64,000 nucleotides of DNA from an uncultured Collinsella sp. GTDB lineage: Bacteria > Actinomycetota > Coriobacteriia > Coriobacteriales > Coriobacteriaceae. The position numbers were made by a program, and so were the translations under genes. Positions within the stretch are counted from its first letter, which is position 1. Every line of letters starts with the position of its first letter. The DNA lies in assembly GCA_949285915.1 (NCBI GenBank), contig CASDZW010000007.1, positions 1 to 64,000 on the forward strand. Reading direction: 5' to 3'. Positions 1 to 64,000 of the stretch are shown piece after piece. Under the pieces are notes generated by a model. That model was not told the origin of the DNA, searched no databases, and was given only the letters and a program-made list of their open reading frames with translations.

Positions 1-921
1 ATGGATATGGGGCAGACGATGTCGATCATGGTCACGCAGACGGTGGCCATGTTTCTCATGATGGGCATCGGCATCGCGCTTCACGCCGCTCACTACCTCG
101 ACCGCGCCGGCGCCCAGCAGCTCGCGAGCATTGCCGTTTATGTAGCAACGCCGGCGGTTGTGGTCAACTCGCTCGCCACGGATTTCTCGTGGGACAAGCT
201 CATGAATGCTGGCATCTGTGCGGTGCTCTGCGTGGTCCTCACGTTGGGCTCCGCTGCTATCGCATGGCTTGTATACCGGGATCGCCAGCGCATCTCTCAG
301 TTTGCCATCATGATTTCCAACATGGGTTTTATCGGCATCCCTCTCGTGCAGAGCGTGCTCGGCGAGGAGTACGTCTTCTACGTTTCCGCCGCCATCGCTG
401 CGCAGGTACCCATTTCATGGACCTATGGTATCTGGCTCGTTTCGCAGGACAAGAGCCTCATGTCGCCACGTAAGGTGCTCACGAATCCCTCGGTGATTGC
501 GGTGGCCGTAGGTATCGTGCTCTTCTTCTGCTCGGTCAACCTCTCGGGAGTGCTCGAGGTCACCGCTGTCGATATGGGGAACCTCAACACGGGTCTTGCC
601 ATGCTTGTACTGGGAAGCTACTTGGCTGAGACCGATTTCCGAGGCATTCTGCGAAACAAGAACGTCTATCTTACGAACGCTATCCGCCTCATCGTGGTTC
701 CTTTGCTTACCATCGCGCTTTTGGCTCCGTTGCCGGTGTCGATAGAAGCCAAGCTTGTGATGCTGATTGCCTTCGCGGCGCCCTGCGGTACCACAACTGC
801 CATGTTCTCGCAGATGTTTGGCGGTGACTATCGGTTTGGCGCGGGGCTTGTCTCTATCTCGACCTTGCTCTCGATGGTGACCATGCCGGTGATGCTGTTC
901 CTGGGGCTGCTGGCGTTCTAA
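1..921 (+). CDS. AEC-family (auxin efflux carrier-like) permease
   Basis: Inner-membrane transporter of the AEC/malate permease type, predicted to export organic or amino acids; the substrate cannot be read from sequence. The 306-residue protein is hydrophobic throughout, with about ten membrane segments in the usual two halves of five. The first half carries the Y-V-A-T-P-A-V-V-V motif near residue 50, and the segment ending F-A-A-P-C-G-T-T-T-A near residue 265 matches the conserved AEC C-terminal half. Length fits the family (300-320 aa). The frame opens at the first base of the window with ATG, so upstream sequence is not visible and the true start could be further 5' or at a later Met (residues 3 or 7). 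No neighbour in the window points to a substrate. Confidence 0.85.
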   Translation: MDMGQTMSIMVTQTVAMFLMMGIGIALHAAHYLDRAGAQQLASIAVYVATPAVVVNSLATDFSWDKLMNAGICAVLCVVLTLGSAAIAWLVYRDRQRISQFAIMISNMGFIGIPLVQSVLGEEYVFYVSAAIAAQVPISWTYGIWLVSQDKSLMSPRKVLTNPSVIAVAVGIVLFFCSVNLSGVLEVTAVDMGNLNTGLAMLVLGSYLAETDFRGILRNKNVYLTNAIRLIVVPLLTIALLAPLPVSIEAKLVMLIAFAAPCGTTTAMFSQMFGGDYRFGAGLVSISTLLSMVTMPVMLFLGLLAF

Positions 922-942
922 TGCGCGCTGTTGCTGAACGAT

Positions 943-1158
943 GGTCAAAGACCCCCGCAGAATAATAAAAGACCCCCTGTTTGAATGCGCGAGAGAGCCC
1001 TCACAGGATCAGCCCGCAGTCAACTTTGCCCGTGGAGGTGCCATTTAGGCAACAAAACGGGTCAATATTCACCCGATAGCGCTCATCAGGGGCCCTCGCG
1101 GCACCTCCACCGTATGAACGATAGGGGGTGATTTATTATTCTGCAGGGGTCTTTGACC
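943..1158. repeat. 216-bp element with 35-bp inverted ends
   Basis: The ends at 943-977 and 1124-1158 are inverted copies of each other with about 31 of 35 positions matching; each begins GGTCAAAGACCCC. Inside lies a second perfect 11-bp inverted pair, GTGGAGGTGCC at 1032-1042 and its complement at 1100-1110. No open frame is convincing inside. The layout is that of a MITE or a large foldback structure between the permease gene and the convergent surface-protein gene. A third partial copy of the GGTCAAA end follows at 1162-1170. Confidence 0.6.
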
Positions 1159-1165
1159 ACAAGGT

Positions 1166-1208
1166 CAAAAAAGAAAGCCGGATTGCATCTGGAGGATGCA
1201 ATCCGGCT
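1166..1208 (-). terminator. Rho-independent terminator of the 1237-2778 gene
   Basis: A perfect 14-bp stem (1176-1189 with 1195-1208, loop of 5) reads on the minus strand AGCCGGATTGCATC, loop, complement. It is followed by a T-rich tract TTCTTTTTT at 1175-1167. It lies 28 bases after the stop of the minus-strand surface-protein gene. Confidence 0.85.
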
Positions 1209-1236
1209 CATTACAGCGAAGGGCCGTGTGCGTGGG

Positions 1237-2778
1237 TTATCGACGGCGCTTGAAGCCCATGGCAACGAGGCCTGCGCCCGCAAGGCCGGAGAGCGCAGCT
1301 CCTGCGCAGGCGACAAGCGAGGCATCGCCCGTTGCGGTAAGCGTTTCACCAGCGTTCGTGGCTGCCGTCTGCTGGGAAGCGACATTGGCGAGCACGAACG
1401 TGGAGAAATGCGAGGTCGTGAAGCTCACGGTGCCCGCTGCAGCGTCCACCGTGGCGTTCATATCCGTTACCGTACCATCGTCAGCAACGTGGAATACATG
1501 CAGGTTCTCGGCGGAGAGCTTCTCGGGGATGGGAAGGGTGACCGTAACCTGGTCGCCTTCGGGAATAGCAAACTCAGCACCATTGGGATCCTCAAGATGG
1601 ATGTCGTAGACATACATCGTGGTGACGCCCTGGATGGCGGTGTTCACGGCGTCGCCCGCCGCCGCTGCGGCATCCTCGCCGATCCAGTTGGTCACGAGCG
1701 AGAGCATGCTCCAAAGGCCGTCATCGCCCATGCCCTCGGCGTCCATCGCGCCACTTACGGTGTGCGTGAGTGTGGCGCCCTGCGCATTGGTGATGACGGT
1801 CTCGCCGGAAAGCGTCAAATCGAGCGTCGCGGGGGAGTCGAGCTGGATGCTCAGCACCTGCGGACCGCCCGTGCGCAGGATGGTGCCGGTGCCGTTGAGC
1901 TGGTAGGAGAGTGCCTTGTCGGTAGGATAGGAGACCCACAGGCTTGTGTAGTAGTCGCCGCCGCGGTCGCCGCGCAGGAAGTACAAACCTGAGTTGGGCT
2001 CAGGGTTGTAGAGCGGATCGTCAGAGTCCAGATAGCACGCGTCGATGGTCATCGTCCAGGGGGCGCTGCCGCCGGGGACGTCGAGCGTCATGCCGTCCGC
2101 CTTGTTCACCGTGAGCTGGTACCACTCACCGAGCTCGGGGTTTTGAGGGAACGTCAGGACGCCGTTCTCGATGGTGTAGGGGAGCAGCCGGTCGCTGTTT
2201 GGCATCCAGGGGTCGACAGCATCTACGTCCTCCCAGATGGCGTTGATATCAAGCGAGTAGTACTTGTTGTCCGTCGTTGGAGCGAAGTCGGACGCCTCAA
2301 GGGGTTCGTCGAGGGGAACCGAGGACTCCCAGCCTACGAAGCGGTGGAGGGAAGCATCACCAAACATCTCGATGTAGCCGGCTTCATAGGGCAGGCCGTC
2401 TGCCTTCTCCTCCGCAATAAGATCGCTTAGGGTCTTGCCCTGGTTGAGGTCGACATCGGCACTAAAATCGCTCAGCCCACCGTAGGAGTCGCCCAAACGG
2501 AACCACACCAGATACGGTGCGGTCGCATCAGTTTCCGTCTCGGACGTGGTCTCGGTTTCGCTCTGGGCGCCTTCGGAGTCGGCTTCGGTGTCGGGCGTCG
2601 TAGTGTCGGTGGCGAGCGTGTCGGTGGCGTCTGTCTCCGTCTCGACAGAGAGCGTCTCGATTTCATCCTCCGCCCACGCGGTGGCAGGCGCGAGGCAGAC
2701 GGCGATGCCCGACGTAGCGAGCGCGAGCGAAGCCACGACCGAAACGACGCGCTGAACTCCCTTCCTGTTTCTCATCAT
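1237..2778 (-). CDS. Secreted surface protein with degenerate sortase signal
   Basis: Predicted exported, wall- or membrane-anchored protein of 513 aa; function unknown. The start is set at 2778 (or the next codon, 2775) because GGAAAGGA lies just upstream; an in-frame ATG at 2838 has no such site. Residues 1-36 form a signal peptide (RNRK, hydrophobic core, AWA/ED cleavage). Residues 37-88 are a Thr/Glu/Asp-rich linker. The middle (about 90-390) is not a domain I recognise. Residues near 400-460 look like the ZU5-like module of actinobacterial surface proteins, with IPEGDQVTVTLPIPE and FTTSHFSTFVLA. The C-terminus has LTATGD near residue 480, a hydrophobic stretch and KRRR. This is the layout of an LPxTG signal with Thr in place of Pro, so true sortase use is uncertain. 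It is transcribed alone and has a strong terminator. Confidence 0.85.
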   Translation of the reverse strand: MMRNRKGVQRVVSVVASLALATSGIAVCLAPATAWAEDEIETLSVETETDATDTLATDTTTPDTEADSEGAQSETETTSETETDATAPYLVWFRLGDSYGGLSDFSADVDLNQGKTLSDLIAEEKADGLPYEAGYIEMFGDASLHRFVGWESSVPLDEPLEASDFAPTTDNKYYSLDINAIWEDVDAVDPWMPNSDRLLPYTIENGVLTFPQNPELGEWYQLTVNKADGMTLDVPGGSAPWTMTIDACYLDSDDPLYNPEPNSGLYFLRGDRGGDYYTSLWVSYPTDKALSYQLNGTGTILRTGGPQVLSIQLDSPATLDLTLSGETVITNAQGATLTHTVSGAMDAEGMGDDGLWSMLSLVTNWIGEDAAAAAGDAVNTAIQGVTTMYVYDIHLEDPNGAEFAIPEGDQVTVTLPIPEKLSAENLHVFHVADDGTVTDMNATVDAAAGTVSFTTSHFSTFVLANVASQQTAATNAGETLTATGDASLVACAGAALSGLAGAGLVAMGFKRRR

Positions 2779-2928
2779 CCCATCCTTTCCCTGTTCGCTT
2801 TTGCCAAGGTATGAGGCAAAAACATGGTATTGCCACAATGCAAACTATTATGGCGATGGGGTTTAGCTCGGAAAAGGCGTTTTGCAGAACAGGTAGTTAA
2901 AGGAGCAGCATCGGTGCCGGGCGCGATG

Positions 2929-3861
2929 TTATAGCTTCCAGATGGCGCTCAGACAAAAGGTATCCCCATCGCGCGTGCAGGTGAGGTTTCCGTCGTGGCG
3001 TTCCGCGATCTCGCGCATGATGGATAGGCCGAGACCGTGTCGAGGAAGCGCGCCCGGCGCGGCGGTGCGTTGACGTTGCGTTGGCTTCTCTGGGCGCTGC
3101 GGCGCACAGGCATTCTCGACTTCGAGCAGGAAGTACTCCTTAGCGGGGTGGGCGGCGAGTCTGATCCAGCGTTCGCCCTCGGGCAATGCCAAGGCGGCAT
3201 GGACGGCGTTGTCGAGCGCGTTGGCAAACAGCGCGCAGAGCTCGACGTCTGGCGTGGAAAGGTCAACGGGCACCTCAGCGGAGATTGAGAGCTCGATGTG
3301 CTGGTCGGTACACCATACGGCTTTGGCGTTCAAGAGCGCGGCAACGACGGGATGCGCACAGCGAAGCGCCTCGGGGGTGCGCACAGCAAATGTCGCACCG
3401 TTGAGATGCGCCTGCAGAGCGTCGGTATTGCCTGTGGCGAGGGCATGCTCGATGCCGGCGAGCTCACGGTCAAGGTCGGCGCGCACCTGGTCTGCCTCGT
3501 CGTGCATGCGGCGCATAAGGAGGTCGTAGTGCTCCTGGGCGGCGATCTGTCCTTCAAGAAGCTCGGCCCGTTCCGCCTCGCGGTCCGCGCGCTCGGCAGC
3601 TAGCAGGGTTCGAAAGAACAGCGGGTTCAGCGCGGCGCACGCGATGCCCATGAGGGCCGCGGAGAACGCCATCGTTTGCCAGTGCCCAAAATAGGGGCGC
3701 AGCGAGAACGCGCAGACAACAAACGCAATCTGGCTTGCGGGCATGAGCAGGTTGAGGAGGCGTCGCGAGAGCGGCAGCGCGCGCAGCAGGTGCATCAGAT
3801 ATGCGGCAGAAACGGCGAGTGCACCGACGGCTATGGCTCCGAGGACGATGATGCTATTCAC
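2929..3861 (-). CDS. GHKL histidine kinase carrying the catalytic ATPase domain
   Basis: Sensor-kinase component of a LytTR two-component system, 310 aa. About three membrane segments (residues 1-28, 36-55, 62-86) are followed by a charged coiled coil (87-140) and an HATPase_c domain (about 165-310). The N box is F-A-N-A-L-D-N-A-V (212-220) and the G box H-G-L-G-L-S (275-280). The dimerisation region has His120 in M-H-D-E-A-D-Q-V, which keeps His-Asp but lacks the usual R-N-H-L of this family. It is the third gene of a minus-strand operon (regulator, H-box membrane protein, this gene) and overlaps its upstream neighbour by 8 bases, so translation is probably coupled. It may phosphorylate the neighbour's canonical H box in trans; this is inference. 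Confidence 0.85.
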   Translation of the reverse strand: MNSIIVLGAIAVGALAVSAAYLMHLLRALPLSRRLLNLLMPASQIAFVVCAFSLRPYFGHWQTMAFSAALMGIACAALNPLFFRTLLAAERADREAERAELLEGQIAAQEHYDLLMRRMHDEADQVRADLDRELAGIEHALATGNTDALQAHLNGATFAVRTPEALRCAHPVVAALLNAKAVWCTDQHIELSISAEVPVDLSTPDVELCALFANALDNAVHAALALPEGERWIRLAAHPAKEYFLLEVENACAPQRPEKPTQRQRTAAPGALPRHGLGLSIMREIAERHDGNLTCTRDGDTFCLSAIWKL

Positions 3862-4783
3862 GGGCGTTCACCTCACGCTCGCCCCCATGTGCGTCGCTTG
3901 CAGGCTGAGAGAGGGCGCGCCGGAGCGTTGTCACATAAGAGCGTGCACGCTCGGTGTCGCCCTGGGAGACAAGGCCCCTCAGCACCTGCAGATGGTTGCG
4001 CTGGTCATGGCGGAATCGTGCGGCGCGCTCGGCTTCGTGCGCGGTCGAGCGGGCGCCGGAGAGGTAGATGGCGAGCTGGTCCTCGAGCGCGTCTGCGCGG
4101 GCGCGTGCTGCCTCGGCACGATTGAACCGCCTGAGCGATGTGAGGGCCACTGCATCACCGGCGAGGCAGATGATGATGAGGACGAGTATTACGGCGTAGA
4201 CAACGGGAAGGGCCTTGCGGTACGTCATAAGCAAAAACGTCGCCTGCGCTACAAAGATGAATTGCGTGAAGAAGAAGATGAGGTACGGGCGAGGGCGCAC
4301 GGCTTGTTCCGTTTGCTCGGGCGTGCCCGGCGCGCTGGCGGGGCGGAGTATGCGGCGAGCAAGATAGGCGAGGATACGTCCGCCAATGAGCATGCCGCCA
4401 ATGTTTACGATGCGTATAGCAAGAACCTCAATGCTCAGGGCGTCGCGGCTGAGCTCCCATCCCGCAAATACGAACACGATGCCAAAGCACACCTCGAGCG
4501 TAAACTGGAGAAACAGTATAAGAAAGCCGCAGATAAAACGTTGCCAATACGGTCCTGTCCAAAACAGGGACGGAAGCAGTATGTAGTTCCCAATGAACCC
4601 CACGATGTTCCAGACGTTCATGGTGGTGGGACTGGCGAGCACAAAGGCAAAAATCGGAACGACGCCCACCGTGAGTGCCATAAAAGGGCCGGGTCGCCGC
4701 ATGGGCAGCATCCACTGGGCGATGGTTCCAACAGCGGCGTTGACGCCCAGAAGCGTGATGACGTTAAGAATCTCTAGGAGCAT
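3854..4783 (-). CDS. Membrane sensor with canonical H box but no ATPase domain
   Basis: A 309-residue protein resembling AgrC-type sensor kinases that stops before the catalytic domain. About six membrane segments occupy residues 5-210. A coiled coil follows (215-255), then the H box F-R-H-D-Q-R-N-H-L with His259. Only 50 residues remain after it and they hold no N or G box, so the protein cannot bind ATP like a kinase. The next gene downstream supplies an ATPase domain but begins with its own membrane segments, so this is not a simple frameshift of one kinase. The start at 4783 is chosen because it lies 4 bases beyond the regulator's stop codon (translational coupling); the in-frame ATG at 4840 would overlap the regulator gene. 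It probably acts as the sensing and phospho-accepting partner of the kinase encoded at 2929-3861. Confidence 0.8.
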   Translation of the reverse strand: MLLEILNVITLLGVNAAVGTIAQWMLPMRRPGPFMALTVGVVPIFAFVLASPTTMNVWNIVGFIGNYILLPSLFWTGPYWQRFICGFLILFLQFTLEVCFGIVFVFAGWELSRDALSIEVLAIRIVNIGGMLIGGRILAYLARRILRPASAPGTPEQTEQAVRPRPYLIFFFTQFIFVAQATFLLMTYRKALPVVYAVILVLIIICLAGDAVALTSLRRFNRAEAARARADALEDQLAIYLSGARSTAHEAERAARFRHDQRNHLQVLRGLVSQGDTERARSYVTTLRRALSQPASDAHGGEREVNARE

Positions 4784-4787
4784 GGCG

Positions 4788-5594
4788 CTACCGCATGGCG
4801 TGCCGGATGCGGAGATGAGCAAAAAGCGCGTCGCGCACACCTGCGCGCATGCGTCGGCTCACGGGAACCTCCTCACCGCCGATGAGCGTGAGTGAGGAGG
4901 CGCCAAGCGAGGTCACGGCGTCGAGGTTGACGGCAAAGCTCTGGTGGCAACGCACAAAGCGCGTGGGAAGCTCGCCCAGCAGCGCGGCGAGCCTGCCGTA
5001 GACCTCAAACGTGTCGCGCGCGGTGTGCACATGCACCACATGGAGCTTGCTCTCCAGATAGCGGATCTCGGCGGGGCGCACGATGCGCTCGGAACCTTTG
5101 AGGCGAAAACAGAGCGCCTCGTCGTTGGTATGCTCTCTCGCAGCGAGCGCAAGCGTGAGCGCATAGGCAACGTCGTCGCGCCGGAACGGCTTGGCGAGGT
5201 AGGCCACGTGCGGCGTGCGGTAGACCTTTGTATGGAAGGTGTCGTAGCCGCTGGTGTAGACGATCTGCGTAGTGGGTCGGTGGGCGAGGAGCTGCTCGAC
5301 AAGGTCGATGCCCGTTTGATCTGCACCCGCCGGGGCGTTGTCTGCCGTGTTGGGGCTTGGCGCCGGTTCGGTAAGCACAATGTCTATAAAGGCGATGTCG
5401 GGTTCGTAGCCGTCGATGATTCTGCCGATGAGCTCGGAGGCGGACGTGAAGCAGGTGACGGCAAAGCTCGTTGGCACGCCATCGGTGCACCCGATGATGT
5501 CGGTCGTGCCCGCGCGCACAGAGAACGTCTCCACAAGCGCGGCGAGGGTGGCGGCAGCCTCGGGCTGATCGTCTAGTATGGCGACAGAAACCAT
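4788..5594 (-). CDS. LytTR-family response regulator
   Basis: Transcriptional response regulator of 268 aa, first gene of the operon with the two sensor proteins. The receiver domain (1-150) has the acidic pair D8-D9, the phospho-acceptor D71 in F-I-D-I-V-L, and K135 in L-A-K-P-F. A Pro/Ala-rich insertion of about 18 residues (76-93) sits right after the phosphorylation site, where most receivers have only a short loop. The C-terminal LytTR DNA-binding domain (about 160-260) shows the typical Y-L-E-S-K-L-H, F-V-R-C-H-Q-S-F-A-V-N and V-P-V-S-R-R motifs. GAGAGGGGAT precedes the ATG. Upstream at 5674-5703 are two 9-bp direct repeats with AgrA-type spacing, suggesting autoregulation. Confidence 0.92.
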   Translation of the reverse strand: MVSVAILDDQPEAAATLAALVETFSVRAGTTDIIGCTDGVPTSFAVTCFTSASELIGRIIDGYEPDIAFIDIVLTEPAPSPNTADNAPAGADQTGIDLVEQLLAHRPTTQIVYTSGYDTFHTKVYRTPHVAYLAKPFRRDDVAYALTLALAAREHTNDEALCFRLKGSERIVRPAEIRYLESKLHVVHVHTARDTFEVYGRLAALLGELPTRFVRCHQSFAVNLDAVTSLGASSLTLIGGEEVPVSRRMRAGVRDALFAHLRIRHAMR

Positions 5595-5626
5595 GGCATC
5601 CCCTCTCGACGGCGTCTCAAAAGCGC

Positions 5627-5632
5627 ATTATA
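5627..5632 (-). promoter_or_regulatory. -10 box of the LytTR operon
   Basis: Minus-strand TATAAT, 33 bases before the regulator start codon. The -35 position at 5650-5655 reads TCGGTC, a poor match, as expected for an activator-dependent promoter. Confidence 0.55.
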
Positions 5633-5673
5633 CGCATGCCGTGTTTCGTGACCGATTTCGCGCGGCGAGATTG

Positions 5674-5703
5674 CCGAATATGCCGCGATATTGACCGAAT
5701 ATG
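5674..5703. promoter_or_regulatory. Candidate LytTR operator: two 9-bp direct repeats, 12-bp spacer
   Basis: CCGAATATG occurs at 5674-5682 and again, identical, at 5695-5703; the spacer is 12 bp and the period 21 bp. AgrA and other LytTR proteins bind pairs of 9-bp direct repeats separated by 12 bp on one face of the helix. The pair ends about 20 bp upstream of the -35 position of the response-regulator operon and also lies upstream of gatCAB. A weaker 6-of-9 match, CCGATTTCG, lies at 5652-5660. Confidence 0.65.
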
Positions 5704-5807
5704 GCACTTGTTGACGCGAGACCGTGCAATATATGGGGTTACCGTACGGGCACGTTGCCATCGCGTGACCAGCGGGCAAGACGGCGCGCCCGTGTGCATC
5801 GCTTAAC

Positions 5808-5813
5808 TATAAT
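5808..5813 (+). promoter_or_regulatory. -10 box of gatCAB
   Basis: TATAAT, 35 bases before the gatC start. No good -35 hexamer is seen 16-18 bp upstream. AGGAAGGAG serves as the ribosome-binding site ahead of gatC. Confidence 0.5.
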
Positions 5814-5847
5814 GGTGCGGATTGCTTAAGCTCAGGAAGGAGCGCCC

Positions 5848-6156
5848 ATGGCACTCACCCAAGAAGACGTGCGCGGCATTGCCGATTATGCGCGAATCGC
5901 CCTCGAGGGCGAAGAGCTTGCCGCTATGACGGCGTACATGAACGACGCCGTGGCGATGCTCGAGCCCGTGCTCGCCTACAACCTGCCCGATGTGGAGCCC
6001 ACGTTCCATCCTATCGGAGACCTTTCAAACGTTATGCGTGACGACGCGGTGGCGCCTGCGCGCGACCTCTCGCGCGATGCCGCACTCGGCAACGCCCAAT
6101 CGACGCGCGGCGACAGCTTCCGTGTTCCTTCGATTTTGGGGGAGGGCGAGGCATGA
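5848..6156 (+). CDS. gatC: Asp-tRNA(Asn)/Glu-tRNA(Gln) amidotransferase subunit C
   Basis: Smallest subunit (102 aa) of the GatCAB complex, which converts misacylated Glu-tRNA(Gln) and/or Asp-tRNA(Asn) to the correct amidated forms in the cytoplasm. GatC wraps round GatA and links it to GatB. The sequence shows the family pattern: an N-terminal helix with V-R-G-I-A-D-Y-A-R-I-A-L, a second helix with M-N-D-A-V-A-M-L-E-P-V, and a C-terminal stretch with M-R-D-D ending in the F-R-V-P-S-I-L-G-E-G motif. Length is normal. The start follows AGGAAGGAG by 6 bases. It is the first gene of gatCAB, and its stop overlaps the gatA start. Its presence implies indirect Gln- and/or Asn-tRNA synthesis in this organism. 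Confidence 0.95.
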   Translation: MALTQEDVRGIADYARIALEGEELAAMTAYMNDAVAMLEPVLAYNLPDVEPTFHPIGDLSNVMRDDAVAPARDLSRDAALGNAQSTRGDSFRVPSILGEGEA

Positions 6157-7682
6157 TGGCGCGTTCCTTTGACACCCTTACTGCCGCCGAGATTGCGGCG
6201 GGCATCGCGGCGGGCGATTTTTCTGCTGCCGAGGTGTGCGTGGCGGCGCTTGACGCCATTGCAGCGCGTGAGCCCGAGGTCCAAGCGTTTTTGCAGGTAA
6301 CGCCCGAGCTGGCGCAGGATGCCGCGGCGCGTATCGACGCGGCGCGCGCTGCGGGCGAGGCGCTGCCCCCGCTTGCGGGCGTGCCGGTTGCCATCAAGGA
6401 CAACATGAATCTCACGGGCACGCGTACGACCTGCGCCTCCCGCATGCTCGAGACCTACGAGTCGCCCTACACCGCCACCTGCGTGGCGCGCATGCTTGCG
6501 GCGGGCTGCATCCCCGTGGGCAAGGCCAACATGGACGAGTTTGCGTTTGGTTCCTCGACGGATAGCTCGGCGTATCACCCCACAAACAACCCATGGGACA
6601 CCGCGCGTGTGCCGGGCGGTTCCTCGGGCGGTTCGGCCGCGGCGGTCGCTGCGGGCATGGTGCCCCTCTCGCTCGGCTCCGACACCGGCGGCTCGATTCG
6701 CCAGCCGGCCGCGCTCTGCGGCATCGTGGGCATGAAGCCCACCTACGGCGCGGTTAGCCGCTACGGCGTGGTCGCCTTTGGCAGCTCTCTTGACCAGGTG
6801 GGTCCCTTTGGCCGTACGGTCGAGGACGTGGCGCTTGCCATGGATGCGCTCGTGGCGGGTGGTCACGATGCATACGATTCCACCTCGCAGGAGGTCGCAC
6901 CCGCCTTTGCCGCAGCAGCCGCTGCGGCGGGCGAGGGCCTTGCCGGCGTGCGCATTGGCATGGTGCCTGCCTTTATGGAGGCCGAGGGCCTCACGCCCGA
7001 GGTGCGCCGTGGCGTCGAGCGCGCCGCGCAGACCCTGGCGGATGCCGGGGCCACGATCGTTGAGGTGGACCTCCCGCATGTCGACGCGGCCATCGCTGCC
7101 TACTATGTGATCGGTCCCGCCGAGGCGTTCTCCAACCTCGCGCGCTTTGACGGCATTCGCTACGGGTACCAGGAGCCGGGTTGCACCAACCTTGCGGCGC
7201 AGAGCGCGCTCTCTCGTGCGCATGGATTTGGTGACGAGGCCAAGCGCCGTCAGATGCTCGGCGCCTATCTGCTCTCGAGCGGTGTCTACGATACCTACTA
7301 CTACGCCGCCCAGAAGGCCCGTACCCTCATCACGGCCGATTACAACGCGGCGTTTGCACAGGTGGATGCGATTCTCATGCCGGCAACTCCGCACGCAGCG
7401 TTCCGTCACGGCGAGATCAGCGACCCCACGCAGATGTACCTTTCCGACATGTACACCATCTCGCTCAACATTGCCGGCAACGGCGGTATCGTGGTGCCGG
7501 TGGGGCTCGGCGAGGACACGGGCCTGCCCATGGCGGCGCAGCTCGTGGCCCCTGCCTTTGCCGACGAGCGCCTCGTGACCTATGCGGCCGCGATCGAGCG
7601 CGGTCTTGCCAACGGTAACAACGGCGCTTCGGTTCTGGGCGTGGCGCCCGCCTTTGCGGGGAAGGGGGGTGAGCTTCGATGA
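6153..7682 (+). CDS. gatA: Glutamyl-tRNA(Gln) amidotransferase subunit A
   Basis: Amidase subunit of GatCAB, 509 aa. It releases ammonia from glutamine for delivery to GatB through the internal channel. The amidase-signature Ser-cisSer-Lys triad can be seen: Lys in V-A-I-K-D-N (about residue 81), the Gly/Ser-rich G-G-S-S-G-G-S-A-A and the nucleophile region G-S-D-T-G-G-S-I-R-Q-P-A. The M-K-P-T-Y-G-A-V-S-R-Y-G block that follows is also typical. The start (6153, or the second ATG at 6156) overlaps the gatC stop in ATGATG, giving coupled translation. The end overlaps gatB by 4 bases. Length is slightly above the common 485 aa, mostly at the C-terminus, which ends in a Gly/Ala-rich tail. Confidence 0.96.
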   Translation: MMARSFDTLTAAEIAAGIAAGDFSAAEVCVAALDAIAAREPEVQAFLQVTPELAQDAAARIDAARAAGEALPPLAGVPVAIKDNMNLTGTRTTCASRMLETYESPYTATCVARMLAAGCIPVGKANMDEFAFGSSTDSSAYHPTNNPWDTARVPGGSSGGSAAAVAAGMVPLSLGSDTGGSIRQPAALCGIVGMKPTYGAVSRYGVVAFGSSLDQVGPFGRTVEDVALAMDALVAGGHDAYDSTSQEVAPAFAAAAAAAGEGLAGVRIGMVPAFMEAEGLTPEVRRGVERAAQTLADAGATIVEVDLPHVDAAIAAYYVIGPAEAFSNLARFDGIRYGYQEPGCTNLAAQSALSRAHGFGDEAKRRQMLGAYLLSSGVYDTYYYAAQKARTLITADYNAAFAQVDAILMPATPHAAFRHGEISDPTQMYLSDMYTISLNIAGNGGIVVPVGLGEDTGLPMAAQLVAPAFADERLVTYAAAIERGLANGNNGASVLGVAPAFAGKGGELR

Positions 7683-9379
7683 AGGAGCTCAACGAGGTTC
7701 TTCAGGATTGGGAGGCCGTGATCGGCCTCGAGATTCACACCGAGCTCACGGCGCTCGACACCAAGATGTTCTGCAACTGCAAGCTCACGCACGATGACGA
7801 GCCCAATACGCACGTCTGCCCCGTCTGCCTGGGCCTTCCGGGTGCGCTTCCCGTGCCCAACAAGCGCGCGATCGAGAGCATCGTGAAGGCGGGTCTCGCC
7901 ACCAACTGCGAGATTCAGAAGCACTCGATGTTCTACCGCAAGCACTACTTCTATCCGGATATGGCAAAGAACTTCCAGACCACGCAGGGTCCGGTTGCCT
8001 TCTGCATGCACGGGCATCTGGATCTTGAGGTCACCGGTCGAGGCGCCGAGGAGCGCCCCGCGTGCGCCTTCGGCGAGGCGGAGGCGGCGAGCCTGGCCTC
8101 GGCTTCCGCCGGTGCGGTCGGCCTCTCCGCCGACCTCTCCCGCATGGCGGGGGAGAAGGCCGAGGGTGCCTCAGACGAGGGTGCGCTCGCGGGTCTCTCG
8201 TCTTACGACACCGCCGCGCTCGCCACGGCGAAGCGCCATGAGGACGGCTCCTACACCGTGCCCATTCGCATCCTGCGCATTCATATGGAGGAGGATGCCG
8301 CCAAGATGGTGCACGTGGGTGGCGAGGAGGGCCGCATCGGCGGCGCGGCGGAGTCGCTCATCGACTACAACCGCTGCGGCACGCCGCTCATCGAGCTCGT
8401 CACCGAGCCCGACCTGCGCACGCCCGAGGAGGCGCGCCTCTTTATGGAAAAGCTCCGCCGCATCTTTGTGACGCTCGGCATCTCGGATTGCTCCATGGAG
8501 AAGGGCTCCATGCGCTGCGACGGTAACGTGAGCCTGCGCCGCCGCGGCGACACCACGCTCGGTACCAAAACCGAGCTCAAGAACCTCAACTCGTTCAAGG
8601 CGCTGCACGACGGTCTTGCGTATGAGATCTGCCGTCAGGCCGAGGTGCTCGAGGAGGGCGGCGAGATCTACCAGGAGACGCGTCACTGGGAGCCCAGCCG
8701 CAAGCGCACCGTGGTCATGCGCACCAAGGAGACGGCGGATGACTACCGCTTCTTCCCCGACCCCGACCTCGCGCCGTTTGACCTGACGGATGAGTTCATT
8801 GCCCACTGTGCGGCGGAGATTCCCGAGCTGCCGGACGCCAAGCGCGACCGCTACCAGCGCGACTTTGGTATCAAGCGCGCCGATGCCGAGCAGATTGCCG
8901 GCGATCCGGCAGGTGCGGACTTCTTTGAGGAGGCGGCTGCGGGACTCACCGGCAAGGCGGCGCAGACGGTTGCGAACCTCATCGTGAACGAGCTCACCGG
9001 CTACGTGAACGCAGCGGGTGCGGATGTGACCCTTGTCACGTGCGGCATTACCCCGGCGCAGGTCGCCTCTCTCGCACGTCTGCTTGCCGAGGACGCCATC
9101 AGCTCCAACCAGGGACACGAGGTCTTTACCCTTATGGCGAAAACCGGTGACGACCCCGCCAAGATCGTGGACGAGCGCGGCATGCGCCAGGTGAGCGATA
9201 CCGGCGCCCTGCAGGAGATTGTCGACACGGTGCTTGCGCGCTGCGAGGACCAGGCTCAGCAGTATCGCGACGGCAACCAGAAGGTTCTTGGCTTCCTTGT
9301 GGGCCAGTGCATGAAGGAGAGCCGCGGCAAGGGCAACCCCAAGCTTTTCAACGAGTTGCTGCGTGCATCGCTCTCGTGA
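7679..9379 (+). CDS. gatB: Asp/Glu-tRNA amidotransferase subunit B with a large insertion
   Basis: Kinase/amidotransferase subunit of GatCAB: it phosphorylates the misacylated residue on tRNA and adds ammonia. Present are the start motif E-A-V-I-G-L-E-I-H-T-E-L, the zinc site C-N-C (32-34) with C-P-V-C (47-50), H-Y-F-Y-P-D-M, and the YqeY-like tRNA-binding tail (about 415-566). At 566 aa it is about 70-80 residues longer than most GatB proteins. The excess is an Ala/Gly/Glu-rich segment at about 119-190, between H-L-D-L-E-V and the conserved R-I-L-R-I-H-M-E-E-D-A block, where most GatB proteins have only a short strand connection. The reading frame stays open and the flanking motifs are intact, so this is a real insertion. 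ATGA overlap with gatA; a hairpin terminator follows at 9444. Confidence 0.95.
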   Translation: MKELNEVLQDWEAVIGLEIHTELTALDTKMFCNCKLTHDDEPNTHVCPVCLGLPGALPVPNKRAIESIVKAGLATNCEIQKHSMFYRKHYFYPDMAKNFQTTQGPVAFCMHGHLDLEVTGRGAEERPACAFGEAEAASLASASAGAVGLSADLSRMAGEKAEGASDEGALAGLSSYDTAALATAKRHEDGSYTVPIRILRIHMEEDAAKMVHVGGEEGRIGGAAESLIDYNRCGTPLIELVTEPDLRTPEEARLFMEKLRRIFVTLGISDCSMEKGSMRCDGNVSLRRRGDTTLGTKTELKNLNSFKALHDGLAYEICRQAEVLEEGGEIYQETRHWEPSRKRTVVMRTKETADDYRFFPDPDLAPFDLTDEFIAHCAAEIPELPDAKRDRYQRDFGIKRADAEQIAGDPAGADFFEEAAAGLTGKAAQTVANLIVNELTGYVNAAGADVTLVTCGITPAQVASLARLLAEDAISSNQGHEVFTLMAKTGDDPAKIVDERGMRQVSDTGALQEIVDTVLARCEDQAQQYRDGNQKVLGFLVGQCMKESRGKGNPKLFNELLRASLS

Positions 9380-9443
9380 CAAGGAGTTCTGGAAGAGCGG
9401 ATAACTCATCAGATTCTGGTAAGGAGCGAAGCGACAGCGGCGT

Positions 9444-9485
9444 GGGAGTGTCTCAGCGGCCTTTTGGAAGCGCTGGGACGCTCCC
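9444..9485 (+). terminator. Hairpin after gatB
   Basis: A 15-bp stem with two G-U pairs (GGGAGTGTCTCAGCG with CGCTGGGACGCTCCC, loop 12) lies 65 bases after the gatB stop. It is followed by CGTTGTTTG, a weak U tract. Confidence 0.6.
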
Positions 9486-9504
9486 CGTTGTTTGAAATTG
9501 CAGT

Positions 9505-9623
9505 TATTCAACAATCTAGGAGCAGGATGTACAGTAGACGGGCTATCCCGGCCCGCATTTTGCCTGGATAAACGTTCTGGAACTAGAAGTGTACTTGTGG
9601 TCGTCCCGCAAGATTGTTGAATA
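9505..9623. repeat. 119-bp element with TATTCAACAATCT ends (copy 1)
   Basis: Perfect 13-bp inverted ends, TATTCAACAATCT at 9505-9517 and its complement at 9611-9623, enclose 93 bp without a gene. A second element of nearly the same length (118 bp) and the same ends lies at 25032-25149. The inner sequence differs between the two. Both copies lie just downstream of the terminator of a plus-strand gene. Confidence 0.6.
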
Positions 9624-9737
9624 CCTGAAAAAATGTCTACGCACCGGCCTTGCGAACCGGGGGCACGGGGTCCCATCGGGGTGTCTCTCTGAATTGTTCC
9701 GTTGATGCTCTACATCTGCCCGCCCACCGATGTGTCA

Positions 9738-9753
9738 ACTTGTCTGAACAAGT
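9738..9753. promoter_or_regulatory. Palindrome upstream of malQ, candidate operator
   Basis: ACTTGT-CTGA-ACAAGT is a 16-bp inverted repeat about 90 bp before malQ. It overlaps a possible TTGTCT -35 element. The rest of the 9624-9837 gap shows no gene. Confidence 0.3.
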
Positions 9754-9841
9754 AGCATGTTAGGCTACCCCTAGGTAAAGCAGCAAGCGCGCGAGCCCTC
9801 GGCTGCAGAGGGTTCGTGCGCCATCACAAAGGGGGATGCAT

Positions 9842-11353
9842 ATGCGCAAAGCCGGTGTTCTAATGCCCATCACGTCTCTGCCGAGCCCATGGGGCGTTGG
9901 CACGATGGGCGCTGAGGCGCGGTCGTTTGTCGATTTTCTTGCGCAAGCGGGTGTAGCTGTGTGGCAGATCTTGCCGCTCGGACCTACGAGCTTTGGAGAC
10001 TCACCTTATCAGTCCTACTCGTCCTTTGCGGGTAACCCCTACCTCATCGACCTTGATGACCTTGCTGCGGAGGGCTTGCTTGAAGAGGTGGAGTACGCTG
10101 GGCGAGACTGGGGGAGCGACCCCGCAAACGTCGACTACGGTGCGCTCTACCGCGAGCGTTTCGACGTGCTTGCCTGTGCGGTGACGCGCCTCTCTGCAAA
10201 TGCACCGGCAGAGCTTGAGGCATTTTGCGACCGAGAGTCCGCATGGCTCGAGGACTACGCGCTCTTCATGGCGCTTAAGCGCGCGCACGGCGGCGCTCCG
10301 TGGAACATGTGGGAAGACGATATTCGCCTGCGCGAGCCCGCGGCGCTCGAGCGTGCCCGCGCTGAGCTCGCCGACGAGATCGCCTTCTGGAAGGGCGTGC
10401 AGTACCTGTTCTTCCTCCAGTGGGGCCGCCTCAAGGGCTACGCGCACACGGCCGGTATCGAGATTATGGGAGACCTGCCCATCTACGTTGCAGAAGACAG
10501 CGTCGAGGTCTGGGCGCACCCGCAGGAGTTCCAGCTCGACGAGAACCTGCGTCCCATCGAGGTCGCGGGATGCCCGCCGGACGGTTTCTCCGCCACCGGC
10601 CAGCTCTGGGGCAACCCGCTCTTTGATTGGGAGCGCATGAAAGAGGACGGCTACCGCTGGTGGATCGGCCGCATCGCGCATCAGTACAAGTTCTACGACA
10701 TCCTGCGTATCGATCATTTCCGCGGGTTTGACTCCTACTACGCCATTCCCGCCGGCAACACCACGGCGGCGGGCGGTCGCTGGCGCGAGGGGCCGGGCAT
10801 CGGCTTTTTCCAGGCGGTGGAGGAGCGCTTGGGGCCCCGCCCGATCGTGGCCGAAGACCTGGGCTTCCTCACGCCGTCGGTGCACAAGCTTCTTGCGGAT
10901 ACGGGGTATCCGGGCATGAAGCTTTTGCAGTTTGCCTTCGACAGCCGCGATGGCGGCTCCGACGAGTACCTGCCTTTTGTGTATCCGACCAACAGCGTTG
11001 CCTACATTGGCACGCACGACAACGACACCGCACTCGGTTGGCTCGAGACGGCGCCTGCTGAGGACACCACGGCGGCGCGCGCCTATCTGGGTCTCAACGC
11101 CGAGGAGGGCGAGGGCTGGGGCCTCATGCGCGGTATTTTGGCGAGCCCTTCTGATCTTGCCGTTCTGCTCATGCAAGATCTTCTGGGTTTGGGGACCGAG
11201 GCGCGCATCAACACGCCTTCCACGCTCGGCGGCAACTGGACGTGGCGCGCGCTTCCCGGTTTTGCGACCGATGAGCTTGCCCAGAAGCTTCACGACAAGC
11301 TTGCGCTTTACCGGAGGCTCCCACCGCAGGTGGAGGTCGCCGAGGCAATCTAG
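9842..11353 (+). CDS. malQ: 4-alpha-glucanotransferase (amylomaltase, GH77)
   Basis: Transfers alpha-1,4-glucan segments between maltodextrins, releasing glucose; cytoplasmic glycogen or maltodextrin metabolism. The 503-residue protein carries GH77 hallmarks: D-S-P-Y-Q-S-Y-S-S-F-A-G-N-P-Y-L-I-D near the N-terminus, the nucleophile Asp in R-I-D-H-F-R-G-F, the acid/base Glu in V-A-E-D-L-G, and the third carboxylate in G-T-H-D-N-D-T. Two ATGs (9836 and 9842) are in frame. The purine-rich AGGGGG touches the first, so 9842, with a 6-base spacing, is preferred. The gene appears to be transcribed alone; no maltose transporter or phosphorylase gene is nearby. A GGGGACGGG repeat block begins right after the stop. 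Confidence 0.95.
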   Translation: MRKAGVLMPITSLPSPWGVGTMGAEARSFVDFLAQAGVAVWQILPLGPTSFGDSPYQSYSSFAGNPYLIDLDDLAAEGLLEEVEYAGRDWGSDPANVDYGALYRERFDVLACAVTRLSANAPAELEAFCDRESAWLEDYALFMALKRAHGGAPWNMWEDDIRLREPAALERARAELADEIAFWKGVQYLFFLQWGRLKGYAHTAGIEIMGDLPIYVAEDSVEVWAHPQEFQLDENLRPIEVAGCPPDGFSATGQLWGNPLFDWERMKEDGYRWWIGRIAHQYKFYDILRIDHFRGFDSYYAIPAGNTTAAGGRWREGPGIGFFQAVEERLGPRPIVAEDLGFLTPSVHKLLADTGYPGMKLLQFAFDSRDGGSDEYLPFVYPTNSVAYIGTHDNDTALGWLETAPAEDTTAARAYLGLNAEEGEGWGLMRGILASPSDLAVLLMQDLLGLGTEARINTPSTLGGNWTWRALPGFATDELAQKLHDKLALYRRLPPQVEVAEAI

Positions 11354-11357
11354 GTTC

Positions 11358-11525
11358 ATTTGGGGACGGGTTCATTTCGTGCAGTGGGTTGCACATTTCT
11401 GCTCCTTTGGGGACGGGGTCGTTTCGCGCAATACTGCGGAGCGGCCCCGTCCCCTCCGTCATCAGTGGCTGTGCGTCTTGCATGGCACGCTTCGACCCCG
11501 TCCCCAAACGGCCGTCCCCAAACGG
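11358..11525. repeat. GGGGACGGG repeat block upstream of the peptide-transporter operon
   Basis: TTTGGGGACGGG followed by TTCATTTC or GTCGTTTC occurs in direct orientation from 11357 and again near 11405. Inverted copies (GTCCCCAAACGG) follow near 11495 and 11512. The same motif set recurs at 17797-17905, on the other side of the transporter operon. The phrase resembles REP-type palindromes mobilised by Y1 transposases, although no transposase gene is in the window. The remaining bases to 11684 hold no gene. Confidence 0.65.
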
Positions 11526-11684
11526 CCCTCAAATGGTTGGCAGCCCTTCGCATTTTGTTTCCGGGGCGTTTCCGACTGATAACCACTTTATTTCAATAAA
11601 GTGCCAAATGACCCTTCCCGCCCCTGCACGCACTCCAGCGAGCTAAAGTACCGATTACTCTGGTATTAGGGAAGGAGAACCACT

Positions 11685-13301
11685 ATGTCCATGGCAGAGA
11701 TTTCCAGAAGGCGTTTCGTCCAGGCGTTCGGCGCCGTTGCGGCCACGAGCACGTTTGCGCTCGCCGGCTGCGGTGCCCAACGCGCGAGCGAGGGCGGCGG
11801 CGGTAGCGCGGCTGCCGAGGGCGGCATCGCCGACACCATCACCTTTGCCCAGGGCGCCGATCCCCGCGGCCTCGACCCCGCGTACGTGGATGACGGCGAG
11901 TCCGCAAAGGTCATGTCCAACATCTACGACACCGTGCTCATGTTCGACGTCGAGACCACCGACGTGCTCCCGTGCCTCGGCGAGATGCCCGACATCTCCG
12001 ATGACGGCCTCACCTATACCTTCAAGATTCGTGAGGGCGTGAAGTTCCACGACGGCACCGACTGCGATGCTTCCGCCATCGTGACCTCCATCACCCGTCA
12101 GCTCGAGCCCAACCGCACCGAGGACATGCCCTACGCCTCCTTTGTGTACGGCTCGATCGACGCCAACACCGGTATCGAAACCATCGAGGCTCCGGATGCG
12201 ACCACGCTCGTCATCACCCTGCGCGCTCCCTCGACGCCGTTCATCAAGAACATGGCGATGACCCTCGCCTCGCCGATCGTTGCCCCCTCCGCCATCGAGG
12301 CCGGCACCGCCAACGAGGAGCCCGTGGGCTCCGGTCCCTACAAGTTTGTCTCCTGGTCCAAGGGCGAGAACATCGTGCTCGAGGCCAACGAGGACTACTG
12401 GGACGAGGAGCGCCAGCCCCAGACCAAGAACGTCATCTTCCGCTTCATCGCCGAGAACTCCAGCCGCGTGACCGCTCTTAACAACGGCGAGGTCGACATC
12501 ATCGACGGCATCGACGCCTCCGTGGTTCCCACCATCACCGACGCCGGCAACGAGCTCTTCAGCGAGGACGGCATGAACATCAACTACATGGCGTTCCGCA
12601 ACGACGCCGGCGCCTTCACCTCGCTTGAGGCACGCCGCGCGTTCTGCCAGGCGGTGAACGTCGAGGAGATGGTCGAGAGCCTCTACGGCGAGTACGCCGG
12701 CGTGGCCACCTCCGTCATGCCGCTGTGGATGGCCCCCTATGACGAGGACATCAAGCAGACCGCTTACGATCCTGAGGCCGCAAAGGCCGCCTTTGCCGAG
12801 CTCGGCATCACGAGCTGCACCATGCTCACCTACACCAACCCGCGTCCGTACAACTCCATCGGCGGCCAGGCGCTCGCCGAGGCCATCCAGGGCTACCTCG
12901 CCGACGCCGGCGTGGACATGGAGATCGTCTCCTACGACTGGACGACCTACCAGACCAAGGTCGAGACCGACGCTTTCGACTGCTGCCTCTACGGCTGGGT
13001 GGGCGACAACGGCGACCCGGACAACTTCATGAACCTGCTTGCCGACAAGAACGTTTCCATGAATGTGGGCCGTTTCAACAATGAGGAGTACAACGCGCTC
13101 ATCCAGCAGGGTCTCACCACCGAGGAGGGCGACGAGCGCGACGCCATCTACAAGCAGTGCGAGCAGATGGTCGCCGACCAGATGCCGTGGATGCTCATCA
13201 GCCACTCCAAGAACCTCGCCGCCTACGCGCCGAGCATCAACAACTTCTTCTATCACCCGACGGGCGTCGTACACATGGAGCTCGTCACCAAGACCGCGTA
13301 A
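11685..13301 (+). CDS. Peptide ABC transporter substrate-binding lipoprotein (SBP family 5)
   Basis: Extracytoplasmic receptor for oligo- or dipeptides, 538 aa. The N-terminus combines a twin-arginine motif, S-R-R-R-F-V-Q, with a lipobox L-A-G-C at about residue 29, so it is probably exported folded by the Tat route and lipidated. A Gly/Ser linker follows, then the family-5 signature region with G-V-K-F-H-D-G-T near residue 119. AAGGAG lies 7 bases before the chosen ATG; a second ATG two codons on is less well placed. It is the first gene of a five-gene operon (receptor, two permeases, two ATPases). A GC-rich hairpin downstream of its stop may let it be made in excess over the membrane parts, as is common for such receptors. 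Specificity is not predictable. Confidence 0.93.
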   Translation: MSMAEISRRRFVQAFGAVAATSTFALAGCGAQRASEGGGGSAAAEGGIADTITFAQGADPRGLDPAYVDDGESAKVMSNIYDTVLMFDVETTDVLPCLGEMPDISDDGLTYTFKIREGVKFHDGTDCDASAIVTSITRQLEPNRTEDMPYASFVYGSIDANTGIETIEAPDATTLVITLRAPSTPFIKNMAMTLASPIVAPSAIEAGTANEEPVGSGPYKFVSWSKGENIVLEANEDYWDEERQPQTKNVIFRFIAENSSRVTALNNGEVDIIDGIDASVVPTITDAGNELFSEDGMNINYMAFRNDAGAFTSLEARRAFCQAVNVEEMVESLYGEYAGVATSVMPLWMAPYDEDIKQTAYDPEAAKAAFAELGITSCTMLTYTNPRPYNSIGGQALAEAIQGYLADAGVDMEIVSYDWTTYQTKVETDAFDCCLYGWVGDNGDPDNFMNLLADKNVSMNVGRFNNEEYNALIQQGLTTEEGDERDAIYKQCEQMVADQMPWMLISHSKNLAAYAPSINNFFYHPTGVVHMELVTKTA

Positions 13302-13328
13302 GCGCGCGATCGCATGACCTGGTAAGAA

Positions 13329-13356
13329 GGACGGGCCGGGCACTCTCGGCCCGTCC
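13329..13356 (+). terminator. Intercistronic hairpin (attenuator) in the transporter operon
   Basis: GGACGGGCCG and CGGCCCGTCC form a perfect 10-bp stem with an 8-base loop, 28 bases after the receptor gene and about 70 bases before the first permease. There is no U tract, so partial termination or mRNA 3'-end protection is likely rather than full termination. Confidence 0.55.
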
Positions 13357-13427
13357 TGTGTATGGGCCCGCTGTGGTCCGGGCGCGTGGCAGGCGCGCCG
13401 CTCTATATAGGGGAGGAGGAAGGTAGC

Positions 13428-14444
13428 GTGCTGAAATACATCTTAAAGCGCATTTTGCTGGCGATTCCGGTGCTCATCGGCGTCTCCATCATCGTGTTCC
13501 TTATCATGCGCGTGTTTTCGGCTGACCCGGCGCCCGTCGTTTTGGGCCAGCACGCTACGGCCGAGGCCATGGAGGCATGGCGCGAGGCAAACGGGCTGAA
13601 CGACCCGCTGATCGTTCAATACTTTGACTTTCTGACGGGAGCCCTCACCGGCAATCTGGGCGAGAGCTACTACACGCACACCCCCGTCACGCAGGAGCTG
13701 CTCTCGCGGTTCCCCGCCACGGTCGAGCTCGCGCTCGTGGCCATTGTCATCGCCGCGGTGGCGGGCGTGGCGCTCGGCGTGGTGTCGGCAACCCACAAGA
13801 ACTCCTGGATCGACGGCTTCTCTACGATCCTCGCGCTCGTGGGCGTGTCGATGCCCATCTTCTGGCTGGGCGTTCTGCTCATCATCCTTTTTGCCGGCGT
13901 GCTGCACGTGCTGCCGAGCTCGGGCCGCATCGACCCTCTGCTCCAGCCGGTGGGAGGTACGGACCTCTACCTTATCGACACGCTGCTGATGGGTGACTTC
14001 GAGGCCTTTGGCGATGCGCTCTCTCACATTATTCTGCCTGCGCTCGCGCTCTCGATGTACTCCATGGCGGTCATCACCCGCATGACGCGTTCGAGCATGC
14101 TCGAGACGCTCAACGAGGACTACGTGCGCACTGCCCGCGCCAAGGGCCTGAAGAAGCGCCGCGTCGACATCCATCATGCGCTGCGCAACGCCATGCTCCC
14201 CGTGACCACGGTCATCGGCCTGCAGCTGGGAAGCCTTCTTGGCGGCGCCATGCTCACCGAGACGGTCTTTGCCTGGCCCGGCATCGGCAAGTACGTTGTC
14301 GACTGCATCTTGAAATCGGACTTTCCCGTCGTACAGGGAGCGGTGCTCCTCATCGGCGTGATCTTCATCGTGATCAACCTGGTCGTAGACGTTATCTACG
14401 CCTATCTCGACCCGCGCATCACCTATACCAAGGAAGAGGGGTGA
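13428..14444 (+). CDS. Peptide ABC transporter permease, DppB/OppB type
   Basis: First membrane subunit of the peptide importer, 338 aa. The start is a GTG at 13428 preceded by GGAGGAGGAAGG; an in-frame ATG at 13362 would add a non-conserved hydrophilic leader and has no ribosome site. The protein begins L-K-Y-I-L-K-R-I-L-L-A-I-P-V-L, the usual OppB-type first segment, and has six membrane segments. The ABC-coupling loop with E-D-Y-V-R-T-A-R-A-K-G-L lies near residue 230. The long periplasmic stretch after the first segment, including D-P-L-I-V-Q-Y-F-D-F, is also typical. The stop overlaps the region just ahead of the next permease gene. Confidence 0.94.
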   Translation: MLKYILKRILLAIPVLIGVSIIVFLIMRVFSADPAPVVLGQHATAEAMEAWREANGLNDPLIVQYFDFLTGALTGNLGESYYTHTPVTQELLSRFPATVELALVAIVIAAVAGVALGVVSATHKNSWIDGFSTILALVGVSMPIFWLGVLLIILFAGVLHVLPSSGRIDPLLQPVGGTDLYLIDTLLMGDFEAFGDALSHIILPALALSMYSMAVITRMTRSSMLETLNEDYVRTARAKGLKKRRVDIHHALRNAMLPVTTVIGLQLGSLLGGAMLTETVFAWPGIGKYVVDCILKSDFPVVQGAVLLIGVIFIVINLVVDVIYAYLDPRITYTKEEG

Positions 14445-14449
14445 TACGC

Positions 14450-15394
14450 ATGGCTGCTGCTTCTGTTGAGCTCGACGAGCGGACCGCGGCTGGCCCCGAG
14501 GGTCCCAACAACACCCCGTCTGCGCCCGTGGCGGAAAAGACCGAGTCGCTTTGGAAGGACGTTTGGTACGCGCTGCGTCAGAACGTGCCCGCCATGGTGA
14601 GCCTCGTCATCATCGTGCTCTTGGCGCTCGTTGCCATTGTGACGTTTGTTGCTCCGGGCATCTTGCCCTACGATCCGTACCAGCAGGACCTCTCTGCCTC
14701 CTTTGAGGGGCCGAGTATGGCGCACTGGTTTGGAACCGACCAGCAGGGTCGTGACATCTTCTGCCGTATCCTCATCGGCAGCCAGATCTCGCTCACCGTT
14801 GGTCTGCTCTCCGTGGCCATCTCTCTTGCCATCGGCGTGACGCTCGGTGCCATCGCCGGCTACAAGGGCGGCGTGGTGGACACTGTCATCATGCGCTTTA
14901 TGGACATGATGCTCGCTATCCCGTCGATTTTGCTCGCCATCGCCTTTATGGCGGCGCTTGGCCGCGGCATCGACAAGGCCATCATCGCCATCGGCTTTGT
15001 GTCCATTCCCGAGTACGCGCGCATTGTGCGCAGCCAGGTGCTCGCGGTCAAGCAGTCCGACTACGTGGCTGCCGCCCGCGTCATCGGCGACTCCGACGCG
15101 ACCATCATCTTCCGCCACGTACTTCCCAACGTGATGCCCTCGATCATCGTCCGCGCCACGCTCGGCATCTCGAGCGCCATCCTCGACGCGGCGGCGCTCG
15201 GCTTCCTCGGCCTCGGCGTTCAGCCGCCGGCGGCGGAGTGGGGCGACATGCTCGGTCGCGGCCGCAACTACATCTTTGCCGCGCCGCACGCCATGATCTT
15301 CCCGGGCCTCGCCATTACCGTGACCGTGCTTGCCTTCAACCTGCTCGGCGACGGTATCCGTGACGCGTTCGATCCCAAGAGCAGGGCGAGGTGA
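14450..15394 (+). CDS. Peptide ABC transporter permease, DppC/OppC type
   Basis: Second membrane subunit of the peptide importer, 314 aa. ATG at 14450 is preferred over the GTG at 14441 because GGAAGAGGGG lies 9 bases before it. A charged cytoplasmic N-terminus of about 40 residues precedes the first membrane segment. The OppC-type motif [17 protein letters not shown] follows, then four or five more segments and the ATPase-coupling motif [11 protein letters not shown] near residue 205. It ends with the usual [11 protein letters not shown] tail. The gap to the upstream gene is 5 bases and to the ATPase gene 5 bases. Confidence 0.94.
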
Positions 15395-15399
15395 TAGAC

Positions 15400-16515
<1,116 letters not shown>

Positions 16516-16516
16516 C

Positions 16517-17656
16517 ATGTCCAACGTGAACGACAACCTTATCGAGGTGCAGCACCTCACCAAGAGCTTTGTCGCTGCAACCAACTTCTTTGGCAAGCCC
16601 ACGTCGTTTGTCCAAGCGGTCGACGACGTCAACTTCACCATCCGCCGTGGCGAGGCCTTTGGTCTGGTGGGTGAGTCGGGCTGCGGCAAGACCACCATCG
16701 GCAAGATGATCGTGGGCCTGTTGAAGCCCACGAGCGGCAAGATCCTTTTCGAGGGCAAAGACATCACCGCAATGAGTCCTAAGGACCGCCGCCGCATGAG
16801 CACCGACATCCAGCTCATCTTCCAGGACCCCTATGCGAGCCTGAACCCGCGCATGACCATCGGCCAGATTGTTGCCGAGCCCATCCTCACCAACAACATC
16901 CTGCCCAAGGATAAGGTCGATGCACGGGTGGACGAGCTTCTTGAGCGCGTCGGCCTTGCGAGCTACATGAAGAACCGCTACCCGCACGAGTTCTCGGGTG
17001 GCCAGCGCCAGCGCGTGGGCATTGCGCGTGCGCTTGCGGTAAACCCCAAGCTCATTGTGTGCGACGAGCCGGTCTCGGCGCTCGACGTGTCCATTCAGGC
17101 ACAGGTGCTGAACCTGCTCGACGACCTCAAGGACCAGTTTGGCCTTACGTACCTCTTTATTGCGCACGGCCTGAACGTCGTGAAGCATATATCCGACCGC
17201 GTGGGTGTCATGTACCTCGGCCGTCTGATGGAGGTTGCGCCTAAAAACAGTCTCTACCACGAGCCGCTGTGCCCCTACACCCAGGCGCTCCTCTCGGCGA
17301 TTCCGAGCCCCGACCCCAAGCTGCAGCGCAAGCGCATCATTCTCGAGGGCGACGTGCCGAGTCCCATCGACCCGCCGGCGGGCTGCCGCTTTGCGAGCCG
17401 CTGCTTTGCCAAGGTCGGCGCCTGCGATGTTTCCTCGCCCGATCAGCGCGAGGTTCTGCCCGATCACCTCTGCTCGTGTCATCGCTACGACAACGTGCCG
17501 ACCGATGCGGTGCGCCAGCTCGCGCTCGACATCCAGTACGACGCGGCGCGCCCGACCTACGGCCGCGGTAGCGACCTTACCAACGCCGACCCGGTGGTCA
17601 CGCCCGAGACGGACGTGGATGCCGAGGTCAACGCCGAGGCGCCCGTCGCGCCCTAA
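16517..17656 (+). CDS. Peptide ABC transporter ATP-binding protein, DppF/OppF type
   Basis: Second ATPase of the importer, 379 aa. It shows Walker A G-E-S-G-C-G-K-T-T, signature F-S-G-G-Q-R-Q-R and Walker B L-I-V-C-D-E-P-V-S-A-L-D. The region before Walker A includes the insertion typical of OppF (F-F-G-K-P-T-S-F-V-Q-A-V-D-D-V). In place of the usual I-T-H-D switch there is F-I-A-H-G-L-N-V-V, with Gly where Asp is common; the His is kept. The C-terminus has the Cys-bearing dipeptide domain, then an acidic Asp/Glu/Pro tail of about 40 residues. GGGGAGGTGC lies 6 bases before the ATG, one base after the dppD-type stop. It ends the operon; repeats follow at once. Confidence 0.95.
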   Translation: MSNVNDNLIEVQHLTKSFVAATNFFGKPTSFVQAVDDVNFTIRRGEAFGLVGESGCGKTTIGKMIVGLLKPTSGKILFEGKDITAMSPKDRRRMSTDIQLIFQDPYASLNPRMTIGQIVAEPILTNNILPKDKVDARVDELLERVGLASYMKNRYPHEFSGGQRQRVGIARALAVNPKLIVCDEPVSALDVSIQAQVLNLLDDLKDQFGLTYLFIAHGLNVVKHISDRVGVMYLGRLMEVAPKNSLYHEPLCPYTQALLSAIPSPDPKLQRKRIILEGDVPSPIDPPAGCRFASRCFAKVGACDVSSPDQREVLPDHLCSCHRYDNVPTDAVRQLALDIQYDAARPTYGRGSDLTNADPVVTPETDVDAEVNAEAPVAP

Positions 17657-17763
17657 CCAGACCTCCTTCCCGGCGAGCGGCGAGTCAGTTCCTGCCATGC
17701 CTTGCCCGTCGCTCGCTTCCGAGGTGCGGCCCCGTATGCGATCATCGCTGCGGGGCCGCGTTT

Positions 17764-17799
17764 GCATAGTTGGCATAGTTGGCATAGTTGGCATAGTTG
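17764..17799. repeat. Four tandem copies of a 9-bp unit
   Basis: GCATAGTTG is repeated four times without change and runs straight into the first GGGGACGGG motif. It lies about 110 bases after the end of the peptide-transporter operon. Confidence 0.9.
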
Positions 17800-17905
17800 G
17801 GGACGGGTTCGTTTCATGCAGTTGGGCTGCACATTTGGGGACGGGTTCGTTTCTTGCAGCGTCCCAAACGCGGACTGCATAACTTGACCCCGTCCCCAAA
17901 TGTGC
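17797..17905. repeat. GGGGACGGG repeat block downstream of the peptide-transporter operon
   Basis: TTGGGGACGGGTTCGTTTC occurs at about 17797 and again at about 17835. An inverted copy, GACCCCGTCCCCAAATGTGC, ends the block near 17905. This is the same motif set as at 11358-11525. The block separates the transporter operon from the AlbA_2 gene. Confidence 0.65.
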
Positions 17906-17966
17906 AAATGCGCACTCTGTCGGCCTTGGGGTATAACCCCTCTAACGGCTCAACAGGAGGTGCGCC

Positions 17967-19271
17967 ATGTTCAGCCCGTTTCGCGATGACCGGGGCAAAC
18001 CACTCGGCCTGCACGAGATCACCTACGCCGACCTCGCCCAACTTGCCGATATGGACGAGGGCTACGTGCTCGAGTTCAAGCGCTCCTTCACGGTGAGCGT
18101 CAAGGCAAAGGTGCCCAAGATCATCGCCTCGTTTGCCAACTCGCGCGGCGGCTGGCTCGTGATCGGTATTGCCGACGACGACCGCTCGATTTGCCCCGTG
18201 CCCCGCCTTTCGGCAGACTACGGGCAGATTATAGGCGAGATGTGTCGGCGCCACGTCTCGCCCGCTCCTCCGTTTGACGTCCGCTTCATCCCCGACCCCG
18301 CCAACGACGACCAGGGCGTTGTGGTGGTGCGGGTGGACGAGGGGAGTTTCCCGCCCTACGTTGCCGATGGTGTGGTGGAAATCCGCGAGGGATCCACCTC
18401 CGGCCCCGCAACGGGAAGCGCACTCGTTGAGCTCTACGGCAAGGCAACGCAGCGCCGCGCGCACATTACCGAGTTCTGCCGGCGCACCGTCTTCTTTGCG
18501 CGGCCGGTGCCCCTCTTTGACCTGTACCTTTACCGCATGGACGCGCCCGGGCGCGATGTGCCCACGCGTGACGAGGTGGGCGCCTGCGCAGACGCGATGC
18601 GGCGCGCCTTCGCGGCCCAGAAGCTTGATTGCCACGTGCAGCATGCCCACGACTCGCTTATCTTCCGCACGTCGGTCGCCTTCGACGGCATGGTGCCGCA
18701 TTCTGCCATCGAACTCTTTCCCGACGAGTCAATCAAGCTCACGGTTCCGGCGGTGCTCTGCGCGCCAGCCGAGCGCGACCATGCGCTGGCCGAGCTCAGG
18801 CGCGCCTGCGAGCCTTTGCTGATGCCGGAAGGGGAGGGCGAGAGCCTCGCCGTCGCAGGTGCGCAGGCGGCCGCCGTGCCCCAGGCGCGCGTCATGTCCG
18901 CCTCAGACACGCTGCGCCGCGTGACGCGCATGGCGTCGCTCCTTGACCGCTACGTCCGCGCGCGCAAGACGAGTTGGCGCGCCTATGCGGCTGCCTATGA
19001 GCTTGAGAATATGGCGGGCGTGCTTCTGTGGTCGAGCGACCCGCTCTATCTCGAATACGTGCGCGGCCACGGCCCGCTCTTCTGCGGTACAACGGACTGT
19101 AGGAGCCGCGTGCGCTATTTGGACGATGGTGCCCACGACTCGTTCCGCGCGCGGCAGTTTGCGGGAAGCCACTTCTTTGAGGCGTGCGGCCTGCCGCTGG
19201 GCTCTCCCGCGCGCGAGGACAACGAACTTGTGGATGCGCTCCTGCGCACCGAGCGCGGCGCTCAAAAGTAG
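17967..19271 (+). CDS. AlbA_2 (Schlafen-type) domain protein of unknown role
   Basis: A 434-residue cytoplasmic protein. Residues about 15-150 match the AlbA_2 fold shared with Schlafen-like and putative ATP-binding regulators: V-L-E-F-K-R-S at 30-36, then I-I-A-S-F-A-N-S-R-G-G-W-L-V-I-G-I-A-D-D, and later V-A-D-G-V-V-E-I-R-E-G-S-T-S. The remaining 280 residues, with no winged-helix domain I can recognise, are unknown. The region near 330-385 has aromatic and basic runs (K-T-S-W-R-A-Y-A-A-A-Y-E). AGGAGG lies 6 bases ahead of the ATG. The gene has its own upstream space with repeats and is followed after 84 bases by the LysO-type gene. Such proteins are often annotated as transcriptional regulators; there is no direct support for DNA binding here. 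Confidence 0.75.
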   Translation: MFSPFRDDRGKPLGLHEITYADLAQLADMDEGYVLEFKRSFTVSVKAKVPKIIASFANSRGGWLVIGIADDDRSICPVPRLSADYGQIIGEMCRRHVSPAPPFDVRFIPDPANDDQGVVVVRVDEGSFPPYVADGVVEIREGSTSGPATGSALVELYGKATQRRAHITEFCRRTVFFARPVPLFDLYLYRMDAPGRDVPTRDEVGACADAMRRAFAAQKLDCHVQHAHDSLIFRTSVAFDGMVPHSAIELFPDESIKLTVPAVLCAPAERDHALAELRRACEPLLMPEGEGESLAVAGAQAAAVPQARVMSASDTLRRVTRMASLLDRYVRARKTSWRAYAAAYELENMAGVLLWSSDPLYLEYVRGHGPLFCGTTDCRSRVRYLDDGAHDSFRARQFAGSHFFEACGLPLGSPAREDNELVDALLRTERGAQK

Positions 19272-19355
19272 CAGGGGAGCAGCAAGAGCGCAGAGCGCGT
19301 TCGGTTGTGGGATACTGTGTCGCCGGAAGTACACGAGGCGGCACGGGGGATGCGC

Positions 19356-20291
19356 ATGGACATTCTCATCATCATGGCGGTGGGCATGGTTGCTGGGCGC
19401 TTTGCAGTACCCGAGGCGTTTCGCCCCATCAACAGTCGGCTCCAGACGCTTTGCACCTGCCTGCTCATTGGCGCCATGGGCGCCTCCATTGGGTCTGAAG
19501 AGGGCTTTGTAGAGAGTGTCGCCGCTTGGGGTGGCGCGAGCGCGATCCTCTGCCTTCTGCCTACGGCCTGCTCGGTTGTACTCGTCTACCTTCTGACGAG
19601 GCGCTTGCTCGGCGATGCCAAGTCTGCCAACGCAGGCACCACTACTCGCGAGGGTGCGACCACCGGCGGCGCTCGCCCGCGCTTTTGCATCGACGGCATG
19701 GCGCTCGCGGCGCTTGTCATGCTTGCGGTAGGCATCGCGCTCGGTGTCGCTGCGCCCAACAGCCCGCTTGTCGCGGTCCTCGGCCACTTGAGCGAGCCGG
19801 TGCTTTGGGTGCTCATGGCACTTGTGGGCGTTGGCGTGGGCATGCATCGCGGTCTTCTTGCAAGCATCCGCGAGCACCATATCAAGACGCTCGTCATTCC
19901 CCTGGGTGTTGTGGTCGGCTCGCTTGTGGGCGGCATCGTTGCAGCACCGTTCATCGGCCTCGACGTGCGCGAGGGCATGGCGGCGGCGAGCGGTCTTGGC
20001 TGGTACAGCCTCGCAGGCGTGCAGCTCGAGAGCATGGTCGGCGCACAGCTGGGCGGCGTCGCGTTTCTCGCCAACCTCATGCGTGAGATCGCATCCTTCT
20101 TCTGCATCCCGTGGATTGCCCGGCATCTCAACGGATACGCCTGCATCGCCGCGGCGGCTGCCACGAGCGAGGACACCACGCTGCCCATGATGATTCGCTA
20201 TACCGACGAGCGCTGCGTGGTCTATTCGCTCATCAACGGTGTCATCTGCTCCGCCCTCGTGCCGGTGCTTATCACGCTCTGCGTGGGCTGA
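19356..20291 (+). CDS. LysO-type lysine exporter
   Basis: Inner-membrane protein of 311 aa similar to LysO (YbjE, formerly DUF340), which exports L-lysine and protects against toxic lysine analogues. The N-terminal part, M-D-I-L-I-I-M-A-V-G-M-V-A-G, and the block I-G-A-M-G-A-S-I-G are in the family pattern. The C-terminal half holds A-A-A-S-G-L-G-W-Y-S-L-A-G and ends with A-A-A-T-S-E-D-T-T-L-P-M-M. About eight membrane segments are predicted. Two ATGs, 19350 and 19356, are possible; GGGGG touches the first, so the second is preferred. Full LysO proteins are about 300 aa, so this one is complete. Substrate is inferred from the family only. Confidence 0.85.
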   Translation: MDILIIMAVGMVAGRFAVPEAFRPINSRLQTLCTCLLIGAMGASIGSEEGFVESVAAWGGASAILCLLPTACSVVLVYLLTRRLLGDAKSANAGTTTREGATTGGARPRFCIDGMALAALVMLAVGIALGVAAPNSPLVAVLGHLSEPVLWVLMALVGVGVGMHRGLLASIREHHIKTLVIPLGVVVGSLVGGIVAAPFIGLDVREGMAAASGLGWYSLAGVQLESMVGAQLGGVAFLANLMREIASFFCIPWIARHLNGYACIAAAAATSEDTTLPMMIRYTDERCVVYSLINGVICSALVPVLITLCVG

Positions 20292-20340
20292 GGCCCGTGC
20301 TATGATGCGAGTGATGTTGCACGATGGCGAAAGGATGCAG

Positions 20341-20598
20341 ATGGAAGGGGCTGCTATAAGGACCTCGAAAGCGGGGCAGGCCGAAAACTCACTTGAGAAA
20401 TCCAAAGTGAAGGCGCCCGTCAAACGTGCGCCTTCACCGTTTGATGCGTCCTGGGCGGCAGCGGACGATCTATATAAAAGCCTTGGGATTCATCACGGCT
20501 TTGATGGGGGAGATTCTGCTATGGACTCCCGTGATGAGGATGAGGTGTATCGCGACGCAATGGATGCTCATTTTCGCGAAAAGGGACTGATGGGCTGA
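20341..20598 (+). CDS. Small hypothetical protein (85 aa)
   Basis: No family recognised. The ATG at 20341 has CGAAAGGA 6 bases upstream. The protein has a basic N-terminal half (K-S-K-V-K-A-P-V-K-R-A-P) and an acidic C-terminal half (M-D-S-R-D-E-D-E-V-Y-R-D-A-M-D), with no membrane segment and no Cys. TATGAT at 20301-20306 could be a -10 box. The gene lies between the lysO-type gene and the convergent ssrA gene and is followed by a hairpin at 20661-20685. Third-codon composition is mixed, so coding status is likely but not certain. Confidence 0.5.
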   Translation: MEGAAIRTSKAGQAENSLEKSKVKAPVKRAPSPFDASWAAADDLYKSLGIHHGFDGGDSAMDSRDEDEVYRDAMDAHFREKGLMG

Positions 20599-20660
20599 GT
20601 GTTCTGCCTGCACGTTGTTTGGCGGGAACCCAAACAAATGCCATTGTGGGTGATTGATTG

Positions 20661-20725
20661 CTCCTTGCCGCAGCTCGGCAAGGAGAAAAAACGGGGTCTC
20701 TGCCATCGAATATGACAGAAACCCC
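20661..20725 (-). terminator. ssrA terminator and adjoining hairpin
   Basis: On the minus strand, stem 20725-20713 with 20705-20693 (13 bp with G-U pairs) is followed by TTTTTT at 20690-20685, a clear rho-independent terminator for ssrA. A second perfect 10-bp hairpin, CTCCTTGCCG with CGGCAAGGAG, lies directly beyond at 20661-20685. It may stop the small plus-strand gene. Confidence 0.8.
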
Positions 20726-20735
20726 AGGTAAATGG

Positions 20736-21103
20736 TGGTGGAGGCGCGGAGAATCGAACTCCGGTCCACGAAAGCCCCCTGATCGGCATCTCCAGGCTCA
20801 GTCGCTGATTTGATCTCGGACGCATTGCGCGCAGCGACACGCTCGCAGCATCCCAACCGGTTCAGTCTTAGCCTGTGCCATACCGATTACGTGCACAGGA
20901 GCATTCCCCTAAAATGACACCGCACCCGGGGCGGGGAATTCCCGGGATTGGCGTGCCGCTAATTAATTAAGCAGCAAGAGCCAGCTGGGGCTCGTAAGAA
21001 GAATTCTTGTCAATTCATTTTGACGGTACCCCTGTTTAACGTGGCGAGGAGACCACGGCCTGCTTCCTCTCTCAGAGCTATCGCGTCGAAACCAGTCGCC
21101 CCC
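20736..21103 (-). ncRNA. ssrA: tmRNA
   Basis: Transfer-messenger RNA, rescuer of stalled ribosomes, about 368 nt. The minus-strand 5' end GGGGGCGACTGGTTTCGACG contains the conserved tmRNA 5' D-arm block. The 3' end has the T arm GGAGTTCGATTCTCC and terminates CGCCTCCACCA, so CCA is encoded. The acceptor stem pairs GGGGGCG with CGCCTCC (one G-U). The tag reading frame, on the minus strand from about 21015, gives D-K-N-S-S-Y-E-P-Q-L-A-L-A-A and then TAA-TTAA. The L-A-A end is the usual protease signal; the exact resume codon (GAC is my choice) is uncertain. Pseudoknot segments fill the rest. A strong terminator follows. Confidence 0.95.
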
Positions 21104-21411
21104 TCGTGCGAGAGGTCTGGGCCGGCACCGCTGGATGCCAGACTCGACCTTGTCAAAGAACGTCCCCTATCTGCGGATAGGGATATTGCATCGTAGCATA
21201 GTTACCCGAAAAAAGCCGCTGGTATGCGTAATATCGCGCAGAGGACGCGCTCTTCATAGGCATGGTAGAGCTGCGGCGAGCGGTGTAGCGTCGCGATGAT
21301 GGGACGTGTTGCTTTGCGGTGTCGATGCCGGTCGTATTGGGTAGAAGGGCAAACAAGGACCGAAACGCGGGCACGCGGGGAGCGCCCGCTTCCCACATGA
21401 GAGGACACGTC

Positions 21412-22290
21412 ATGGCAGAGCAGGGGTTTGGAAAGACCACTAACGGCAAGGTTGCCCTCATCCTCGAGGGCGGCAGCTTCCGCTGCCAGTTCACAGCGGG
21501 CGTTCTCGACGTGCTGATGGAAAACGGCGTCACGTTTGGCGCCTGCTACGGCGTCTCTGCCGGAACGCTCTGCGGCCTCAGCTTCAAGTCGCACCAGATC
21601 GGCCGCCCCAATCGTGTGAACCTCGCCTTCTGCAACGACAGCCGCTACATGGGCTCGCGCGCGGTGGCCACGTCGGGGAGCCTCGTGGGCTATGACTTTA
21701 TCCTCTACGACGTGCAAGACCGCATCGACCCCTTTGACACGTCCACGTACCTCGCCAACCCCATGTCGCTCTTTGCCACGGTCTCCGATATCGTTTTTGG
21801 CACCGCGGACTATCTTGAGGTGAAGGACCCCATTCTCGATATCGATGCAGTCCGCGCCTCGACCTCGATGCCGCTTGTGACACCACCGGTGGAGATCGAC
21901 GGGCATTTGTATCTTGACGGCGGTATTGCCGACTCGGTTCCCATCGAGCGCGCCCTCGAGCACGACGGCTACGATCGCGCCGTGGTGGTGCTCACCCAAG
22001 ACAGGAGTTACGTCAAGGGCCCCTACGAGTACATGCGTCCGGCGCACGCGCGCTACGGCGACTATCCGTACTTCTTGGAGGCGCTTGAGAACCGTCACGA
22101 GCGCTATAACGAGCAGCGCGAGCACATCTGGGCCTATGAGGATAGTGGCCGCGCCATTGTGGTAGCGCCGCCCACGCCGGTTGAGGTGGCGCACGTCGAG
22201 CGCGACCCCGAGAAGCTTTTGCGCCTCTACATCCAAGGTCGCCAGGAGGCAGTGCGCCTGCTTGCGCGCATCAAGGATTTCCTCGCCTAA
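21412..22290 (+). CDS. Patatin-like phospholipase (YjjU type)
   Basis: Predicted serine lipid acyl hydrolase, 292 aa. The patatin catalytic elements are visible: the oxyanion loop E-G-G-S-F-R at about residue 20, the nucleophile elbow G-V-S-A-G at about 48, and the partner Asp in L-D-G-G-I-A-D-S at about 168. The C-terminal 80 residues, with Y-P-Y-F-L-E-A-L-E-N-R-H-E-R-Y-N and P-E-K-L-L-R-L-Y, match the extension found in YjjU-like patatins. There is no signal peptide, so it is probably cytoplasmic. Start 21412 is chosen because GAGAGGA precedes it; an upstream in-frame ATG at 21319 would add a non-conserved leader. Physiological substrate unknown. Confidence 0.92.
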   Translation: MAEQGFGKTTNGKVALILEGGSFRCQFTAGVLDVLMENGVTFGACYGVSAGTLCGLSFKSHQIGRPNRVNLAFCNDSRYMGSRAVATSGSLVGYDFILYDVQDRIDPFDTSTYLANPMSLFATVSDIVFGTADYLEVKDPILDIDAVRASTSMPLVTPPVEIDGHLYLDGGIADSVPIERALEHDGYDRAVVVLTQDRSYVKGPYEYMRPAHARYGDYPYFLEALENRHERYNEQREHIWAYEDSGRAIVVAPPTPVEVAHVERDPEKLLRLYIQGRQEAVRLLARIKDFLA

Positions 22291-22329
22291 CAACATGCGG
22301 AGACTATGAGAATGACACCCGCTTGACGG

Positions 22330-22357
22330 TTGACGGATACGCACTTGGCGGTATACT
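22330..22357 (+). promoter_or_regulatory. Promoter of rplM-rpsI
   Basis: TTGACG (22330-22335), 16-bp spacer, TATACT (22352-22357). The leader to the GTG start is about 60 nt. A second TTGACG lies 7 bases further upstream. Confidence 0.75.
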
Positions 22358-22421
22358 CGACAAGTTACTTTTCAGAGCCCCGTGAATCTCTGTCAAGACA
22401 CGTACTGTTGGAGGAGTCCAA

Positions 22422-22865
22422 GTGATTTCTAAGTCGACTCACTACGCCAAGCAGGGTGAGGTCCAGCGCAACTGGGTCCTCATCGATGCCGAGGGTGCCG
22501 TGCTGGGCCGTCTTGCCACCCAGATCGCCATGATCCTGCGTGGCAAGAACAAGCCTCAGTTCACCCCCAATTCCGACTGCGGCGACTTTGTGGTGGTCAT
22601 CAACGCCGATAAGGTCCAGCTTACCGGCAACAAGGCCGCTCACAAGACCTACTATCGCCACAGCGGTTGGAACGGCGGCCTCAAGGCGGAGAGCTTCCGC
22701 GCAGCTATGGAGAAGCACCCCGAGCAGGTCATCGAGCGCGCCGTCCGCGGCATGCTCCCCAAGACCACCCTTGGTCGCAAGCAGCTGACCAAGCTCAAGG
22801 TCTATGCTGGCTCCGAGCATCCCCATGCTGCCCAGAACCCCGTCAAGATCGAGCTGGAGGCGTAA
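22422..22865 (+). CDS. rplM: 50S ribosomal protein L13
   Basis: Early-assembly protein of the large ribosomal subunit, 147 aa. The start is GTG, preceded by TTGGAGGAG. Family motifs include [16 protein letters not shown], the stretch H-K-T-Y-Y-R-H-S-G, and [12 protein letters not shown]. It ends with the typical [16 protein letters not shown] block. Length is normal. It is the first gene of the two-gene operon with rpsI, 3 bases apart, the standard bacterial arrangement. A consensus-like promoter lies 65 bases ahead. Confidence 0.98.
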
Positions 22866-22868
22866 AAC

Positions 22869-23264
22869 ATGGCTGAGAACTCCGTTGTCTACCAGGGCAC
22901 CGGGCGTCGCAAGAACGCTGTGGCCCGTGTCCGTCTCGTTCCCGGCACCGGCAAGGTGACCGTCAACAAGCGTGACGCTGCCGAGTACTTCGGCCGTCAG
23001 AACCTGCTTGACGACGCGCTCGCTCCCTTCAAGGTGACCGACACCCAGGGCGCCTTTGACGTCATCGCCCTTTGCGATGGCGGCGGCATCAGCGGTCAGG
23101 CTGGTGCTCTGCGCCTCGGCATCGCCCGCGCGCTTCTCGACGCCGGCGATTACCGTGCCGACCTCAAGCGCGCCGGTTACCTCACGCGTGACGCGCGCGT
23201 GGTCGAGCGCAAGAAGTACGGTCTCAAGAAGGCCCGTCGCGCTCCCCAGTTCTCCAAGCGCTAA
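22869..23264 (+). CDS. rpsI: 30S ribosomal protein S9
   Basis: Small-subunit protein of the ribosomal head whose C-terminal tail reaches the P-site tRNA; 131 aa. It shows [12 protein letters not shown] near the start and [19 protein letters not shown] in the middle. The basic tail [17 protein letters not shown] ends in the conserved Lys-Arg. Follows rplM in the same transcript; a strong terminator lies 27 bases after the stop. Confidence 0.98.
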
Positions 23265-23290
23265 TCTGCCGGAGACATACTGGATTGCAT

Positions 23291-23321
23291 GCGGGGCTGC
23301 CTCAGGGCGGCCCCGCTTTTT
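23291..23321 (+). terminator. Terminator of rplM-rpsI
   Basis: GCGGGGCTGCC pairs with GGCGGCCCCGC (one G-U, 3-base loop) and is followed by TTTTT. The 23322-23491 stretch beyond it holds no visible gene. Confidence 0.92.
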
Positions 23322-23491
23322 CATGTTACGAGAGATACTCTTTTCGAAATATCCTCATTGCGCTACGATGCTCGCGGCATGCCTCAGGCGGCAGGGGATT
23401 CGTGTGATACCACGCAAATACACCTGTCGATTTGGGGTACCATTGAGGCATAACAGATGTCGGGTTGCCGCTGTGATGAGTTAGGGGGGTT

Positions 23492-23989
23492 ATGTTCAGC
23501 CAGTTCTTCAACTCATTGGTTTCTCGGAGCAGAAACGAAGTGTTGCTCTCTCCTTTGGCCGGTACCGTGATACCGCTGTCGGAGGTCGCAGACACCACGT
23601 TTTCCTCTGGGGCCCTTGGCGAGGGCGTGGCGATCCTACCCTCGGGCAACACCGTGGTTGCCCCTGCCGATGCTAAGGTAAAGGCCGTGTTCCCCACCGG
23701 GCATGCGGTCGCCTTGCACACCGACGACGGACTTGACGTGCTCATTCATGTCGGTCTGGATACCTATAAACTTGAGGGCCGTCACTTTAAGGTGCATGCG
23801 CAGGTGGGCGACACCGTGCATCGCGGCGACGTCCTCATTGAGTTTGACGGCGACGCCATCAAGGCTGAAGGCTACGACCTTACGGCGCCGATACTCATCT
23901 GCAACGCCGTTGAGTTCTCGAGCATCAAGGGTAACGTGGGCGATACCGTCCACGAGCTCGATCGACTCATCACGGCGCGGGAGCGTTAA
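23492..23989 (+). CDS. PTS glucose-type EIIA protein
   Basis: Cytoplasmic phosphocarrier of the sugar phosphotransferase system, 165 aa, homologous to E. coli Crr. The two active-site histidines are present in G-H-A-V-A-L-H and in L-I-H-V-G-L-D-T; the surrounding P-L-A-G-T-V-I-P-L and G-E-G-V-A-I-L-P-S-G motifs are standard. It is a free-standing EIIA, so it must donate phosphate to a membrane EIIBC encoded elsewhere. The close position upstream of nagB (73 bases) suggests a role in N-acetylglucosamine or glucose uptake. TTAGGGGGG lies only 2-3 bases before the ATG, an unusually tight spacing, so expression may be low or the start may be slightly off. A hairpin separates it from nagB. Confidence 0.92.
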   Translation: MFSQFFNSLVSRSRNEVLLSPLAGTVIPLSEVADTTFSSGALGEGVAILPSGNTVVAPADAKVKAVFPTGHAVALHTDDGLDVLIHVGLDTYKLEGRHFKVHAQVGDTVHRGDVLIEFDGDAIKAEGYDLTAPILICNAVEFSSIKGNVGDTVHELDRLITARER

Positions 23990-24001
23990 ACGGGGTAAGG
24001 G

Positions 24002-24030
24002 GCGGTGTCGGTTTTGCCGGCGCCGCTTTT
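24002..24030 (+). terminator. Hairpin with U tract between the EIIA gene and nagB
   Basis: GCGGTGTCGG pairs with CCGGCGCCGC (G-U pairs, loop TTTTG) and TTTT follows. It lies 12 bases after the EIIA stop, so nagB is probably made partly by read-through or from its own start. Confidence 0.65.
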
Positions 24031-24062
24031 AGTACAGGAGGCTCTCTGAAAGGGGTCGCACT

Positions 24063-24797
24063 ATGAAGATCGTTCGCGCACGTGACTACGATGATATGAG
24101 CCGCAAGGTCGCAAATATCATCTCGGCACAGGTCATCTTGAAGCCCGACTGCGTGCTGGGCCTTGCCACTGGCTCCACGCCCATTGGCGCGTACCGTCAG
24201 CTCGCTGAGTGGAACCAGAAGGGCGACTGCGACTTCTCCCAGGTCTCTACGTACAACCTGGACGAGTATCGCGGCCTTTCCCACGATGACCCGCAGAGCT
24301 ACCACTACTTCATGAAGACCAACTTCTTCGACCATGTGAACATCGACCAGGCGAACACCCACGTGCCGGACGGCTCCAACCCCGACGCTGATGCTGCCTG
24401 CAAGGAGTACGACCGCATCGTCGCCGCTGCCGGTTATCCCGACCTGCAGCTCCTTGGCATCGGCAACAACGGCCACATTGGCTTCAACGAGCCCGATGAC
24501 CACTTCTCCAAGGGCACGCATTGCGTCAACCTCACCGAGTCCACGATCCAGGCCAACAGCCGCCTGTTCGACCGCATTGAGGACGTGCCGCGTCAGGCCT
24601 ACACCATGGGCGTTCAGACTATCATGTTCGCTAAGATGATCGTCATCGCCGCCAACGGCTCTGCCAAGGCCCAGGCTGTTCACGACATGTGCTACGGCCC
24701 GGTGACTCCGCAGTGCCCCGCCTCGATCCTCCAGCTGCACGACAACGTTGTGGTTGTTGCCGACGAGGCCGCGCTCGCTCTCTGCCCGGCGGAGTAA
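24063..24797 (+). CDS. nagB: Glucosamine-6-phosphate deaminase
   Basis: Converts glucosamine-6-phosphate to fructose-6-phosphate and ammonia, feeding amino sugars into glycolysis; cytoplasmic. The 244-aa protein has the substrate loop L-A-T-G-S-T-P near residue 37, the proton-transfer motif T-Y-N-L-D-E-Y, and the catalytic G-I-G-N-N-G-H-I-G-F-N-E-P with His and Glu. The length matches the short, non-allosteric Firmicutes type rather than the 266-aa E. coli enzyme. GAAAGGGG precedes the ATG. No nagA is nearby; the neighbouring EIIA gene suggests joint use in amino-sugar uptake and breakdown. Confidence 0.96.
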   Translation: MKIVRARDYDDMSRKVANIISAQVILKPDCVLGLATGSTPIGAYRQLAEWNQKGDCDFSQVSTYNLDEYRGLSHDDPQSYHYFMKTNFFDHVNIDQANTHVPDGSNPDADAACKEYDRIVAAAGYPDLQLLGIGNNGHIGFNEPDDHFSKGTHCVNLTESTIQANSRLFDRIEDVPRQAYTMGVQTIMFAKMIVIAANGSAKAQAVHDMCYGPVTPQCPASILQLHDNVVVVADEAALALCPAE

Positions 24798-24846
24798 CAA
24801 CGCGTTTGCGCAGTCGACGTCTTGTCGGTTGCTCGGCGTAATCTAG

Positions 24847-24885
24847 GGAGGACCGTCTCGAAGGTATTCGAGGCGGTCCTCCTTT
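24847..24885 (+). terminator. Terminator of nagB
   Basis: GGAGGACCGTCTCGA pairs with TCGAGGCGGTCCTCC with one mismatch, followed by TTTGTTGTTGG. It lies 49 bases after the nagB stop. Confidence 0.8.
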
Positions 24886-25031
24886 GTTGTTGGAGATGCA
24901 ATTGTCAGCTTGGCGCGCCGGTGGCAAGAGAGGCCGTGCCTCGCTGTCGCAATGGGCGGGCAGCGGTTTGTACCCGCGCATCCCAGGGCATCTTGCTCCG
25001 GTGATGGCAGGCTCTCGAGCGGAATATCAAC

Positions 25032-25149
25032 TATTCAACAATCTGAGGGCAAGCGCCGGAGTAGGGCCCCTTTCTGGCCCCTCAAATCGTGGCGTTTCTT
25101 GGCTGTTTTGGCAGTCTTACTCCAAGAAAAGGATGCGGATTGTTGAATA
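25032..25149. repeat. 118-bp element with TATTCAACAATC ends (copy 2)
   Basis: Inverted ends TATTCAACAATC at 25032-25043 and 25138-25149 enclose 94 bp. End sequence and length match the copy at 9505-9623. The similarity extends a few bases outward (TTTCAA-like). It lies between the nagB terminator and the 3' end of the minus-strand rlmA-type gene. No gene is seen in 24886-25184. Confidence 0.6.
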
Positions 25150-25184
25150 ATTGAAATTCTGTTTTCGCAAGGTTGTTTGTTCCC

Positions 25185-26048
25185 TCATTCGTCCCACGTG
25201 CCGACGAGCACCTCGGCCTCAACGGTTGCGTGCGTGAGCCCGCTCCAGTCGATGGCGGCCGTATCGACCGAGAACAGGAGCGGCGTCATGGCGATGAGGG
25301 CGTCGCGCAGCTCGGGCGTGAGGGCGATGGTGTTGGACACCGTATGGCGTGAGAGCGGGGTGCACGACGCTGCAAAATGGTCCAGTACCCGCTGGTTGGA
25401 GTAGTCGCGCTGCTGCAGGGAGTCCGCAGCGAGCGTTCGGACCTCGTGCATGTGGTTGGCCGTGGGAACGACCTTGATCACGCGTCCGCCGGGCTTGAGG
25501 ATGCGGTGGAACTCGTTATAGCGGGCTGGCGAGAAGATATCGAGCACGGCCGTGGCTACGCCCGTCTGAAGCGGGATGGCGGCAAGGTCCGCCACAAGCC
25601 AGGCGATGCCATCTTCGGGATCGCGAACAGCAGCGAGTTGGATAGAATCGCGCGAGATATCGAAGGCACAGACTTGTGCCTGTGTCCGCTTGCGCACCAC
25701 GCTCGAGAAATAGCCTTCGCCGCAGCCGGCGTCCACCACGAGCGGCTGCGAGGAGTGGGCGGGAAACTCGCCCAAGGCTTCTTCCAGCGCCTTACATACG
25801 GCATCTGCAATAGGCGCGTAGAGGCCGCTTTCGAATACCGTGCGGCGGGATGCGAAGGATTCGCGGTCATAAGCGTCGTGGTTGTGCTTGCCGCGCAGCA
25901 GGTTTACATAGCCCTGGCGGGCAATATCAAAGCGGTGCCCGGCAGAGCAGGCAAGACAGGTGCCGTCTAGTGAGAGCGCATCTCCGCATACTGGGCAAGC
26001 AAGATAGTCTTCACAGGCGGCGAAGCGGCTCAATTTACGTGCGTCCAT
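25185..26048 (-). CDS. 23S rRNA (guanine-N1)-methyltransferase, RlmA family
   Basis: SAM-dependent rRNA methyltransferase, 287 aa. RlmA(I) methylates G745, while RlmA(II) methylates G748 and affects tylosin response; the subtype cannot be told here. The N-terminal zinc ribbon is present (C-P-V-C near residue 18, then C-L-A-C-S-A-G-H). It is followed by the diagnostic F-D-I-A-R-Q-G-Y-V-N-L-L. SAM motif I is V-D-A-G-C-G-E-G-Y-F, and F-S-P-A-R-Y-N-E-F-H-R-I-L-K-P-G-G lies further on. Start at 26048 is preceded on the minus strand by GGGAGGACG. It is the last of three genes in the same direction (aquaporin, LysR, this one), 113 bases after the LysR gene. Confidence 0.9.
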   Translation of the reverse strand: MDARKLSRFAACEDYLACPVCGDALSLDGTCLACSAGHRFDIARQGYVNLLRGKHNHDAYDRESFASRRTVFESGLYAPIADAVCKALEEALGEFPAHSSQPLVVDAGCGEGYFSSVVRKRTQAQVCAFDISRDSIQLAAVRDPEDGIAWLVADLAAIPLQTGVATAVLDIFSPARYNEFHRILKPGGRVIKVVPTANHMHEVRTLAADSLQQRDYSNQRVLDHFAASCTPLSRHTVSNTIALTPELRDALIAMTPLLFSVDTAAIDWSGLTHATVEAEVLVGTWDE

Positions 26049-26161
26049 CGTCCTCCCAGGGCAGGCGGTCGTGTGAATCGAGATACCGCTTGCAGTATAG
26101 ACGCACGACGCTGCCGACGGCTCGGCGTCGGCTGGACTTTGACTTGCGAAGGGCGCAGATA

Positions 26162-27073
26162 TTAGACGCGCAGCAGCGAGGTGAGCTTAAACGCCGTGCG
26201 AATCTGCCGCTCGAGCGCAAGGTATGCCTCGGACTTGGCGTTTTTGAGCGTGATGAAGCAGATGGGGATGGAGATGGCCTCTGCCGGGTCGATGGGCACC
26301 ACGCGGCTGTTGCGGAACGGCTGTCCAAAGGGGGAGAGGTAGACCGAGAAGTAGACAGCCTGCGAGAGATCGGCATCATCGGGCGTGGGCGTGCCGTCCT
26401 CGGCGATGCGCACGATCGGCGCGATGAGGCCGCGCTCCGAGTAAATGGTGCAGATGGAGCGATTGAACGAGTCGAAGCTCTCGGACCACATGACGGGATA
26501 GGGCTCAAGGTCGGCGAGGCGGACGGTCTTCTTGGATGCAAGGGGATGCGTCGCGGTCATTCCCACGCCGGTGGGGAGGCTGCCGATGGATACGCAGTCC
26601 GTATCCGGGGCGGAGTACTCGCCAATCATGCACACGGCGTCCACGGCGTGAGAGCGAAGCGCTGCAAGCGAGGTCTTGCCAGGCGCGATAAGGATCTCGA
26701 TCTCGATACCCAGACGCGCGCCGAGCAGTGCCGAGAGACGACGCATAGCGTCGTCGCCACCTTCAAACGGCGGCGCACAGAAGGTGACAAGAAGATGATT
26801 TGCGGAGTTGCGCGCGGGCACGCGCCCAGAGAAGTCTTGGAGCTCCTGGAAGCTCTCGAGCGTTTTGCGCGCGCGGTCGTAGAAACCTTGGCCGATGGCC
26901 GTGGGCTTGACACCGTGATTGCCGCGGATGAGCAGGGGCGTGCCGACTTCGTTCTCGAGCTCGGAAATGCCTTTGGAAACTGCCTGAACGGTAACAAACT
27001 GCTGCTTTGCCGCCGACGAGAGCGATCCGCCCTCAACCGCGGCCACAAGATAGCGAATTTGACGTATGTCCAT
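26162..27073 (-). CDS. LysR-family transcriptional regulator
   Basis: DNA-binding regulator, 303 aa. The winged helix-turn-helix occupies residues 1-60 (I-R-Q-I-R-Y-L-V-A-A-V-E-G-G-S-L-S-S-A-A-, then V-S-K-G-I-S-E-L-E-N-E-V-G). A LysR substrate-binding domain covers about 90-295. Two ATGs are close, 27079 and 27073. CGGAG abuts the first, so 27073 is favoured. No divergent target gene is present: the upstream gene (aquaporin) runs the same way and has its own terminator. The ligand is unknown. The 27074-27206 gap contains only the start region of this gene. Confidence 0.92.
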   Translation of the reverse strand: MDIRQIRYLVAAVEGGSLSSAAKQQFVTVQAVSKGISELENEVGTPLLIRGNHGVKPTAIGQGFYDRARKTLESFQELQDFSGRVPARNSANHLLVTFCAPPFEGGDDAMRRLSALLGARLGIEIEILIAPGKTSLAALRSHAVDAVCMIGEYSAPDTDCVSIGSLPTGVGMTATHPLASKKTVRLADLEPYPVMWSESFDSFNRSICTIYSERGLIAPIVRIAEDGTPTPDDADLSQAVYFSVYLSPFGQPFRNSRVVPIDPAEAISIPICFITLKNAKSEAYLALERQIRTAFKLTSLLRV

Positions 27074-27206
27074 GCTCATCTCCGGTGGTCGTAGAAAAGA
27101 AATGACAGCCCAAAGCCGTCATGTCAACAGTGTATGCCCGTAACATTAGGGGGCGAAACCCTTTGGGTCCCGTTCAACGAGTCGTTGATAAGCATCGCAA
27201 AGAGCA

Positions 27207-27245
27207 CAAAACGGCGCCCACCGGTGCTTCCGACGGGCGCCGTTT
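27207..27245 (-). terminator. Terminator of the aquaporin gene
   Basis: Minus-strand stem AAACGGCGCCC with GGGCGCCGTTT, about 15-base loop, followed by TTTTG. It lies 33 bases after the aquaporin stop. Confidence 0.85.
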
Positions 27246-27277
27246 CGCCTGAAACGCGCGTTGATGGGGGCTAATCC

Positions 27278-27982
27278 CTACGCGGCGTCGTCTGCCTTGC
27301 AGACAAAGCGCCAGATAAGAGCGGCAACCGAAGCACCCACGAGCGGAGCGGCGATGAAGACCCACACCTGCGAGAGCGCAGTGACGTCACCGTTGATCGC
27401 CATGACGGCGGCCGGGCCAAAGCTGCGCGCCGGGTTCACGGACGTGCCGGTCAGGGGGATACCCATGATGTGCACGAAGGCGAGGGTGGCGCCGATGATC
27501 ATGCCGGCGAAGGGCGCAGTCTTAGCGTCGGCGGTAGAGCCGAGCACGGAAAGCACGAAGACAGCGGTGAGAATCACCTCGACGACGAAGGCGCCGACGG
27601 CGTTGAGGCCAACCGACGAGGCAGCGTCATAGCCGTTGCAGCCAAGGCCGGTCTCGAGCACGCCGCCAAGGCCGCAGAGGCTCACCACGAGGGCGAGTGC
27701 GCCGGCGGCAACGAGGCCGCCCACAAACTGGGCGATCCAGTAGCCGATGAGGTCGGTGGCAGAGAGGCGCTTATCGAGGAAAAGGCCAAGGGACACGGCG
27801 GGGTTGATGTGGCAGCCGGAGACATTGCCAATAACGAAGGCCATAGCGACGATGGACAGGCCAAAGGCAGCGGCGATGCCGAGGTTGCCGAGCACGGCGC
27901 CGGCGATGGCGGCGCTGCCGCAGCCAAAGAACGTGAGCACAAACGTGCCAAAGGCCTCAGCAGTGAGTTTCTTTGCTTGCAA
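27278..27982 (-). CDS. Aquaporin (MIP family)
   Basis: Membrane channel for water or small solutes, 234 aa with six membrane segments. Both half-helix motifs are intact: G-C-H-I-N-P-A-V-S and T-S-V-N-P-A-R-S. The start is TTG at 27982, chosen because AAGGAGG lies 6 bases upstream and because K-K-L-T-A-E-A-F-G-T-F matches the usual N-terminus. A longer frame from an ATG at 28054 has no ribosome site. Its general pattern (R-S-F-G-P-A after the second NPA) favours an AqpZ-like water channel over a glycerol facilitator, but this is not certain. A 14-bp palindrome sits just before the ribosome-binding site. Confidence 0.93.
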   Translation of the reverse strand: MQAKKLTAEAFGTFVLTFFGCGSAAIAGAVLGNLGIAAAFGLSIVAMAFVIGNVSGCHINPAVSLGLFLDKRLSATDLIGYWIAQFVGGLVAAGALALVVSLCGLGGVLETGLGCNGYDAASSVGLNAVGAFVVEVILTAVFVLSVLGSTADAKTAPFAGMIIGATLAFVHIMGIPLTGTSVNPARSFGPAAVMAINGDVTALSQVWVFIAAPLVGASVAALIWRFVCKADDAA

Positions 27983-27997
27983 GATGTTCCTCCTTAT

Positions 27998-28011
27998 ACG
28001 GTGCGTACCGT
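27998..28011. promoter_or_regulatory. Palindrome before the aquaporin gene, candidate operator
   Basis: ACGGTGCGTACCGT is a 14-bp near-perfect palindrome 15 bases upstream of the TTG start. The divergent ZIP gene begins 230 bases away. No other feature is seen in 28012-28220. Confidence 0.3.
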
Positions 28012-28239
28012 GTGCGCGGACGAGCGGTCCGAGTCGGCTGGGGGCCAGATGCACCCGCCGCGGCCGCGCACACGAGGGGATAGATTCTCTGTTTACGGAA
28101 GGGAATGCAAGGCATTAAAACTCAGGTTCAAACAATGCGGGTTTATCGCGTCCGAAAAGCGGGCACCTAACGAGTAATGGCAGTTATCGGTGACGAGCGC
28201 GATGCTGCGCGCACCGCTCGCGCCTGAAAGGATATGACG

Positions 28240-29061
28240 ATGTTTAATCAAGATACCGTGCAGGCACTTATGTGGGCTGCGCTGGGATGCGGGTTCACCT
28301 GGCTCATGACTACGCTCGGGTCCGCGGTGGTGCTCCTGAGCCCAAAGGACCCTAACAAGGGAGGCCTCACCCACCATATCTTTCTGGGCTTTGCCGCCGG
28401 CGTCATGATCGCTGCAAGCATGTGGTCCTTGCTGAGCCCCGCCATCGAGCAAGCCGAGGAGCTCGGTCAGATAGGCTGGATTCCGGCGGCGGGCGGTTTT
28501 CTGCTCGGCGTGGCGTTTCTTATCGCCCTCGACACGCTGCTGCCCCATCTGCACGCGGGCGCGGCAGAGCCGGAGGGGCTGCCCTCGGCATGGAAGCGCA
28601 CCACGCTTCTTGTCTCGGCGGTAACGCTTCACAACATCCCCGAAGGCATGAGCGTGGGCCTGCTCTTTGCGATGGCGTCGAGCACGGCGGGCGCGGCGGG
28701 GGAGGCGTACCTCGGCATGGCGTTCGCGCTCGCCATAGGTATCGGTCTCCAAAACTTTCCCGAGGGGGCCGCGGTTTCGCTGCCGTTGCATCGCGAAGGT
28801 ATGAGTCGTGTAAAGGCTTTTGCAGCAGGCTCGCTCTCGGGAGTCGTCGAGCCCGTATTTGGTATTCTCGTAGTGCTGGCGAGCGGCTGGATTGCTCCCT
28901 TTATGCCCTGGCTTTTGGCGTTTGCTGCGGGCGCCATGATATATGTGGTGGTCGAGGAGCTCATACCCGAGGCACATCTGGGCGAGCACTCCAACGTGGG
29001 CACACTTGGTGTTATCGCCGGTTTCACGATTATGATGGTGCTCGATGTTGCCCTTGGGTAG
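28240..29061 (+). CDS. ZIP-family metal transporter
   Basis: Inner-membrane importer of divalent metals (Zn2+, Fe2+ or Mn2+), 273 aa, of the ZupT/GufA group. Metal-site motifs are clear: H-N-I-P-E-G in one helix, Q-N-F-P-E-G-A-A in the next, and E-E-L-I-P-E-A-H near the C-terminus. About eight membrane segments are predicted. The loop L-L-P-H-L-H-A-G lies between segments three and four. AAAGGA is adjacent to the ATG at 28234, so the ATG at 28240 (7-base spacing) is preferred. It is followed after 51 bases by a HAD phosphatase gene in the same direction. No metal-regulator gene is nearby. Confidence 0.93.
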   Translation: MFNQDTVQALMWAALGCGFTWLMTTLGSAVVLLSPKDPNKGGLTHHIFLGFAAGVMIAASMWSLLSPAIEQAEELGQIGWIPAAGGFLLGVAFLIALDTLLPHLHAGAAEPEGLPSAWKRTTLLVSAVTLHNIPEGMSVGLLFAMASSTAGAAGEAYLGMAFALAIGIGLQNFPEGAAVSLPLHREGMSRVKAFAAGSLSGVVEPVFGILVVLASGWIAPFMPWLLAFAAGAMIYVVVEELIPEAHLGEHSNVGTLGVIAGFTIMMVLDVALG

Positions 29062-29112
29062 GGCCCGGGTACCCGCGGATATGCCAGAGCAAGGGGAAGG
29101 ATAGCTGCACCT

Positions 29113-29970
29113 ATGATTAAACTGTTTGCCTGCGATTTGGACGGAACGCTCCTCAACGCTCGTCATATGACGGACCGCACCATCTTGAAGTGCGTGCACG
29201 AGGTCGTTGCCGCCGGCGCGCACCTGGCGGTTGCCACCGGGCGCGCGGTGCAGTCGACCTCAGATCATGGGTTCCGCGGTGCGCCGGTGGACATGCTCGG
29301 CTCCAACGGCACCATCGTGCGCGACCGCGAGGGGCATCTCCTCAAGACCTTCCCCATCGATCCGGCGGCGCTCGAGGACCTGCTCCGTACGTTTCCGACC
29401 ATCCCCTTTGACTGCGCCACGCCCGAGGGCATGTTCATTCGCGGCTCCAAGCAGCAGCACGACGAGGGCTTTAAGCGCGACAACCCCATCAAGCGCATCA
29501 TCGTGCGCGGTATGCGCGGTCCCTTCAACATGAATGACATGCACTTTGACCAGACGACCGACGACATCCTGCGCATGTCCGATGTGTGCAAGGTTAACTG
29601 CCGCGTCCCTGACCCGGGCCGCCGCCGCGAGCTCGAGGCCTACCTTGCCGAGCATACTGACACGCTGGTGAACGCGCCTTTCAACCCCATGATGTTCGAG
29701 ATCTCCGACCGCGACGCCAACAAGGGCGCGGGCGTTGCATGGCTGGCCTCCTACTACGGCTACACCGAGGACGAGTGCGCCGTCTACGGCGACGGCGGCA
29801 ACGACATCGCCATGCTCAAGCGGTTCCGCCACTCCTATGCCATGGCCAACGGCAGCGACGAGGCAAAAGCGGCCGCTAGCACCGTTATCGGCAGCAACGT
29901 GTTCCACGCCGCGCCGCGCCACATCATGCAGACGCTTCGCCGAGAGCGCCACCGCGTGACGGTTGGGTAG
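29113..29970 (+). CDS. HAD-superfamily (Cof-type) phosphatase
   Basis: Predicted cytoplasmic sugar-phosphate or nucleotide-phosphate hydrolase, 285 aa. HAD motif I is D-L-D-G-T-L-L at residues 8-14 with the nucleophile Asp. Motif II is in V-A-T-G-R, and motif IV is Y-G-D-G-G-N-D-I-A-M-L near residue 236. The C2-type cap between residues 85 and 190 and the M-A-N-G-S-D-E-A-K tail are typical of the Cof/YidA group. The ribosome site GGGGAAGGA lies about 10 bases before the ATG. It may be co-transcribed with the ZIP gene, since only 51 bases lie between them. Substrate cannot be assigned. Confidence 0.93.
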   Translation: MIKLFACDLDGTLLNARHMTDRTILKCVHEVVAAGAHLAVATGRAVQSTSDHGFRGAPVDMLGSNGTIVRDREGHLLKTFPIDPAALEDLLRTFPTIPFDCATPEGMFIRGSKQQHDEGFKRDNPIKRIIVRGMRGPFNMNDMHFDQTTDDILRMSDVCKVNCRVPDPGRRRELEAYLAEHTDTLVNAPFNPMMFEISDRDANKGAGVAWLASYYGYTEDECAVYGDGGNDIAMLKRFRHSYAMANGSDEAKAAASTVIGSNVFHAAPRHIMQTLRRERHRVTVG

Positions 29971-30076
29971 GTTTCTGCGGGTTGCGTCTACCTACGGGCT
30001 GTCGCGTCAAACGGGCGCGCGTAGCGCTGGGACGCCGTTGCCGGCGTGGACTCGTCGCCCTAACACTCCTAAACGC

Positions 30077-30132
30077 CAAAACCGAGTTTGCCAGCTCTCC
30101 AGCACCCTGGGGCGCTGGCAAACTCGGTTTTG
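30077..30132. repeat. Long perfect hairpin (19-bp arms) after the HAD gene
   Basis: Arms 30077-30095 and 30114-30132 (from CAAAACCGAG, ending GCCAGC) are exact complements with an 18-base loop that contains a further CCAGC/GCTGG pair. GTTTGCCAGC appears once more at about 30159. The ends read TTTTG on both strands, so it could terminate transcripts in either direction. The rest of 29971-30234 shows no gene. Confidence 0.65.
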
Positions 30133-30234
30133 ATAAAAATTGGCGCATCGTAGCGGTGTTTGCCAGCTTTTCACCCGCGAGGCGGATGCGGAAAGCCTGT
30201 GTGCGATGGCGGCGAACTCGTGCAGTGGTGAATA

Positions 30235-30274
30235 TATTTCACGGCATGTGCAATAATGCTCATGTCGTGAAATA
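30235..30274. promoter_or_regulatory. Palindromic operator of the TetR-activase operon
   Basis: TATTTCACGGCATG (30235-30248) and the complement of TATTTCACGACATG (30261-30274) match in 13 of 14 positions around a 12-bp centre. The 40-bp palindrome ends 6 bases before the AAGCAAGGAG region of the TetR gene. A -10-like CAATAAT lies in its centre, so a bound repressor would block the promoter. Autoregulation is an inference. Confidence 0.7.
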
Positions 30275-30294
30275 ACAGGAAGCAAGGAGCATAC

Positions 30295-31038
30295 GTGGCT
30301 TCTTCCGTCACCACGGAGGTCTCACCCGGTCCCGTCAAGCTGGACCGCCGCTCGGCCCGCAGCCAGCACCTGCTGCGCGCCGCGCTCAGCAACCTCATCG
30401 GCGAGGGCGAGGACCTGTCGCGCATCACGGTAGCTTCGCTTACCGAGCGCGCCGGCCTCACGCGCCGCACGTTTTACACGCACTACAAGGACATCCCCGA
30501 TTTTGTCGCGCAGACCGAGGAGCTCATCCTTGCCGAGATTCGCGCGCGCATCGCCTCACTTGCCGCAACGGATCTGGCTGGCCTCTACCGCAACATCGAG
30601 GCGCTCGAGCCGGCGCCCGGTGCGGTTGAGCTGCTTGGCTATCTCAAGCGCAACGGCGCGCTCATCGGTGCGCTCCTGGGGCCGGGCGGCGACCCCGCGC
30701 TTGCGCCGCGCATCCAGGACATTGCGCGCGAGACGGTATCGAGCCGCATGAAAACGGGCATCTTCCCCGGTGTGCTCGATACGTTTTTTGACTACTACCT
30801 TTCCTACGTCGTCGCCGCCGAGATGGGCATCATCTGCCGTTGGTTTGAGACCGGCCTTGCCGAGAGCCCCGAGACCATGGCGCGCATCATGACGGTGGTC
30901 GCCTTTGTGCGTCCCGGCGACCTGTACGGAAAGCCGATCGATATCAACGTGCCGGCGTACGGCATGAAGCTTCTGGGCCTCAACATGGCGAGACCCGCAT
31001 CTGAAAACTCTGAGGCCAAGGAGGTCGTCAATGGTTAA
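30295..31038 (+). CDS. TetR-family transcriptional regulator
   Basis: Repressor-type regulator, 247 aa, starting with GTG at 30295 after AAGGAG. The N-terminal helix-turn-helix covers about residues 20-65: R-S-A-R-S-Q-H-L-L-R-A-A-L, then I-T-V-A-S-L-T-E-R-A-G-L-T-R-R-T-F-Y-T-H-Y-K. The C-terminal ligand domain is longer than usual, by about 40 residues, and ends in a stretch (I-D-I-N-V-P-A-Y-G-M-K-L-L-G-L-N) outside the helical core. It overlaps the giant activase gene by 8 bases, so the two are made together. A palindromic operator lies just upstream. The likely target is its own operon. Confidence 0.93.
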   Translation: MASSVTTEVSPGPVKLDRRSARSQHLLRAALSNLIGEGEDLSRITVASLTERAGLTRRTFYTHYKDIPDFVAQTEELILAEIRARIASLAATDLAGLYRNIEALEPAPGAVELLGYLKRNGALIGALLGPGGDPALAPRIQDIARETVSSRMKTGIFPGVLDTFFDYYLSYVVAAEMGIICRWFETGLAESPETMARIMTVVAFVRPGDLYGKPIDINVPAYGMKLLGLNMARPASENSEAKEVVNG

Positions 31039-34000
31039 GATTCCTGTCGAGGGCACTGAGGAGACGCTTGCCGAGGTACCGGCGGCAGAGGCTCCGGTGA
31101 TCGAGGCCGGCTCCACAGCGGTGCCCGAGGGCGCCATCTGGCAGCCCGAGAACAACTACGGGACACTCCACCTTGGCATCGACGTGGGGTCTACCACGGT
31201 CAAGCTTGCGGTGCTGAATGACGACAACGGTATCGTCTACGCAAAGTATCAGCGCCACCACACCGACGTGCGCGCCTGCGCCCGTGACCTATTCGTGGGC
31301 GCCAAGGGTCTCCTCGGCGCAGCTCCCATGACGTGCGCCATCACCGGATCCGGCGGTCTTTTGCTCAGCCAGTGGCTCGGCCTTGAGTTTGTGCAGGAGG
31401 TCATTGCGAGCAAGCGCGCCGTCGAGACCCTCATCCCGAGCACGGACGTGGCTATCGAGCTCGGTGGTGAGGACGCGAAGATCATCTACTTCGACCAGGG
31501 CATCGAGCAGCGCATGAACGGCACCTGCGCTGGCGGCACGGGCGCGTTCATCGACCAGATGGCAACGCTTCTGCATACCGATGCGGGCGGCCTGAACGAG
31601 CTCGCCAAGAACGCCACGACCATCTACCCGATTGCGAGCCGCTGCGGCGTGTTCGCCAAGTCCGACGTACAGCCGCTTCTGAACGAGGGCGCTGCTCCCG
31701 AGGACGTGGCGGCGAGCATCTTCCAGGCCGTGGTCACGCAGACCATCTCTGGCCTCGCCTGCGGCCGCCCCATCCGCGGCAACGTCGCCTTCTTGGGCGG
31801 TCCGCTCCAGTACCTCTCCGAGCTTCGCCGTCGCTTCTACCTCACGCTCGATCTGGACGAGGCGCACCGCATCGTGCCGGAGAATGCGCACTTGTTCGTG
31901 GCGTCGGGTGCCGCTATGGCGCACGAGTCGAGCAAGCTCTCGACCTTCCCCGAGCTCATCGATGCCATCGATGCTCTGGGCGATACACAGGGCTCCGAGG
32001 TGGCACGCTTGGAGCCGCTCTTTGCGGACGAGGACGCCTACCGTGCGTTCAAGAATCGTCACGACCGCGAGGTCGTGCCCACAGGCGACGCGGCCACCTA
32101 TACGGGCAAGCGCGTGTTCATTGGCATCGATGCAGGCTCTACGACTATGAAGGCCGCCATGGTGGGCGAGGACGGACAGCTTCTGCACACGTGGTATGGC
32201 AACAACAACGGTGACATCCTGGGTACGGCCAAGGTCATCATGGCCGACTTCTACGCGCATATTCCCGCGGGCGTTACGATCGGGCATGTGACCACCACCG
32301 GTTACGGCGAAGCCCTGCTCATCGAGGCGCTCAAGGCCGACTCGGGCGAGATCGAGACCGTGGCGCACCTGCGCGGCGCCAAGGCGTTCTTGCCGGGTGT
32401 CGAGTTCATTCTGGACATCGGCGGTCAGGATATGAAGTGCCTGCGCGTGCGCGATGGCGTAATCGAGCACATCATGCTGAATGAGGCGTGCTCCTCGGGC
32501 TGCGGCAGCTTCATCGAGAGCTTTGCGGTGTCGATGAACATGGACGTGCGCGCGTTTGCCGCCGAGGCAATTCGCGCCAAGAACCCCGTCGACCTCGGCA
32601 GCCGCTGCACGGTCTTTATGAACAGCCGTGTGAAGCAGGCGCAGAAGGAAGGCGCCACGGTGGGCGACATCGCCGCCGGCCTCTCGTACTCGGTCATCAA
32701 AAACGCTCTCTTCAAGGTCATCAAGCTACGCGATCCTAAGGAGATCGGTACGAAGGTGATCGTGCAGGGCGGTACGTTCATGAGCGACGCGACCCTGCGT
32801 GCCTTTGAGCTCCTGACCGGTGTCGACGCCATTCGCCCGGACATCGCAGGCTGCATGGGCGCCTACGGCGCGGCGCTTCTCGCGCGCGACCGCGCGGGCG
32901 CAGACGGCGTGTCGACCATCCTTCCTGCGGACGAGATCGCGCACCTCACGGTTACCCAAAAGCATGCGCGCTGTGGCCGCTGCTCCAACAACTGCCTGCT
33001 CACCATCAACGACTTTGGTGGCGGTCGCCGTTTCATCACGGGCAACCGTTGCGAGAAGGGCGCCGGCCACAAGAAGGAGAAGACCGAGGCGCCCAACCTC
33101 TTCACCAAGAAAAACGAGCTCCTCTTCGACCGTCCGGTGCTCGAGGAGGCGGACGCCCCGCGCGGCACGGTAGGCATCCCACGCGCGCTCAACATGTACG
33201 AGAACTACCCGTTCTGGCATGCGTTCTTTACCAAGCTCGGCTTCCGCGTCGTGCTTTCGGACAACTCGAGCAAAAAGACCTACGACGCCGGTATCGAGTC
33301 CATGCCGAGCGAGTCGGTGTGCTACCCGGCAAAGCTGTCGCACGGCCACGTTATGAACCTTATCGACAAGGACGTCGATTTCATCTGGATGCCCTGCATC
33401 CGCTGGGAGCGCCAAGAGGACCCGCAGGCGGGCAACTGCTACAACTGCCCCATCGTCATGAGCTACCCCACGGCGCTTGGCCTGAACATCGATGACATTG
33501 CGAGCAAGAACGTCGAGTTCATGTACCCGTTCGTGCCCTATCACGACAAGGTTGAGCTCAAGCGCCGGCTGTACGAGCTTTTGGCCGTCGAGCGCGCGGC
33601 CGATGCCGAGGCAGGTCGCGGGCGCGTGCGCGGGCCCAGGCTTACCCGCTCCGAGATTGACGCCGCGGTCAACGCCGCGTACGAGGCGGACGCCAAGTTC
33701 CATAAGGACATCCAGACCATGGGCGAGGACGCCATCCATTGGATTGAGGAGCACGGCGGCCACGGCATTGTGCTCGCCGGACGTCCCTACCACAACGACC
33801 CCGAGATCAACCACGCCCTGCCCGAACTCATCACGAGCTTTGGCTTTGCGGTGCTTACCGAGGACTCGGTCGCGCACCTCGTAAAGCCCGACCGCCCCAT
33901 CCGCGTTGTGGACCAGTGGATGTTCCACAGCCGCCTCTACCGCGCCGCCAAGCTCGTGACGCTGCGCAACGACCTCGACCTCATCCAGCTGAACTCGTTT

Positions 34001-35764
34001 GGCTGCGGCTTGGACGCACTCACGACCGATCAGGTGCAGGAGATTCTCGAGGGCTCCGGCAAGATCTACACCGTGCTCAAGATCGACGAGGTCTCCAACC
34101 TCGGCGCCGCGCGCATTCGTATCCGCTCGCTTATGGCCGCCCTCAAGGACCAGGAGGCCGAGCGCGCCGCCGCAGCGGCTGCCGCGGGCGAGGCCTACGA
34201 GCAGGGCGATGCCGCTCCGGTGGCGCCGAGTGCGGATGCGCCCGCGTTCTCCACGCACAAGTACGCGCTCGCCGCGCAGCGCCGTGCCAACTCCGCCGCG
34301 TTTGAGAAGGTGCCCTTCACCGAGGAGATGCGCGATGCGGGCTATACCATCCTCTGCCCGCAGATGGCGCCCATCCACTTTGACCTGGTGAAGGAGGTCA
34401 TGAAGGCGGGCGGCTACAACTTCGAGCTTCTGCCCTCTACCGACCGCGGCGCCGTTGAGGCGGGCCTGCGCTACGTCAACAACGACATCTGCTACCCCTC
34501 GATTCTGGTGACGGGCCAGATCATGGAGGCTATCGAGAGCGGCAAGTACGACCTCAAGAAGACTGCCGTCATCATCAGCCAGACGGGCGGCGGCTGCCGT
34601 GCAACCAACTACATCGCCCTCATCCGCAAGGCCCTGCGCGAGAGCGGTCACCCCGAGATTCCGGTCATCTCGCTCGCGGCGGTCAAGCTCGACGAGCAGA
34701 ACCCCGGCTTCAAGCTCTCGCCCGGCCTCCTCAAAGCCGCGGTGTACTGCGTACTCTTTGGCGACGTGATGATGCAGATGCTCTACCGCTGCCGTCCCTA
34801 CGAGGCCGAGCCGGGCGCTGCGAACGCCCTCTTTGAGGAGTACATGGCCCGCGCCCGCAAGCTCGCGCCCAACTTCACGCGCCGCAGCTTCACCAAGCTC
34901 TCTCGCGAGGCCATCCGCGCCTTCGACACCATGCCGCTCGTGGGCGAGGGCACCAAGCCGCGCGTGGGCGTGGTCGGCGAGATCCTCGTCAAATTCCATC
35001 CCACGGCCAACAACCACGTGGTCGAGGTTATTGAGAACGAGGGCTGCGAGGCCGTCGTACCGGGTCTTCTGGACTTCTTCCTGTACTCGATGAGCAACGC
35101 CAAGGTGCAAAAAGACGAGCTTGGCAGCTCGGCGGTGTCGCGCGCGACCATGGACGCGGCCATTGGCATGGTGGACTGGATGCGCAAGCCCGTGGACGAG
35201 CTGCTGGAGAAGTCGGCGCGCTTTGAGCGGCCTGAGCCCATCTCCGCCATGGCCCAGAAGGCAACGCAGGTGCTCTCCCTTTGCAACAACATGGGCGAGG
35301 GCTGGCTCCTTACGGCCGAGATGCTCGACCTCATCGATCACGGTGCGCCGAACATCATCTGCACGCAGCCGTTTGCGTGCCTGCCCAATCACGTGGTGGG
35401 CAAGGCCGTTATCAAGGAGCTGCGCCGTCTGCACCCCGAGAGCAACATCGTGGCTGTGGACTACGACCCCGGCGCCTCCGAGGTGAACCAGCTGAACCGC
35501 ATCAAGCTCATGATCTCGGTCGCCAAGGAGAATATGCGCGCGGGCAAGGGCTTCAAGATGGAGAGCGTAAAGCCGCTCGCCATGGACATGGACGACAGCA
35601 AGTTCCGCCCGGACCATACCGGTGACGAGGGCCACACGGCCGCCGGCGCCGCGCCTGCGACGGGGGCGGGCTCCGATGCGGGTGCTTGCCGGGCATGCGG
35701 TGCGGTCTCTGACGAGGCCGTGGCTGCGGTCGCTGAGCGTTTGGGCGAGGGCGTGGGCAAGTAA
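31031..35764 (+). CDS. Giant 2-hydroxyacyl-CoA dehydratase activase-related protein
   Basis: A 1577-aa cytoplasmic iron-sulfur protein of the BadF/BadG/BcrA/BcrD-plus-DUF2229 type found in anaerobes. It holds two ASKHA ATPase/activase domains in tandem. The first (about 45-320) has G-I-D-V-G-S-T-T, the cluster Cys in T-C-A-G-G-T-G-A-F and S-R-C-G-V-F. The second (about 357-622) has G-I-D-A-G-S-T-T, E-A-C-S-S-G-C-G-S-F and S-R-C-T-V-F. A Cys motif R-C-G-R-C-S-N-N-C follows near 645. Then comes the DUF2229/HgdB-like region to the C-terminus, with further Cys such as W-M-P-C-I-R-W and N-C-Y-N-C-P. Activases drive ATP-dependent electron transfer to dehydratases; the substrate of these giant fusions is not known. 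A Pro/Ala-rich linker and an alanine-rich tail with C-R-A-C are also seen. Co-expressed with the TetR gene. Confidence 0.92.
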   Translation: MVKIPVEGTEETLAEVPAAEAPVIEAGSTAVPEGAIWQPENNYGTLHLGIDVGSTTVKLAVLNDDNGIVYAKYQRHHTDVRACARDLFVGAKGLLGAAPMTCAITGSGGLLLSQWLGLEFVQEVIASKRAVETLIPSTDVAIELGGEDAKIIYFDQGIEQRMNGTCAGGTGAFIDQMATLLHTDAGGLNELAKNATTIYPIASRCGVFAKSDVQPLLNEGAAPEDVAASIFQAVVTQTISGLACGRPIRGNVAFLGGPLQYLSELRRRFYLTLDLDEAHRIVPENAHLFVASGAAMAHESSKLSTFPELIDAIDALGDTQGSEVARLEPLFADEDAYRAFKNRHDREVVPTGDAATYTGKRVFIGIDAGSTTMKAAMVGEDGQLLHTWYGNNNGDILGTAKVIMADFYAHIPAGVTIGHVTTTGYGEALLIEALKADSGEIETVAHLRGAKAFLPGVEFILDIGGQDMKCLRVRDGVIEHIMLNEACSSGCGSFIESFAVSMNMDVRAFAAEAIRAKNPVDLGSRCTVFMNSRVKQAQKEGATVGDIAAGLSYSVIKNALFKVIKLRDPKEIGTKVIVQGGTFMSDATLRAFELLTGVDAIRPDIAGCMGAYGAALLARDRAGADGVSTILPADEIAHLTVTQKHARCGRCSNNCLLTINDFGGGRRFITGNRCEKGAGHKKEKTEAPNLFTKKNELLFDRPVLEEADAPRGTVGIPRALNMYENYPFWHAFFTKLGFRVVLSDNSSKKTYDAGIESMPSESVCYPAKLSHGHVMNLIDKDVDFIWMPCIRWERQEDPQAGNCYNCPIVMSYPTALGLNIDDIASKNVEFMYPFVPYHDKVELKRRLYELLAVERAADAEAGRGRVRGPRLTRSEIDAAVNAAYEADAKFHKDIQTMGEDAIHWIEEHGGHGIVLAGRPYHNDPEINHALPELITSFGFAVLTEDSVAHLVKPDRPIRVVDQWMFHSRLYRAAKLVTLRNDLDLIQLNSFGCGLDALTTDQVQEILEGSGKIYTVLKIDEVSNLGAARIRIRSLMAALKDQEAERAAAAAAAGEAYEQGDAAPVAPSADAPAFSTHKYALAAQRRANSAAFEKVPFTEEMRDAGYTILCPQMAPIHFDLVKEVMKAGGYNFELLPSTDRGAVEAGLRYVNNDICYPSILVTGQIMEAIESGKYDLKKTAVIISQTGGGCRATNYIALIRKALRESGHPEIPVISLAAVKLDEQNPGFKLSPGLLKAAVYCVLFGDVMMQMLYRCRPYEAEPGAANALFEEYMARARKLAPNFTRRSFTKLSREAIRAFDTMPLVGEGTKPRVGVVGEILVKFHPTANNHVVEVIENEGCEAVVPGLLDFFLYSMSNAKVQKDELGSSAVSRATMDAAIGMVDWMRKPVDELLEKSARFERPEPISAMAQKATQVLSLCNNMGEGWLLTAEMLDLIDHGAPNIICTQPFACLPNHVVGKAVIKELRRLHPESNIVAVDYDPGASEVNQLNRIKLMISVAKENMRAGKGFKMESVKPLAMDMDDSKFRPDHTGDEGHTAAGAAPATGAGSDAGACRACGAVSDEAVAAVAERLGEGVGK

Positions 35765-35806
35765 CAGAACGCTCCGTCAGCCGAGGATTGCGCTGATGCG
35801 CTGAAA

Positions 35807-35864
35807 GAAACCACGTTTTGGTCGGTATTCGTCAAGAAAACTGGTCAAAGCGTGGTTTCCTTTT
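35807..35864 (+). terminator. Terminator after the giant activase gene
   Basis: GAAACCACG and CGTGGTTTC form the base of a stem extended by TTTGG/TCAAA pairs, loop about 17, followed by CTTTT. It lies 43 bases after the stop. Confidence 0.65.
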
Positions 35865-35922
35865 AGGTCTTAAGCGCGCCTTTGTTTGCCGGCGTCATAG
35901 TGAGAGCGCTCCGTTTTTCGAG

Positions 35923-36074
35923 GCTCAAGTCGCTTATGAGCGTAAAACGGGTGAAGTACTCAATGGCACTCTAGTATGGTAAAGCAATTAACTGGGAAAA
36001 CAATGCTGCGCAATCGGCCAACAACGATGTGTGCGTCGAGATAATCGAACTTTACGCTCATAAGCGACTTGAGC
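35923..36074. repeat. 24-bp perfect inverted repeat with 104-bp spacer
   Basis: The arms 35923-35946 and 36051-36074 are exact complements; the first reads GCTCAAGTCGCTTATGAGCG and four bases more. The right arm ends in TTGAGC, which could be the -35 element of the pheS leader. The 104-bp spacer is A+T-rich for this genome and holds no gene. It lies between the activase terminator and the T-box. Confidence 0.7.
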
Positions 36075-36099
36075 GTAGAAAGGGCGCGTGTGCTAACAT
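36069..36099 (+). promoter_or_regulatory. Promoter of the pheST leader
   Basis: TTGAGC (36069-36074), 19-bp spacer, then the extended -10 TGCTAACAT (hexamer 36094-36099). The -35 lies in the arm of the 24-bp inverted repeat. Confidence 0.5.
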
Positions 36100-36105
36100 A
36101 CTGAC

Positions 36106-36376
36106 CAACGCGTTGACGGAGAGGGTTGCACCCGCCGCGTCGCCGCCAAGAGAGGGAGGGTCACCGGCTGAGAGCCCGCCTGCGGAGGCAAGGATGCAGC
36201 GTTCACTCCCGAGCAGCGACTTGAACGGTTCGCGCCCCGCGCCGAGCTGAGTAGGGAAGCCGTTGCCCCGCGACACGGGGTCATGAGGGGGTACGTGGGG
36301 AGACATCCCACGGCCAAACAAGGTGGTACCGCGGTAATTGAGCCGTCCTTGGGATCAATCCCAAGGACGGTTTTTT
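36106..36376 (+). promoter_or_regulatory. T-box riboswitch controlling pheST
   Basis: Leader RNA that senses uncharged tRNA(Phe) and prevents termination ahead of pheS. The distal Stem I region is seen at about 36151-36180 (AGAGAGGGAGGGTCACCGGC and TGAGAGCCC). The conserved T-box sequence AGGTGGTACCGCG, which pairs with the tRNA NCCA end in the antiterminator, is at 36321-36333. The terminator stem CCGTCCTTGGGAT with its complement (36343-36370) is followed by TTTTTT. TTC at 36202-36204, followed by AC, is my candidate Phe specifier codon; pairing was not verified. Start is approximate, from the promoter position. Confidence 0.9.
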
Positions 36377-36400
36377 AGTGGCTCTACAGGAAGGACAGGT

Positions 36401-37477
36401 ATGAGTCTGATTGAAGATCTGGACGCGCTCGAGGCTCGCGCGCGCGAGATGATCGACGACGCCAACGATGCCGGCAAGCTCGAGGCGGCTCGCGTGGCGC
36501 TGCTTGGCAAGAAGGGCGAGGTAACCGCTCTTATGCATATGATGGGCAAGGTGGCCCCCGAGGAGCGCCCGGTGCTCGGCAAGCGCGCCAACGAGCTGCG
36601 TCGCATGGTTGAGGGCCTGATCGAGAGCCGCGGCGAAGGCATTCGTCGCGAGACGATGGCGGCGGCAATCGCCTCTGAGGCCGTTGATGTGACGCTGCCC
36701 GGTGCGCGTCCCACGCTTGGCCATCAGCACCTCATCACGCAGATCGCTCAGGAGATGGAGGACGTTTTCTGCGCTATTGGCTATACCGTCGAGGCGGGCC
36801 CCGAGGTCGAGACGAGCTGGTACAACTTCACCGCCCTGAACGCCCCCATGGATCACCCCAGCCGCTCGGCGCGCGACACGTTCTACGTGGTCGATAACGC
36901 GCCCGGCAGCGTCGTGCACCCCGAGGAGCACGCGGCGGGCGAGTCCGACGTGCTGCTGCGCACCCAGACCTCGGGCACGCAGATCCACATCATGGAGAAC
37001 CAGAAGCCGCCCATCTACGCCATCGTGCCGGGCACGGTGTATCGTCCCGACACCGCCGACGCCTGCCACCTGCCCCAGTTCCACCAGGTGGAGGGCCTCG
37101 TGGTGGACGAGGGCATCACCTTCGGGGACCTCAAGGGCACGCTCGACTACTTTGCCAAGGCCATGTTTGGCCCCGACCGCAAGACGCGCTACCGCCCGCA
37201 CTTCTTCCCGTTCACCGAGCCCAGCTGCGAGCTCGATGTGTCCTGCCATGTCTGCGGCGGCAAGGGCTGCAGCTTTTGCAAGCACTCGGGCTGGATCGAG
37301 ATTTTGGGCTGCGGCATGGTCGACCCCAACGTGCTCGTGAACTGCGGCGTCGACCCCGAGCGCTACACCGGTTTTGCCTTTGGCATCGGCGTCGAGCGCG
37401 TAGCAGCGCTTCGCTACGACCTGCCGGACCTCCGCGCCCTCATGACCGGCGACATGCGCTTTTTGGCGCAGTTCTAA
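36401..37477 (+). CDS. pheS: Phenylalanyl-tRNA synthetase alpha subunit
   Basis: Catalytic subunit of the (alpha-beta)2 enzyme charging tRNA(Phe), 358 aa. Class II motifs are present: motif 2 around V-Y-R-P-D-T-A-D-A and motif 3 in F-A-F-G-I-G-V-E-R-V-A. The N-terminal coiled coil (1-90) contacts tRNA. The C-X-X-C-region C-H-V-C-G-G-K-G-C-S-F-C-K-H-S-G-W lies before the conserved I-E-I-L-G-C-G-M-V. An internal segment near 165-185 (V-V-D-N-A-P-G-S-V-V-H-P-E-E) is longer than in E. coli. Start 36401 follows AGGAAGGA by 6 bases; an in-frame ATG at 36338 lies inside the terminator stem of the T-box and is rejected. pheT follows after 15 bases. Confidence 0.97.
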   Translation: MSLIEDLDALEARAREMIDDANDAGKLEAARVALLGKKGEVTALMHMMGKVAPEERPVLGKRANELRRMVEGLIESRGEGIRRETMAAAIASEAVDVTLPGARPTLGHQHLITQIAQEMEDVFCAIGYTVEAGPEVETSWYNFTALNAPMDHPSRSARDTFYVVDNAPGSVVHPEEHAAGESDVLLRTQTSGTQIHIMENQKPPIYAIVPGTVYRPDTADACHLPQFHQVEGLVVDEGITFGDLKGTLDYFAKAMFGPDRKTRYRPHFFPFTEPSCELDVSCHVCGGKGCSFCKHSGWIEILGCGMVDPNVLVNCGVDPERYTGFAFGIGVERVAALRYDLPDLRALMTGDMRFLAQF

Positions 37478-37492
37478 GAGAAGGAGATACGC

Positions 37493-39955
37493 ATGCGCGT
37501 TTCATATACCTGGCTCCGCGATCTTATCGATGTGCCGGAGTCTCCCGACGAGCTTTCCCGCGAGTACATTCGCACCGGTACCGAGGTCGAGGCGATCGAG
37601 ACGGTCGGCGACGCCTTTGAGCACGTGGTCACCGCTCAGGTCGTCTCCAAGGAGCCGCACCCCGACTCCGACCACATGTGGGTCACGAAGGTTGACGTGG
37701 GCCGTTTTAACCTCGGTGAGGACGGCGAACCCGAGCCGCTGCAGATTGTCTGCGGCGCCCAGAACTTCGAGGTGGGCGACCATATCGTGACGGCGCTCGT
37801 GGGTGCCGAGCTCCCCGGTGGCGTCAAGATCAAGAAGTCGAAGCTCCGCGGCGTCGTCTCGTGGGGCATGAATTGCTCCGCGCGCGAGCTTGGCCTCTCG
37901 GGCGACCACTCGGGCATCATGATTCTGCCCGAGGACGCACCCGTGGGCGTGCCCTTTGCGGAGTATCACAACACCGCGGACACCGTGCTCGACTGCGAGA
38001 TCACGCCGAACCGCCCCGACTGCCTCTCGATGATCGGCATGGCGGTCGAAACCTCGGCGATCTTTGACCGCGATACGCACATCGAGCTGCCGCGCATCCA
38101 GCACGAGGATACCTCGGTGCATGTGGACGACCTCGTCGAGGTCCGCGTGGACGACCCCGAGCTCTGCAGCCGCTACACGGCGCGCGTGGTTCGCGGCGTG
38201 AAAATCGGCCCTTCGCCCGAGTGGCTCGCGGGCTGTGTCGCCGCTGCCGGTATGCGCCCCATCAACAACGTGGTGGACGTTACCAACTACGTGATGATGC
38301 TCACGGGGCAGCCTCTGCACGCCTTTGACCTCGGCAAGCTCTCCGAGCGCGAGGGGCGCCGTCATGTGGTGGTGCGCGCCGCGCACGAGGGGGAGCAGAT
38401 CCAGACCCTCGACGGCGTCGAGCGGACGCTTTCTGCCGAGATGTGCGTCATCACCGATGACGGCGAGCGTCCGGTGTGCCTCGCTGGCGTGATGGGCTCG
38501 CTCGATTCCGAGATCGACGAGACCACGCACGACGTGCTGCTCGAGGCGGCGTGCTTCGATTCGAGCCACATCTCGCGTACGAGCCGTAACCTCTCACTCA
38601 TGTCTGAGGCGTCCATCCGCTACGAGCGTCAGGTCGACCGCACGCGCTGCGATATGGTGTCGAGCATCGCGGCGGCGCTGTTTGAGCAGTGCTGCGGCGC
38701 AACCGTGGTCTCGGGCGCCATCGACGTCTACCCGGTGCCCGCCGAGCCCGTAACGCTCACCCTGCGCCCGGCGCGCGCCTGTGCCATCGCCGGCACCGAC
38801 ATCCCGGCCGAGTTCATGTCCGCACGCCTCGCGCGCCTAGGCTGCACGGTCGAGACGGCCTCCGACGGCACTCTTGCCGTAACTGTTCCCACCAACCGCC
38901 CCGACCTCGAGCGTGAGATTGACCTCATCGAGGAGATCGTGCGCCTTTGGGGCATGGACCGCGTGTCCGCGACCATCCCCGCCGCCAAGAACCACATCGG
39001 CGGCCTCACCCACGACCAGCGCCTTGTGCGCGAAGTCGGCCAGATTCTGCGCGCCTGCGGCCTCAACGAGACGCTCTCCTACGCCTTTGCCGCCCCCGGC
39101 GACCTCGAGCGTTGCGGTATGTCCGACGAGGGCCGCGGCGTGCCGGTGAAGATCATGCGCCCGCTCGTTGCCGAGCAGTCCGAGATGCGCCGTACGCTTC
39201 TGCCCGGACTTCTCACCTCGGTTGCGTACAACGAGGCGCACGGTCACGAGAATGTGCACCTCTACGAGATCGGCACGCTCTTCCACGGCCGCGAGAACGC
39301 GAGCCTGCCCAAGGAGAACCAGAGCGTGGCGGGCGTGCTTTCCGGCACCTGGGGCGACATCACCTGGAATCAGAAGCATGCGCCGCTGCGCTTCTTCGAC
39401 GGTAAGGGCATTGTCGAGGAGCTTCTGGCGCAACTGCGCGTGGAGAAGGTCCGCTTCCGTCCGGCAGAGGGCGAGGGTTTTGGCTTTTTGCAGCCCGGCC
39501 GCGGCGCGGAGGTGCTCTCGGGCGGCACCGTGCTCGGCTGGGTGGGCGAGATTCACCCCGAGGTCCGCGCGTCTTATGACATCGCGCTGCCGGTCGTTGC
39601 GTTTGAGCTCTCGCTTGATGCTCTTCTGCGCGCCGCGCACGACCAGGGCGCCTATGCCGGCTTCTCCACGTATCCCTCGGTCGATGTGGACCTGGCCATT
39701 GTGGTCGATGAGTCGGTGACCTACGAGGCACTCGTCCAGCGCCTGACCTCCGCCGGCGGAAAGCTCCTGCGCGACGTCCGCCTCTTCGACGTCTACCGCG
39801 ACGAGGAGCGCGTTGGCGCAGGCAAGAAGTCCATGGCGTTCGCGCTCACCTATCGTGCCGACGACCACACGCTTACCTCCGATGAGGTCGAGCGCGTCCA
39901 CGGCAAGCTCGTCACCAAGGTGTGCCGTGCCGTGGGTGGCGAGGTGCGCGGCTAG
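37493..39955 (+). CDS. pheT: Phenylalanyl-tRNA synthetase beta subunit
   Basis: Large subunit of the Phe-tRNA synthetase, 820 aa. Domains follow the standard order. An EMAP-like tRNA-binding fold (about 40-150) has H-P-D-S-D-H-M and I-V-C-G-A-Q-N. B3/B4 editing domains follow, then B5 and the catalytic-like core with R-P-L-V-A-E-Q-S-E-M-R-R-T-L-L-P-G-L. The C-terminal anticodon-binding FDX domain (about 725-820) has R-L-F-D-V-Y and A-F-A-L-T-Y-R-A-D-D-H-T-L. AAGGAG lies 7 bases ahead of the ATG. Co-transcribed with pheS under the T-box. A long perfect hairpin lies 11 bases after the stop. Confidence 0.97.
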   Translation: MRVSYTWLRDLIDVPESPDELSREYIRTGTEVEAIETVGDAFEHVVTAQVVSKEPHPDSDHMWVTKVDVGRFNLGEDGEPEPLQIVCGAQNFEVGDHIVTALVGAELPGGVKIKKSKLRGVVSWGMNCSARELGLSGDHSGIMILPEDAPVGVPFAEYHNTADTVLDCEITPNRPDCLSMIGMAVETSAIFDRDTHIELPRIQHEDTSVHVDDLVEVRVDDPELCSRYTARVVRGVKIGPSPEWLAGCVAAAGMRPINNVVDVTNYVMMLTGQPLHAFDLGKLSEREGRRHVVVRAAHEGEQIQTLDGVERTLSAEMCVITDDGERPVCLAGVMGSLDSEIDETTHDVLLEAACFDSSHISRTSRNLSLMSEASIRYERQVDRTRCDMVSSIAAALFEQCCGATVVSGAIDVYPVPAEPVTLTLRPARACAIAGTDIPAEFMSARLARLGCTVETASDGTLAVTVPTNRPDLEREIDLIEEIVRLWGMDRVSATIPAAKNHIGGLTHDQRLVREVGQILRACGLNETLSYAFAAPGDLERCGMSDEGRGVPVKIMRPLVAEQSEMRRTLLPGLLTSVAYNEAHGHENVHLYEIGTLFHGRENASLPKENQSVAGVLSGTWGDITWNQKHAPLRFFDGKGIVEELLAQLRVEKVRFRPAEGEGFGFLQPGRGAEVLSGGTVLGWVGEIHPEVRASYDIALPVVAFELSLDALLRAAHDQGAYAGFSTYPSVDVDLAIVVDESVTYEALVQRLTSAGGKLLRDVRLFDVYRDEERVGAGKKSMAFALTYRADDHTLTSDEVERVHGKLVTKVCRAVGGEVRG

Positions 39956-39966
39956 CGGTCCCTTTG

Positions 39967-40043
39967 GGGCGGGAGGTTGGTTTCTGAGAACGTACTCGGC
40001 GCTTCGCGCCTGCGGAATGTTCTCAGAAACCAACCTCCCGCCC
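39967..40043. repeat. Long hairpin with 25-bp perfect arms after pheT
   Basis: Arms 39967-39991 and 40019-40043 (from GGGCGGGAGGTTGG) are exact complements around a 27-base loop that itself contains GGCGC-TT-CGCGCC. The loop resembles the centre of the 80-bp palindromes at 47140 and 53847 (CTCGCCGCTTTGCGGCTGCGG), while the arms differ. It probably ends or protects the pheST transcript; no U tract follows. Confidence 0.65.
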
Positions 40044-40093
40044 TGCGGCGGCCAACCACACGCCTGCGACATACCTACATAGAGAGATGTGGA

Positions 40094-40130
40094 TAACAGA
40101 CTCGTGAGTAAGTTACTTGTGAGTCTGTTA
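40094..40130. promoter_or_regulatory. 37-bp near-perfect palindrome upstream of the phospholipase-like gene
   Basis: TAACAGACTC and GAGTCTGTTA frame an inner AGTAAGTTACT; about 16 of 18 pairs match. It is followed by CGCTTTCTTT. It may be a terminator or an operator of the gene at 40171. Confidence 0.4.
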
Positions 40131-40170
40131 CGCTTTCTTTGGCTTGTCTATTACTTGTCCGGAGGCATCG

Positions 40171-41013
40171 ATGCCCAGCTGGAACATTCATATCGCTCAA
40201 ACGCAGCGGCTGTTTGAACGCGGCGGCGCGGTGGCGCGCATCGTGCGCGACCGCAATGCGTTTCTCTTCGGCAGCCTCATTCCCGATATCTACGTGGGTT
40301 ACATGGTGCCTGCCATCAAGGATCCCATTCCGTATCGCATCACGCACTTTGCCACGCCCGCGCATATACCCAAGCCGCGTGAGGGGGAGTTTTGGGACAC
40401 GTATGTTGCCCCCGCGACAGACAGGCTTGGCATCACGGCGGCTGCGGCGCAAGCCGCGCCCGCTGCAGAAGAGGCGATCCCCGCGGCTTCGCTTACCATC
40501 GAGCAGGACTATGTGAGCCGCTCTCACTATCCGCAGCGCTACGAGGATGCCGAGCCTCCCGTTTGGCAGGCCACGGTTGCTGACGACGACCTGTCGCCTG
40601 CGGCCATCGAACGGTCGCTCTTTGACCTGTTGCTGGGTACGTGGTCGCATCTTTTGGCCGATAACATCTGGAACACGCGGGTAAACGAGTTCCTCGACGC
40701 TCACGGTGGAAAGCCGAGCGAGAGCTTCCGCATCAAGAAGCAGGGTGACTTCGACCTGTTTGGCAAGGCGCTGCCGCTTGACCTTCTGCCGCGGATGACA
40801 CCGCGTCTTGTGGCGACTGTCCGGGCGTTTCCCCAGTACGCTATCGACGATGCCGCCATGCTCACCACCATAGGTGTGGCGCACGAGACGGTCCGCACCA
40901 ACCATGGGGATCAGAACCCACACTACCAGCTGCTCACGACCGACTTCTTTGAGCATGTCTTTGGCGAGAACCTCGATGAGGCGGATCGGCTTGTGGTCGA
41001 GCGACTGGGCTAG
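40171..41013 (+). CDS. Zinc-dependent phospholipase C-like protein
   Basis: Protein of 280 aa resembling the Zn-dependent phospholipase C/S1-P1 nuclease fold (PF00882-like), often annotated only as hypothetical in gut Actinomycetota. The N-terminus M-P-S-W-N-I-H-I-A-Q-T matches the family start, in which the N-terminal residue and a His bind metal. F-L-F-G-S-L-I-P-D-I-Y follows. Further candidate ligands lie in I-T-H-F-A-T and in W-S-H-L-L-A-D-N-I-W-N. No signal peptide is visible, so it may be cytoplasmic. An Ala-rich insertion occurs at about 95-115. ATG at 40171 has CCGGAGG 6 bases upstream; the in-frame upstream start at 40144 lacks one. Function remains a guess. Confidence 0.65.
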   Translation: MPSWNIHIAQTQRLFERGGAVARIVRDRNAFLFGSLIPDIYVGYMVPAIKDPIPYRITHFATPAHIPKPREGEFWDTYVAPATDRLGITAAAAQAAPAAEEAIPAASLTIEQDYVSRSHYPQRYEDAEPPVWQATVADDDLSPAAIERSLFDLLLGTWSHLLADNIWNTRVNEFLDAHGGKPSESFRIKKQGDFDLFGKALPLDLLPRMTPRLVATVRAFPQYAIDDAAMLTTIGVAHETVRTNHGDQNPHYQLLTTDFFEHVFGENLDEADRLVVERLG

Positions 41014-41124
41014 GCAGCCCTATTCGTTCGTGTGCCTCAGCCTCCGTTATAAGAAGGAAACAGAGGTAGCGTAAACTAGTGCGCTCAAGTGACGCCGTTT
41101 TAGTGACGCCCAAGAGAGGTACCC

Positions 41125-42555
41125 ATGTTCGACATCATGTCTTTGCTAGCCGCGCTGAACACCAACGTGCTGTGGGGCATCCCCATGGTCGTGCTGATGA
41201 TCGGGACGGGCGGGTTTTTGCTCATCGTTACGCGCGGCGTTGTCTTTTCGCGCTTCAACGTGGTGATGCGCTACACCACCAAGACGCTCTTCCAGCGCCA
41301 GGATAAATCCGAGGCGGGGGAGGGCACCATCTCGCCCTTCCAGGCGGTGTGCACCGCGCTTGCGGCCACGCTCGGCACCGGCAACATCGTGGGCGTGGCG
41401 CTTGCCGTGGCAACGGGTGGTCCGGGCTCGATCTTTTGGCTGTGGCTCTCCGCGTTGGCGGGCATGGTCATCAAGTTCTGCGAGGTCACGCTCTCGGTCG
41501 CCTACCGCACGCGCAATGAGCGCGGCGAGATTGTGGGCGGTCCCATGTACTACATCTCCCGCGGTCTGGGCCTCAAGTGGCTCGCGGTACTCTTTGCCAT
41601 CTTTGGCTTTCTGGCGTCTTTTGGCATTGGGGCGAGCGTGCAGGCAAACTCGCTCGCCAGCAGCGTCAATGCTACCTTTGGGGTTCCCTTCGCCGTAATC
41701 GGCGCCGTCGTGGCGGTGCTTGCAGGTCTGGTGCTTATCGGCGGCATCAAGCGCATCGCGCAGATTACCGAGGTGCTCGTGCCCTTTGCCGCCATCTTCT
41801 ATCTCGTCTGCGCCGCCGTGGTGCTCATCTTCAACGCGGCGGAGATCCCCGCCGCCATCGCGGTGATCTTCCGCGATGCGTTCACCGGCACGGCGGCGAC
41901 CGGCGGTTTTCTGGGCGCGACGGTCATGTATGCGTGCCGCGTCGGCATGTCGCGCGGCGTGTTCACCCACGAGGCGGGCATGGGCTCCGCTCCTATCGCG
42001 CACGCCTCCGCCGATACCGACCACCCCGCCCGCCAGGGCCTGTGGGGCACCTTCGAGGTGTTCTTCGACAGCATCGTCATGTGCACCATCACCGGGCTGG
42101 TGATTATCACCTCGGGGCTGTGGTGCGCCGACCCCATGATGACCGAGGGCGCCATGAGCTCCGCTGCCTTTGAGCAGAGCATCCCCGGCGGCCAGTACGT
42201 GGTGACGGTCGGGCTCATGCTTTTTGCCTTCGCCACGTTGATTGCGTGGTACTACTACGGCGAGAAGTGCGTCGAGTACCTCTTTGGCGCGCGTCGCGGC
42301 GGGCGCGTGGCGATTCGCCTCTACCAGGTGGCATACGTGGCAATGGTGTTCGCCGGCTGCGTGGCCAACCTCGATACGGTCTGGGAGCTCGCCGACTTCT
42401 TCAACGGCCTCATGGCGATCCCCAACCTCGTCGCCCTCATCGCGCTCGCCCCGGTGATCCGGCGGCTCTCGCAGGACTTCTTCCGCGACCCCGACCGCCG
42501 GCGTCCGCGTGACACCGACTACCGTGACCTTCTGACCTTCCGCGACGGCGAGTAA
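41125..42555 (+). CDS. Sodium:alanine symporter (AGCS family)
   Basis: Na+- or H+-coupled importer of alanine or glycine, 476 aa, with about ten to eleven membrane segments. AGCS signatures are plain: A-A-T-L-G-T-G-N-I-V-G-V-A near residue 80, G-G-P-M-Y-Y-I in the fourth helix region, and F-T-H-E-A-G-M-G-S-A-P-I-A-H-A near residue 285. The substrate-contact W-Y-Y-Y-G-E-K lies near 375. The ATG follows AGAGGTACCC. It is transcribed alone, convergent with pyk, sharing a bidirectional terminator. Length is normal. Confidence 0.96.
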   Translation: MFDIMSLLAALNTNVLWGIPMVVLMIGTGGFLLIVTRGVVFSRFNVVMRYTTKTLFQRQDKSEAGEGTISPFQAVCTALAATLGTGNIVGVALAVATGGPGSIFWLWLSALAGMVIKFCEVTLSVAYRTRNERGEIVGGPMYYISRGLGLKWLAVLFAIFGFLASFGIGASVQANSLASSVNATFGVPFAVIGAVVAVLAGLVLIGGIKRIAQITEVLVPFAAIFYLVCAAVVLIFNAAEIPAAIAVIFRDAFTGTAATGGFLGATVMYACRVGMSRGVFTHEAGMGSAPIAHASADTDHPARQGLWGTFEVFFDSIVMCTITGLVIITSGLWCADPMMTEGAMSSAAFEQSIPGGQYVVTVGLMLFAFATLIAWYYYGEKCVEYLFGARRGGRVAIRLYQVAYVAMVFAGCVANLDTVWELADFFNGLMAIPNLVALIALAPVIRRLSQDFFRDPDRRRPRDTDYRDLLTFRDGE

Positions 42556-42557
42556 CT

Positions 42558-42592
42558 AAAAAAGGCGCCTGGCACAGAGCCAGGCGCCTTTT
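42558..42592. terminator. Bidirectional terminator between the alanine symporter gene and pyk
   Basis: AAAAGGCGCCTGGC and GCCAGGCGCCTTTT form a perfect 14-bp stem with a 5-base loop; runs of A and T at both ends serve both converging genes. Confidence 0.95.
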
Positions 42593-42625
42593 GCGTTAGA
42601 GGGTGCGTTGCCGCGCAGTTGCGAG

Positions 42626-44086
42626 CTAGTGCACCTGAACGACGTAGGCCACGTTGGTGGAGGTCACCTTGTCGGCCAGGGCGATGGAGGTCTTGGGGTC
42701 ACCGACCGTCACGACGGCGAGGTCGTTCTTGTCGACGTAGCCGCGCTCCTTGGCGGAGGCAATCGCCTTCTGTACGGTCTCGTCGACGGTGCCCTGGGTG
42801 ATGGCGGCGTAGCGCGGCTCGACGCCCCAGTACATGATCATCTTCTGCACGGCCCACTTGTGACGCGAGAAGGCGACAACAGGGGTCTTGGGGTGGAAGT
42901 GCGAGATCAGACGCGCGGAGCGGCCGGTGGTTGTCGGGACGATGATGGCCTTGGCGTCGATGGTGGTGGCCATGTTGACGGCGGAGAGACCCACGACGTT
43001 GTTGATCACGCGGGTGCCGTGGCTGCCAGCCGGGACCTCGAGCGGGCCGTGGTCGGCGATGTGCTGCTCGGTCTCGTGGGCGATGGAGGCCTGCATGCGG
43101 ACGGCCTCGACCGGGTACTTGCCGGCAGCGGTCTCACCAGAGAGCATGACGGCGTCGGTGCCGTCGTAGATGGCGTTCGCCACGTCGGCAACCTCGGCGC
43201 GGGTCGGGCGCGGGTTGCGGATCATGGAGTCGAGCATCTGGGTAGCGGTGATAACGGGCTTGTAGGCCGCGTTGCACTTGGCGATGATGGTCTTCTGGAT
43301 GTGCGGCACGAGCTCGGGCTGAATCTCGATGCCGAGGTCGCCGCGGGCGACCATAACGCCGTTGGAGGCCTTCAGGATGTCGTCGAAGTTCTTGACGCCA
43401 AGAGCGCACTCGATCTTCGGGAAGATGCCGACGTGCTCGCCACCGTTCTCGTCGCAGAGCTTGCGGATCTCGCGCACGGCGTCGCCGTCGCGAACGAAGG
43501 AGGCCGCGATGTAGTCGATGCCCTCCTTAAGACCGAAGAGGATGTCCTCGCGGTCACGCTCGGTGATGGCGGGAAGACCCGTCTCGACGTTGGGGACGTT
43601 GATGCCCTTGCGCTCGCCAATCTCGCCGCCGTTCTCAACGGTGCAGTGGATGTCCTGGCCGTGGATGGCGTTGACCACAAGGCCGATGAGGCCGTCGTCG
43701 ATCAGGATCTTGGAGCCGGGGCGGACCTCACGGGGGAGGTTGACGTAGTCAAGGGAGATGTGGCTGGCGTTGCCGAGGTTCTCCTCGGTGGTCGGCTCAG
43801 CCGTGACGATAATCTTGTCGCCGGCCTTGACGGTGACCTTCTGATGATCCTCGAGCAGGCCCGTGCGGATCTCGGGGCCCTTGGTGTCGAGAAGGATGCC
43901 AACGGGCGTGTCGAGCTCCTCGGCAATGCGCTTGACGCGCTCGATGCGGCCGTGGTGCTCCTCGTAGGAACCATGGGAGAAGTTGAAGCGGGCGACGTTC
44001 ATACCCGCCTTGATCATCTCGCGGAGCGTCTCGTCGTTGTCGCAGGCGGGACCCATCGTGCACACGATCTTGGTGTGTTTGTACAT
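42626..44086 (-). CDS. pyk: Pyruvate kinase
   Basis: Converts phosphoenolpyruvate and ADP to pyruvate and ATP, the last step of glycolysis; cytoplasmic, 486 aa. Motifs: M-N-V-A-R-F-N-F-S-H-G near the N-terminus, D-T-K-G-P-E-I-R-T-G, the metal and substrate site M-V-A-R-G-D-L-G-I-E-I, and V-I-T-A-T-Q-M-L-D-S-M. There is no C-terminal PEP-utiliser domain. The start at 44086 follows TGGAGGACTG; an upstream in-frame ATG at 44179 lies in the promoter region. A minus-strand TATAAT lies at 44135-44130. Monocistronic. Confidence 0.97.
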   Translation of the reverse strand: MYKHTKIVCTMGPACDNDETLREMIKAGMNVARFNFSHGSYEEHHGRIERVKRIAEELDTPVGILLDTKGPEIRTGLLEDHQKVTVKAGDKIIVTAEPTTEENLGNASHISLDYVNLPREVRPGSKILIDDGLIGLVVNAIHGQDIHCTVENGGEIGERKGINVPNVETGLPAITERDREDILFGLKEGIDYIAASFVRDGDAVREIRKLCDENGGEHVGIFPKIECALGVKNFDDILKASNGVMVARGDLGIEIQPELVPHIQKTIIAKCNAAYKPVITATQMLDSMIRNPRPTRAEVADVANAIYDGTDAVMLSGETAAGKYPVEAVRMQASIAHETEQHIADHGPLEVPAGSHGTRVINNVVGLSAVNMATTIDAKAIIVPTTTGRSARLISHFHPKTPVVAFSRHKWAVQKMIMYWGVEPRYAAITQGTVDETVQKAIASAKERGYVDKNDLAVVTVGDPKTSIALADKVTSTNVAYVVQVH

Positions 44087-44430
44087 CAGTCCTCCAGAGT
44101 CTTTTCTTATTCTGTGTAACGTCATGCGCATTATAGAAGGATTGGCAAGACCGAATAGCGAAAAATAGATGCCGCACACCGATTTCTAATAGATTTTTTA
44201 CAAGATAAGGTGGCAATAGCTTCAAATGCTCCGCGGAGGGGCGCCCTCGGCAATTAACCTCTTATAAACCAGATAAGGGCGCTCACGAACGGTTCATTTT
44301 ACGCTAAGATAGAGCGCATTGTCAGCTGCTGCCCGGATCGGCGGCTTTGACGAGCCCTTGCCCCACTCCCGGGGAATTACGATCGGGCGTCAACCTGCAG
44401 GGCGGCTTGATGCTCCCGGGAGGGAAACGT

Positions 44431-47115
44431 ATGCAAAAAGAATACTTGGCTTCGGCCGAGGAGGTGCTTGAGGAGCAATCCACAAGCGCTGATGCGGGTC
44501 TTGCTGCCGATGTGGCGGCGAGCCGCCTTGAGGCGGTAGGCCCCAACAAGCTCGACGAGGAGGAGAAGACACCGCTGTGGAAGCGCTTCTTCGAGCAGAT
44601 GGCCGACCCCATGGTCATCATGCTCATCTGCGCCGCGGCCATCTCCGCCATCACGGGCACCATTCAGGGTGAGCCCGAGTGGGCCGACGTCATCATCATC
44701 ATGGCGGTCGTTATCATCAACTCCGTGCTCGGCGTGGTCCAGGAGGCCAAGAGCGAGCAGGCCCTCGAGGCCCTGCAGCAGATGAGCGCCGCGCAGTCCA
44801 AGGTTATTCGCGACGGCAAGCTCATCCACCTGCCGTCCGCCGAGCTCGTGCCCGGCGATATTGTGCTGCTCGAGGCCGGCGACTCGGTGCCTGCCGACTG
44901 CCGCGTGCTCGAGAGCGCCTCTATGAAGATCGAGGAGGCCGCGCTCACCGGCGAGTCCGTGCCGGTTGAGAAGCACGTTGAGGCCATCGCCCTTGCCGAC
45001 GGTGCCGATGACGTGCCGCTGGGCGACCGCAAGAACATGTGCTACATGGGCTCCACCGTGGTCTACGGCCGTGGCCGCGCCGTGGTTGTTGCCACCGGCA
45101 TGAAGACCGAGATGGGCAAGATCGCCAACGCGCTCACCACCGCCAAGAAGGAACTCACCCCGCTCCAGATCAAGCTGAACGAGCTCTCGGGCATCCTCAC
45201 CAAGCTCGTGCTCGGCATCTGCGTGGTCATCTTTGCCGTCGACCTCATCCGTCACGGCGGTGAGCTCGGAAGCAACCCCGAGATGATTCTCGACACCTTC
45301 ATGGTCGCCGTGTCGCTCGCCGTTGCCGCCATCCCCGAGGGCCTTGTGGCCGTCGTGACCATCGTGCTCTCCATGGGTGTCACCAAGATGGCGCGCCGTC
45401 AGGCGATCATCCGCAAGATGACCGCGGTCGAGACGCTTGGCTGCACCACCGTGATCTGCTCGGACAAGACGGGTACGCTCACGCAGAACAAGATGACCGT
45501 TGTGAAGCACGAGCTCGCTGCGCCTGAGGAGAAGTTCCTCGCCGGTATGGCGCTCTGCTCTGACGCCAAGTGGGACGAGGAGAAGGGCGAGGCCCAGGGC
45601 GAGCCCACCGAGTGCGCGCTTGTGAACGACGCCGCCAAGGCCGGCATGCAGGGGCTCGATGTCGAGCACCCGCGTGTGGGCGAGGCGCCGTTTGACTCCG
45701 GCCGCAAGATGATGTCCGTGGTGGTCAAGGAGGCCGACGGCACCTTTGAGCAGTACACCAAGGGCGCGCCCGACGTGGTGATCGACCTCTGTACGCATAT
45801 CTACGATGGTGATCAGATTGTGCCGCTCACGCCCGAGCGCAAGGCCGAGCTGCTGGCCGCCAACAAGGATATGGCCAACGAGGCCCTGCGCGTGCTCGCG
45901 CTCGCGAGCCGCACCCACGACACGGTGCCCGCCGACTGCTCGCCCGAGGCGCTCGAGCACGACCTCGTGTTCTGCGGTCTCTCCGGCATGATCGACCCCG
46001 AGCGTCCCGAGGTGGCCCCTGCCATCGCCGAGGCGCGCGAGGCCGGTATCCGTCCTGTCATGATCACGGGCGACCACATCGACACCGCCGTGGCCATCGC
46101 CAAGAACCTCGGCATCCTCGAGGGCGATGGCGCAGGCCATGCCATCACGGGCGCCGAGCTCGACAAGATCTCTGACGAGGACTTCCACGAGAAGGTCACC
46201 GAGTACAGCGTCTACGCGCGCGTTCAGCCCGAGCACAAGGCCCGCATCGTCGACGCCTGGAAGAGCCGCGGCAACATCGTCGCCATGACCGGCGACGGCG
46301 TGAACGACGCTCCGTCCATCAAGCGCGCCGACATTGGCGTGGGCATGGGCATCACCGGTACCGACGTCACCAAGAACGTGGCCGACATGGTGCTCGCCGA
46401 CGACAACTTCGCCACCATCGTGAGCGCGGTCGAAGAGGGTCGTCGTATCTACGACAACATCCGTAAGGTCATCCAGTTCCTGCTTTCCGCCAACATCGCT
46501 GAGGTGCTCTCGGTCTTTGTGGCTACGCTCGTGGGCTTCACCATCTTCCAGCCCGTGCAGCTGCTCTGGATCAACCTCGTGACCGACTGCTTCCCGGCGC
46601 TCGCGCTTGGTATGGAGGGTGCCGAGGGCGATATCATGAAGCGCAAGCCGCGTAACGCCAAGGATGGCGTCTTTGCCGGCGGCATGGGCCTCGACATCGT
46701 GGTTCAGGGTGTGATCATCACCGCGCTCGTGCTCGCCAGCTTCTTTGTGGGCGTGTACTTTGACATGGGCTACATCAACATTGCCGACATGATCGCCGGC
46801 ACGGCCGACGAAGAGGGCGTGACCATGGCGTTCATCACGCTCTCCATGGTTGAGATCTTCCACTGCTTCAACATGCGCAGCCGCCGTCAGTCGCTCTTCA
46901 GCATGAAGACGCAGAACATGTGGCTCTGGGGTGCCGCGGTGCTCGCGCTCATCCTGACGGTCGTTGTGGTCGAGGTGCCGTTCCTCGCCGAGATGTTTGG
47001 CTTCATGGAGCTGCCGCCGGTGGCGCTTGCCTCCGCGCTTGGCCTCGCGTTCCTCATCATCCCGCTCATGGAGGTCTACAAGGCCATCATGCGCGCGGTG
47101 GAGAAGGACGCGTAA
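44431..47115 (+). CDS. Calcium-type P-type ATPase
   Basis: Cation pump of the P2 (PMCA/SERCA-like) class, 894 aa, predicted to export Ca2+. In order it has the T-G-E-S actuator motif near residue 175, the membrane motif A-A-I-P-E-G-L-V-A-V-V, the phosphorylation site D-K-T-G-T-L-T near 345, M-I-T-G-D-H, and G-D-G-V-N-D-A-P near 625. About ten membrane segments are predicted. There is no N-terminal metal-binding Cys domain, which argues against a Cu/Zn pump. GGGAGGG lies 6 bases before the ATG at 44431; the in-frame ATG at 44347 lacks a ribosome site. The 44180-44430 gap contains the promoters of this gene and pyk; a structured leader is possible, but I recognise no riboswitch. Confidence 0.93.
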   Translation: MQKEYLASAEEVLEEQSTSADAGLAADVAASRLEAVGPNKLDEEEKTPLWKRFFEQMADPMVIMLICAAAISAITGTIQGEPEWADVIIIMAVVIINSVLGVVQEAKSEQALEALQQMSAAQSKVIRDGKLIHLPSAELVPGDIVLLEAGDSVPADCRVLESASMKIEEAALTGESVPVEKHVEAIALADGADDVPLGDRKNMCYMGSTVVYGRGRAVVVATGMKTEMGKIANALTTAKKELTPLQIKLNELSGILTKLVLGICVVIFAVDLIRHGGELGSNPEMILDTFMVAVSLAVAAIPEGLVAVVTIVLSMGVTKMARRQAIIRKMTAVETLGCTTVICSDKTGTLTQNKMTVVKHELAAPEEKFLAGMALCSDAKWDEEKGEAQGEPTECALVNDAAKAGMQGLDVEHPRVGEAPFDSGRKMMSVVVKEADGTFEQYTKGAPDVVIDLCTHIYDGDQIVPLTPERKAELLAANKDMANEALRVLALASRTHDTVPADCSPEALEHDLVFCGLSGMIDPERPEVAPAIAEAREAGIRPVMITGDHIDTAVAIAKNLGILEGDGAGHAITGAELDKISDEDFHEKVTEYSVYARVQPEHKARIVDAWKSRGNIVAMTGDGVNDAPSIKRADIGVGMGITGTDVTKNVADMVLADDNFATIVSAVEEGRRIYDNIRKVIQFLLSANIAEVLSVFVATLVGFTIFQPVQLLWINLVTDCFPALALGMEGAEGDIMKRKPRNAKDGVFAGGMGLDIVVQGVIITALVLASFFVGVYFDMGYINIADMIAGTADEEGVTMAFITLSMVEIFHCFNMRSRRQSLFSMKTQNMWLWGAAVLALILTVVVVEVPFLAEMFGFMELPPVALASALGLAFLIIPLMEVYKAIMRAVEKDA

Positions 47116-47139
47116 GCACACGTACGCATCTGCCTAGTT

Positions 47140-47219
47140 GGGCCGGGTGCAATCCCTTCGGGTGTGGTCCTCGCCGCTTTGCGGCTGCGGGAAACACCCT
47201 CCGGGATTGCACCCGGCCC
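47140..47219 (+). repeat. 80-bp palindromic repeat (copy A)
   Basis: Perfect 17-bp ends (GGGCCGGGTGCAATCCC and its complement) enclose a conserved core with CTCGCCGCTTTGCGGCTGCGG. The reverse complement of the copy at 53847-53926 matches it at about 70 of 80 positions by hand alignment. It lies 24 bases after the P-ATPase gene and may act as its terminator. The 47220-47382 stretch holds no gene. Confidence 0.8.
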
Positions 47220-47382
47220 TTTCACATTTTTGACTTTCAGGGCGGCGTACATTAAGAGGGGTGTATGGCGACCTTTTTCTCACTACCGTCTACCTGCCGT
47301 GATACTATATCGCATATCACGGGTATTCCCCTGTTGCTCCTGGGTTCGGAAGACAGGGCAGAGCGAAAGTGGTGGATGCGGG

Positions 47383-49353
47383 ATGAAATGCCAGAACTGC
47401 GGAGAGGAGCTTCGCGAAACGGCAAAGTTCTGTCCGAAGTGCGGCCATGAGGTGTCGATCGAAATGCCCTCTGATGAGCAGCCGGACGCAAGCGCAGATG
47501 ATGAGAAGTCAAACGACGAGAATGACGCGGTAGAGGACACGCCATCATCCGACGATCAGGTGGATGCGCCCATGGTATCTCCTGATCGGCGCAAGAAGCT
47601 GGTTATAGGCCTGTTAGTCATTATTGTGATTGCTTGTTTGGGATATACCGCGGTAACGAAGTTTTTTGGCGCCGGCAATTCTGAAATCGCGTTCCACCTC
47701 GAGGATATTGAAGACGAGGCGTTCCGTTCTTACCTGCAGGAGACGGTTGATACTGACGCAGATGGGACAATCTCCCAAGTCGAAGCAGACGCAGTGGACG
47801 CAATTGGAGCTGTGGATGGCGCCGGAAACATCACGGACATCGGTCTGAGCGGCCGCGGCGTTAAGAGTTTGGACGGTATCGAGCACTTCGACAATCTCAA
47901 AACGCTAATATGCGATGACAATGCGCTGGTTTCGCTAGATGTGTCCGAGAACTCCAAGTTGGTATACCTGTCGTGTGAGAACAATGCGCTTTCCGAGCTC
48001 ATACTGGCCAGGTTTGGCTCGCTTGCCGTGCTTCATGCAACCAACAACCAGTTGCCTGTCATCGATCTTTCGATGCAGGTCGAGTTACGAGATTTAAAAC
48101 TTGATCCGTCAGTTGCTGTGAGGGGTACAGAAGGTCCCTCTGATGAAGAGACAAAGACAAAGATTGAAGACCTTGCGTTGGTGTTTGCTGTAGCACGGGG
48201 CCTGAGCTATGGAAGCGAATCTGACACGGGCAACTTAGTAACGGATCCGGGGATGTCCGCAAATACCGATAACATGCTGATCGAGGCGGTGCTTTCCTCG
48301 TCGCTGTTTCCTACGCGCAACCTTGTCTATGCGCTCGAGTCCCTTTCCGACATCTCCTATGACGACGCCGGAATGATAAGCATCCCGCGTGCTCAAGGTG
48401 AGGCTGTTATACGGTCAGTGTACGGTTTTGTTCCCGAGGATTTGAGCTACCTCTACGCGGCAAATGGCCTGGCAACCTATCTAGGCGAAGACGGTTGGTA
48501 CGTTTTCCCCGCCCAAGGTGAGGCGTCATTTGATATTGCTTCAGATAACTGGCAGGGCTACGGCCGGCTCGTGTCGTTTGATGCGTGCATTCTTAACGGT
48601 GCCGGTCCCCAGATACTTGATGCGGCGCGACAGACGTATCGCGTAACGGTCGTTGAGGATGAAGAGAGCATGTTCGGATACCACTTGGTGTCCATGGTTT
48701 CGCTTGATAATGCTAACACTCCCTCAGGCTCGCAGAGCGAAGCGCAAAATGCCACAACAAGCACCGCGGAAGATGGGAACGGATCCGAGGACAACGCCCA
48801 ATCTACCGAGATGGTCGATTCAATCGTTCAGTGGGCGGAATCTGAGCAGGGGGGCTCTTCGAGTTCTCCGTCGGACTCGAGCGATGAGTCGGGCGCCGCT
48901 GAAGAGGCCGAGACGTGGCCAGACTTTGATCGGCTGCTGGGCACATGGGACGGCACTCTTATCGAGACAGAGCATAATTCGGTTACAGACCAAGCTGCAT
49001 GCTATGGGGGCAAAACACATCCGTTTACTGTGACTTTTACTTCAGTAGACGCCGCCATGGGCACTGCGGTGGTCGATATGCGCGCACTGATTCATAGTCA
49101 TGGCGGGCTTGAGAATGCTGCGGATGAGACTGAAGGGGACCGCTATGTTGAGCTCAGCGATGTGCTAGTAACGCTACGCGAAAACAGCAATGCGACGTAT
49201 CAGGTTTATGAGGGCAAGGACATCGGTCCATACTACATCAATTTCTGCTTCAACGAAGACGGGTCATTCGTTGCTGAGGTCTATACAGAGGCCAAGATGA
49301 CGAATCCCTTCATCGCCTGGCGTCGCGATACGTTTGAGATGAAGAAACATTAG
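47383..49353 (+). CDS. Zinc-ribbon membrane protein with EF-hand-like and leucine-rich repeats
   Basis: A 656-residue protein of unknown function. Residues 1-24 form a zinc ribbon (M-K-C-Q-N-C, F-C-P-K-C-G). An acidic linker (25-68) follows, then one membrane segment (about 73-93), placing the rest outside the cell if the ribbon is cytoplasmic. Residues about 102-240 match the surface module with D-E-A-F-R-S-Y-L, the EF-hand-like D-T-D-A-D-G-T-I-S and L-D-G-I-E-H-F-D-N-L-K-T-L, followed by short leucine-rich repeats (L-D-V-S-E-N, L-S-C-E-N-N-A-L). A Ser/Glu-rich linker lies at about 440-520. The C-terminal domain (about 525-656) begins L-L-G-T-W-D-G-T. Start 47383 is chosen because the zinc ribbon begins there. 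First gene of a three-gene zinc-ribbon operon. Codon choice is more A+T-rich than in the flanks. Confidence 0.8.
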   Translation: MKCQNCGEELRETAKFCPKCGHEVSIEMPSDEQPDASADDEKSNDENDAVEDTPSSDDQVDAPMVSPDRRKKLVIGLLVIIVIACLGYTAVTKFFGAGNSEIAFHLEDIEDEAFRSYLQETVDTDADGTISQVEADAVDAIGAVDGAGNITDIGLSGRGVKSLDGIEHFDNLKTLICDDNALVSLDVSENSKLVYLSCENNALSELILARFGSLAVLHATNNQLPVIDLSMQVELRDLKLDPSVAVRGTEGPSDEETKTKIEDLALVFAVARGLSYGSESDTGNLVTDPGMSANTDNMLIEAVLSSSLFPTRNLVYALESLSDISYDDAGMISIPRAQGEAVIRSVYGFVPEDLSYLYAANGLATYLGEDGWYVFPAQGEASFDIASDNWQGYGRLVSFDACILNGAGPQILDAARQTYRVTVVEDEESMFGYHLVSMVSLDNANTPSGSQSEAQNATTSTAEDGNGSEDNAQSTEMVDSIVQWAESEQGGSSSSPSDSSDESGAAEEAETWPDFDRLLGTWDGTLIETEHNSVTDQAACYGGKTHPFTVTFTSVDAAMGTAVVDMRALIHSHGGLENAADETEGDRYVELSDVLVTLRENSNATYQVYEGKDIGPYYINFCFNEDGSFVAEVYTEAKMTNPFIAWRRDTFEMKKH

Positions 49354-49361
49354 GGGGAGTT

Positions 49362-49991
49362 ATGTTTTGTACGGAATGCGGAAAAGAGGTACGCGAAGGG
49401 GCAAAGTTCTGCCCATATTGCGGCAAGCCTATCAAGACGGCCGAAAAGAAACGCAGCACCGAAAAGAAACGCAGTGCCGATAAGAGCATTTGGGCAATTG
49501 TTCTGCGAGTGGCGCTTATCGTGTGCGTGATTGTTGTTCCTTGGTTTGAGCTCAACTATTACGTGGGAATTGTGGCGTTCAACTTCTTCTCTATGGGCAG
49601 CGCCGTCTCCAAGGGTGCACAGGCTCTGCGATCGATTGCCTCGATTTCTGGAGCAAGCGTAAATACATACAGTATCGACGCATTTTCCTTGTTCTGTATC
49701 GCGCTTGCCTTGGTGCCCGTGGTGTATCTATCCCTAGATATTCGCACCTATCTCAAGAAGGGGCTGCTGCAATGGGATGGTCCTATTGCAGTGATTATCA
49801 TCCTTGTGCTCGGTTTGGTAGCGGCCGCGCTTATTTCTTGGGTAATCGACGCCTGGATATCTAACGGGTTGTCGAGTTCGATACAGCTCGACGTGGTGTC
49901 GGTGAGCGCGGGATGGTGGATAACGGTTGTGCTTGTCGCAGTGACTATTTGGGTGGATCAGCGTATACGTTCGGGAAAACGCATCAGCTAG
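49362..49991 (+). CDS. Zinc-ribbon multi-pass membrane protein
   Basis: A 209-aa protein of unknown function, 8 bases after the previous gene. The N-terminus is a zinc ribbon (M-F-C-T-E-C-G, F-C-P-Y-C-G) followed by a Lys/Glu-rich linker with the repeat E-K-K-R-S. About four membrane segments follow (near 44-62, 109-127, 142-165, 187-203). The ribbon is nearly the same as in the two neighbours, suggesting a shared partner or assembly. AGGGGGAG lies 6 bases ahead of the ATG. Confidence 0.8.
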   Translation: MFCTECGKEVREGAKFCPYCGKPIKTAEKKRSTEKKRSADKSIWAIVLRVALIVCVIVVPWFELNYYVGIVAFNFFSMGSAVSKGAQALRSIASISGASVNTYSIDAFSLFCIALALVPVVYLSLDIRTYLKKGLLQWDGPIAVIIILVLGLVAAALISWVIDAWISNGLSSSIQLDVVSVSAGWWITVVLVAVTIWVDQRIRSGKRIS

Positions 49992-50013
49992 GAAGGCAAG
50001 AAGGGGTCTAGTT

Positions 50014-50469
50014 ATGGCAAATGATGAAGCTTCGTTGGTAAAACGAATCGCAGGTCTTAACGAAGAGCTTGCGTCGCTCGAGAAGAGCGAGCAGCAGGCG
50101 CTTGCCGAGCTGGGGCGTACCCTGCTTTTCGTCGCAGACGAGATGGAGCTTGACGATAATCAACGTAAAAGCTTATCAGCTGCGCAGGAGGCGTACGATG
50201 CCTGCGGAAATATGCGTGCGAGAATAGCGGAAGCGAAGTTTGCTCTAGAGGAATTGGAGCAGGCAAAACGACAGGGGCCACGTGTGTGCCCCAAGTGTCA
50301 CGCCGAAATACTGCCAGGTGATGTTTTCTGCACCGGGTGCGGTACTAAGGTGTCTGATCTTGAGTTTCCCGCAGAAGCGGCGGGCGCATGTCCACAATGT
50401 AAGTCTCCAGTTGAGCCTGATATGAAATTTTGCCCAAAATGCGGAACGTCGCTGTGCGCCAACAGCTAG
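50014..50469 (+). CDS. Coiled-coil protein with two C-terminal zinc ribbons
   Basis: A 151-aa soluble protein of unknown function and last gene of the zinc-ribbon operon, 22 bases after its neighbour. Residues 5-90 are predicted coiled coil, with Glu/Leu/Ala-rich heptads. Two zinc ribbons follow: C-P-K-C with C-T-G-C-G, then C-P-Q-C with C-P-K-C-G. Similar ribbons are often adaptor modules. It ends convergent with the XRE gene. Confidence 0.8.
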   Translation: MANDEASLVKRIAGLNEELASLEKSEQQALAELGRTLLFVADEMELDDNQRKSLSAAQEAYDACGNMRARIAEAKFALEELEQAKRQGPRVCPKCHAEILPGDVFCTGCGTKVSDLEFPAEAAGACPQCKSPVEPDMKFCPKCGTSLCANS

Positions 50470-50511
50470 GTATTCTGTATTGAGAGGGCAGATAAGGTTT
50501 CGCTGCCGAGA

Positions 50512-50724
50512 CTAGCGCACAAGATCTGCAGGCTCAATGCCAAGTCCGTCGGCAATCTTGCAGAGATTATTAAAGCCGACGCTAATCTCGCCACGCTCCA
50601 CGCCAGAGAGATAGGGCTGGCTGATGCCGGTCATGAGCGCGAAGGATCGCTGTGAAATGCCCTGCTGTTCACGGGCTGTTTTGATGCGTTTGCCGAGTAT
50701 GTGCCGGCGCTCTTCGATATTCAT
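50512..50724 (-). CDS. Small XRE-family DNA-binding protein
   Basis: Compact helix-turn-helix regulator of 70 aa, essentially only the DNA-binding domain. It has G-K-R-I-K-T-A-R-E-Q-Q-G-I-S-Q, S-Q-P-Y-L-S-G-V-E-R-G and the C-terminal helix with L-C-K-I-A-D-G-L-G-I-E-P. It is divergent from the 986-aa surface-protein gene across 105 bases, which contain a TGATA/TATCA inverted pair, and convergent with the zinc-ribbon operon. It probably controls itself and the surface-protein gene; this is inference from position. Confidence 0.88.
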   Translation of the reverse strand: MNIEERRHILGKRIKTAREQQGISQRSFALMTGISQPYLSGVERGEISVGFNNLCKIADGLGIEPADLVR

Positions 50725-50755
50725 GGCGTCAGCTTACGAGGCTTTCTAGGGCTAG

Positions 50756-50775
50756 TGATACTATATTGGCTATCA
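50756..50775. promoter_or_regulatory. Candidate operator between the XRE and surface-protein genes
   Basis: TGATA, 10-bp centre (CTATATTGGC), TATCA. The centre resembles a -10 region (TACTAT). It lies 32 bases from the XRE start and 55 from the surface-protein start. Confidence 0.35.
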
Positions 50776-50829
50776 TGCGTCAATCTGTATGCCTGCCGTT
50801 AGTGCGCAGCGGATTGCAGGGGAGGAGAG

Positions 50830-53790
50830 ATGGTGGCAAGAAAAACGTTGAGGTGGAGTCTGCTGGCAGCCCTGCTGCTGGCGTTCGTGGGGGCGATTCT
50901 TCCTGCTCCCGCTTATGCGGAGACGGATGGATGCGTCGAACTAACTATCGATGCGGATAAAGGGACATACGAGCAGGGCGAGATTGCCACGTTTACCGTC
51001 GAGATGCGCAACACGTCCGATGGCGATGTGGCCGGTGCTGCGTATACGGTTGCGCTGCCGGAAGAGATGGAGCTTATCGAGGGGTCTCAGGCAACAGGAT
51101 CCGTCGCGGCTCTTGCGTCGGGTGAGACGTACACCGCCACCGTCGAGGCAAAGGTGCTTGCTCCGACAGGCGCTGAGATTACTGCGTCGATTCCCCAAAC
51201 GGGTGATAACACACTTGCGCTTATTACGGCCTGCATAGGGGGCGCCGTGCTTCTTGGTGCGACTGCCTATCTGGTGCGTCGGCGAAACAGCGGTGCCATG
51301 ATGCTTGTCGTCGCGTTGGTAATTTCCGGTTCGCTGTGCGCCTCTGCGCCCCATGTGGCCTACGCTGCAGATGCGATACGTGGCACGACTGATGCGTCGT
51401 GCAATATAACGGTGGCAGGCCGGAAGCGGACGGTTACAGCAACGGTGTCCTACACGGTTCCTGCCGGTGCGCAGGAGGATTCTAACGAATCTGATGACGG
51501 TCACGGAGGCGAGACCGTCATCATGACGCGCGCGGAGTGGGTTTCCAAGCTTCTTGACGGCACCGGTGCGATTGCGCTCGACACCAACGAGGAGCCCTAT
51601 GACGATATCGCGAAGCATGCTGCCGAAGCCGATATCAAGACGGCATGGGTGCTGAATATTCTGCCGGATGATGGTGGGGATTTTGATCCCGATGGGACGG
51701 CGACGCGCGATTTTGTATTCTCGGTAGCGGCCCTTGCGGCGGATGTGGACGCAGACGGTAAGGAGCTTGTTGCGCCGGATGCGGACGATGCGGAGCATCC
51801 AGAGTTACTCGCGGCAGCTCTTGACGCCGGTTTATTTGCAACAGATGATGAAGGGCGCGTGAACCCCGCAAGTCCGTTTGATGCTCGAGAGGCAGACGCG
51901 CTGATAGGGCAAATAATAACGCTCGGGACGCGCGAGGACGACGAGCCGGATGATGCCGCAGGCGGCTCATCGTATGAGTATCGTCGTGACGTTTGCGTGG
52001 TTAACGGATACACAGAGCAACAGGGCATATATGTAGTCGACAATCGACAAGACATAGCGGTTGGAGATAAAGTAGCCCTTGAGCCTTCCGACGAAACTAA
52101 TGGCGGAGTTATCGGAACCGTTACTCAGGTCGTCCTCTCAGGAAACAAGACGTTCCTGCGCATCGAGCCTGCAGCCAACCCTTCCGAGATTTATTCATCT
52201 ATTTCTCTGAACGAGCAGAATCTTGCCATTGCGGCCTCAGATATGGTGCTCGCTGAAGGTGTTACCTTTGCGAATGCTCCGGATGTGCAGAGCGCTCGAG
52301 ATCGTGTGGATTTAGATTCAAAGGTCGACCTCAATATCACTTATCCCAAAGAGGATGACGAGGACTTCAAGGTAAGTGGATCGCTTACTATACAACCATA
52401 TGTCAACGTTGAGTGGAGGTGGATATCGCTATTTGAGGGTCCCCGACGTATTGATTTGGGGTTTGGGTCGGATACGACGGTGACAGGTTCGGTAGACGCG
52501 TCAGTTGATAAGAACATCTCAGTGCCAATTCTTGACGGAACCGATATCCAGACGCCTATTCCAGGTATTTTAGTTGGGATTAATCTCGACTTGACTGTTA
52601 GCGCCGAGGGTCATATTACGTTTACTTCTACGATTAGCTCAGAAGCCGGAATAACGTACAATCGTGTTGCAGGCTTCGAGCCGTATGGCGCCCTCGATTC
52701 TGATACGGAGCTCGAGCTCAATGCAGGATTCCGTATGGGATTGTCTCCATGGCTTAGTCTCAATTGCGGTGTGAAAGGTTTTAATGCGCCGCTCATCGAC
52801 GGTTCGTTTGAGGCGGGGATCGATGGGTCCGGCTCTGCCACCGTGCGCGATACGGGCCTCATATGCAACGATACATCACTGTATGCGTACGCACGCGTAG
52901 CCCTTGGTGAACATAGCGAGATTCTTAAGTGGATTACGGATGCACTTGACTGGACGTTAGCTCATGATTTATGGGATGAAGACTCGAGTCCGTTCAGCAT
53001 AAAGATGCATTGGGAAGATGGCAAACTTGTCGACGCTTGCACGTATCGCGAGGATGGTTCAAGCGACGAAGGCGGTACGGGAGTTGTCGATCCGAGCTTC
53101 GACGGCATTCCTGCCCTAGAGGATGAGGGTTGGGGCCACGAGCCGGTCTGGACCGTTTCTGATAACAATCACGAAGAGATAGTCGACCCATTCTATATTG
53201 ATGCGGGCAGTTCGATTACGGTAACCGCACAAGAGGGCTGTAACTACCGTGGAATGTTTGGCTCGAGTGGCAATATCCTCGTCCGGAGGTCTGTGGCATT
53301 CGACGACGGTGAGGTAATCACCTATCTTGACCAAGGTGTTTACATGTTCCCGTGGGATAGCTCGGATGTCAGTACGGTGACGTTGGAGGTCTTGGTTGGT
53401 CGATTGAAAGTCTGGGACCTTGAAGGCTGGGGGATTGACCCTCTGAGTGGAGAAACGTTCGCAGCGCGCCCGATTTGTTCACTGAAGGATTGCGATACGG
53501 TTGCCTACCCTGTGTCGCTGTCAGCAACGGTGGTCACAGTTGGCGTCGAGAACACCTATCAGCTCGAGGCGCAACAGACTGTCCAGTCAATATACGAGTC
53601 TGAAAGCTGCGATTATGATTATAGCGATGGGACAGGCTGGAGCTGGGAAAGTGATGATGAACGCATTGCCAGCGTTGACGATAATGGAATTATTACGGGT
53701 GTAGCACCCGGAACCACGTATGTCACTGTGACATACGGAAATGGAAGTATGGGATTTGACCGTATCTGTAAAGTGGTCGTTACTGAGTAA
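50830..53790 (+). CDS. Surface protein with internal sorting signal and second signal peptide
   Basis: A 986-aa exported protein of unknown role. Residues 1-30 are a signal peptide (A-Y-A/E-T). Residues 31-118 look like a small beta domain. At 121-126 stands I-P-Q-T-G-D, followed by a hydrophobic stretch (127-148) and R-R-R-N: a complete LPxTG-type sorting signal, but inside the protein. It is followed at once by a second hydrophobic segment (157-172) ending A-Y-A-A-D, like a second signal peptide. Residues about 230-375 hold two weak S-layer-homology-like repeats (M-T-R-A-E-W-V-S-K-L-L; A-T-R-D-F-V-F-S-V-A-A-L). The middle is unknown. The C-terminus (about 895-986) is a Big_2-like Ig domain. 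GGGGAGGAG precedes the ATG. DNA is visibly more A+T-rich than the flanks, above all from 52.1 kb on. Confidence 0.85.
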   Translation: MVARKTLRWSLLAALLLAFVGAILPAPAYAETDGCVELTIDADKGTYEQGEIATFTVEMRNTSDGDVAGAAYTVALPEEMELIEGSQATGSVAALASGETYTATVEAKVLAPTGAEITASIPQTGDNTLALITACIGGAVLLGATAYLVRRRNSGAMMLVVALVISGSLCASAPHVAYAADAIRGTTDASCNITVAGRKRTVTATVSYTVPAGAQEDSNESDDGHGGETVIMTRAEWVSKLLDGTGAIALDTNEEPYDDIAKHAAEADIKTAWVLNILPDDGGDFDPDGTATRDFVFSVAALAADVDADGKELVAPDADDAEHPELLAAALDAGLFATDDEGRVNPASPFDAREADALIGQIITLGTREDDEPDDAAGGSSYEYRRDVCVVNGYTEQQGIYVVDNRQDIAVGDKVALEPSDETNGGVIGTVTQVVLSGNKTFLRIEPAANPSEIYSSISLNEQNLAIAASDMVLAEGVTFANAPDVQSARDRVDLDSKVDLNITYPKEDDEDFKVSGSLTIQPYVNVEWRWISLFEGPRRIDLGFGSDTTVTGSVDASVDKNISVPILDGTDIQTPIPGILVGINLDLTVSAEGHITFTSTISSEAGITYNRVAGFEPYGALDSDTELELNAGFRMGLSPWLSLNCGVKGFNAPLIDGSFEAGIDGSGSATVRDTGLICNDTSLYAYARVALGEHSEILKWITDALDWTLAHDLWDEDSSPFSIKMHWEDGKLVDACTYREDGSSDEGGTGVVDPSFDGIPALEDEGWGHEPVWTVSDNNHEEIVDPFYIDAGSSITVTAQEGCNYRGMFGSSGNILVRRSVAFDDGEVITYLDQGVYMFPWDSSDVSTVTLEVLVGRLKVWDLEGWGIDPLSGETFAARPICSLKDCDTVAYPVSLSATVVTVGVENTYQLEAQQTVQSIYESESCDYDYSDGTGWSWESDDERIASVDDNGIITGVAPGTTYVTVTYGNGSMGFDRICKVVVTE

Positions 53791-53846
53791 ATGACATAGG
53801 CAGATTTGTCTTTGGTTGAATGTGCCGAAGCGCTGAGTAATCTGTT

Positions 53847-53926
53847 GGGCAGGGCGCAATCTCGGAGGGCGTTTCCCGCAGCCGCGAAGCGGCGAGGATC
53901 ATATCCGAAGGGGTTGCGCCCGGCCC
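53847..53926 (-). repeat. 80-bp palindromic repeat (copy B, inverted)
   Basis: The reverse complement aligns with copy A (47140-47219) without gaps at about 70 of 80 positions. The core CTCGCCGCTTCGCGGCTGCGG is nearly unchanged and the end arms are less perfect. It follows the surface-protein gene by 56 bases and is followed by TTTT, so it may end that transcript. Confidence 0.8.
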
Positions 53927-54322
53927 TTTTGCGTATGGTTTGAACACGAGATACGTTACGTACGCAACGTCCTGCTTTACGCAGTGGGATGCAAGCGGCG
54001 CTGGGAATAGGGGCGCTACCTGTTCCCAAATGTATGCGCCGGCTTACGCTGGTCGTGGTCGATCGTCACCCACTCTGACGTTGCAGGGCCAGTTCATCTG
54101 TCGACTATGTTCGACAGATGAATAGTCTTGTTGAGCACCTCGATGCCAGCGGGCGGGCACAAGAGGAAGTTGCACAGTACACCGCGCGCGAAACGGGACG
54201 TATCGCCCGCCTGTTTGATTCGCTTTGCCGATAGGGGGGGTCTGAGGGTGCTTCCGGTTTGCGCACATTCCCCTAAGCTGCTGCGTTAAGATGGTGCGCG
54301 AGTACGTAGAGAAAGGCGGCGC
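53927..54322. other. Non-coding stretch with hairpins; possible gene remnant
   Basis: An 18-bp near-palindrome, ACGTTACGTACGCAACGT, lies at 53953-53970. A perfect hairpin with 12-bp arms, TTCATCTGTCGA and its complement, lies at 54093-54122. Right after it an open frame from 54118 to 54234 could encode about 38 residues (M-N-S-L-V-E-H-L-D-A-S-G) that look protein-like but have no ribosome site; a decayed gene end is possible. Otherwise nothing is recognised until rsgA. Confidence 0.4.
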
Positions 54323-55519
54323 ATGGCGAAGAAGGCGCGCGGCAAAAGACAGGTGAAGCGAAGCGGTGCACGAGCGACAAAGCCTCGTGTCACTGGGGGA
54401 GTTCGCGATGGGTTAGGGGCTGTCGAAGGGTCGACCCGCGAGATGCCCCCGCTGCCTGCGGCCGATGCGCTTGCGGACGCGCCGACCTTCACGGATCTGC
54501 GCCTTGATGACGCCCAGTGCCACGCGTTTGATGCGTTTTGCGTCGAGGCTGAGGCGCCCGATGAGATGCACATCGGTTTTGTGATCAGGCTTGATCGCGG
54601 ATTTCCCTTGGTCGCCTGCGAAGGCACGACATTTCGAGCCGAGCACGCGGTGAGCTTTGCCAAGCGTAACCGCGAGAAAGACGATATGGCTCTGCCCGCT
54701 GTGGGCGATGCTGTGGCGGTCCGCCTGGCGCCCGGGCATGACAGGGGGGTTATCGAGCGCGTGCTCCCGCGTCGCTCTACCTTTGAGCGTTGGCGCGGCA
54801 AGAACCGCGGCGAGCGCCAGGTGCTTTGCGCCAACGTCGACCGGGTGCTCATCGTTGCGGCGCTTGGTGCAGGCGAGGTGCTGCTCGACCGCATCGCTCG
54901 CTCCCTTGTGCTTGCGGCGGATTGCGGCGCTGCGGCGAGTGTGGTGCTCACCAAGGCGGACCGCTGCACGCCTGAGGAGCTTGCCGAGGAGGTCGCGCGC
55001 GTGCGGCGTCTTGTGGGCGAGCACGTGGATGTGGTTGTGACCTCTTCGCTTGCGGGCGAGGGGCTCGACCCGGTGCGTGCCTGCGTGCCCAAGGGCACGG
55101 TCGCCATGATCCTGGGCGAGTCTGGGGCCGGCAAATCTACCCTTCTGAATGCGCTTCTTGGTCATGAGGCGCTTGAGACGAGCGCGGTGCGCGCACGTGA
55201 CGATGCGGGGCGTCACACCACGGTCGCCCGTGTGATGGTGAAGCTCGCCGGCGCGGGCGTGATTGCAGACGCCCCGGGCCTGAGAAGCCTGCCGCTCGTG
55301 GGGCACGAGCGGGGACTCGCTCGCGTGTTTCCCGAGGTGGTTGAGGCGGCGCACGGCTGCCGCTTCAACGATTGCACCCATACGCACGAACCTGGTTGCG
55401 CGGTGCGTGAGGCTGTTGAAACGAGCGAGATAGACGAGGTGCGGCTCGAGGCATGTCTTGCCCTCGCACGGGAGATGCGCGTGAGTGCGCAGAGCCTCGA
55501 CCCCGATGTGAAGCTCTAG
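54323..55519 (+). CDS. rsgA: Ribosome small-subunit-dependent GTPase A
   Basis: Circularly permuted GTPase that checks late 30S subunit assembly, 398 aa. The permuted order is visible: G4 L-T-K-A-D-R comes first (about residue 212), then G1 G-E-S-G-A-G-K-S-T (about 265) and G3 D-A-P-G-L-R. The C-terminal zinc site is C-R-F-N-D-C-T-H-T-H-E-P-G-C. The G1 loop has Ala where most RsgA have Val. The first 70 residues, very basic and then Ala/Pro-rich, extend beyond E. coli RsgA before the OB fold. GAAAGGCGG precedes the ATG. It stands alone, with a terminator at 55572. Confidence 0.95.
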   Translation: MAKKARGKRQVKRSGARATKPRVTGGVRDGLGAVEGSTREMPPLPAADALADAPTFTDLRLDDAQCHAFDAFCVEAEAPDEMHIGFVIRLDRGFPLVACEGTTFRAEHAVSFAKRNREKDDMALPAVGDAVAVRLAPGHDRGVIERVLPRRSTFERWRGKNRGERQVLCANVDRVLIVAALGAGEVLLDRIARSLVLAADCGAAASVVLTKADRCTPEELAEEVARVRRLVGEHVDVVVTSSLAGEGLDPVRACVPKGTVAMILGESGAGKSTLLNALLGHEALETSAVRARDDAGRHTTVARVMVKLAGAGVIADAPGLRSLPLVGHERGLARVFPEVVEAAHGCRFNDCTHTHEPGCAVREAVETSEIDEVRLEACLALAREMRVSAQSLDPDVKL

Positions 55520-55571
55520 GCGGCACGTGCGGCCCGCTACTTTTCCACCGGTGTCAGAAACCGATCAGATT

Positions 55572-55603
55572 GCCCTTCGCCCCGCGGCGCGGAGGGCTTT
55601 TTT
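55572..55603 (+). terminator. Terminator of rsgA
   Basis: GCCCTTCGC pairs with GCGGAGGGC (one G-U) and is followed by TTTTTT. The 55604-55853 stretch after it is the leader of the Tad operon; no clear promoter was picked out. Confidence 0.85.
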
Positions 55604-55853
55604 CTGCCGAATGGAGCGTTTTGGGTCCATTTTGCCTTACTTTGGAACGCTTCAAGTGCGCGCTGCAAACAAACAAACCGCTGAAGCCAACTTGCATGTT
55701 GTTATCTAACAGGCTGGTCAGAAACGTGTACAGCGATTGGTAAGAACGCGTCGGACTTTCTCAGATTGATCCCGGCGTCTCCAGGTGCCTCTCAGAGAAT
55801 GTGTCCCAAGGGGAGCCGATGGGCTTTGGGCCGCGAGATGAGAGGTACGACGC

Positions 55854-56594
55854 ATGAAACGGACTACAAGATTGATGCTGAGCGTTGCCTCGGGCATTCT
55901 GGCCGCGGGACTTGCCCTTTGGTACGGCTCCTCGGTGCGTGCGGAGGCGGACCAGGCGCGCCAAGAAGTGCTTGCCGCGTACGGCGGCGAGCTGGTGAGC
56001 GTCTGCGTTGCCTCGCGCGATGTGGATGCCGGCGAGGTCTTGAGCGAGGCGAATGTCCAAGTCGAGGAATGGGTGGCGAGCCTGCTTCCCGATGAAGCGG
56101 AGACATCGCTTGAGGACCTCGTCGGCAAGCGCGCCACTTCTGCCATTCCCGCCCGCGCGGTCATTTGCCCGACCTATCTCGAACAGCACGACGGGGCTAT
56201 CGAGGTGCCTGCGGGAAAGGTCGCCGTCTCTGTTGCGGTGGACGAGGAGCATGCCGTGGGCGGCGCCATCGCTCCGAACGATCGGGTGGACGTGTATGTG
56301 TCGAGCAATGGCGTGGCTGACCGTCTTTGCAGTGCGAGCGTAATAGATACGAGCGCGCACGGCCAGGAGTCTGAATCCTCGTCCATCACCTGGGCGACTC
56401 TGGCAATCGATCCAGAGCGGGTGAGCGAGGTTCTTGCCGCTACGGCAAAAGGGGCGGTAAGCCTCACCATGCCCGAGGCGGCAAGCGGCGAGAACACATC
56501 TGATGGCGATGCCAACGAAGGCGGCGAGAAGGATGCCGGGGAGCAAACGACTTCCGATTCTTCCGGTAACGAGAACGGCGAGGAGGCTGCATGA
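55854..56594 (+). CDS. cpaB: Tad pilus assembly protein CpaB/RcpC-like
   Basis: First gene of the Tad (Flp pilus) operon, 246 aa. A single N-terminal membrane segment (about 7-25) is followed by a SAF-like domain with V-C-V-A-S-R-D-V-D-A-G-E-V-L (about 49-62) and A-I-P-A-R-A-V-I. The RcpC/CpaB region follows, with V-A-V-S-V-A-V-D-E-E-H-A-V-G-G-A-I-A-P-N-D-R-V-D-V near 122-146. In Gram-negatives CpaB works with the outer-membrane secretin; in this single-membrane organism it may instead help the pilus pass the wall. The last 35 residues are Gly/Ser/Glu/Asp-rich and low in complexity. GAGAGG lies ahead of the ATG. ATGA overlap with the next gene. Confidence 0.88.
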   Translation: MKRTTRLMLSVASGILAAGLALWYGSSVRAEADQARQEVLAAYGGELVSVCVASRDVDAGEVLSEANVQVEEWVASLLPDEAETSLEDLVGKRATSAIPARAVICPTYLEQHDGAIEVPAGKVAVSVAVDEEHAVGGAIAPNDRVDVYVSSNGVADRLCSASVIDTSAHGQESESSSITWATLAIDPERVSEVLAATAKGAVSLTMPEAASGENTSDGDANEGGEKDAGEQTTSDSSGNENGEEAA

Positions 56595-58084
56595 TGGGGA
56601 ACGTCTGGCTTGCATGCTGTGCCTGCGATAGGTATCCGGAGCTACAGCGCGAGATTGAGCTGCGCGACCCTCGGGCGAAGATTCTGCGCGTAGGGGACGG
56701 CGAATCGTTGCTGCGCGTGATCGAGGCATTTGCCCGCTCGGGGGAGCGAACGCCGGTAATGATCGGGCGGGAGACGGACGCCGAGGGGGACCTTCTGGAT
56801 TTGGTCGAGGGTCTTTGCCAGAGCGGTGCCGCTGCCCAGATTGTTGTTATGGCAGAGCGGGCAGATGCCGCACTTGCAGCGCGCCTATTCAATGCCGGGG
56901 CAAATGAGGTCATCGCGGGACAGGGCGAGGTCCCGACCGATAGTGAAAGAGAGGCCGGTGCGGAGACGGGGCACATGGCCGCGATACGGGATGGGGACAA
57001 AGGCCGCGATGACGCTGCTTCTGGGGCGCCGCATGATACCGGTAGGCTGACCCGCGTTGTCGAGGGAGCCATCCATGGCGGCGCCCCTGAGGAGCATCTG
57101 TCCCATGCAAACTACGCTGATGACCTCGACGAGCCCGATGCATTCGCATCTGCTGGGAACGATGCTTCCGCATTGCCTTCCGTAAGGGATGTGGCGCCGA
57201 CGCCCTTGGCACGAAGTGCGACACCGCGCTCCCGCCCCGTTCGAAATGAGCGAGGTGGAGCCCCTCTCATCACCCTCATATCTGGCCGCGGTGGTTGCGG
57301 AAAGACGACGGTCGCTGCAGCGCTCGCCTTGCGTTCCGCAGAGGTGGGCCTGCGCTGCGCCCTGCTCGACCTGGACCTTATGTTTGGGAATCTGTATGCA
57401 ATCTTGGGCATCGAGGAGCCGAGTGACGCGTTTGCACTCGAGCGTCCGGCACGGGCGGGGGCGCTTGGTGAGGAGGATGTCGTGCGCGCGTCCATGCGTG
57501 TCGCACCGGGGCTCACGCTGTGGGGACCGGTGCGGGCTCCTGAGCATGCGGAGCTCATGGCGCCCGCGGTGGAGCAGCTAATTGAGGTCATGCGTGGCGA
57601 GGCGGACCTCATCGTAGCGGACACCTCTCTGTATTGGAGCGATTCGGTTGCCGCCGCAGTCGCTTGTTGCGACCGCTGCCTTGTGGTGGGGGATGCCGGC
57701 GTGGGGTCCATCTCCTCTGCGGAGCGCGCGATCGATTTCGCCGGAAGGCTCGGTGTTTCCCGTACCAAGATGGCGAGCGTCTTCAACCGCTTGTCGCCGC
57801 ACGGTGGCGAGGACGCTGCTATGCGCTTTGAGTTCACGACAGCCCTCGGCTGCAAAGGGCGTATCGCTGACGGCGGCGAGGAGCTCACAGGGCTCGCATC
57901 CATCGGGCATTTCTCCGACGCCTTTACGCACGCTGGCCCGTTCCACTCAAGCGCCTGTACGTTCACAGACCAGCTGTTGAGGGAGCTCGGGTTCAGCATA
58001 ACAAGTCAAGAAGTTCCGTCTGCGGATGCGCACGAGAGGCCCCGCATTCGGCTTCCGTGGCACCGTGGAGGTGACGCAAGATGA
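56591..58084 (+). CDS. cpaE: Tad pilus ATPase/localisation protein CpaE-like
   Basis: MinD/ParA-type ATPase of the Tad locus, 497 aa, thought to place or organise the pilus machine at the membrane. The N-terminal 115 residues resemble a degenerate receiver fold (I-V-V-M-A-E-R-A-D-A-A-L-A-A-R-L-F-N-A-G-A-N-E-V without clear phosphorylation site). A hydrophilic linker of about 100 residues follows. The ATPase domain begins near 225 with the loop S-G-R-G-G-C-G-K-T-T, lacking the signature Lys of the deviant Walker A motif (Arg instead). L-L-D-L-D-L-M-F-G-N-L is next. Walker B is L-I-V-A-D-T-S, with Ser where others have hydrophobic or Pro. Overlaps cpaB and cpaF by ATGA. Confidence 0.85.
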   Translation: MMGNVWLACCACDRYPELQREIELRDPRAKILRVGDGESLLRVIEAFARSGERTPVMIGRETDAEGDLLDLVEGLCQSGAAAQIVVMAERADAALAARLFNAGANEVIAGQGEVPTDSEREAGAETGHMAAIRDGDKGRDDAASGAPHDTGRLTRVVEGAIHGGAPEEHLSHANYADDLDEPDAFASAGNDASALPSVRDVAPTPLARSATPRSRPVRNERGGAPLITLISGRGGCGKTTVAAALALRSAEVGLRCALLDLDLMFGNLYAILGIEEPSDAFALERPARAGALGEEDVVRASMRVAPGLTLWGPVRAPEHAELMAPAVEQLIEVMRGEADLIVADTSLYWSDSVAAAVACCDRCLVVGDAGVGSISSAERAIDFAGRLGVSRTKMASVFNRLSPHGGEDAAMRFEFTTALGCKGRIADGGEELTGLASIGHFSDAFTHAGPFHSSACTFTDQLLRELGFSITSQEVPSADAHERPRIRLPWHRGGDAR

Positions 58085-59412
58085 GCGTGATGGAGCGCGT
58101 GCGGCGCGCTACCGCAGAGACTTCCGTTCACGCGTCTCCCGTGCTCAGCCGTCGGCAGGGCATAGTGCGTACGGTGAAGCGTCATGCTATGGAGCGCGTG
58201 GGCTACGACGAGATGACGCGTCTGGTTGCCGATGAGGACGTGGATCATGCGCGGAGCGAGCTGCGCCCCGCAGTGGAAGCGGTGGTGAATGCCCAGGACA
58301 TGCTCGAGCTTGATCTGGCGGCGCGCGAGGAGATGGTCGACGGCATCCTCGATGACATCGTGGGACTCGGCCCTCTGCAGCCGCTCATAGAGGATGACGC
58401 GGTCACCGAGATTATGGTGAACGGCTGCCATTCGTCGTTCTTTGAGCGCGGGGGAACGCTCCATCCCATGGAGAACTTTTTTGAGAACGACGAGCAGATC
58501 CGCATCCTCATCGATCGCATCATCGCGCCGCTCGGACGCCGCATCGATGAGCGAAGCCCGCTCGTAAACGCCCGCCTCAAGAACGGTTACCGCGTCAACG
58601 CGGTAATCCCGCCCATCGCCATAGACGGGCCGGCGCTTACCATACGCAAGTTCTCGGACCGCATTACGTCTCTTCGCGAGCTTGTGGAACTGGGGTCCCT
58701 TCCTGAGTGGTATGCGTGCCTACTCTCGTGCGCCGTGGCGCTGAGACAGGATCTGGCAGTTGTGGGAGGCACGGGTTCGGGGAAGACGACGCTTCTGAAT
58801 GCGCTTTCTACGGAGATTCCCATAGGCGAGCGCATCGTGACGATAGAGGATTCCGCCGAGCTCAAGTTCGCGCGTCATCCCCATGTGGTGCGTTTGGAGG
58901 CCCGCGAGGCGTCCATCGAGGGAGAGGGTGCCGTCACCATACGCGATTTGGTGGCAAACTCCCTGCGTATGCGGCCTGACCGCATCGTGGTGGGCGAGGT
59001 CCGTGGCGGCGAGGCCATCGACATGCTGAGCGCTATGCAGACCGGACACGACGGTTCCCTCACGACGCTTCATGCGGGAAGCGAGGAGGAGGCGGTGGTG
59101 CGTCTCACCCTTCTTGCCCGCTACGGGATCAACCTGCCCTCGGAGCTTATTGAGGATCAGATCGCCCTCGCGCTCGACGGCATCGTCATGTCCGAGCGGC
59201 GCCCCGATGGCAGGCGGTTTGTGTCGAGCTATTCGGGCGTGTCGCGTGCCGCGGGAGGCGGGGTCAAGCTCGAGCGGTATGTGGCGTTCGACCGCGCGAG
59301 CGCCTCGTGGACGCTCGAGAAAGAGCCACCGTTTATCGCCGCTGCCCTAGATGCAGGAGCGCTTACCGAGAAGGAGGTGGAGCAATGGAGGCAATCTTGC
59401 CCTGCTTCATAG
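58081..59412 (+). CDS. cpaF: Tad pilus secretion ATPase CpaF/TadA
   Basis: Hexameric traffic ATPase powering Flp pilus assembly (and retraction, in some systems), 443 aa. The N-terminal domain has L-G-P-L-Q-P-L-I-E-D-D-A-V-T-E-I-M-V-N-G. Walker A is G-G-T-G-S-G-K-T-T (about 237-245), the Asp box is I-E-D-S-A-E-L, Walker B sits at R-I-V-V-G-E-V-R-G-G-E-A, and the His box is T-G-H-D-G-S-L-T-T-L-H-A. All catalytic motifs are intact. The length is normal for CpaF. It overlaps cpaE by 4 bases and the tadB start by 28 bases. Confidence 0.96.
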   Translation: MSVMERVRRATAETSVHASPVLSRRQGIVRTVKRHAMERVGYDEMTRLVADEDVDHARSELRPAVEAVVNAQDMLELDLAAREEMVDGILDDIVGLGPLQPLIEDDAVTEIMVNGCHSSFFERGGTLHPMENFFENDEQIRILIDRIIAPLGRRIDERSPLVNARLKNGYRVNAVIPPIAIDGPALTIRKFSDRITSLRELVELGSLPEWYACLLSCAVALRQDLAVVGGTGSGKTTLLNALSTEIPIGERIVTIEDSAELKFARHPHVVRLEAREASIEGEGAVTIRDLVANSLRMRPDRIVVGEVRGGEAIDMLSAMQTGHDGSLTTLHAGSEEEAVVRLTLLARYGINLPSELIEDQIALALDGIVMSERRPDGRRFVSSYSGVSRAAGGGVKLERYVAFDRASASWTLEKEPPFIAAALDAGALTEKEVEQWRQSCPAS

Positions 59413-60335
59413 CGCTGTCTGCGAGTTTTGGCGCATGGAATGCCGCCGTGCTGATGGATGCCGCCGACGCCATGAGAAGGGATTGGCGCGCTGCGGTTGC
59501 CAGAGGAAAGATGGCCGCTCGCATCGCTGTTTGTCGGTTGGGTGCTGCCCTTCCGGTCCCCGCGCTGTGGGCGACGACGGTGGACGGCTGCGCCGACGAG
59601 CTTCTCCGTGTGCTTGGTCGCGACGCGGAAGGTGCGGTTGCGGATCGCGCGTTTGCCCGCGGAGCGCTTGAGGCAAGCGTTTGCGCGGGAGCTCTCGCCG
59701 GTGCAGTTATCTCACTATCCCCCCTGGGAATTCCTGTGGGCGCGGCGCTCCCGCTCGGGTGGTGCGCCGCCCGTGCGGCGCGCCGAGGGCGTGAGCGGCG
59801 CCAGGCGTTGGAGAGCGCCATGCCCGAGGCGTTTCAGGCGCTGGCGATCTCGCTGGGGTCGGGGCACTCTCTGGCACAGGCCTTGCGCTTTGTGGGCAAC
59901 CATGCACAAGAGCCTGTTCGGTCTGAGTTTCTGCAGGCGTCGCTCGAGATATCCTGCGGTCTTTCTGCCACAGACGCCCTCAACGGCCTTCTCGAGCGCC
60001 TGCCGGCACCGGGGATGGACCTCGTCTCGAGTGCACTCGTTGTTTCCCAGCGCACGGGCGCGCCGCTTAAGGACCTTCTTGCGAGCGCGGCATCGATGGT
60101 GGGAGAGCGTATAGAGCTCGCTCGGCGGCTCGAGGTCAAGACCGCTCAAGCGCGGTTGTCCGCGCGCCTCGTCGGCGTCATGCCTGTGGCGATGATGGCG
60201 GCACTTACCCTGCTCTCGTCGGATTTTCGTGCGGGCGCGGCATCGCCCGGAGGGGCTCTTGCTATAGCCGTGGCCATGGCGCTTGACGTGTGCGCCTGGC
60301 TTCTCATCAGGCGAATCATGGAGGTGAGGGTGTGA
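59385..60335 (+). CDS. tadB: Tad pilus inner-membrane platform protein TadB
   Basis: Platform protein of the T2SS-F (GspF-like) family, 316 aa. The F domain lies at about residues 140-265: M-P-E-A-F-Q-A-L-A-I-S-L-G-S-G-H-S-L-A-Q-A-L, then L-S-A-T-D-A-L-N-G-L-L-E-R-L-P. Membrane segments precede (about 5-25, 95-125) and follow it (about 265-310). The start at 59385, after AAGGAGGTGGAGC, overlaps the end of cpaF. The in-frame ATG at 59307 is rejected. Its stop overlaps the tadC start. Confidence 0.9.
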   Translation: MEAILPCFIALSASFGAWNAAVLMDAADAMRRDWRAAVARGKMAARIAVCRLGAALPVPALWATTVDGCADELLRVLGRDAEGAVADRAFARGALEASVCAGALAGAVISLSPLGIPVGAALPLGWCAARAARRGRERRQALESAMPEAFQALAISLGSGHSLAQALRFVGNHAQEPVRSEFLQASLEISCGLSATDALNGLLERLPAPGMDLVSSALVVSQRTGAPLKDLLASAASMVGERIELARRLEVKTAQARLSARLVGVMPVAMMAALTLLSSDFRAGAASPGGALAIAVAMALDVCAWLLIRRIMEVRV

Positions 60336-60970
60336 TGGTCGATTCGACTGCCATTTTAGCGGCAACGGGAACTTCAGCTGCGATTTCGGTCGCCTTTGCG
60401 ACATCCTGGCCTCTTGCCGACCGTCTGTGGTTGATGGAGCTCCTCGGGCAGGTCCGCACCTCTTTAACGGAGCGGGTGCGCATCCTCGAGAGGTCGGTCC
60501 GTGAGCGCAAGCAGCGAGCGGCTCCGGTGACCACGCTTTCCGAGGCATCGGAGATGATCGATGTCGTCAACCTCGGCCTGTCCGCGGGACTGTCGTTTGA
60601 CGCATCGCTCGAACTCTATTGCGCATCGCGCGACTCCCCCTTGGCAGCTGCGCTCGAGGAGGCACTGCTTTCTTGGCGCATAGGCGCCGGTACCCGAGAG
60701 GAGGAGCTCACGCGCGTCGCTCGCCGCTGTCGGCTCAAGGTGCTTGAAACCTTTGCCATCGCAGTCTCCGAGGCGTTGCTGTTGGGGGCTCCCTTGACCG
60801 AGACGCTCTCCGCTCAAAGCCGGGAAATCAGATCGGCGCATCGCGCCGAGGTGGAGCGTCAGATAGAACGTGCACCGGTAAAGCTTCTCATACCCACCGG
60901 CACGCTCATTCTCCCGGCGCTGTTGCTGTCTATATTGGGCCCGTTCGCTGCGGCGAGCGGCATGTGGTAA
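60335..60970 (+). CDS. tadC: Tad pilus inner-membrane platform protein TadC
   Basis: Second platform protein, 211 aa, shorter than typical TadC (about 290-320 aa). It has one membrane segment at the start (about 5-25), the T2SS-F domain (about 70-180; I-D-V-V-N-L-G-L-S-A-G-L-S-F-D-A-S-L-E-L) and a C-terminal hydrophobic segment with L-L-I-P-T-G-T-L-I-L-P-A-L-L-L. The upstream membrane pair found in longer TadC proteins is missing, but the frame is clean, so this is a compact form rather than a broken gene. ATG at 60335 overlaps the tadB stop (TGATG). GGAGGTGAGGG is the ribosome site. Confidence 0.88.
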   Translation: MVDSTAILAATGTSAAISVAFATSWPLADRLWLMELLGQVRTSLTERVRILERSVRERKQRAAPVTTLSEASEMIDVVNLGLSAGLSFDASLELYCASRDSPLAAALEEALLSWRIGAGTREEELTRVARRCRLKVLETFAIAVSEALLLGAPLTETLSAQSREIRSAHRAEVERQIERAPVKLLIPTGTLILPALLLSILGPFAAASGMW

Positions 60971-60980
60971 GGAGGACACC

Positions 60981-61232
60981 ATGGCTTGGAACATCGACGG
61001 ATTAACGGCCGTGCACGGAGCTGAGCGCATTGTAGCGCGCGCAGGTGACCTTGTGAGGCGTGCTCAGGCCTCGCTAAGGGAGCTTACTAGAGAGGAGAGC
61101 GCACAGGGCACCACCGAGTACGCCATCTTGGTCGGTGTGCTCGTCGTCATCGCGATCATCGCCATCGTTGCATTTCGTGACAAGGTGAGCGAACTCTGGC
61201 AGGCGATCTCAAGCGGCATCAACAGCCTGTGA
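60981..61232 (+). CDS. flp: Flp-type major pilin
   Basis: Small pilin subunit, 83 aa. A 40-residue hydrophilic leader, longer than most Flp leaders, precedes the conserved region A-Q-G-T-T-E-Y-A-I-L-V-G-V-L-V-V-I, which has the Glu-Tyr pair of Flp pilins. The likely prepilin-peptidase cleavage is after Gly in Q-G/T-T-E-Y, though the spacing from Gly to Glu is shorter than in classic Flp. The mature subunit would be about 40 residues, mostly one hydrophobic helix. No prepilin peptidase gene is in the window. AAGGAGG lies 6-7 bases before the ATG. Confidence 0.9.
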   Translation: MAWNIDGLTAVHGAERIVARAGDLVRRAQASLRELTREESAQGTTEYAILVGVLVVIAIIAIVAFRDKVSELWQAISSGINSL

Positions 61233-61792
61233 GCAGATTTCGCCGGGCGCGCCTCTCATCGAGGGCGCGCGGCATCGGCCTCGCGCTGCTCTTAGCGGTG
61301 TCGCTGTGTATCTCTTGGTGCCTTTTTGATCAAGAGCGCAGGGGCGAGGGGACTGCTCCCGCCGCGATTGAGAGCGATGCTGAGGTTGCTGCTCCGCAGG
61401 GGGAGGGTGCGTCGGACGGGGACACTCCTGCTGCGGGAAGTGTACCCGGTGGAGAGGTGGGAGGGGCGGCCGCGTCTCTTGCGACGTTTATGGACATCCT
61501 CGAGCGGGGTGACGTTCAGGATGCGATTGAAAAGGCCTCGACGAGCGTTTCTTGGAAGGAATCGAGGGACATCGTGGAGGCGGCGAGCGGGGTGCTGGAG
61601 AAGTATCGCGAGGTCGAATCAGTCGATCTGGTGACGAGCGGATACGTCGACCTCGCGGGAAATGTATGGGCGGCGCTCTTGAGTGACGGGAAGGGATGGG
61701 TGGACATGGTGACGATCGAGGCGGGGGAGAGCGATGAGGGGTCTACGGTCACGGTTGTGCGGCTCAGGGCGTCAGCGGCCCCCTCACTTTGA
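61229..61792 (+). CDS. Tad-locus membrane-anchored protein of unknown function
   Basis: A 187-aa protein starting with GTG that overlaps the flp stop by 4 bases. A basic N-terminus (R-F-R-R-A-R-L-S-S-R-A-R) and one membrane segment (about 16-33, ending C-I-S-W-C) precede a Gly/Glu/Asp-rich linker (35-85) and a small alpha/beta domain (about 85-187). I recognise no family. The Cys at the end of the membrane segment is not in a lipobox. Its fixed place between the pilin and the minor-pilin genes suggests an accessory role in pilus assembly. Confidence 0.75.
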   Translation: MSRFRRARLSSRARGIGLALLLAVSLCISWCLFDQERRGEGTAPAAIESDAEVAAPQGEGASDGDTPAAGSVPGGEVGGAAASLATFMDILERGDVQDAIEKASTSVSWKESRDIVEAASGVLEKYREVESVDLVTSGYVDLAGNVWAALLSDGKGWVDMVTIEAGESDEGSTVTVVRLRASAAPSL

Positions 61793-62006
61793 GAGGGGCG
61801 GCGATGTTGAGCGCCCCTTTCTGCTCGAAGATTCAGCCCAGGGGACGGTCGAGTACGCAATCGTTTTCTGCGCCTTTCTCGGCATGCTCGTTGTCCTCGG
61901 CCTGCTCTGGCAGACAGGCGCGGGAGGGGCGTTCGTCGCCCTTGCGTCCGAGGCTGCCTCCCATCAGTTCAACGGGCTGGGGGCGCTCGATATCGCGCTG
62001 TTTTGA
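61734..62006 (+). CDS. Small pilin-like (TadE/Flp-like) protein
   Basis: A 90-aa protein with one membrane helix: E-D-S-A-Q-G-T-V-E-Y-A-I-V-F-C-A-F-L-G, closely like the S-A-Q-G-T-T-E-Y-A-I block of the major pilin at 60981. The best start, 61734, has GGGGGAGA 3 bases ahead and overlaps the previous gene by 59 bases. Residues 1-33 before the helix are probably a leader. Possibly a minor pilin. Followed after 1 base by the tadE-type start. Confidence 0.7.
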   Translation: MRGLRSRLCGSGRQRPPHFERGGDVERPFLLEDSAQGTVEYAIVFCAFLGMLVVLGLLWQTGAGGAFVALASEAASHQFNGLGALDIALF

Positions 62007-62007
62007 G

Positions 62008-62484
62008 GTGTTCGGGGAGTGCAAAGCCCAGGCGACGGTGGAGGCGGCGCTTCTGTTGCCGAGTTTTCTCTTCGTGCTCTTGTTGGCGTTGCAGCCGGTG
62101 TGCCTGCTGTACACGCGCGCGGTTATGGAGGGGGCGGCAGCGGAGACCGCACGCCTTATGGTTACGGGCTCCGACGGGAGTGCAGAGGCATATCGCGCCT
62201 TCGCACTCCGTCGGCTCGCAGCCGTCCCTAACCTTGCGCTTTTCCACGAGGGAGGTCCCCTTGCCTGGGATATCGAGCTCTCTGCCGCATCCTCCGGGGC
62301 GGGAAAGGTCCGTGTTGAGATTGAGGGGGCGGTAAAACCGTTGCCCGTGTTGGGGGCATTTGCCGGGCTGTGGGGAGAGCGCAACGGGCAGGGAGACGTG
62401 CTGGTGAGGGTCGAGGTCTCTTACGAGGGGCGTCCGTCTTGGCTGGAGGGAAGCTATGAGACGTGGATCGCATCTTGGAGTTGA
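62008..62484 (+). CDS. tadE: TadE-like minor pilin
   Basis: Pseudopilin-type protein, 158 aa. It begins with GTG at 62008, one base after the previous stop, so translation is probably coupled. The TadE motif A-Q-A-T-V-E-A-A-L-L-L-P-S-F-L-F (about 8-23) has the conserved Glu. One membrane helix extends to about residue 35, followed by an extracellular domain with M-E-G-A-A-A-E-T-A-R-L-M. An alternative in-frame start further upstream would run through the preceding gene. Overlaps the tadG-like gene by 29 bases. Confidence 0.82.
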   Translation: MFGECKAQATVEAALLLPSFLFVLLLALQPVCLLYTRAVMEGAAAETARLMVTGSDGSAEAYRAFALRRLAAVPNLALFHEGGPLAWDIELSAASSGAGKVRVEIEGAVKPLPVLGAFAGLWGERNGQGDVLVRVEVSYEGRPSWLEGSYETWIASWS

Positions 62485-64000
62485 GCTGTTCATAGAGGAC
62501 GGCGCGTACACCACGGTTGCTGCCGCCGTTTCGATGCTGGTTGTGCTGACCTTGCTGTTCTCTGCGGCGACGGCGGTGTGGAGTGCGGCTCGGTCGAGTG
62601 AGGTGCAGGCGGCGGCAGATGCGACGGCGCTCGCCGGGGCGAACGTCGTATCCTCCTACCGCACCGCTGCGACGGTGGTCGATGCGGCTGTTCTCAGCAT
62701 GGGACTTGCCGGGTTCTGCACAACCGGGGCAGGGCTTGTCGGCCTCCTGATTCCGGGTGGCCAGGCGGCGGCGAAGAAGACCGTTGATGCTGGCATACGG
62801 ATGCTCGAGCTGAGAAACGACCTCGCCGCCTCCGCCTCAAAAGGCTTGTCCAAGCTGGAGGATGCCCTGCCCTATCTGGTGGCAGCGAACGGGACGCGCG
62901 TATGCGCGGCGCAGGGTTCAGAGGAGATAGCGTACACGGGAACGGCGATTGCCGCGCCGCGGGAGAGCGCATCGTCCTTTCCCGCTCTGGAGGGCTCGGG
63001 CGTCCCCACACAGGGGCTTAAGGAGACTTCGGAGCGCTTGGACGAGGCTGCCGCGGAGCTGGCACGCGCCGCAGAGGCGTCTGAAGACGCCAAGCGTGAG
63101 GCGTGGCTGGCTGATTGCGGAAAAGAAGGTGCGAATATGCAGGAGAGGGCCGCGAGCCTGTCGGGCCTCTCGGCAGCCGAGAACCCGGATTACGCGTCAA
63201 GCGTCACATGGAGCCCGCAGGTCGCCATCGACAGAACCCGAGCATATTACCGGTGGCGTCTTGAGCACAACGCGCCGGAGGGCGCCGGCACGGAGGCGGC
63301 TGCGGATGCGGCCGCGCGCGAGGCGTTTTACCGTTTTGCGCTGCAGGAGTTCGAAGACGCGCGCGTGGAAGAGGTTGACGGCGTCGTCGTTTCGACGGTG
63401 CCCCTGCTGCCCCGTAATACCGATGAGGTGCGAGCAAGTGAGCTGTACCGTGAGACGATCTGGCCCTCGAGCTATGAGGACGAGGGGCTTACCCTTCATT
63501 ACGGGTCGGCGTGCCCGGGTGCGACCGGCTCTTCGGGACCTTTGCTTGCCCTGTCCGCCACCGAGACCGGGGCGGCGCGCGAGTGCGAGGTCTGCCGCTT
63601 CGGCGTGGGTGACGTGGGCAAGACGCCCGCTGCATCCACCTCGATCGACAACGGCTACGAATATCATCTGCGCACGTTCACGCTGGCGCTTGAGGATTAC
63701 GTCGATTGTCGCAACGAGGAGCTCGCTCTCGAGAAGAAGGCGCGAGGGGAGGCAGAAGGCGCCGCGAGTGCGTTTGACGATGCGCTATCTGTGCTCGGCG
63801 GAAAGCGTCCCCGCATAGCACCTCCGGGTAGAAACGGTACGCTCGGGTTTGCGGTGACCGGTGAGTCCGCTACGCCCGCGGAGCTTACGAGCGCCTTTGC
63901 ACCGGGGACGCCTGTCGCATCGCGCGGGGCTGTGGCAGGTGCCGTTTTGGCTCCCGATAAAGCGACCGCCGAGAATAACGTGCTCTCAGAGTTTTTCAGT
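62456..64000 (+). CDS. TadG-like pilus protein (partial, runs off the window)
   Basis: At least 515 residues, open to the last base of the window. ATG at 62456 has GGAGGGAA 5 bases upstream. One membrane segment near residues 20-42 follows F-I-E-D-G-A-Y-T-T-V-A-A-A-V-S-M. The stretch V-Q-A-A-A-D-A-T-A-L-A-G-A matches the start of TadG/TadE-like proteins. The extracellular part is Ala/Glu-rich and partly coiled (about 175-240), and contains C-E-V-C near residue 380. No von Willebrand A motif is visible in the part seen. It overlaps tadE by 29 bases and is the last visible gene of the Tad operon. Confidence 0.75.
   Translation, partial: MRRGSHLGVELFIEDGAYTTVAAAVSMLVVLTLLFSAATAVWSAARSSEVQAAADATALAGANVVSSYRTAATVVDAAVLSMGLAGFCTTGAGLVGLLIPGGQAAAKKTVDAGIRMLELRNDLAASASKGLSKLEDALPYLVAANGTRVCAAQGSEEIAYTGTAIAAPRESASSFPALEGSGVPTQGLKETSERLDEAAAELARAAEASEDAKREAWLADCGKEGANMQERAASLSGLSAAENPDYASSVTWSPQVAIDRTRAYYRWRLEHNAPEGAGTEAAADAAAREAFYRFALQEFEDARVEEVDGVVVSTVPLLPRNTDEVRASELYRETIWPSSYEDEGLTLHYGSACPGATGSSGPLLALSATETGAARECEVCRFGVGDVGKTPAASTSIDNGYEYHLRTFTLALEDYVDCRNEELALEKKARGEAEGAASAFDDALSVLGGKRPRIAPPGRNGTLGFAVTGESATPAELTSAFAPGTPVASRGAVAGAVLAPDKATAENNVLSEFFS

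Follow-up and report, generated by a model that had tools for sequence, protein, structure and literature searches.

The 986-residue protein encoded in the analysed window (the whole stretch of 64,000 nucleotides of an uncultured Collinsella sp.) is probably a natural polyprotein and would represent a surface-display module of Coriobacteriia, a reading to which we assign a probability of roughly 0.6. Signal peptidase would cut the chain at both of its signals, and in most members of the family sortase would cut at an internal sorting motif. The columns that are nearly invariant among homologous modules coincide with both signal-peptidase sites, with the core of a DUF11 domain and with the T and D positions in the sorting motif; these columns are part of the evidence for the polyprotein.

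Layout of the reading frame and proposed processing

The ORF runs as a single uninterrupted frame on the plus strand from position 50830 to 53790, is preceded by a strong ribosome-binding site (GGGAGGAG, 50820-50827) and is present as a single copy in its own genome. The module comprises the first 215 residues and is followed by an SLH-like region, a core and a Big_2 domain. It begins with signal peptide 1 (residues 1-30, 50830-50919), with predicted cleavage between A28-Y-A30 and the following E; A28 is retained in 30/31 and A30 in 31/31 homologous modules, so that the N-terminal Sec signal peptide typical of LPXTG-type substrates is present. Next come the first six predicted strands of a DUF11/CLIPPER-like β-sandwich (residues 36-110, 50935-51159; Pfam, and AlphaFold2 with a pLDDT of ~93), followed by the internal sorting motif IPQTGD (residues 121-126, 51190-51207), a predicted stop-transfer span termed TM1 (residues ~127-148, 51208-51273; hydropathy, helical in the AlphaFold2 model) and three arginines (residues 150-152, 51277-51285) in a predicted cytoplasmic loop. 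The second span, TM2 (residues 153-179, 51286-51366), was called as a second signal peptide by its hydropathy and its conserved A-x-A; its hydrophobic stretch comprises residues ~155-172 and precedes the second putative signal-peptidase site, A177-Y-A179 (51358-51366), with cleavage before the next A. The chain continues for 834 residues after the three arginines, beginning beyond TM2 with a two-stranded β-hairpin (residues 183-210, 51376-51459; AlphaFold2 strands 183-195 and 198-210, turn Gly in 26/31 modules). Farther downstream lie a divergent SLH-like region (residues ~233-395, 51526-52014) and a Big_2 Ig-like domain (residues 894-973, 53509-53748). Of the SLH-like and Big_2-like parts proposed in an earlier, sequence-only reading, Big_2 was recovered above the Pfam cut-off (33.1 versus 22.8 bits, E 5.4e-8), whereas SLH is weak in this protein (11.1 bits versus a cut-off of 20.8, E 0.41); among its homologues L033 scored above this cut-off (22.4 bits) and L034 reached 18.5 bits. 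No Pfam family was assigned to the core domain.

According to the proposed course of events, the chain would enter the Sec channel via signal peptide 1, which would then be cleaved off. TM1 would halt the transfer, leaving the basic loop inside, and TM2 would resume export by acting as a second signal peptide; the positive-inside pattern suggests the topology out-TM1-in-TM2-out. Signal peptidase I would cut after A177-Y-A179, as the conservation of this site indicates, freeing a passenger of ~800 residues with the β-hairpin as its new N-terminus, and sortase might cut between T124 and G125, so that the small DUF11 part would become attached to the wall. With two internal cuts in one chain, a single translation would therefore yield two products in a ratio of 1:1, an adaptor domain linked to the wall and an exported passenger separate from it. 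The passenger of the 986-residue protein is probably held near the surface by its hairpin and its SLH-like region.

With LPXTG/LAXTG substrates (Gram_pos_anchor, class A/E) the module shares the signal peptide, the extracellular domain, the motif [LI][PA]xTG, the hydrophobic span and the basic residues, but here the signal is internal, and a large exported protein follows in the same chain after a second signal peptide. The Bradyrhizobium fbcH gene encodes cytochrome b and cytochrome c1 in one ORF, in which an internal signal sequence and a signal peptidase site give rise to two mature products. The module resembles it in having one ORF, a conserved internal signal-peptidase site and two predicted proteins; it differs in encoding unrelated proteins, in having an additional sorting motif and in its variable passenger. 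In the bunyavirus Gn/Gc and flavivirus prM-E polyproteins, a stop-transfer span is likewise followed by an internal signal peptide that is cut by signal peptidase. This is an analogy only, as the module is bacterial, has no sequence relation to these proteins and carries a sortase motif ahead of the stop-transfer span.

Conservation of the module in Coriobacteriia

A profile of the module (A2) was run against 398 Coriobacteriia genomes and yielded 31 full-length modules in 25 of them, in one frame in every case, so that the internal sorting motif and second signal described in the sequence-only reading recur well beyond the window. One module belongs to another order of the class (G085), and full-length matches were confined to Coriobacteriia in a phylum-wide search. 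The host's family contains two full homologues, L033 and L034, each a single uninterrupted ORF, with the motifs LPTTSD and LPGTGN, respectively; both retain the second signal with A-Y-A. L034 is located on Collinsella massiliensis contig CAPI01000011.1. A scan of GTDB contigs with the 986-residue protein alone as query gave no match, and an alignment-based scan gave two loci, one in Collinsella massiliensis and one in an uncultured Coriobacteriaceae MAG.

The sequence-only reading had also considered a recent fusion; here this would mean that an LPxTG gene was joined by chance to a gene for a secreted protein lying downstream. Occurrence of the family in only 3/67 genomes of the host's family would agree with such an event, but the same layout, with unrelated passengers, recurs in several of the order's families and also in one genome from a different order. 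Recent fusion was therefore rejected on the strength of the 31 one-frame modules, which are only 19-29% identical to that of the 986-residue protein, and we give it hardly any weight. The two halves were not encountered as separate adjacent genes either, since no split copies of module and passenger occurred among the best class-wide matches. Those inspected among the matches whose frame stops at the fitting position (L106, L107 and L110) carry ordinary C-terminal sorting signals, with unrelated reading frames downstream, and were discarded. A stand-alone close homologue of the module's DUF11 subtype was not found in the 398 genomes. Since 31 modules with very different cargo occur in 25 related genomes, these comparisons show that the layout of internal anchor and second signal is old and has been maintained by selection.

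Only A28, A30, Y47, N61, P77, G98, T124, D126 and A177 are conserved in at least 90% of the 31 modules; Y47, N61, P77 and G98 are DUF11 core residues. At the second signal-peptidase site, the Ala at -3 (A177) is present in 29/31 modules and that at -1 (A179) in 27/31 (87%), with Gly in two more, which upheld the earlier description of a second signal-peptide-like segment ending in A-Y-A. A motif A/V/S-x-A/G follows TM2 in all 31 modules. The Ala background in the 17 columns before the site is 0.23, and the enrichment in the subset of modules below 50% identity (n=23) corresponds to binomial values of 2e-13 (-3) and 3e-9 (-1), kinship being ignored. The loop between TM1 and TM2 carries a cluster of K/R in 31/31 modules. 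Lack of conservation of residues 120-180, which the sequence-only reading had named as grounds for refutation, was looked for in the homologues and did not turn up, and the idea of a natural polyprotein, which had been the other option of the sequence-only reading, was supported at the sequence level by the retention of motif, basic loop, second signal and A-x-A in front of unrelated passengers.

The TM hairpin with its basic loop, conserved in 31/31 modules, and the degeneracy of the sorting motif in part of the family would also be consistent with an uncut double anchor, in which TM1 and TM2 hold both the DUF11 domain and the passenger outside and the motif and A-x-A are relics. This explanation is unlikely, as relics would not be expected to keep A-x-A with a signal-peptidase-like c-region in 31/31 modules, or a near-invariant T and D in the motif despite identities of 19-29%. 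A start of translation inside the loop, which would give rise to the large secreted protein separately, is suggested by the ATG ATG at residues 157-158 of the 986-residue protein, near the start of TM2. However, an SD-like tetramer precedes an in-frame start in only 4/31 modules, ATG is found there in 15/31 and the frame is unbroken in all of them, making two translation starts very improbable.

The internal sorting motif announced in the sequence-only reading is present, with T in 28/31 and D in 29/31 modules, and its consensus in the order is L-[A/P]-x-T-[G/A]-D. It is internal, not C-terminal, in the 986-residue protein and in all homologues. Related genomes encode ordinary C-terminal sorting signals of the forms LAKTGD, LAQTGD, LPQTGD, IPATGD, TPxTGD and LATTSD, which places the internal motif among signals of this kind; the host genome itself encodes an ordinary C-terminal signal, LPETGD...RRRTR-stop. 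IPQTGD, TM1 and RRR together form the pattern of LPXTG-like motif, hydrophobic span and basic residues, and the 986-residue protein scores below the curated cut-offs of Gram_pos_anchor (12.2 versus 20) and TIGR01167 (13.2 versus 15.9). A point against the proposed processing is that the sole sortase found in the host genome, which is 82% complete, is class B-like and scored 138.7 bits, below the NCBIfam cut-off of 153.75 bits. In Staphylococcus aureus, sortase reportedly tolerates an artificial extension of the chain past the sorting signal (Navarre and Schneewind), so that an internal signal would be workable in principle.

Relative to xPxTG, Pro is replaced by Ala in 19/31 modules, Gly by Ala in 8/31 and Thr by Leu in 3/31. 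With most members deviating from xPxTG in this way, sortase can scarcely process every one of them: its cleavage is plausible in the 986-residue protein and most members, uncertain in the eight with Ala for Gly and unlikely in the three with Leu for Thr. Three members with TSP3/lipase-type passengers (L068, L070 and L093) have L-G-D in place of T-G-D, and the sortase step seems to have been lost in this subgroup. The substitutions of Thr and Gly, together with the absence of T-A-D among the ~15 ordinary C-terminal signals compared, would fit cleavage by signal peptidase alone, the DUF11 part staying membrane-held by TM1 and TM2 with no role for sortase. The high retention of T and D, and a Gly at the fifth position in 21/31 modules including that of the 986-residue protein, speak against this alternative, which we likewise consider improbable.

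The DUF11 domain and its apparently missing strands

DUF11 (PF01345) matched residues 37-123 with 26.1 bits (cut-off 24.6 bits), covering profile positions 3-98 of 114; the excised domain of the 986-residue protein scored 30.9 bits over positions 3-86. In five excised N-terminal parts the match ended at profile positions 84-87 in four cases and at 60 in one. In ordinary DUF11-LPxTG proteins of Coriobacteriia, the remaining strands of the domain precede the sorting signal, whereas the module does not show an unbroken fold that extends to the last two strands. Residues 1-153, earlier taken for a complete small protein, are thus probably incomplete, as the final strands of the domain seem to be absent ahead of the sorting motif. 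We tentatively suggest that the membrane hairpin with both cleavage sites might be inserted before the last two strands of the DUF11/CLIPPER fold, and that the N-terminal hairpin of the passenger might dock into the wall-linked half. Unrelated cargo (enzymes, adhesins) would then be held on the wall non-covalently by a two-piece domain derived from one chain. The earlier notion that two independent products arise is open to doubt: without the hairpin that would open the second product, the first domain appears unfinished. In SpyTag/SpyCatcher and in donor-strand complementation, the sandwich of one chain is completed by a strand element from the end of another; the module would be comparable to these systems only if its domain is split, and it is without the isopeptide Lys.

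The AlphaFold2 model of the module (227 residues, alignment of three sequences) had a pLDDT of ~93 for strands 36-109, low confidence for the membrane part and 82-91 for the hairpin at residues 183-210. The hairpin reached only ~41 in a passenger model without DUF11, but that model was poor overall (mean 33.9), so that the contrast is no clean control. Splicing the hairpin to DUF11 raised the Pfam score in two of five cases (28.0 to 37.4 and 34.5 to 35.9 bits) and slightly lowered it in three. With a custom HMM built from 24 ordinary DUF11 domains, the mean gain was +0.3 bits versus -0.5 bits for shuffled hairpins, and 6/31 modules were equalled by at most one of 50 shuffles. No extension across the splice was seen with hhalign. 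The reverse splice test was negative overall (mean rank 39.6 of 60); a contiguous DUF11-like domain (L192) aligned in register across the junction in this test. A Foldseek search with the module model returned only generic Ig-like domains, with TRAP translocon subunits as top matches, and a PHROGs search gave generic Ig-domain matches only.

The module shares the Ig-like fold of CLIPPER and has a DUF11 match above the Pfam cut-off, but the last part of the fold is non-contiguous and a first-strand Lys is absent. The crystal structure of CLIPPER contains nine strands (9IFR, PMC12617251), and the isopeptide bond in this type of fold links the first and the penultimate strand (PMC12617251). In alignments inspected by eye, the canonical first-strand position is not Lys in the 986-residue protein and is mostly hydrophobic in the others. 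An isopeptide bond, which is optional in the DUF11/CLIPPER family, is therefore not expected in the module, and an isopeptide latch was rejected.

Passengers, neighbouring genes and implications

The passengers are of at least six kinds: 5'-nucleotidase, VWA/TSP3/lipase-like, Cna_B/SpaA and Big_6, MBG/GLUG, LRR and Big_2. A hydrophobic C-terminal anchor is absent in 30/31 passengers, two of which end at contig ends, and the remaining one has a weak hydrophobic stretch close to its C-terminus. Five distant 5'-nucleotidase paralogues of the same genus without the module have a lipobox-like Cys after the signal, and a homologue of the core of the 986-residue protein (L084) has a plain signal peptide and three SLH-like repeats, as read by eye, indicating that the module occupies the place of other N-terminal anchors. 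The core domain was also found after MYRLYNPY-type or three SLH-like repeats in proteins without the N-terminal module (L080-L083, L084). Passenger types clustered on the module tree with seven changes (minimum six, mean of shuffled labels 19.5), which suggests that module and passenger were mostly inherited together.

An independent internal hairpin, IANAGD...TM-KRGR-TM-AVAGA, was observed in a different protein from another order of the class (L111, G072:C6, in the middle of an ORF starting at ~1430 of the locus), where it sits between two copies of one domain. This protein also ends in a further TM-KRG, and the internal layout may have arisen a second time here. In the window, three consecutive genes for zinc-ribbon proteins (47164-50469) lie upstream of the polyprotein gene, and one of these proteins has a TM span and a leucine-rich-repeat-like region matching the family profile in its LRR part. 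Directly ahead of the polyprotein gene, a divergent gene on the minus strand (50500-50725) encodes a small Xre-type helix-turn-helix protein, recognized by eye. Downstream (55854-58084), a CpaB gene (TIGR03177) is followed by one for a CpaE/MinD-like ATPase, and the two probably mark a Flp/Tad pilus locus.

No earlier description of internal LPXTG signals was found in the open-licence literature, which is weak evidence of novelty. Genes of this kind are easily mis-called as membrane proteins by annotation pipelines, and the internal position of the motif makes it easy to overlook them as sortase substrates. If the proposed processing holds, the module would be a natural bacterial polyprotein joining a sortase signal and an internal signal peptide, elements that usually lie at opposite termini, and would supply wall adaptor and cargo from one gene in an exact 1:1 ratio. 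If the DUF11 domain is indeed divided between the two products, the module would be a naturally occurring equivalent of engineered split-domain tags, one that Coriobacteriia would use to display 5'-nucleotidases and adhesins.
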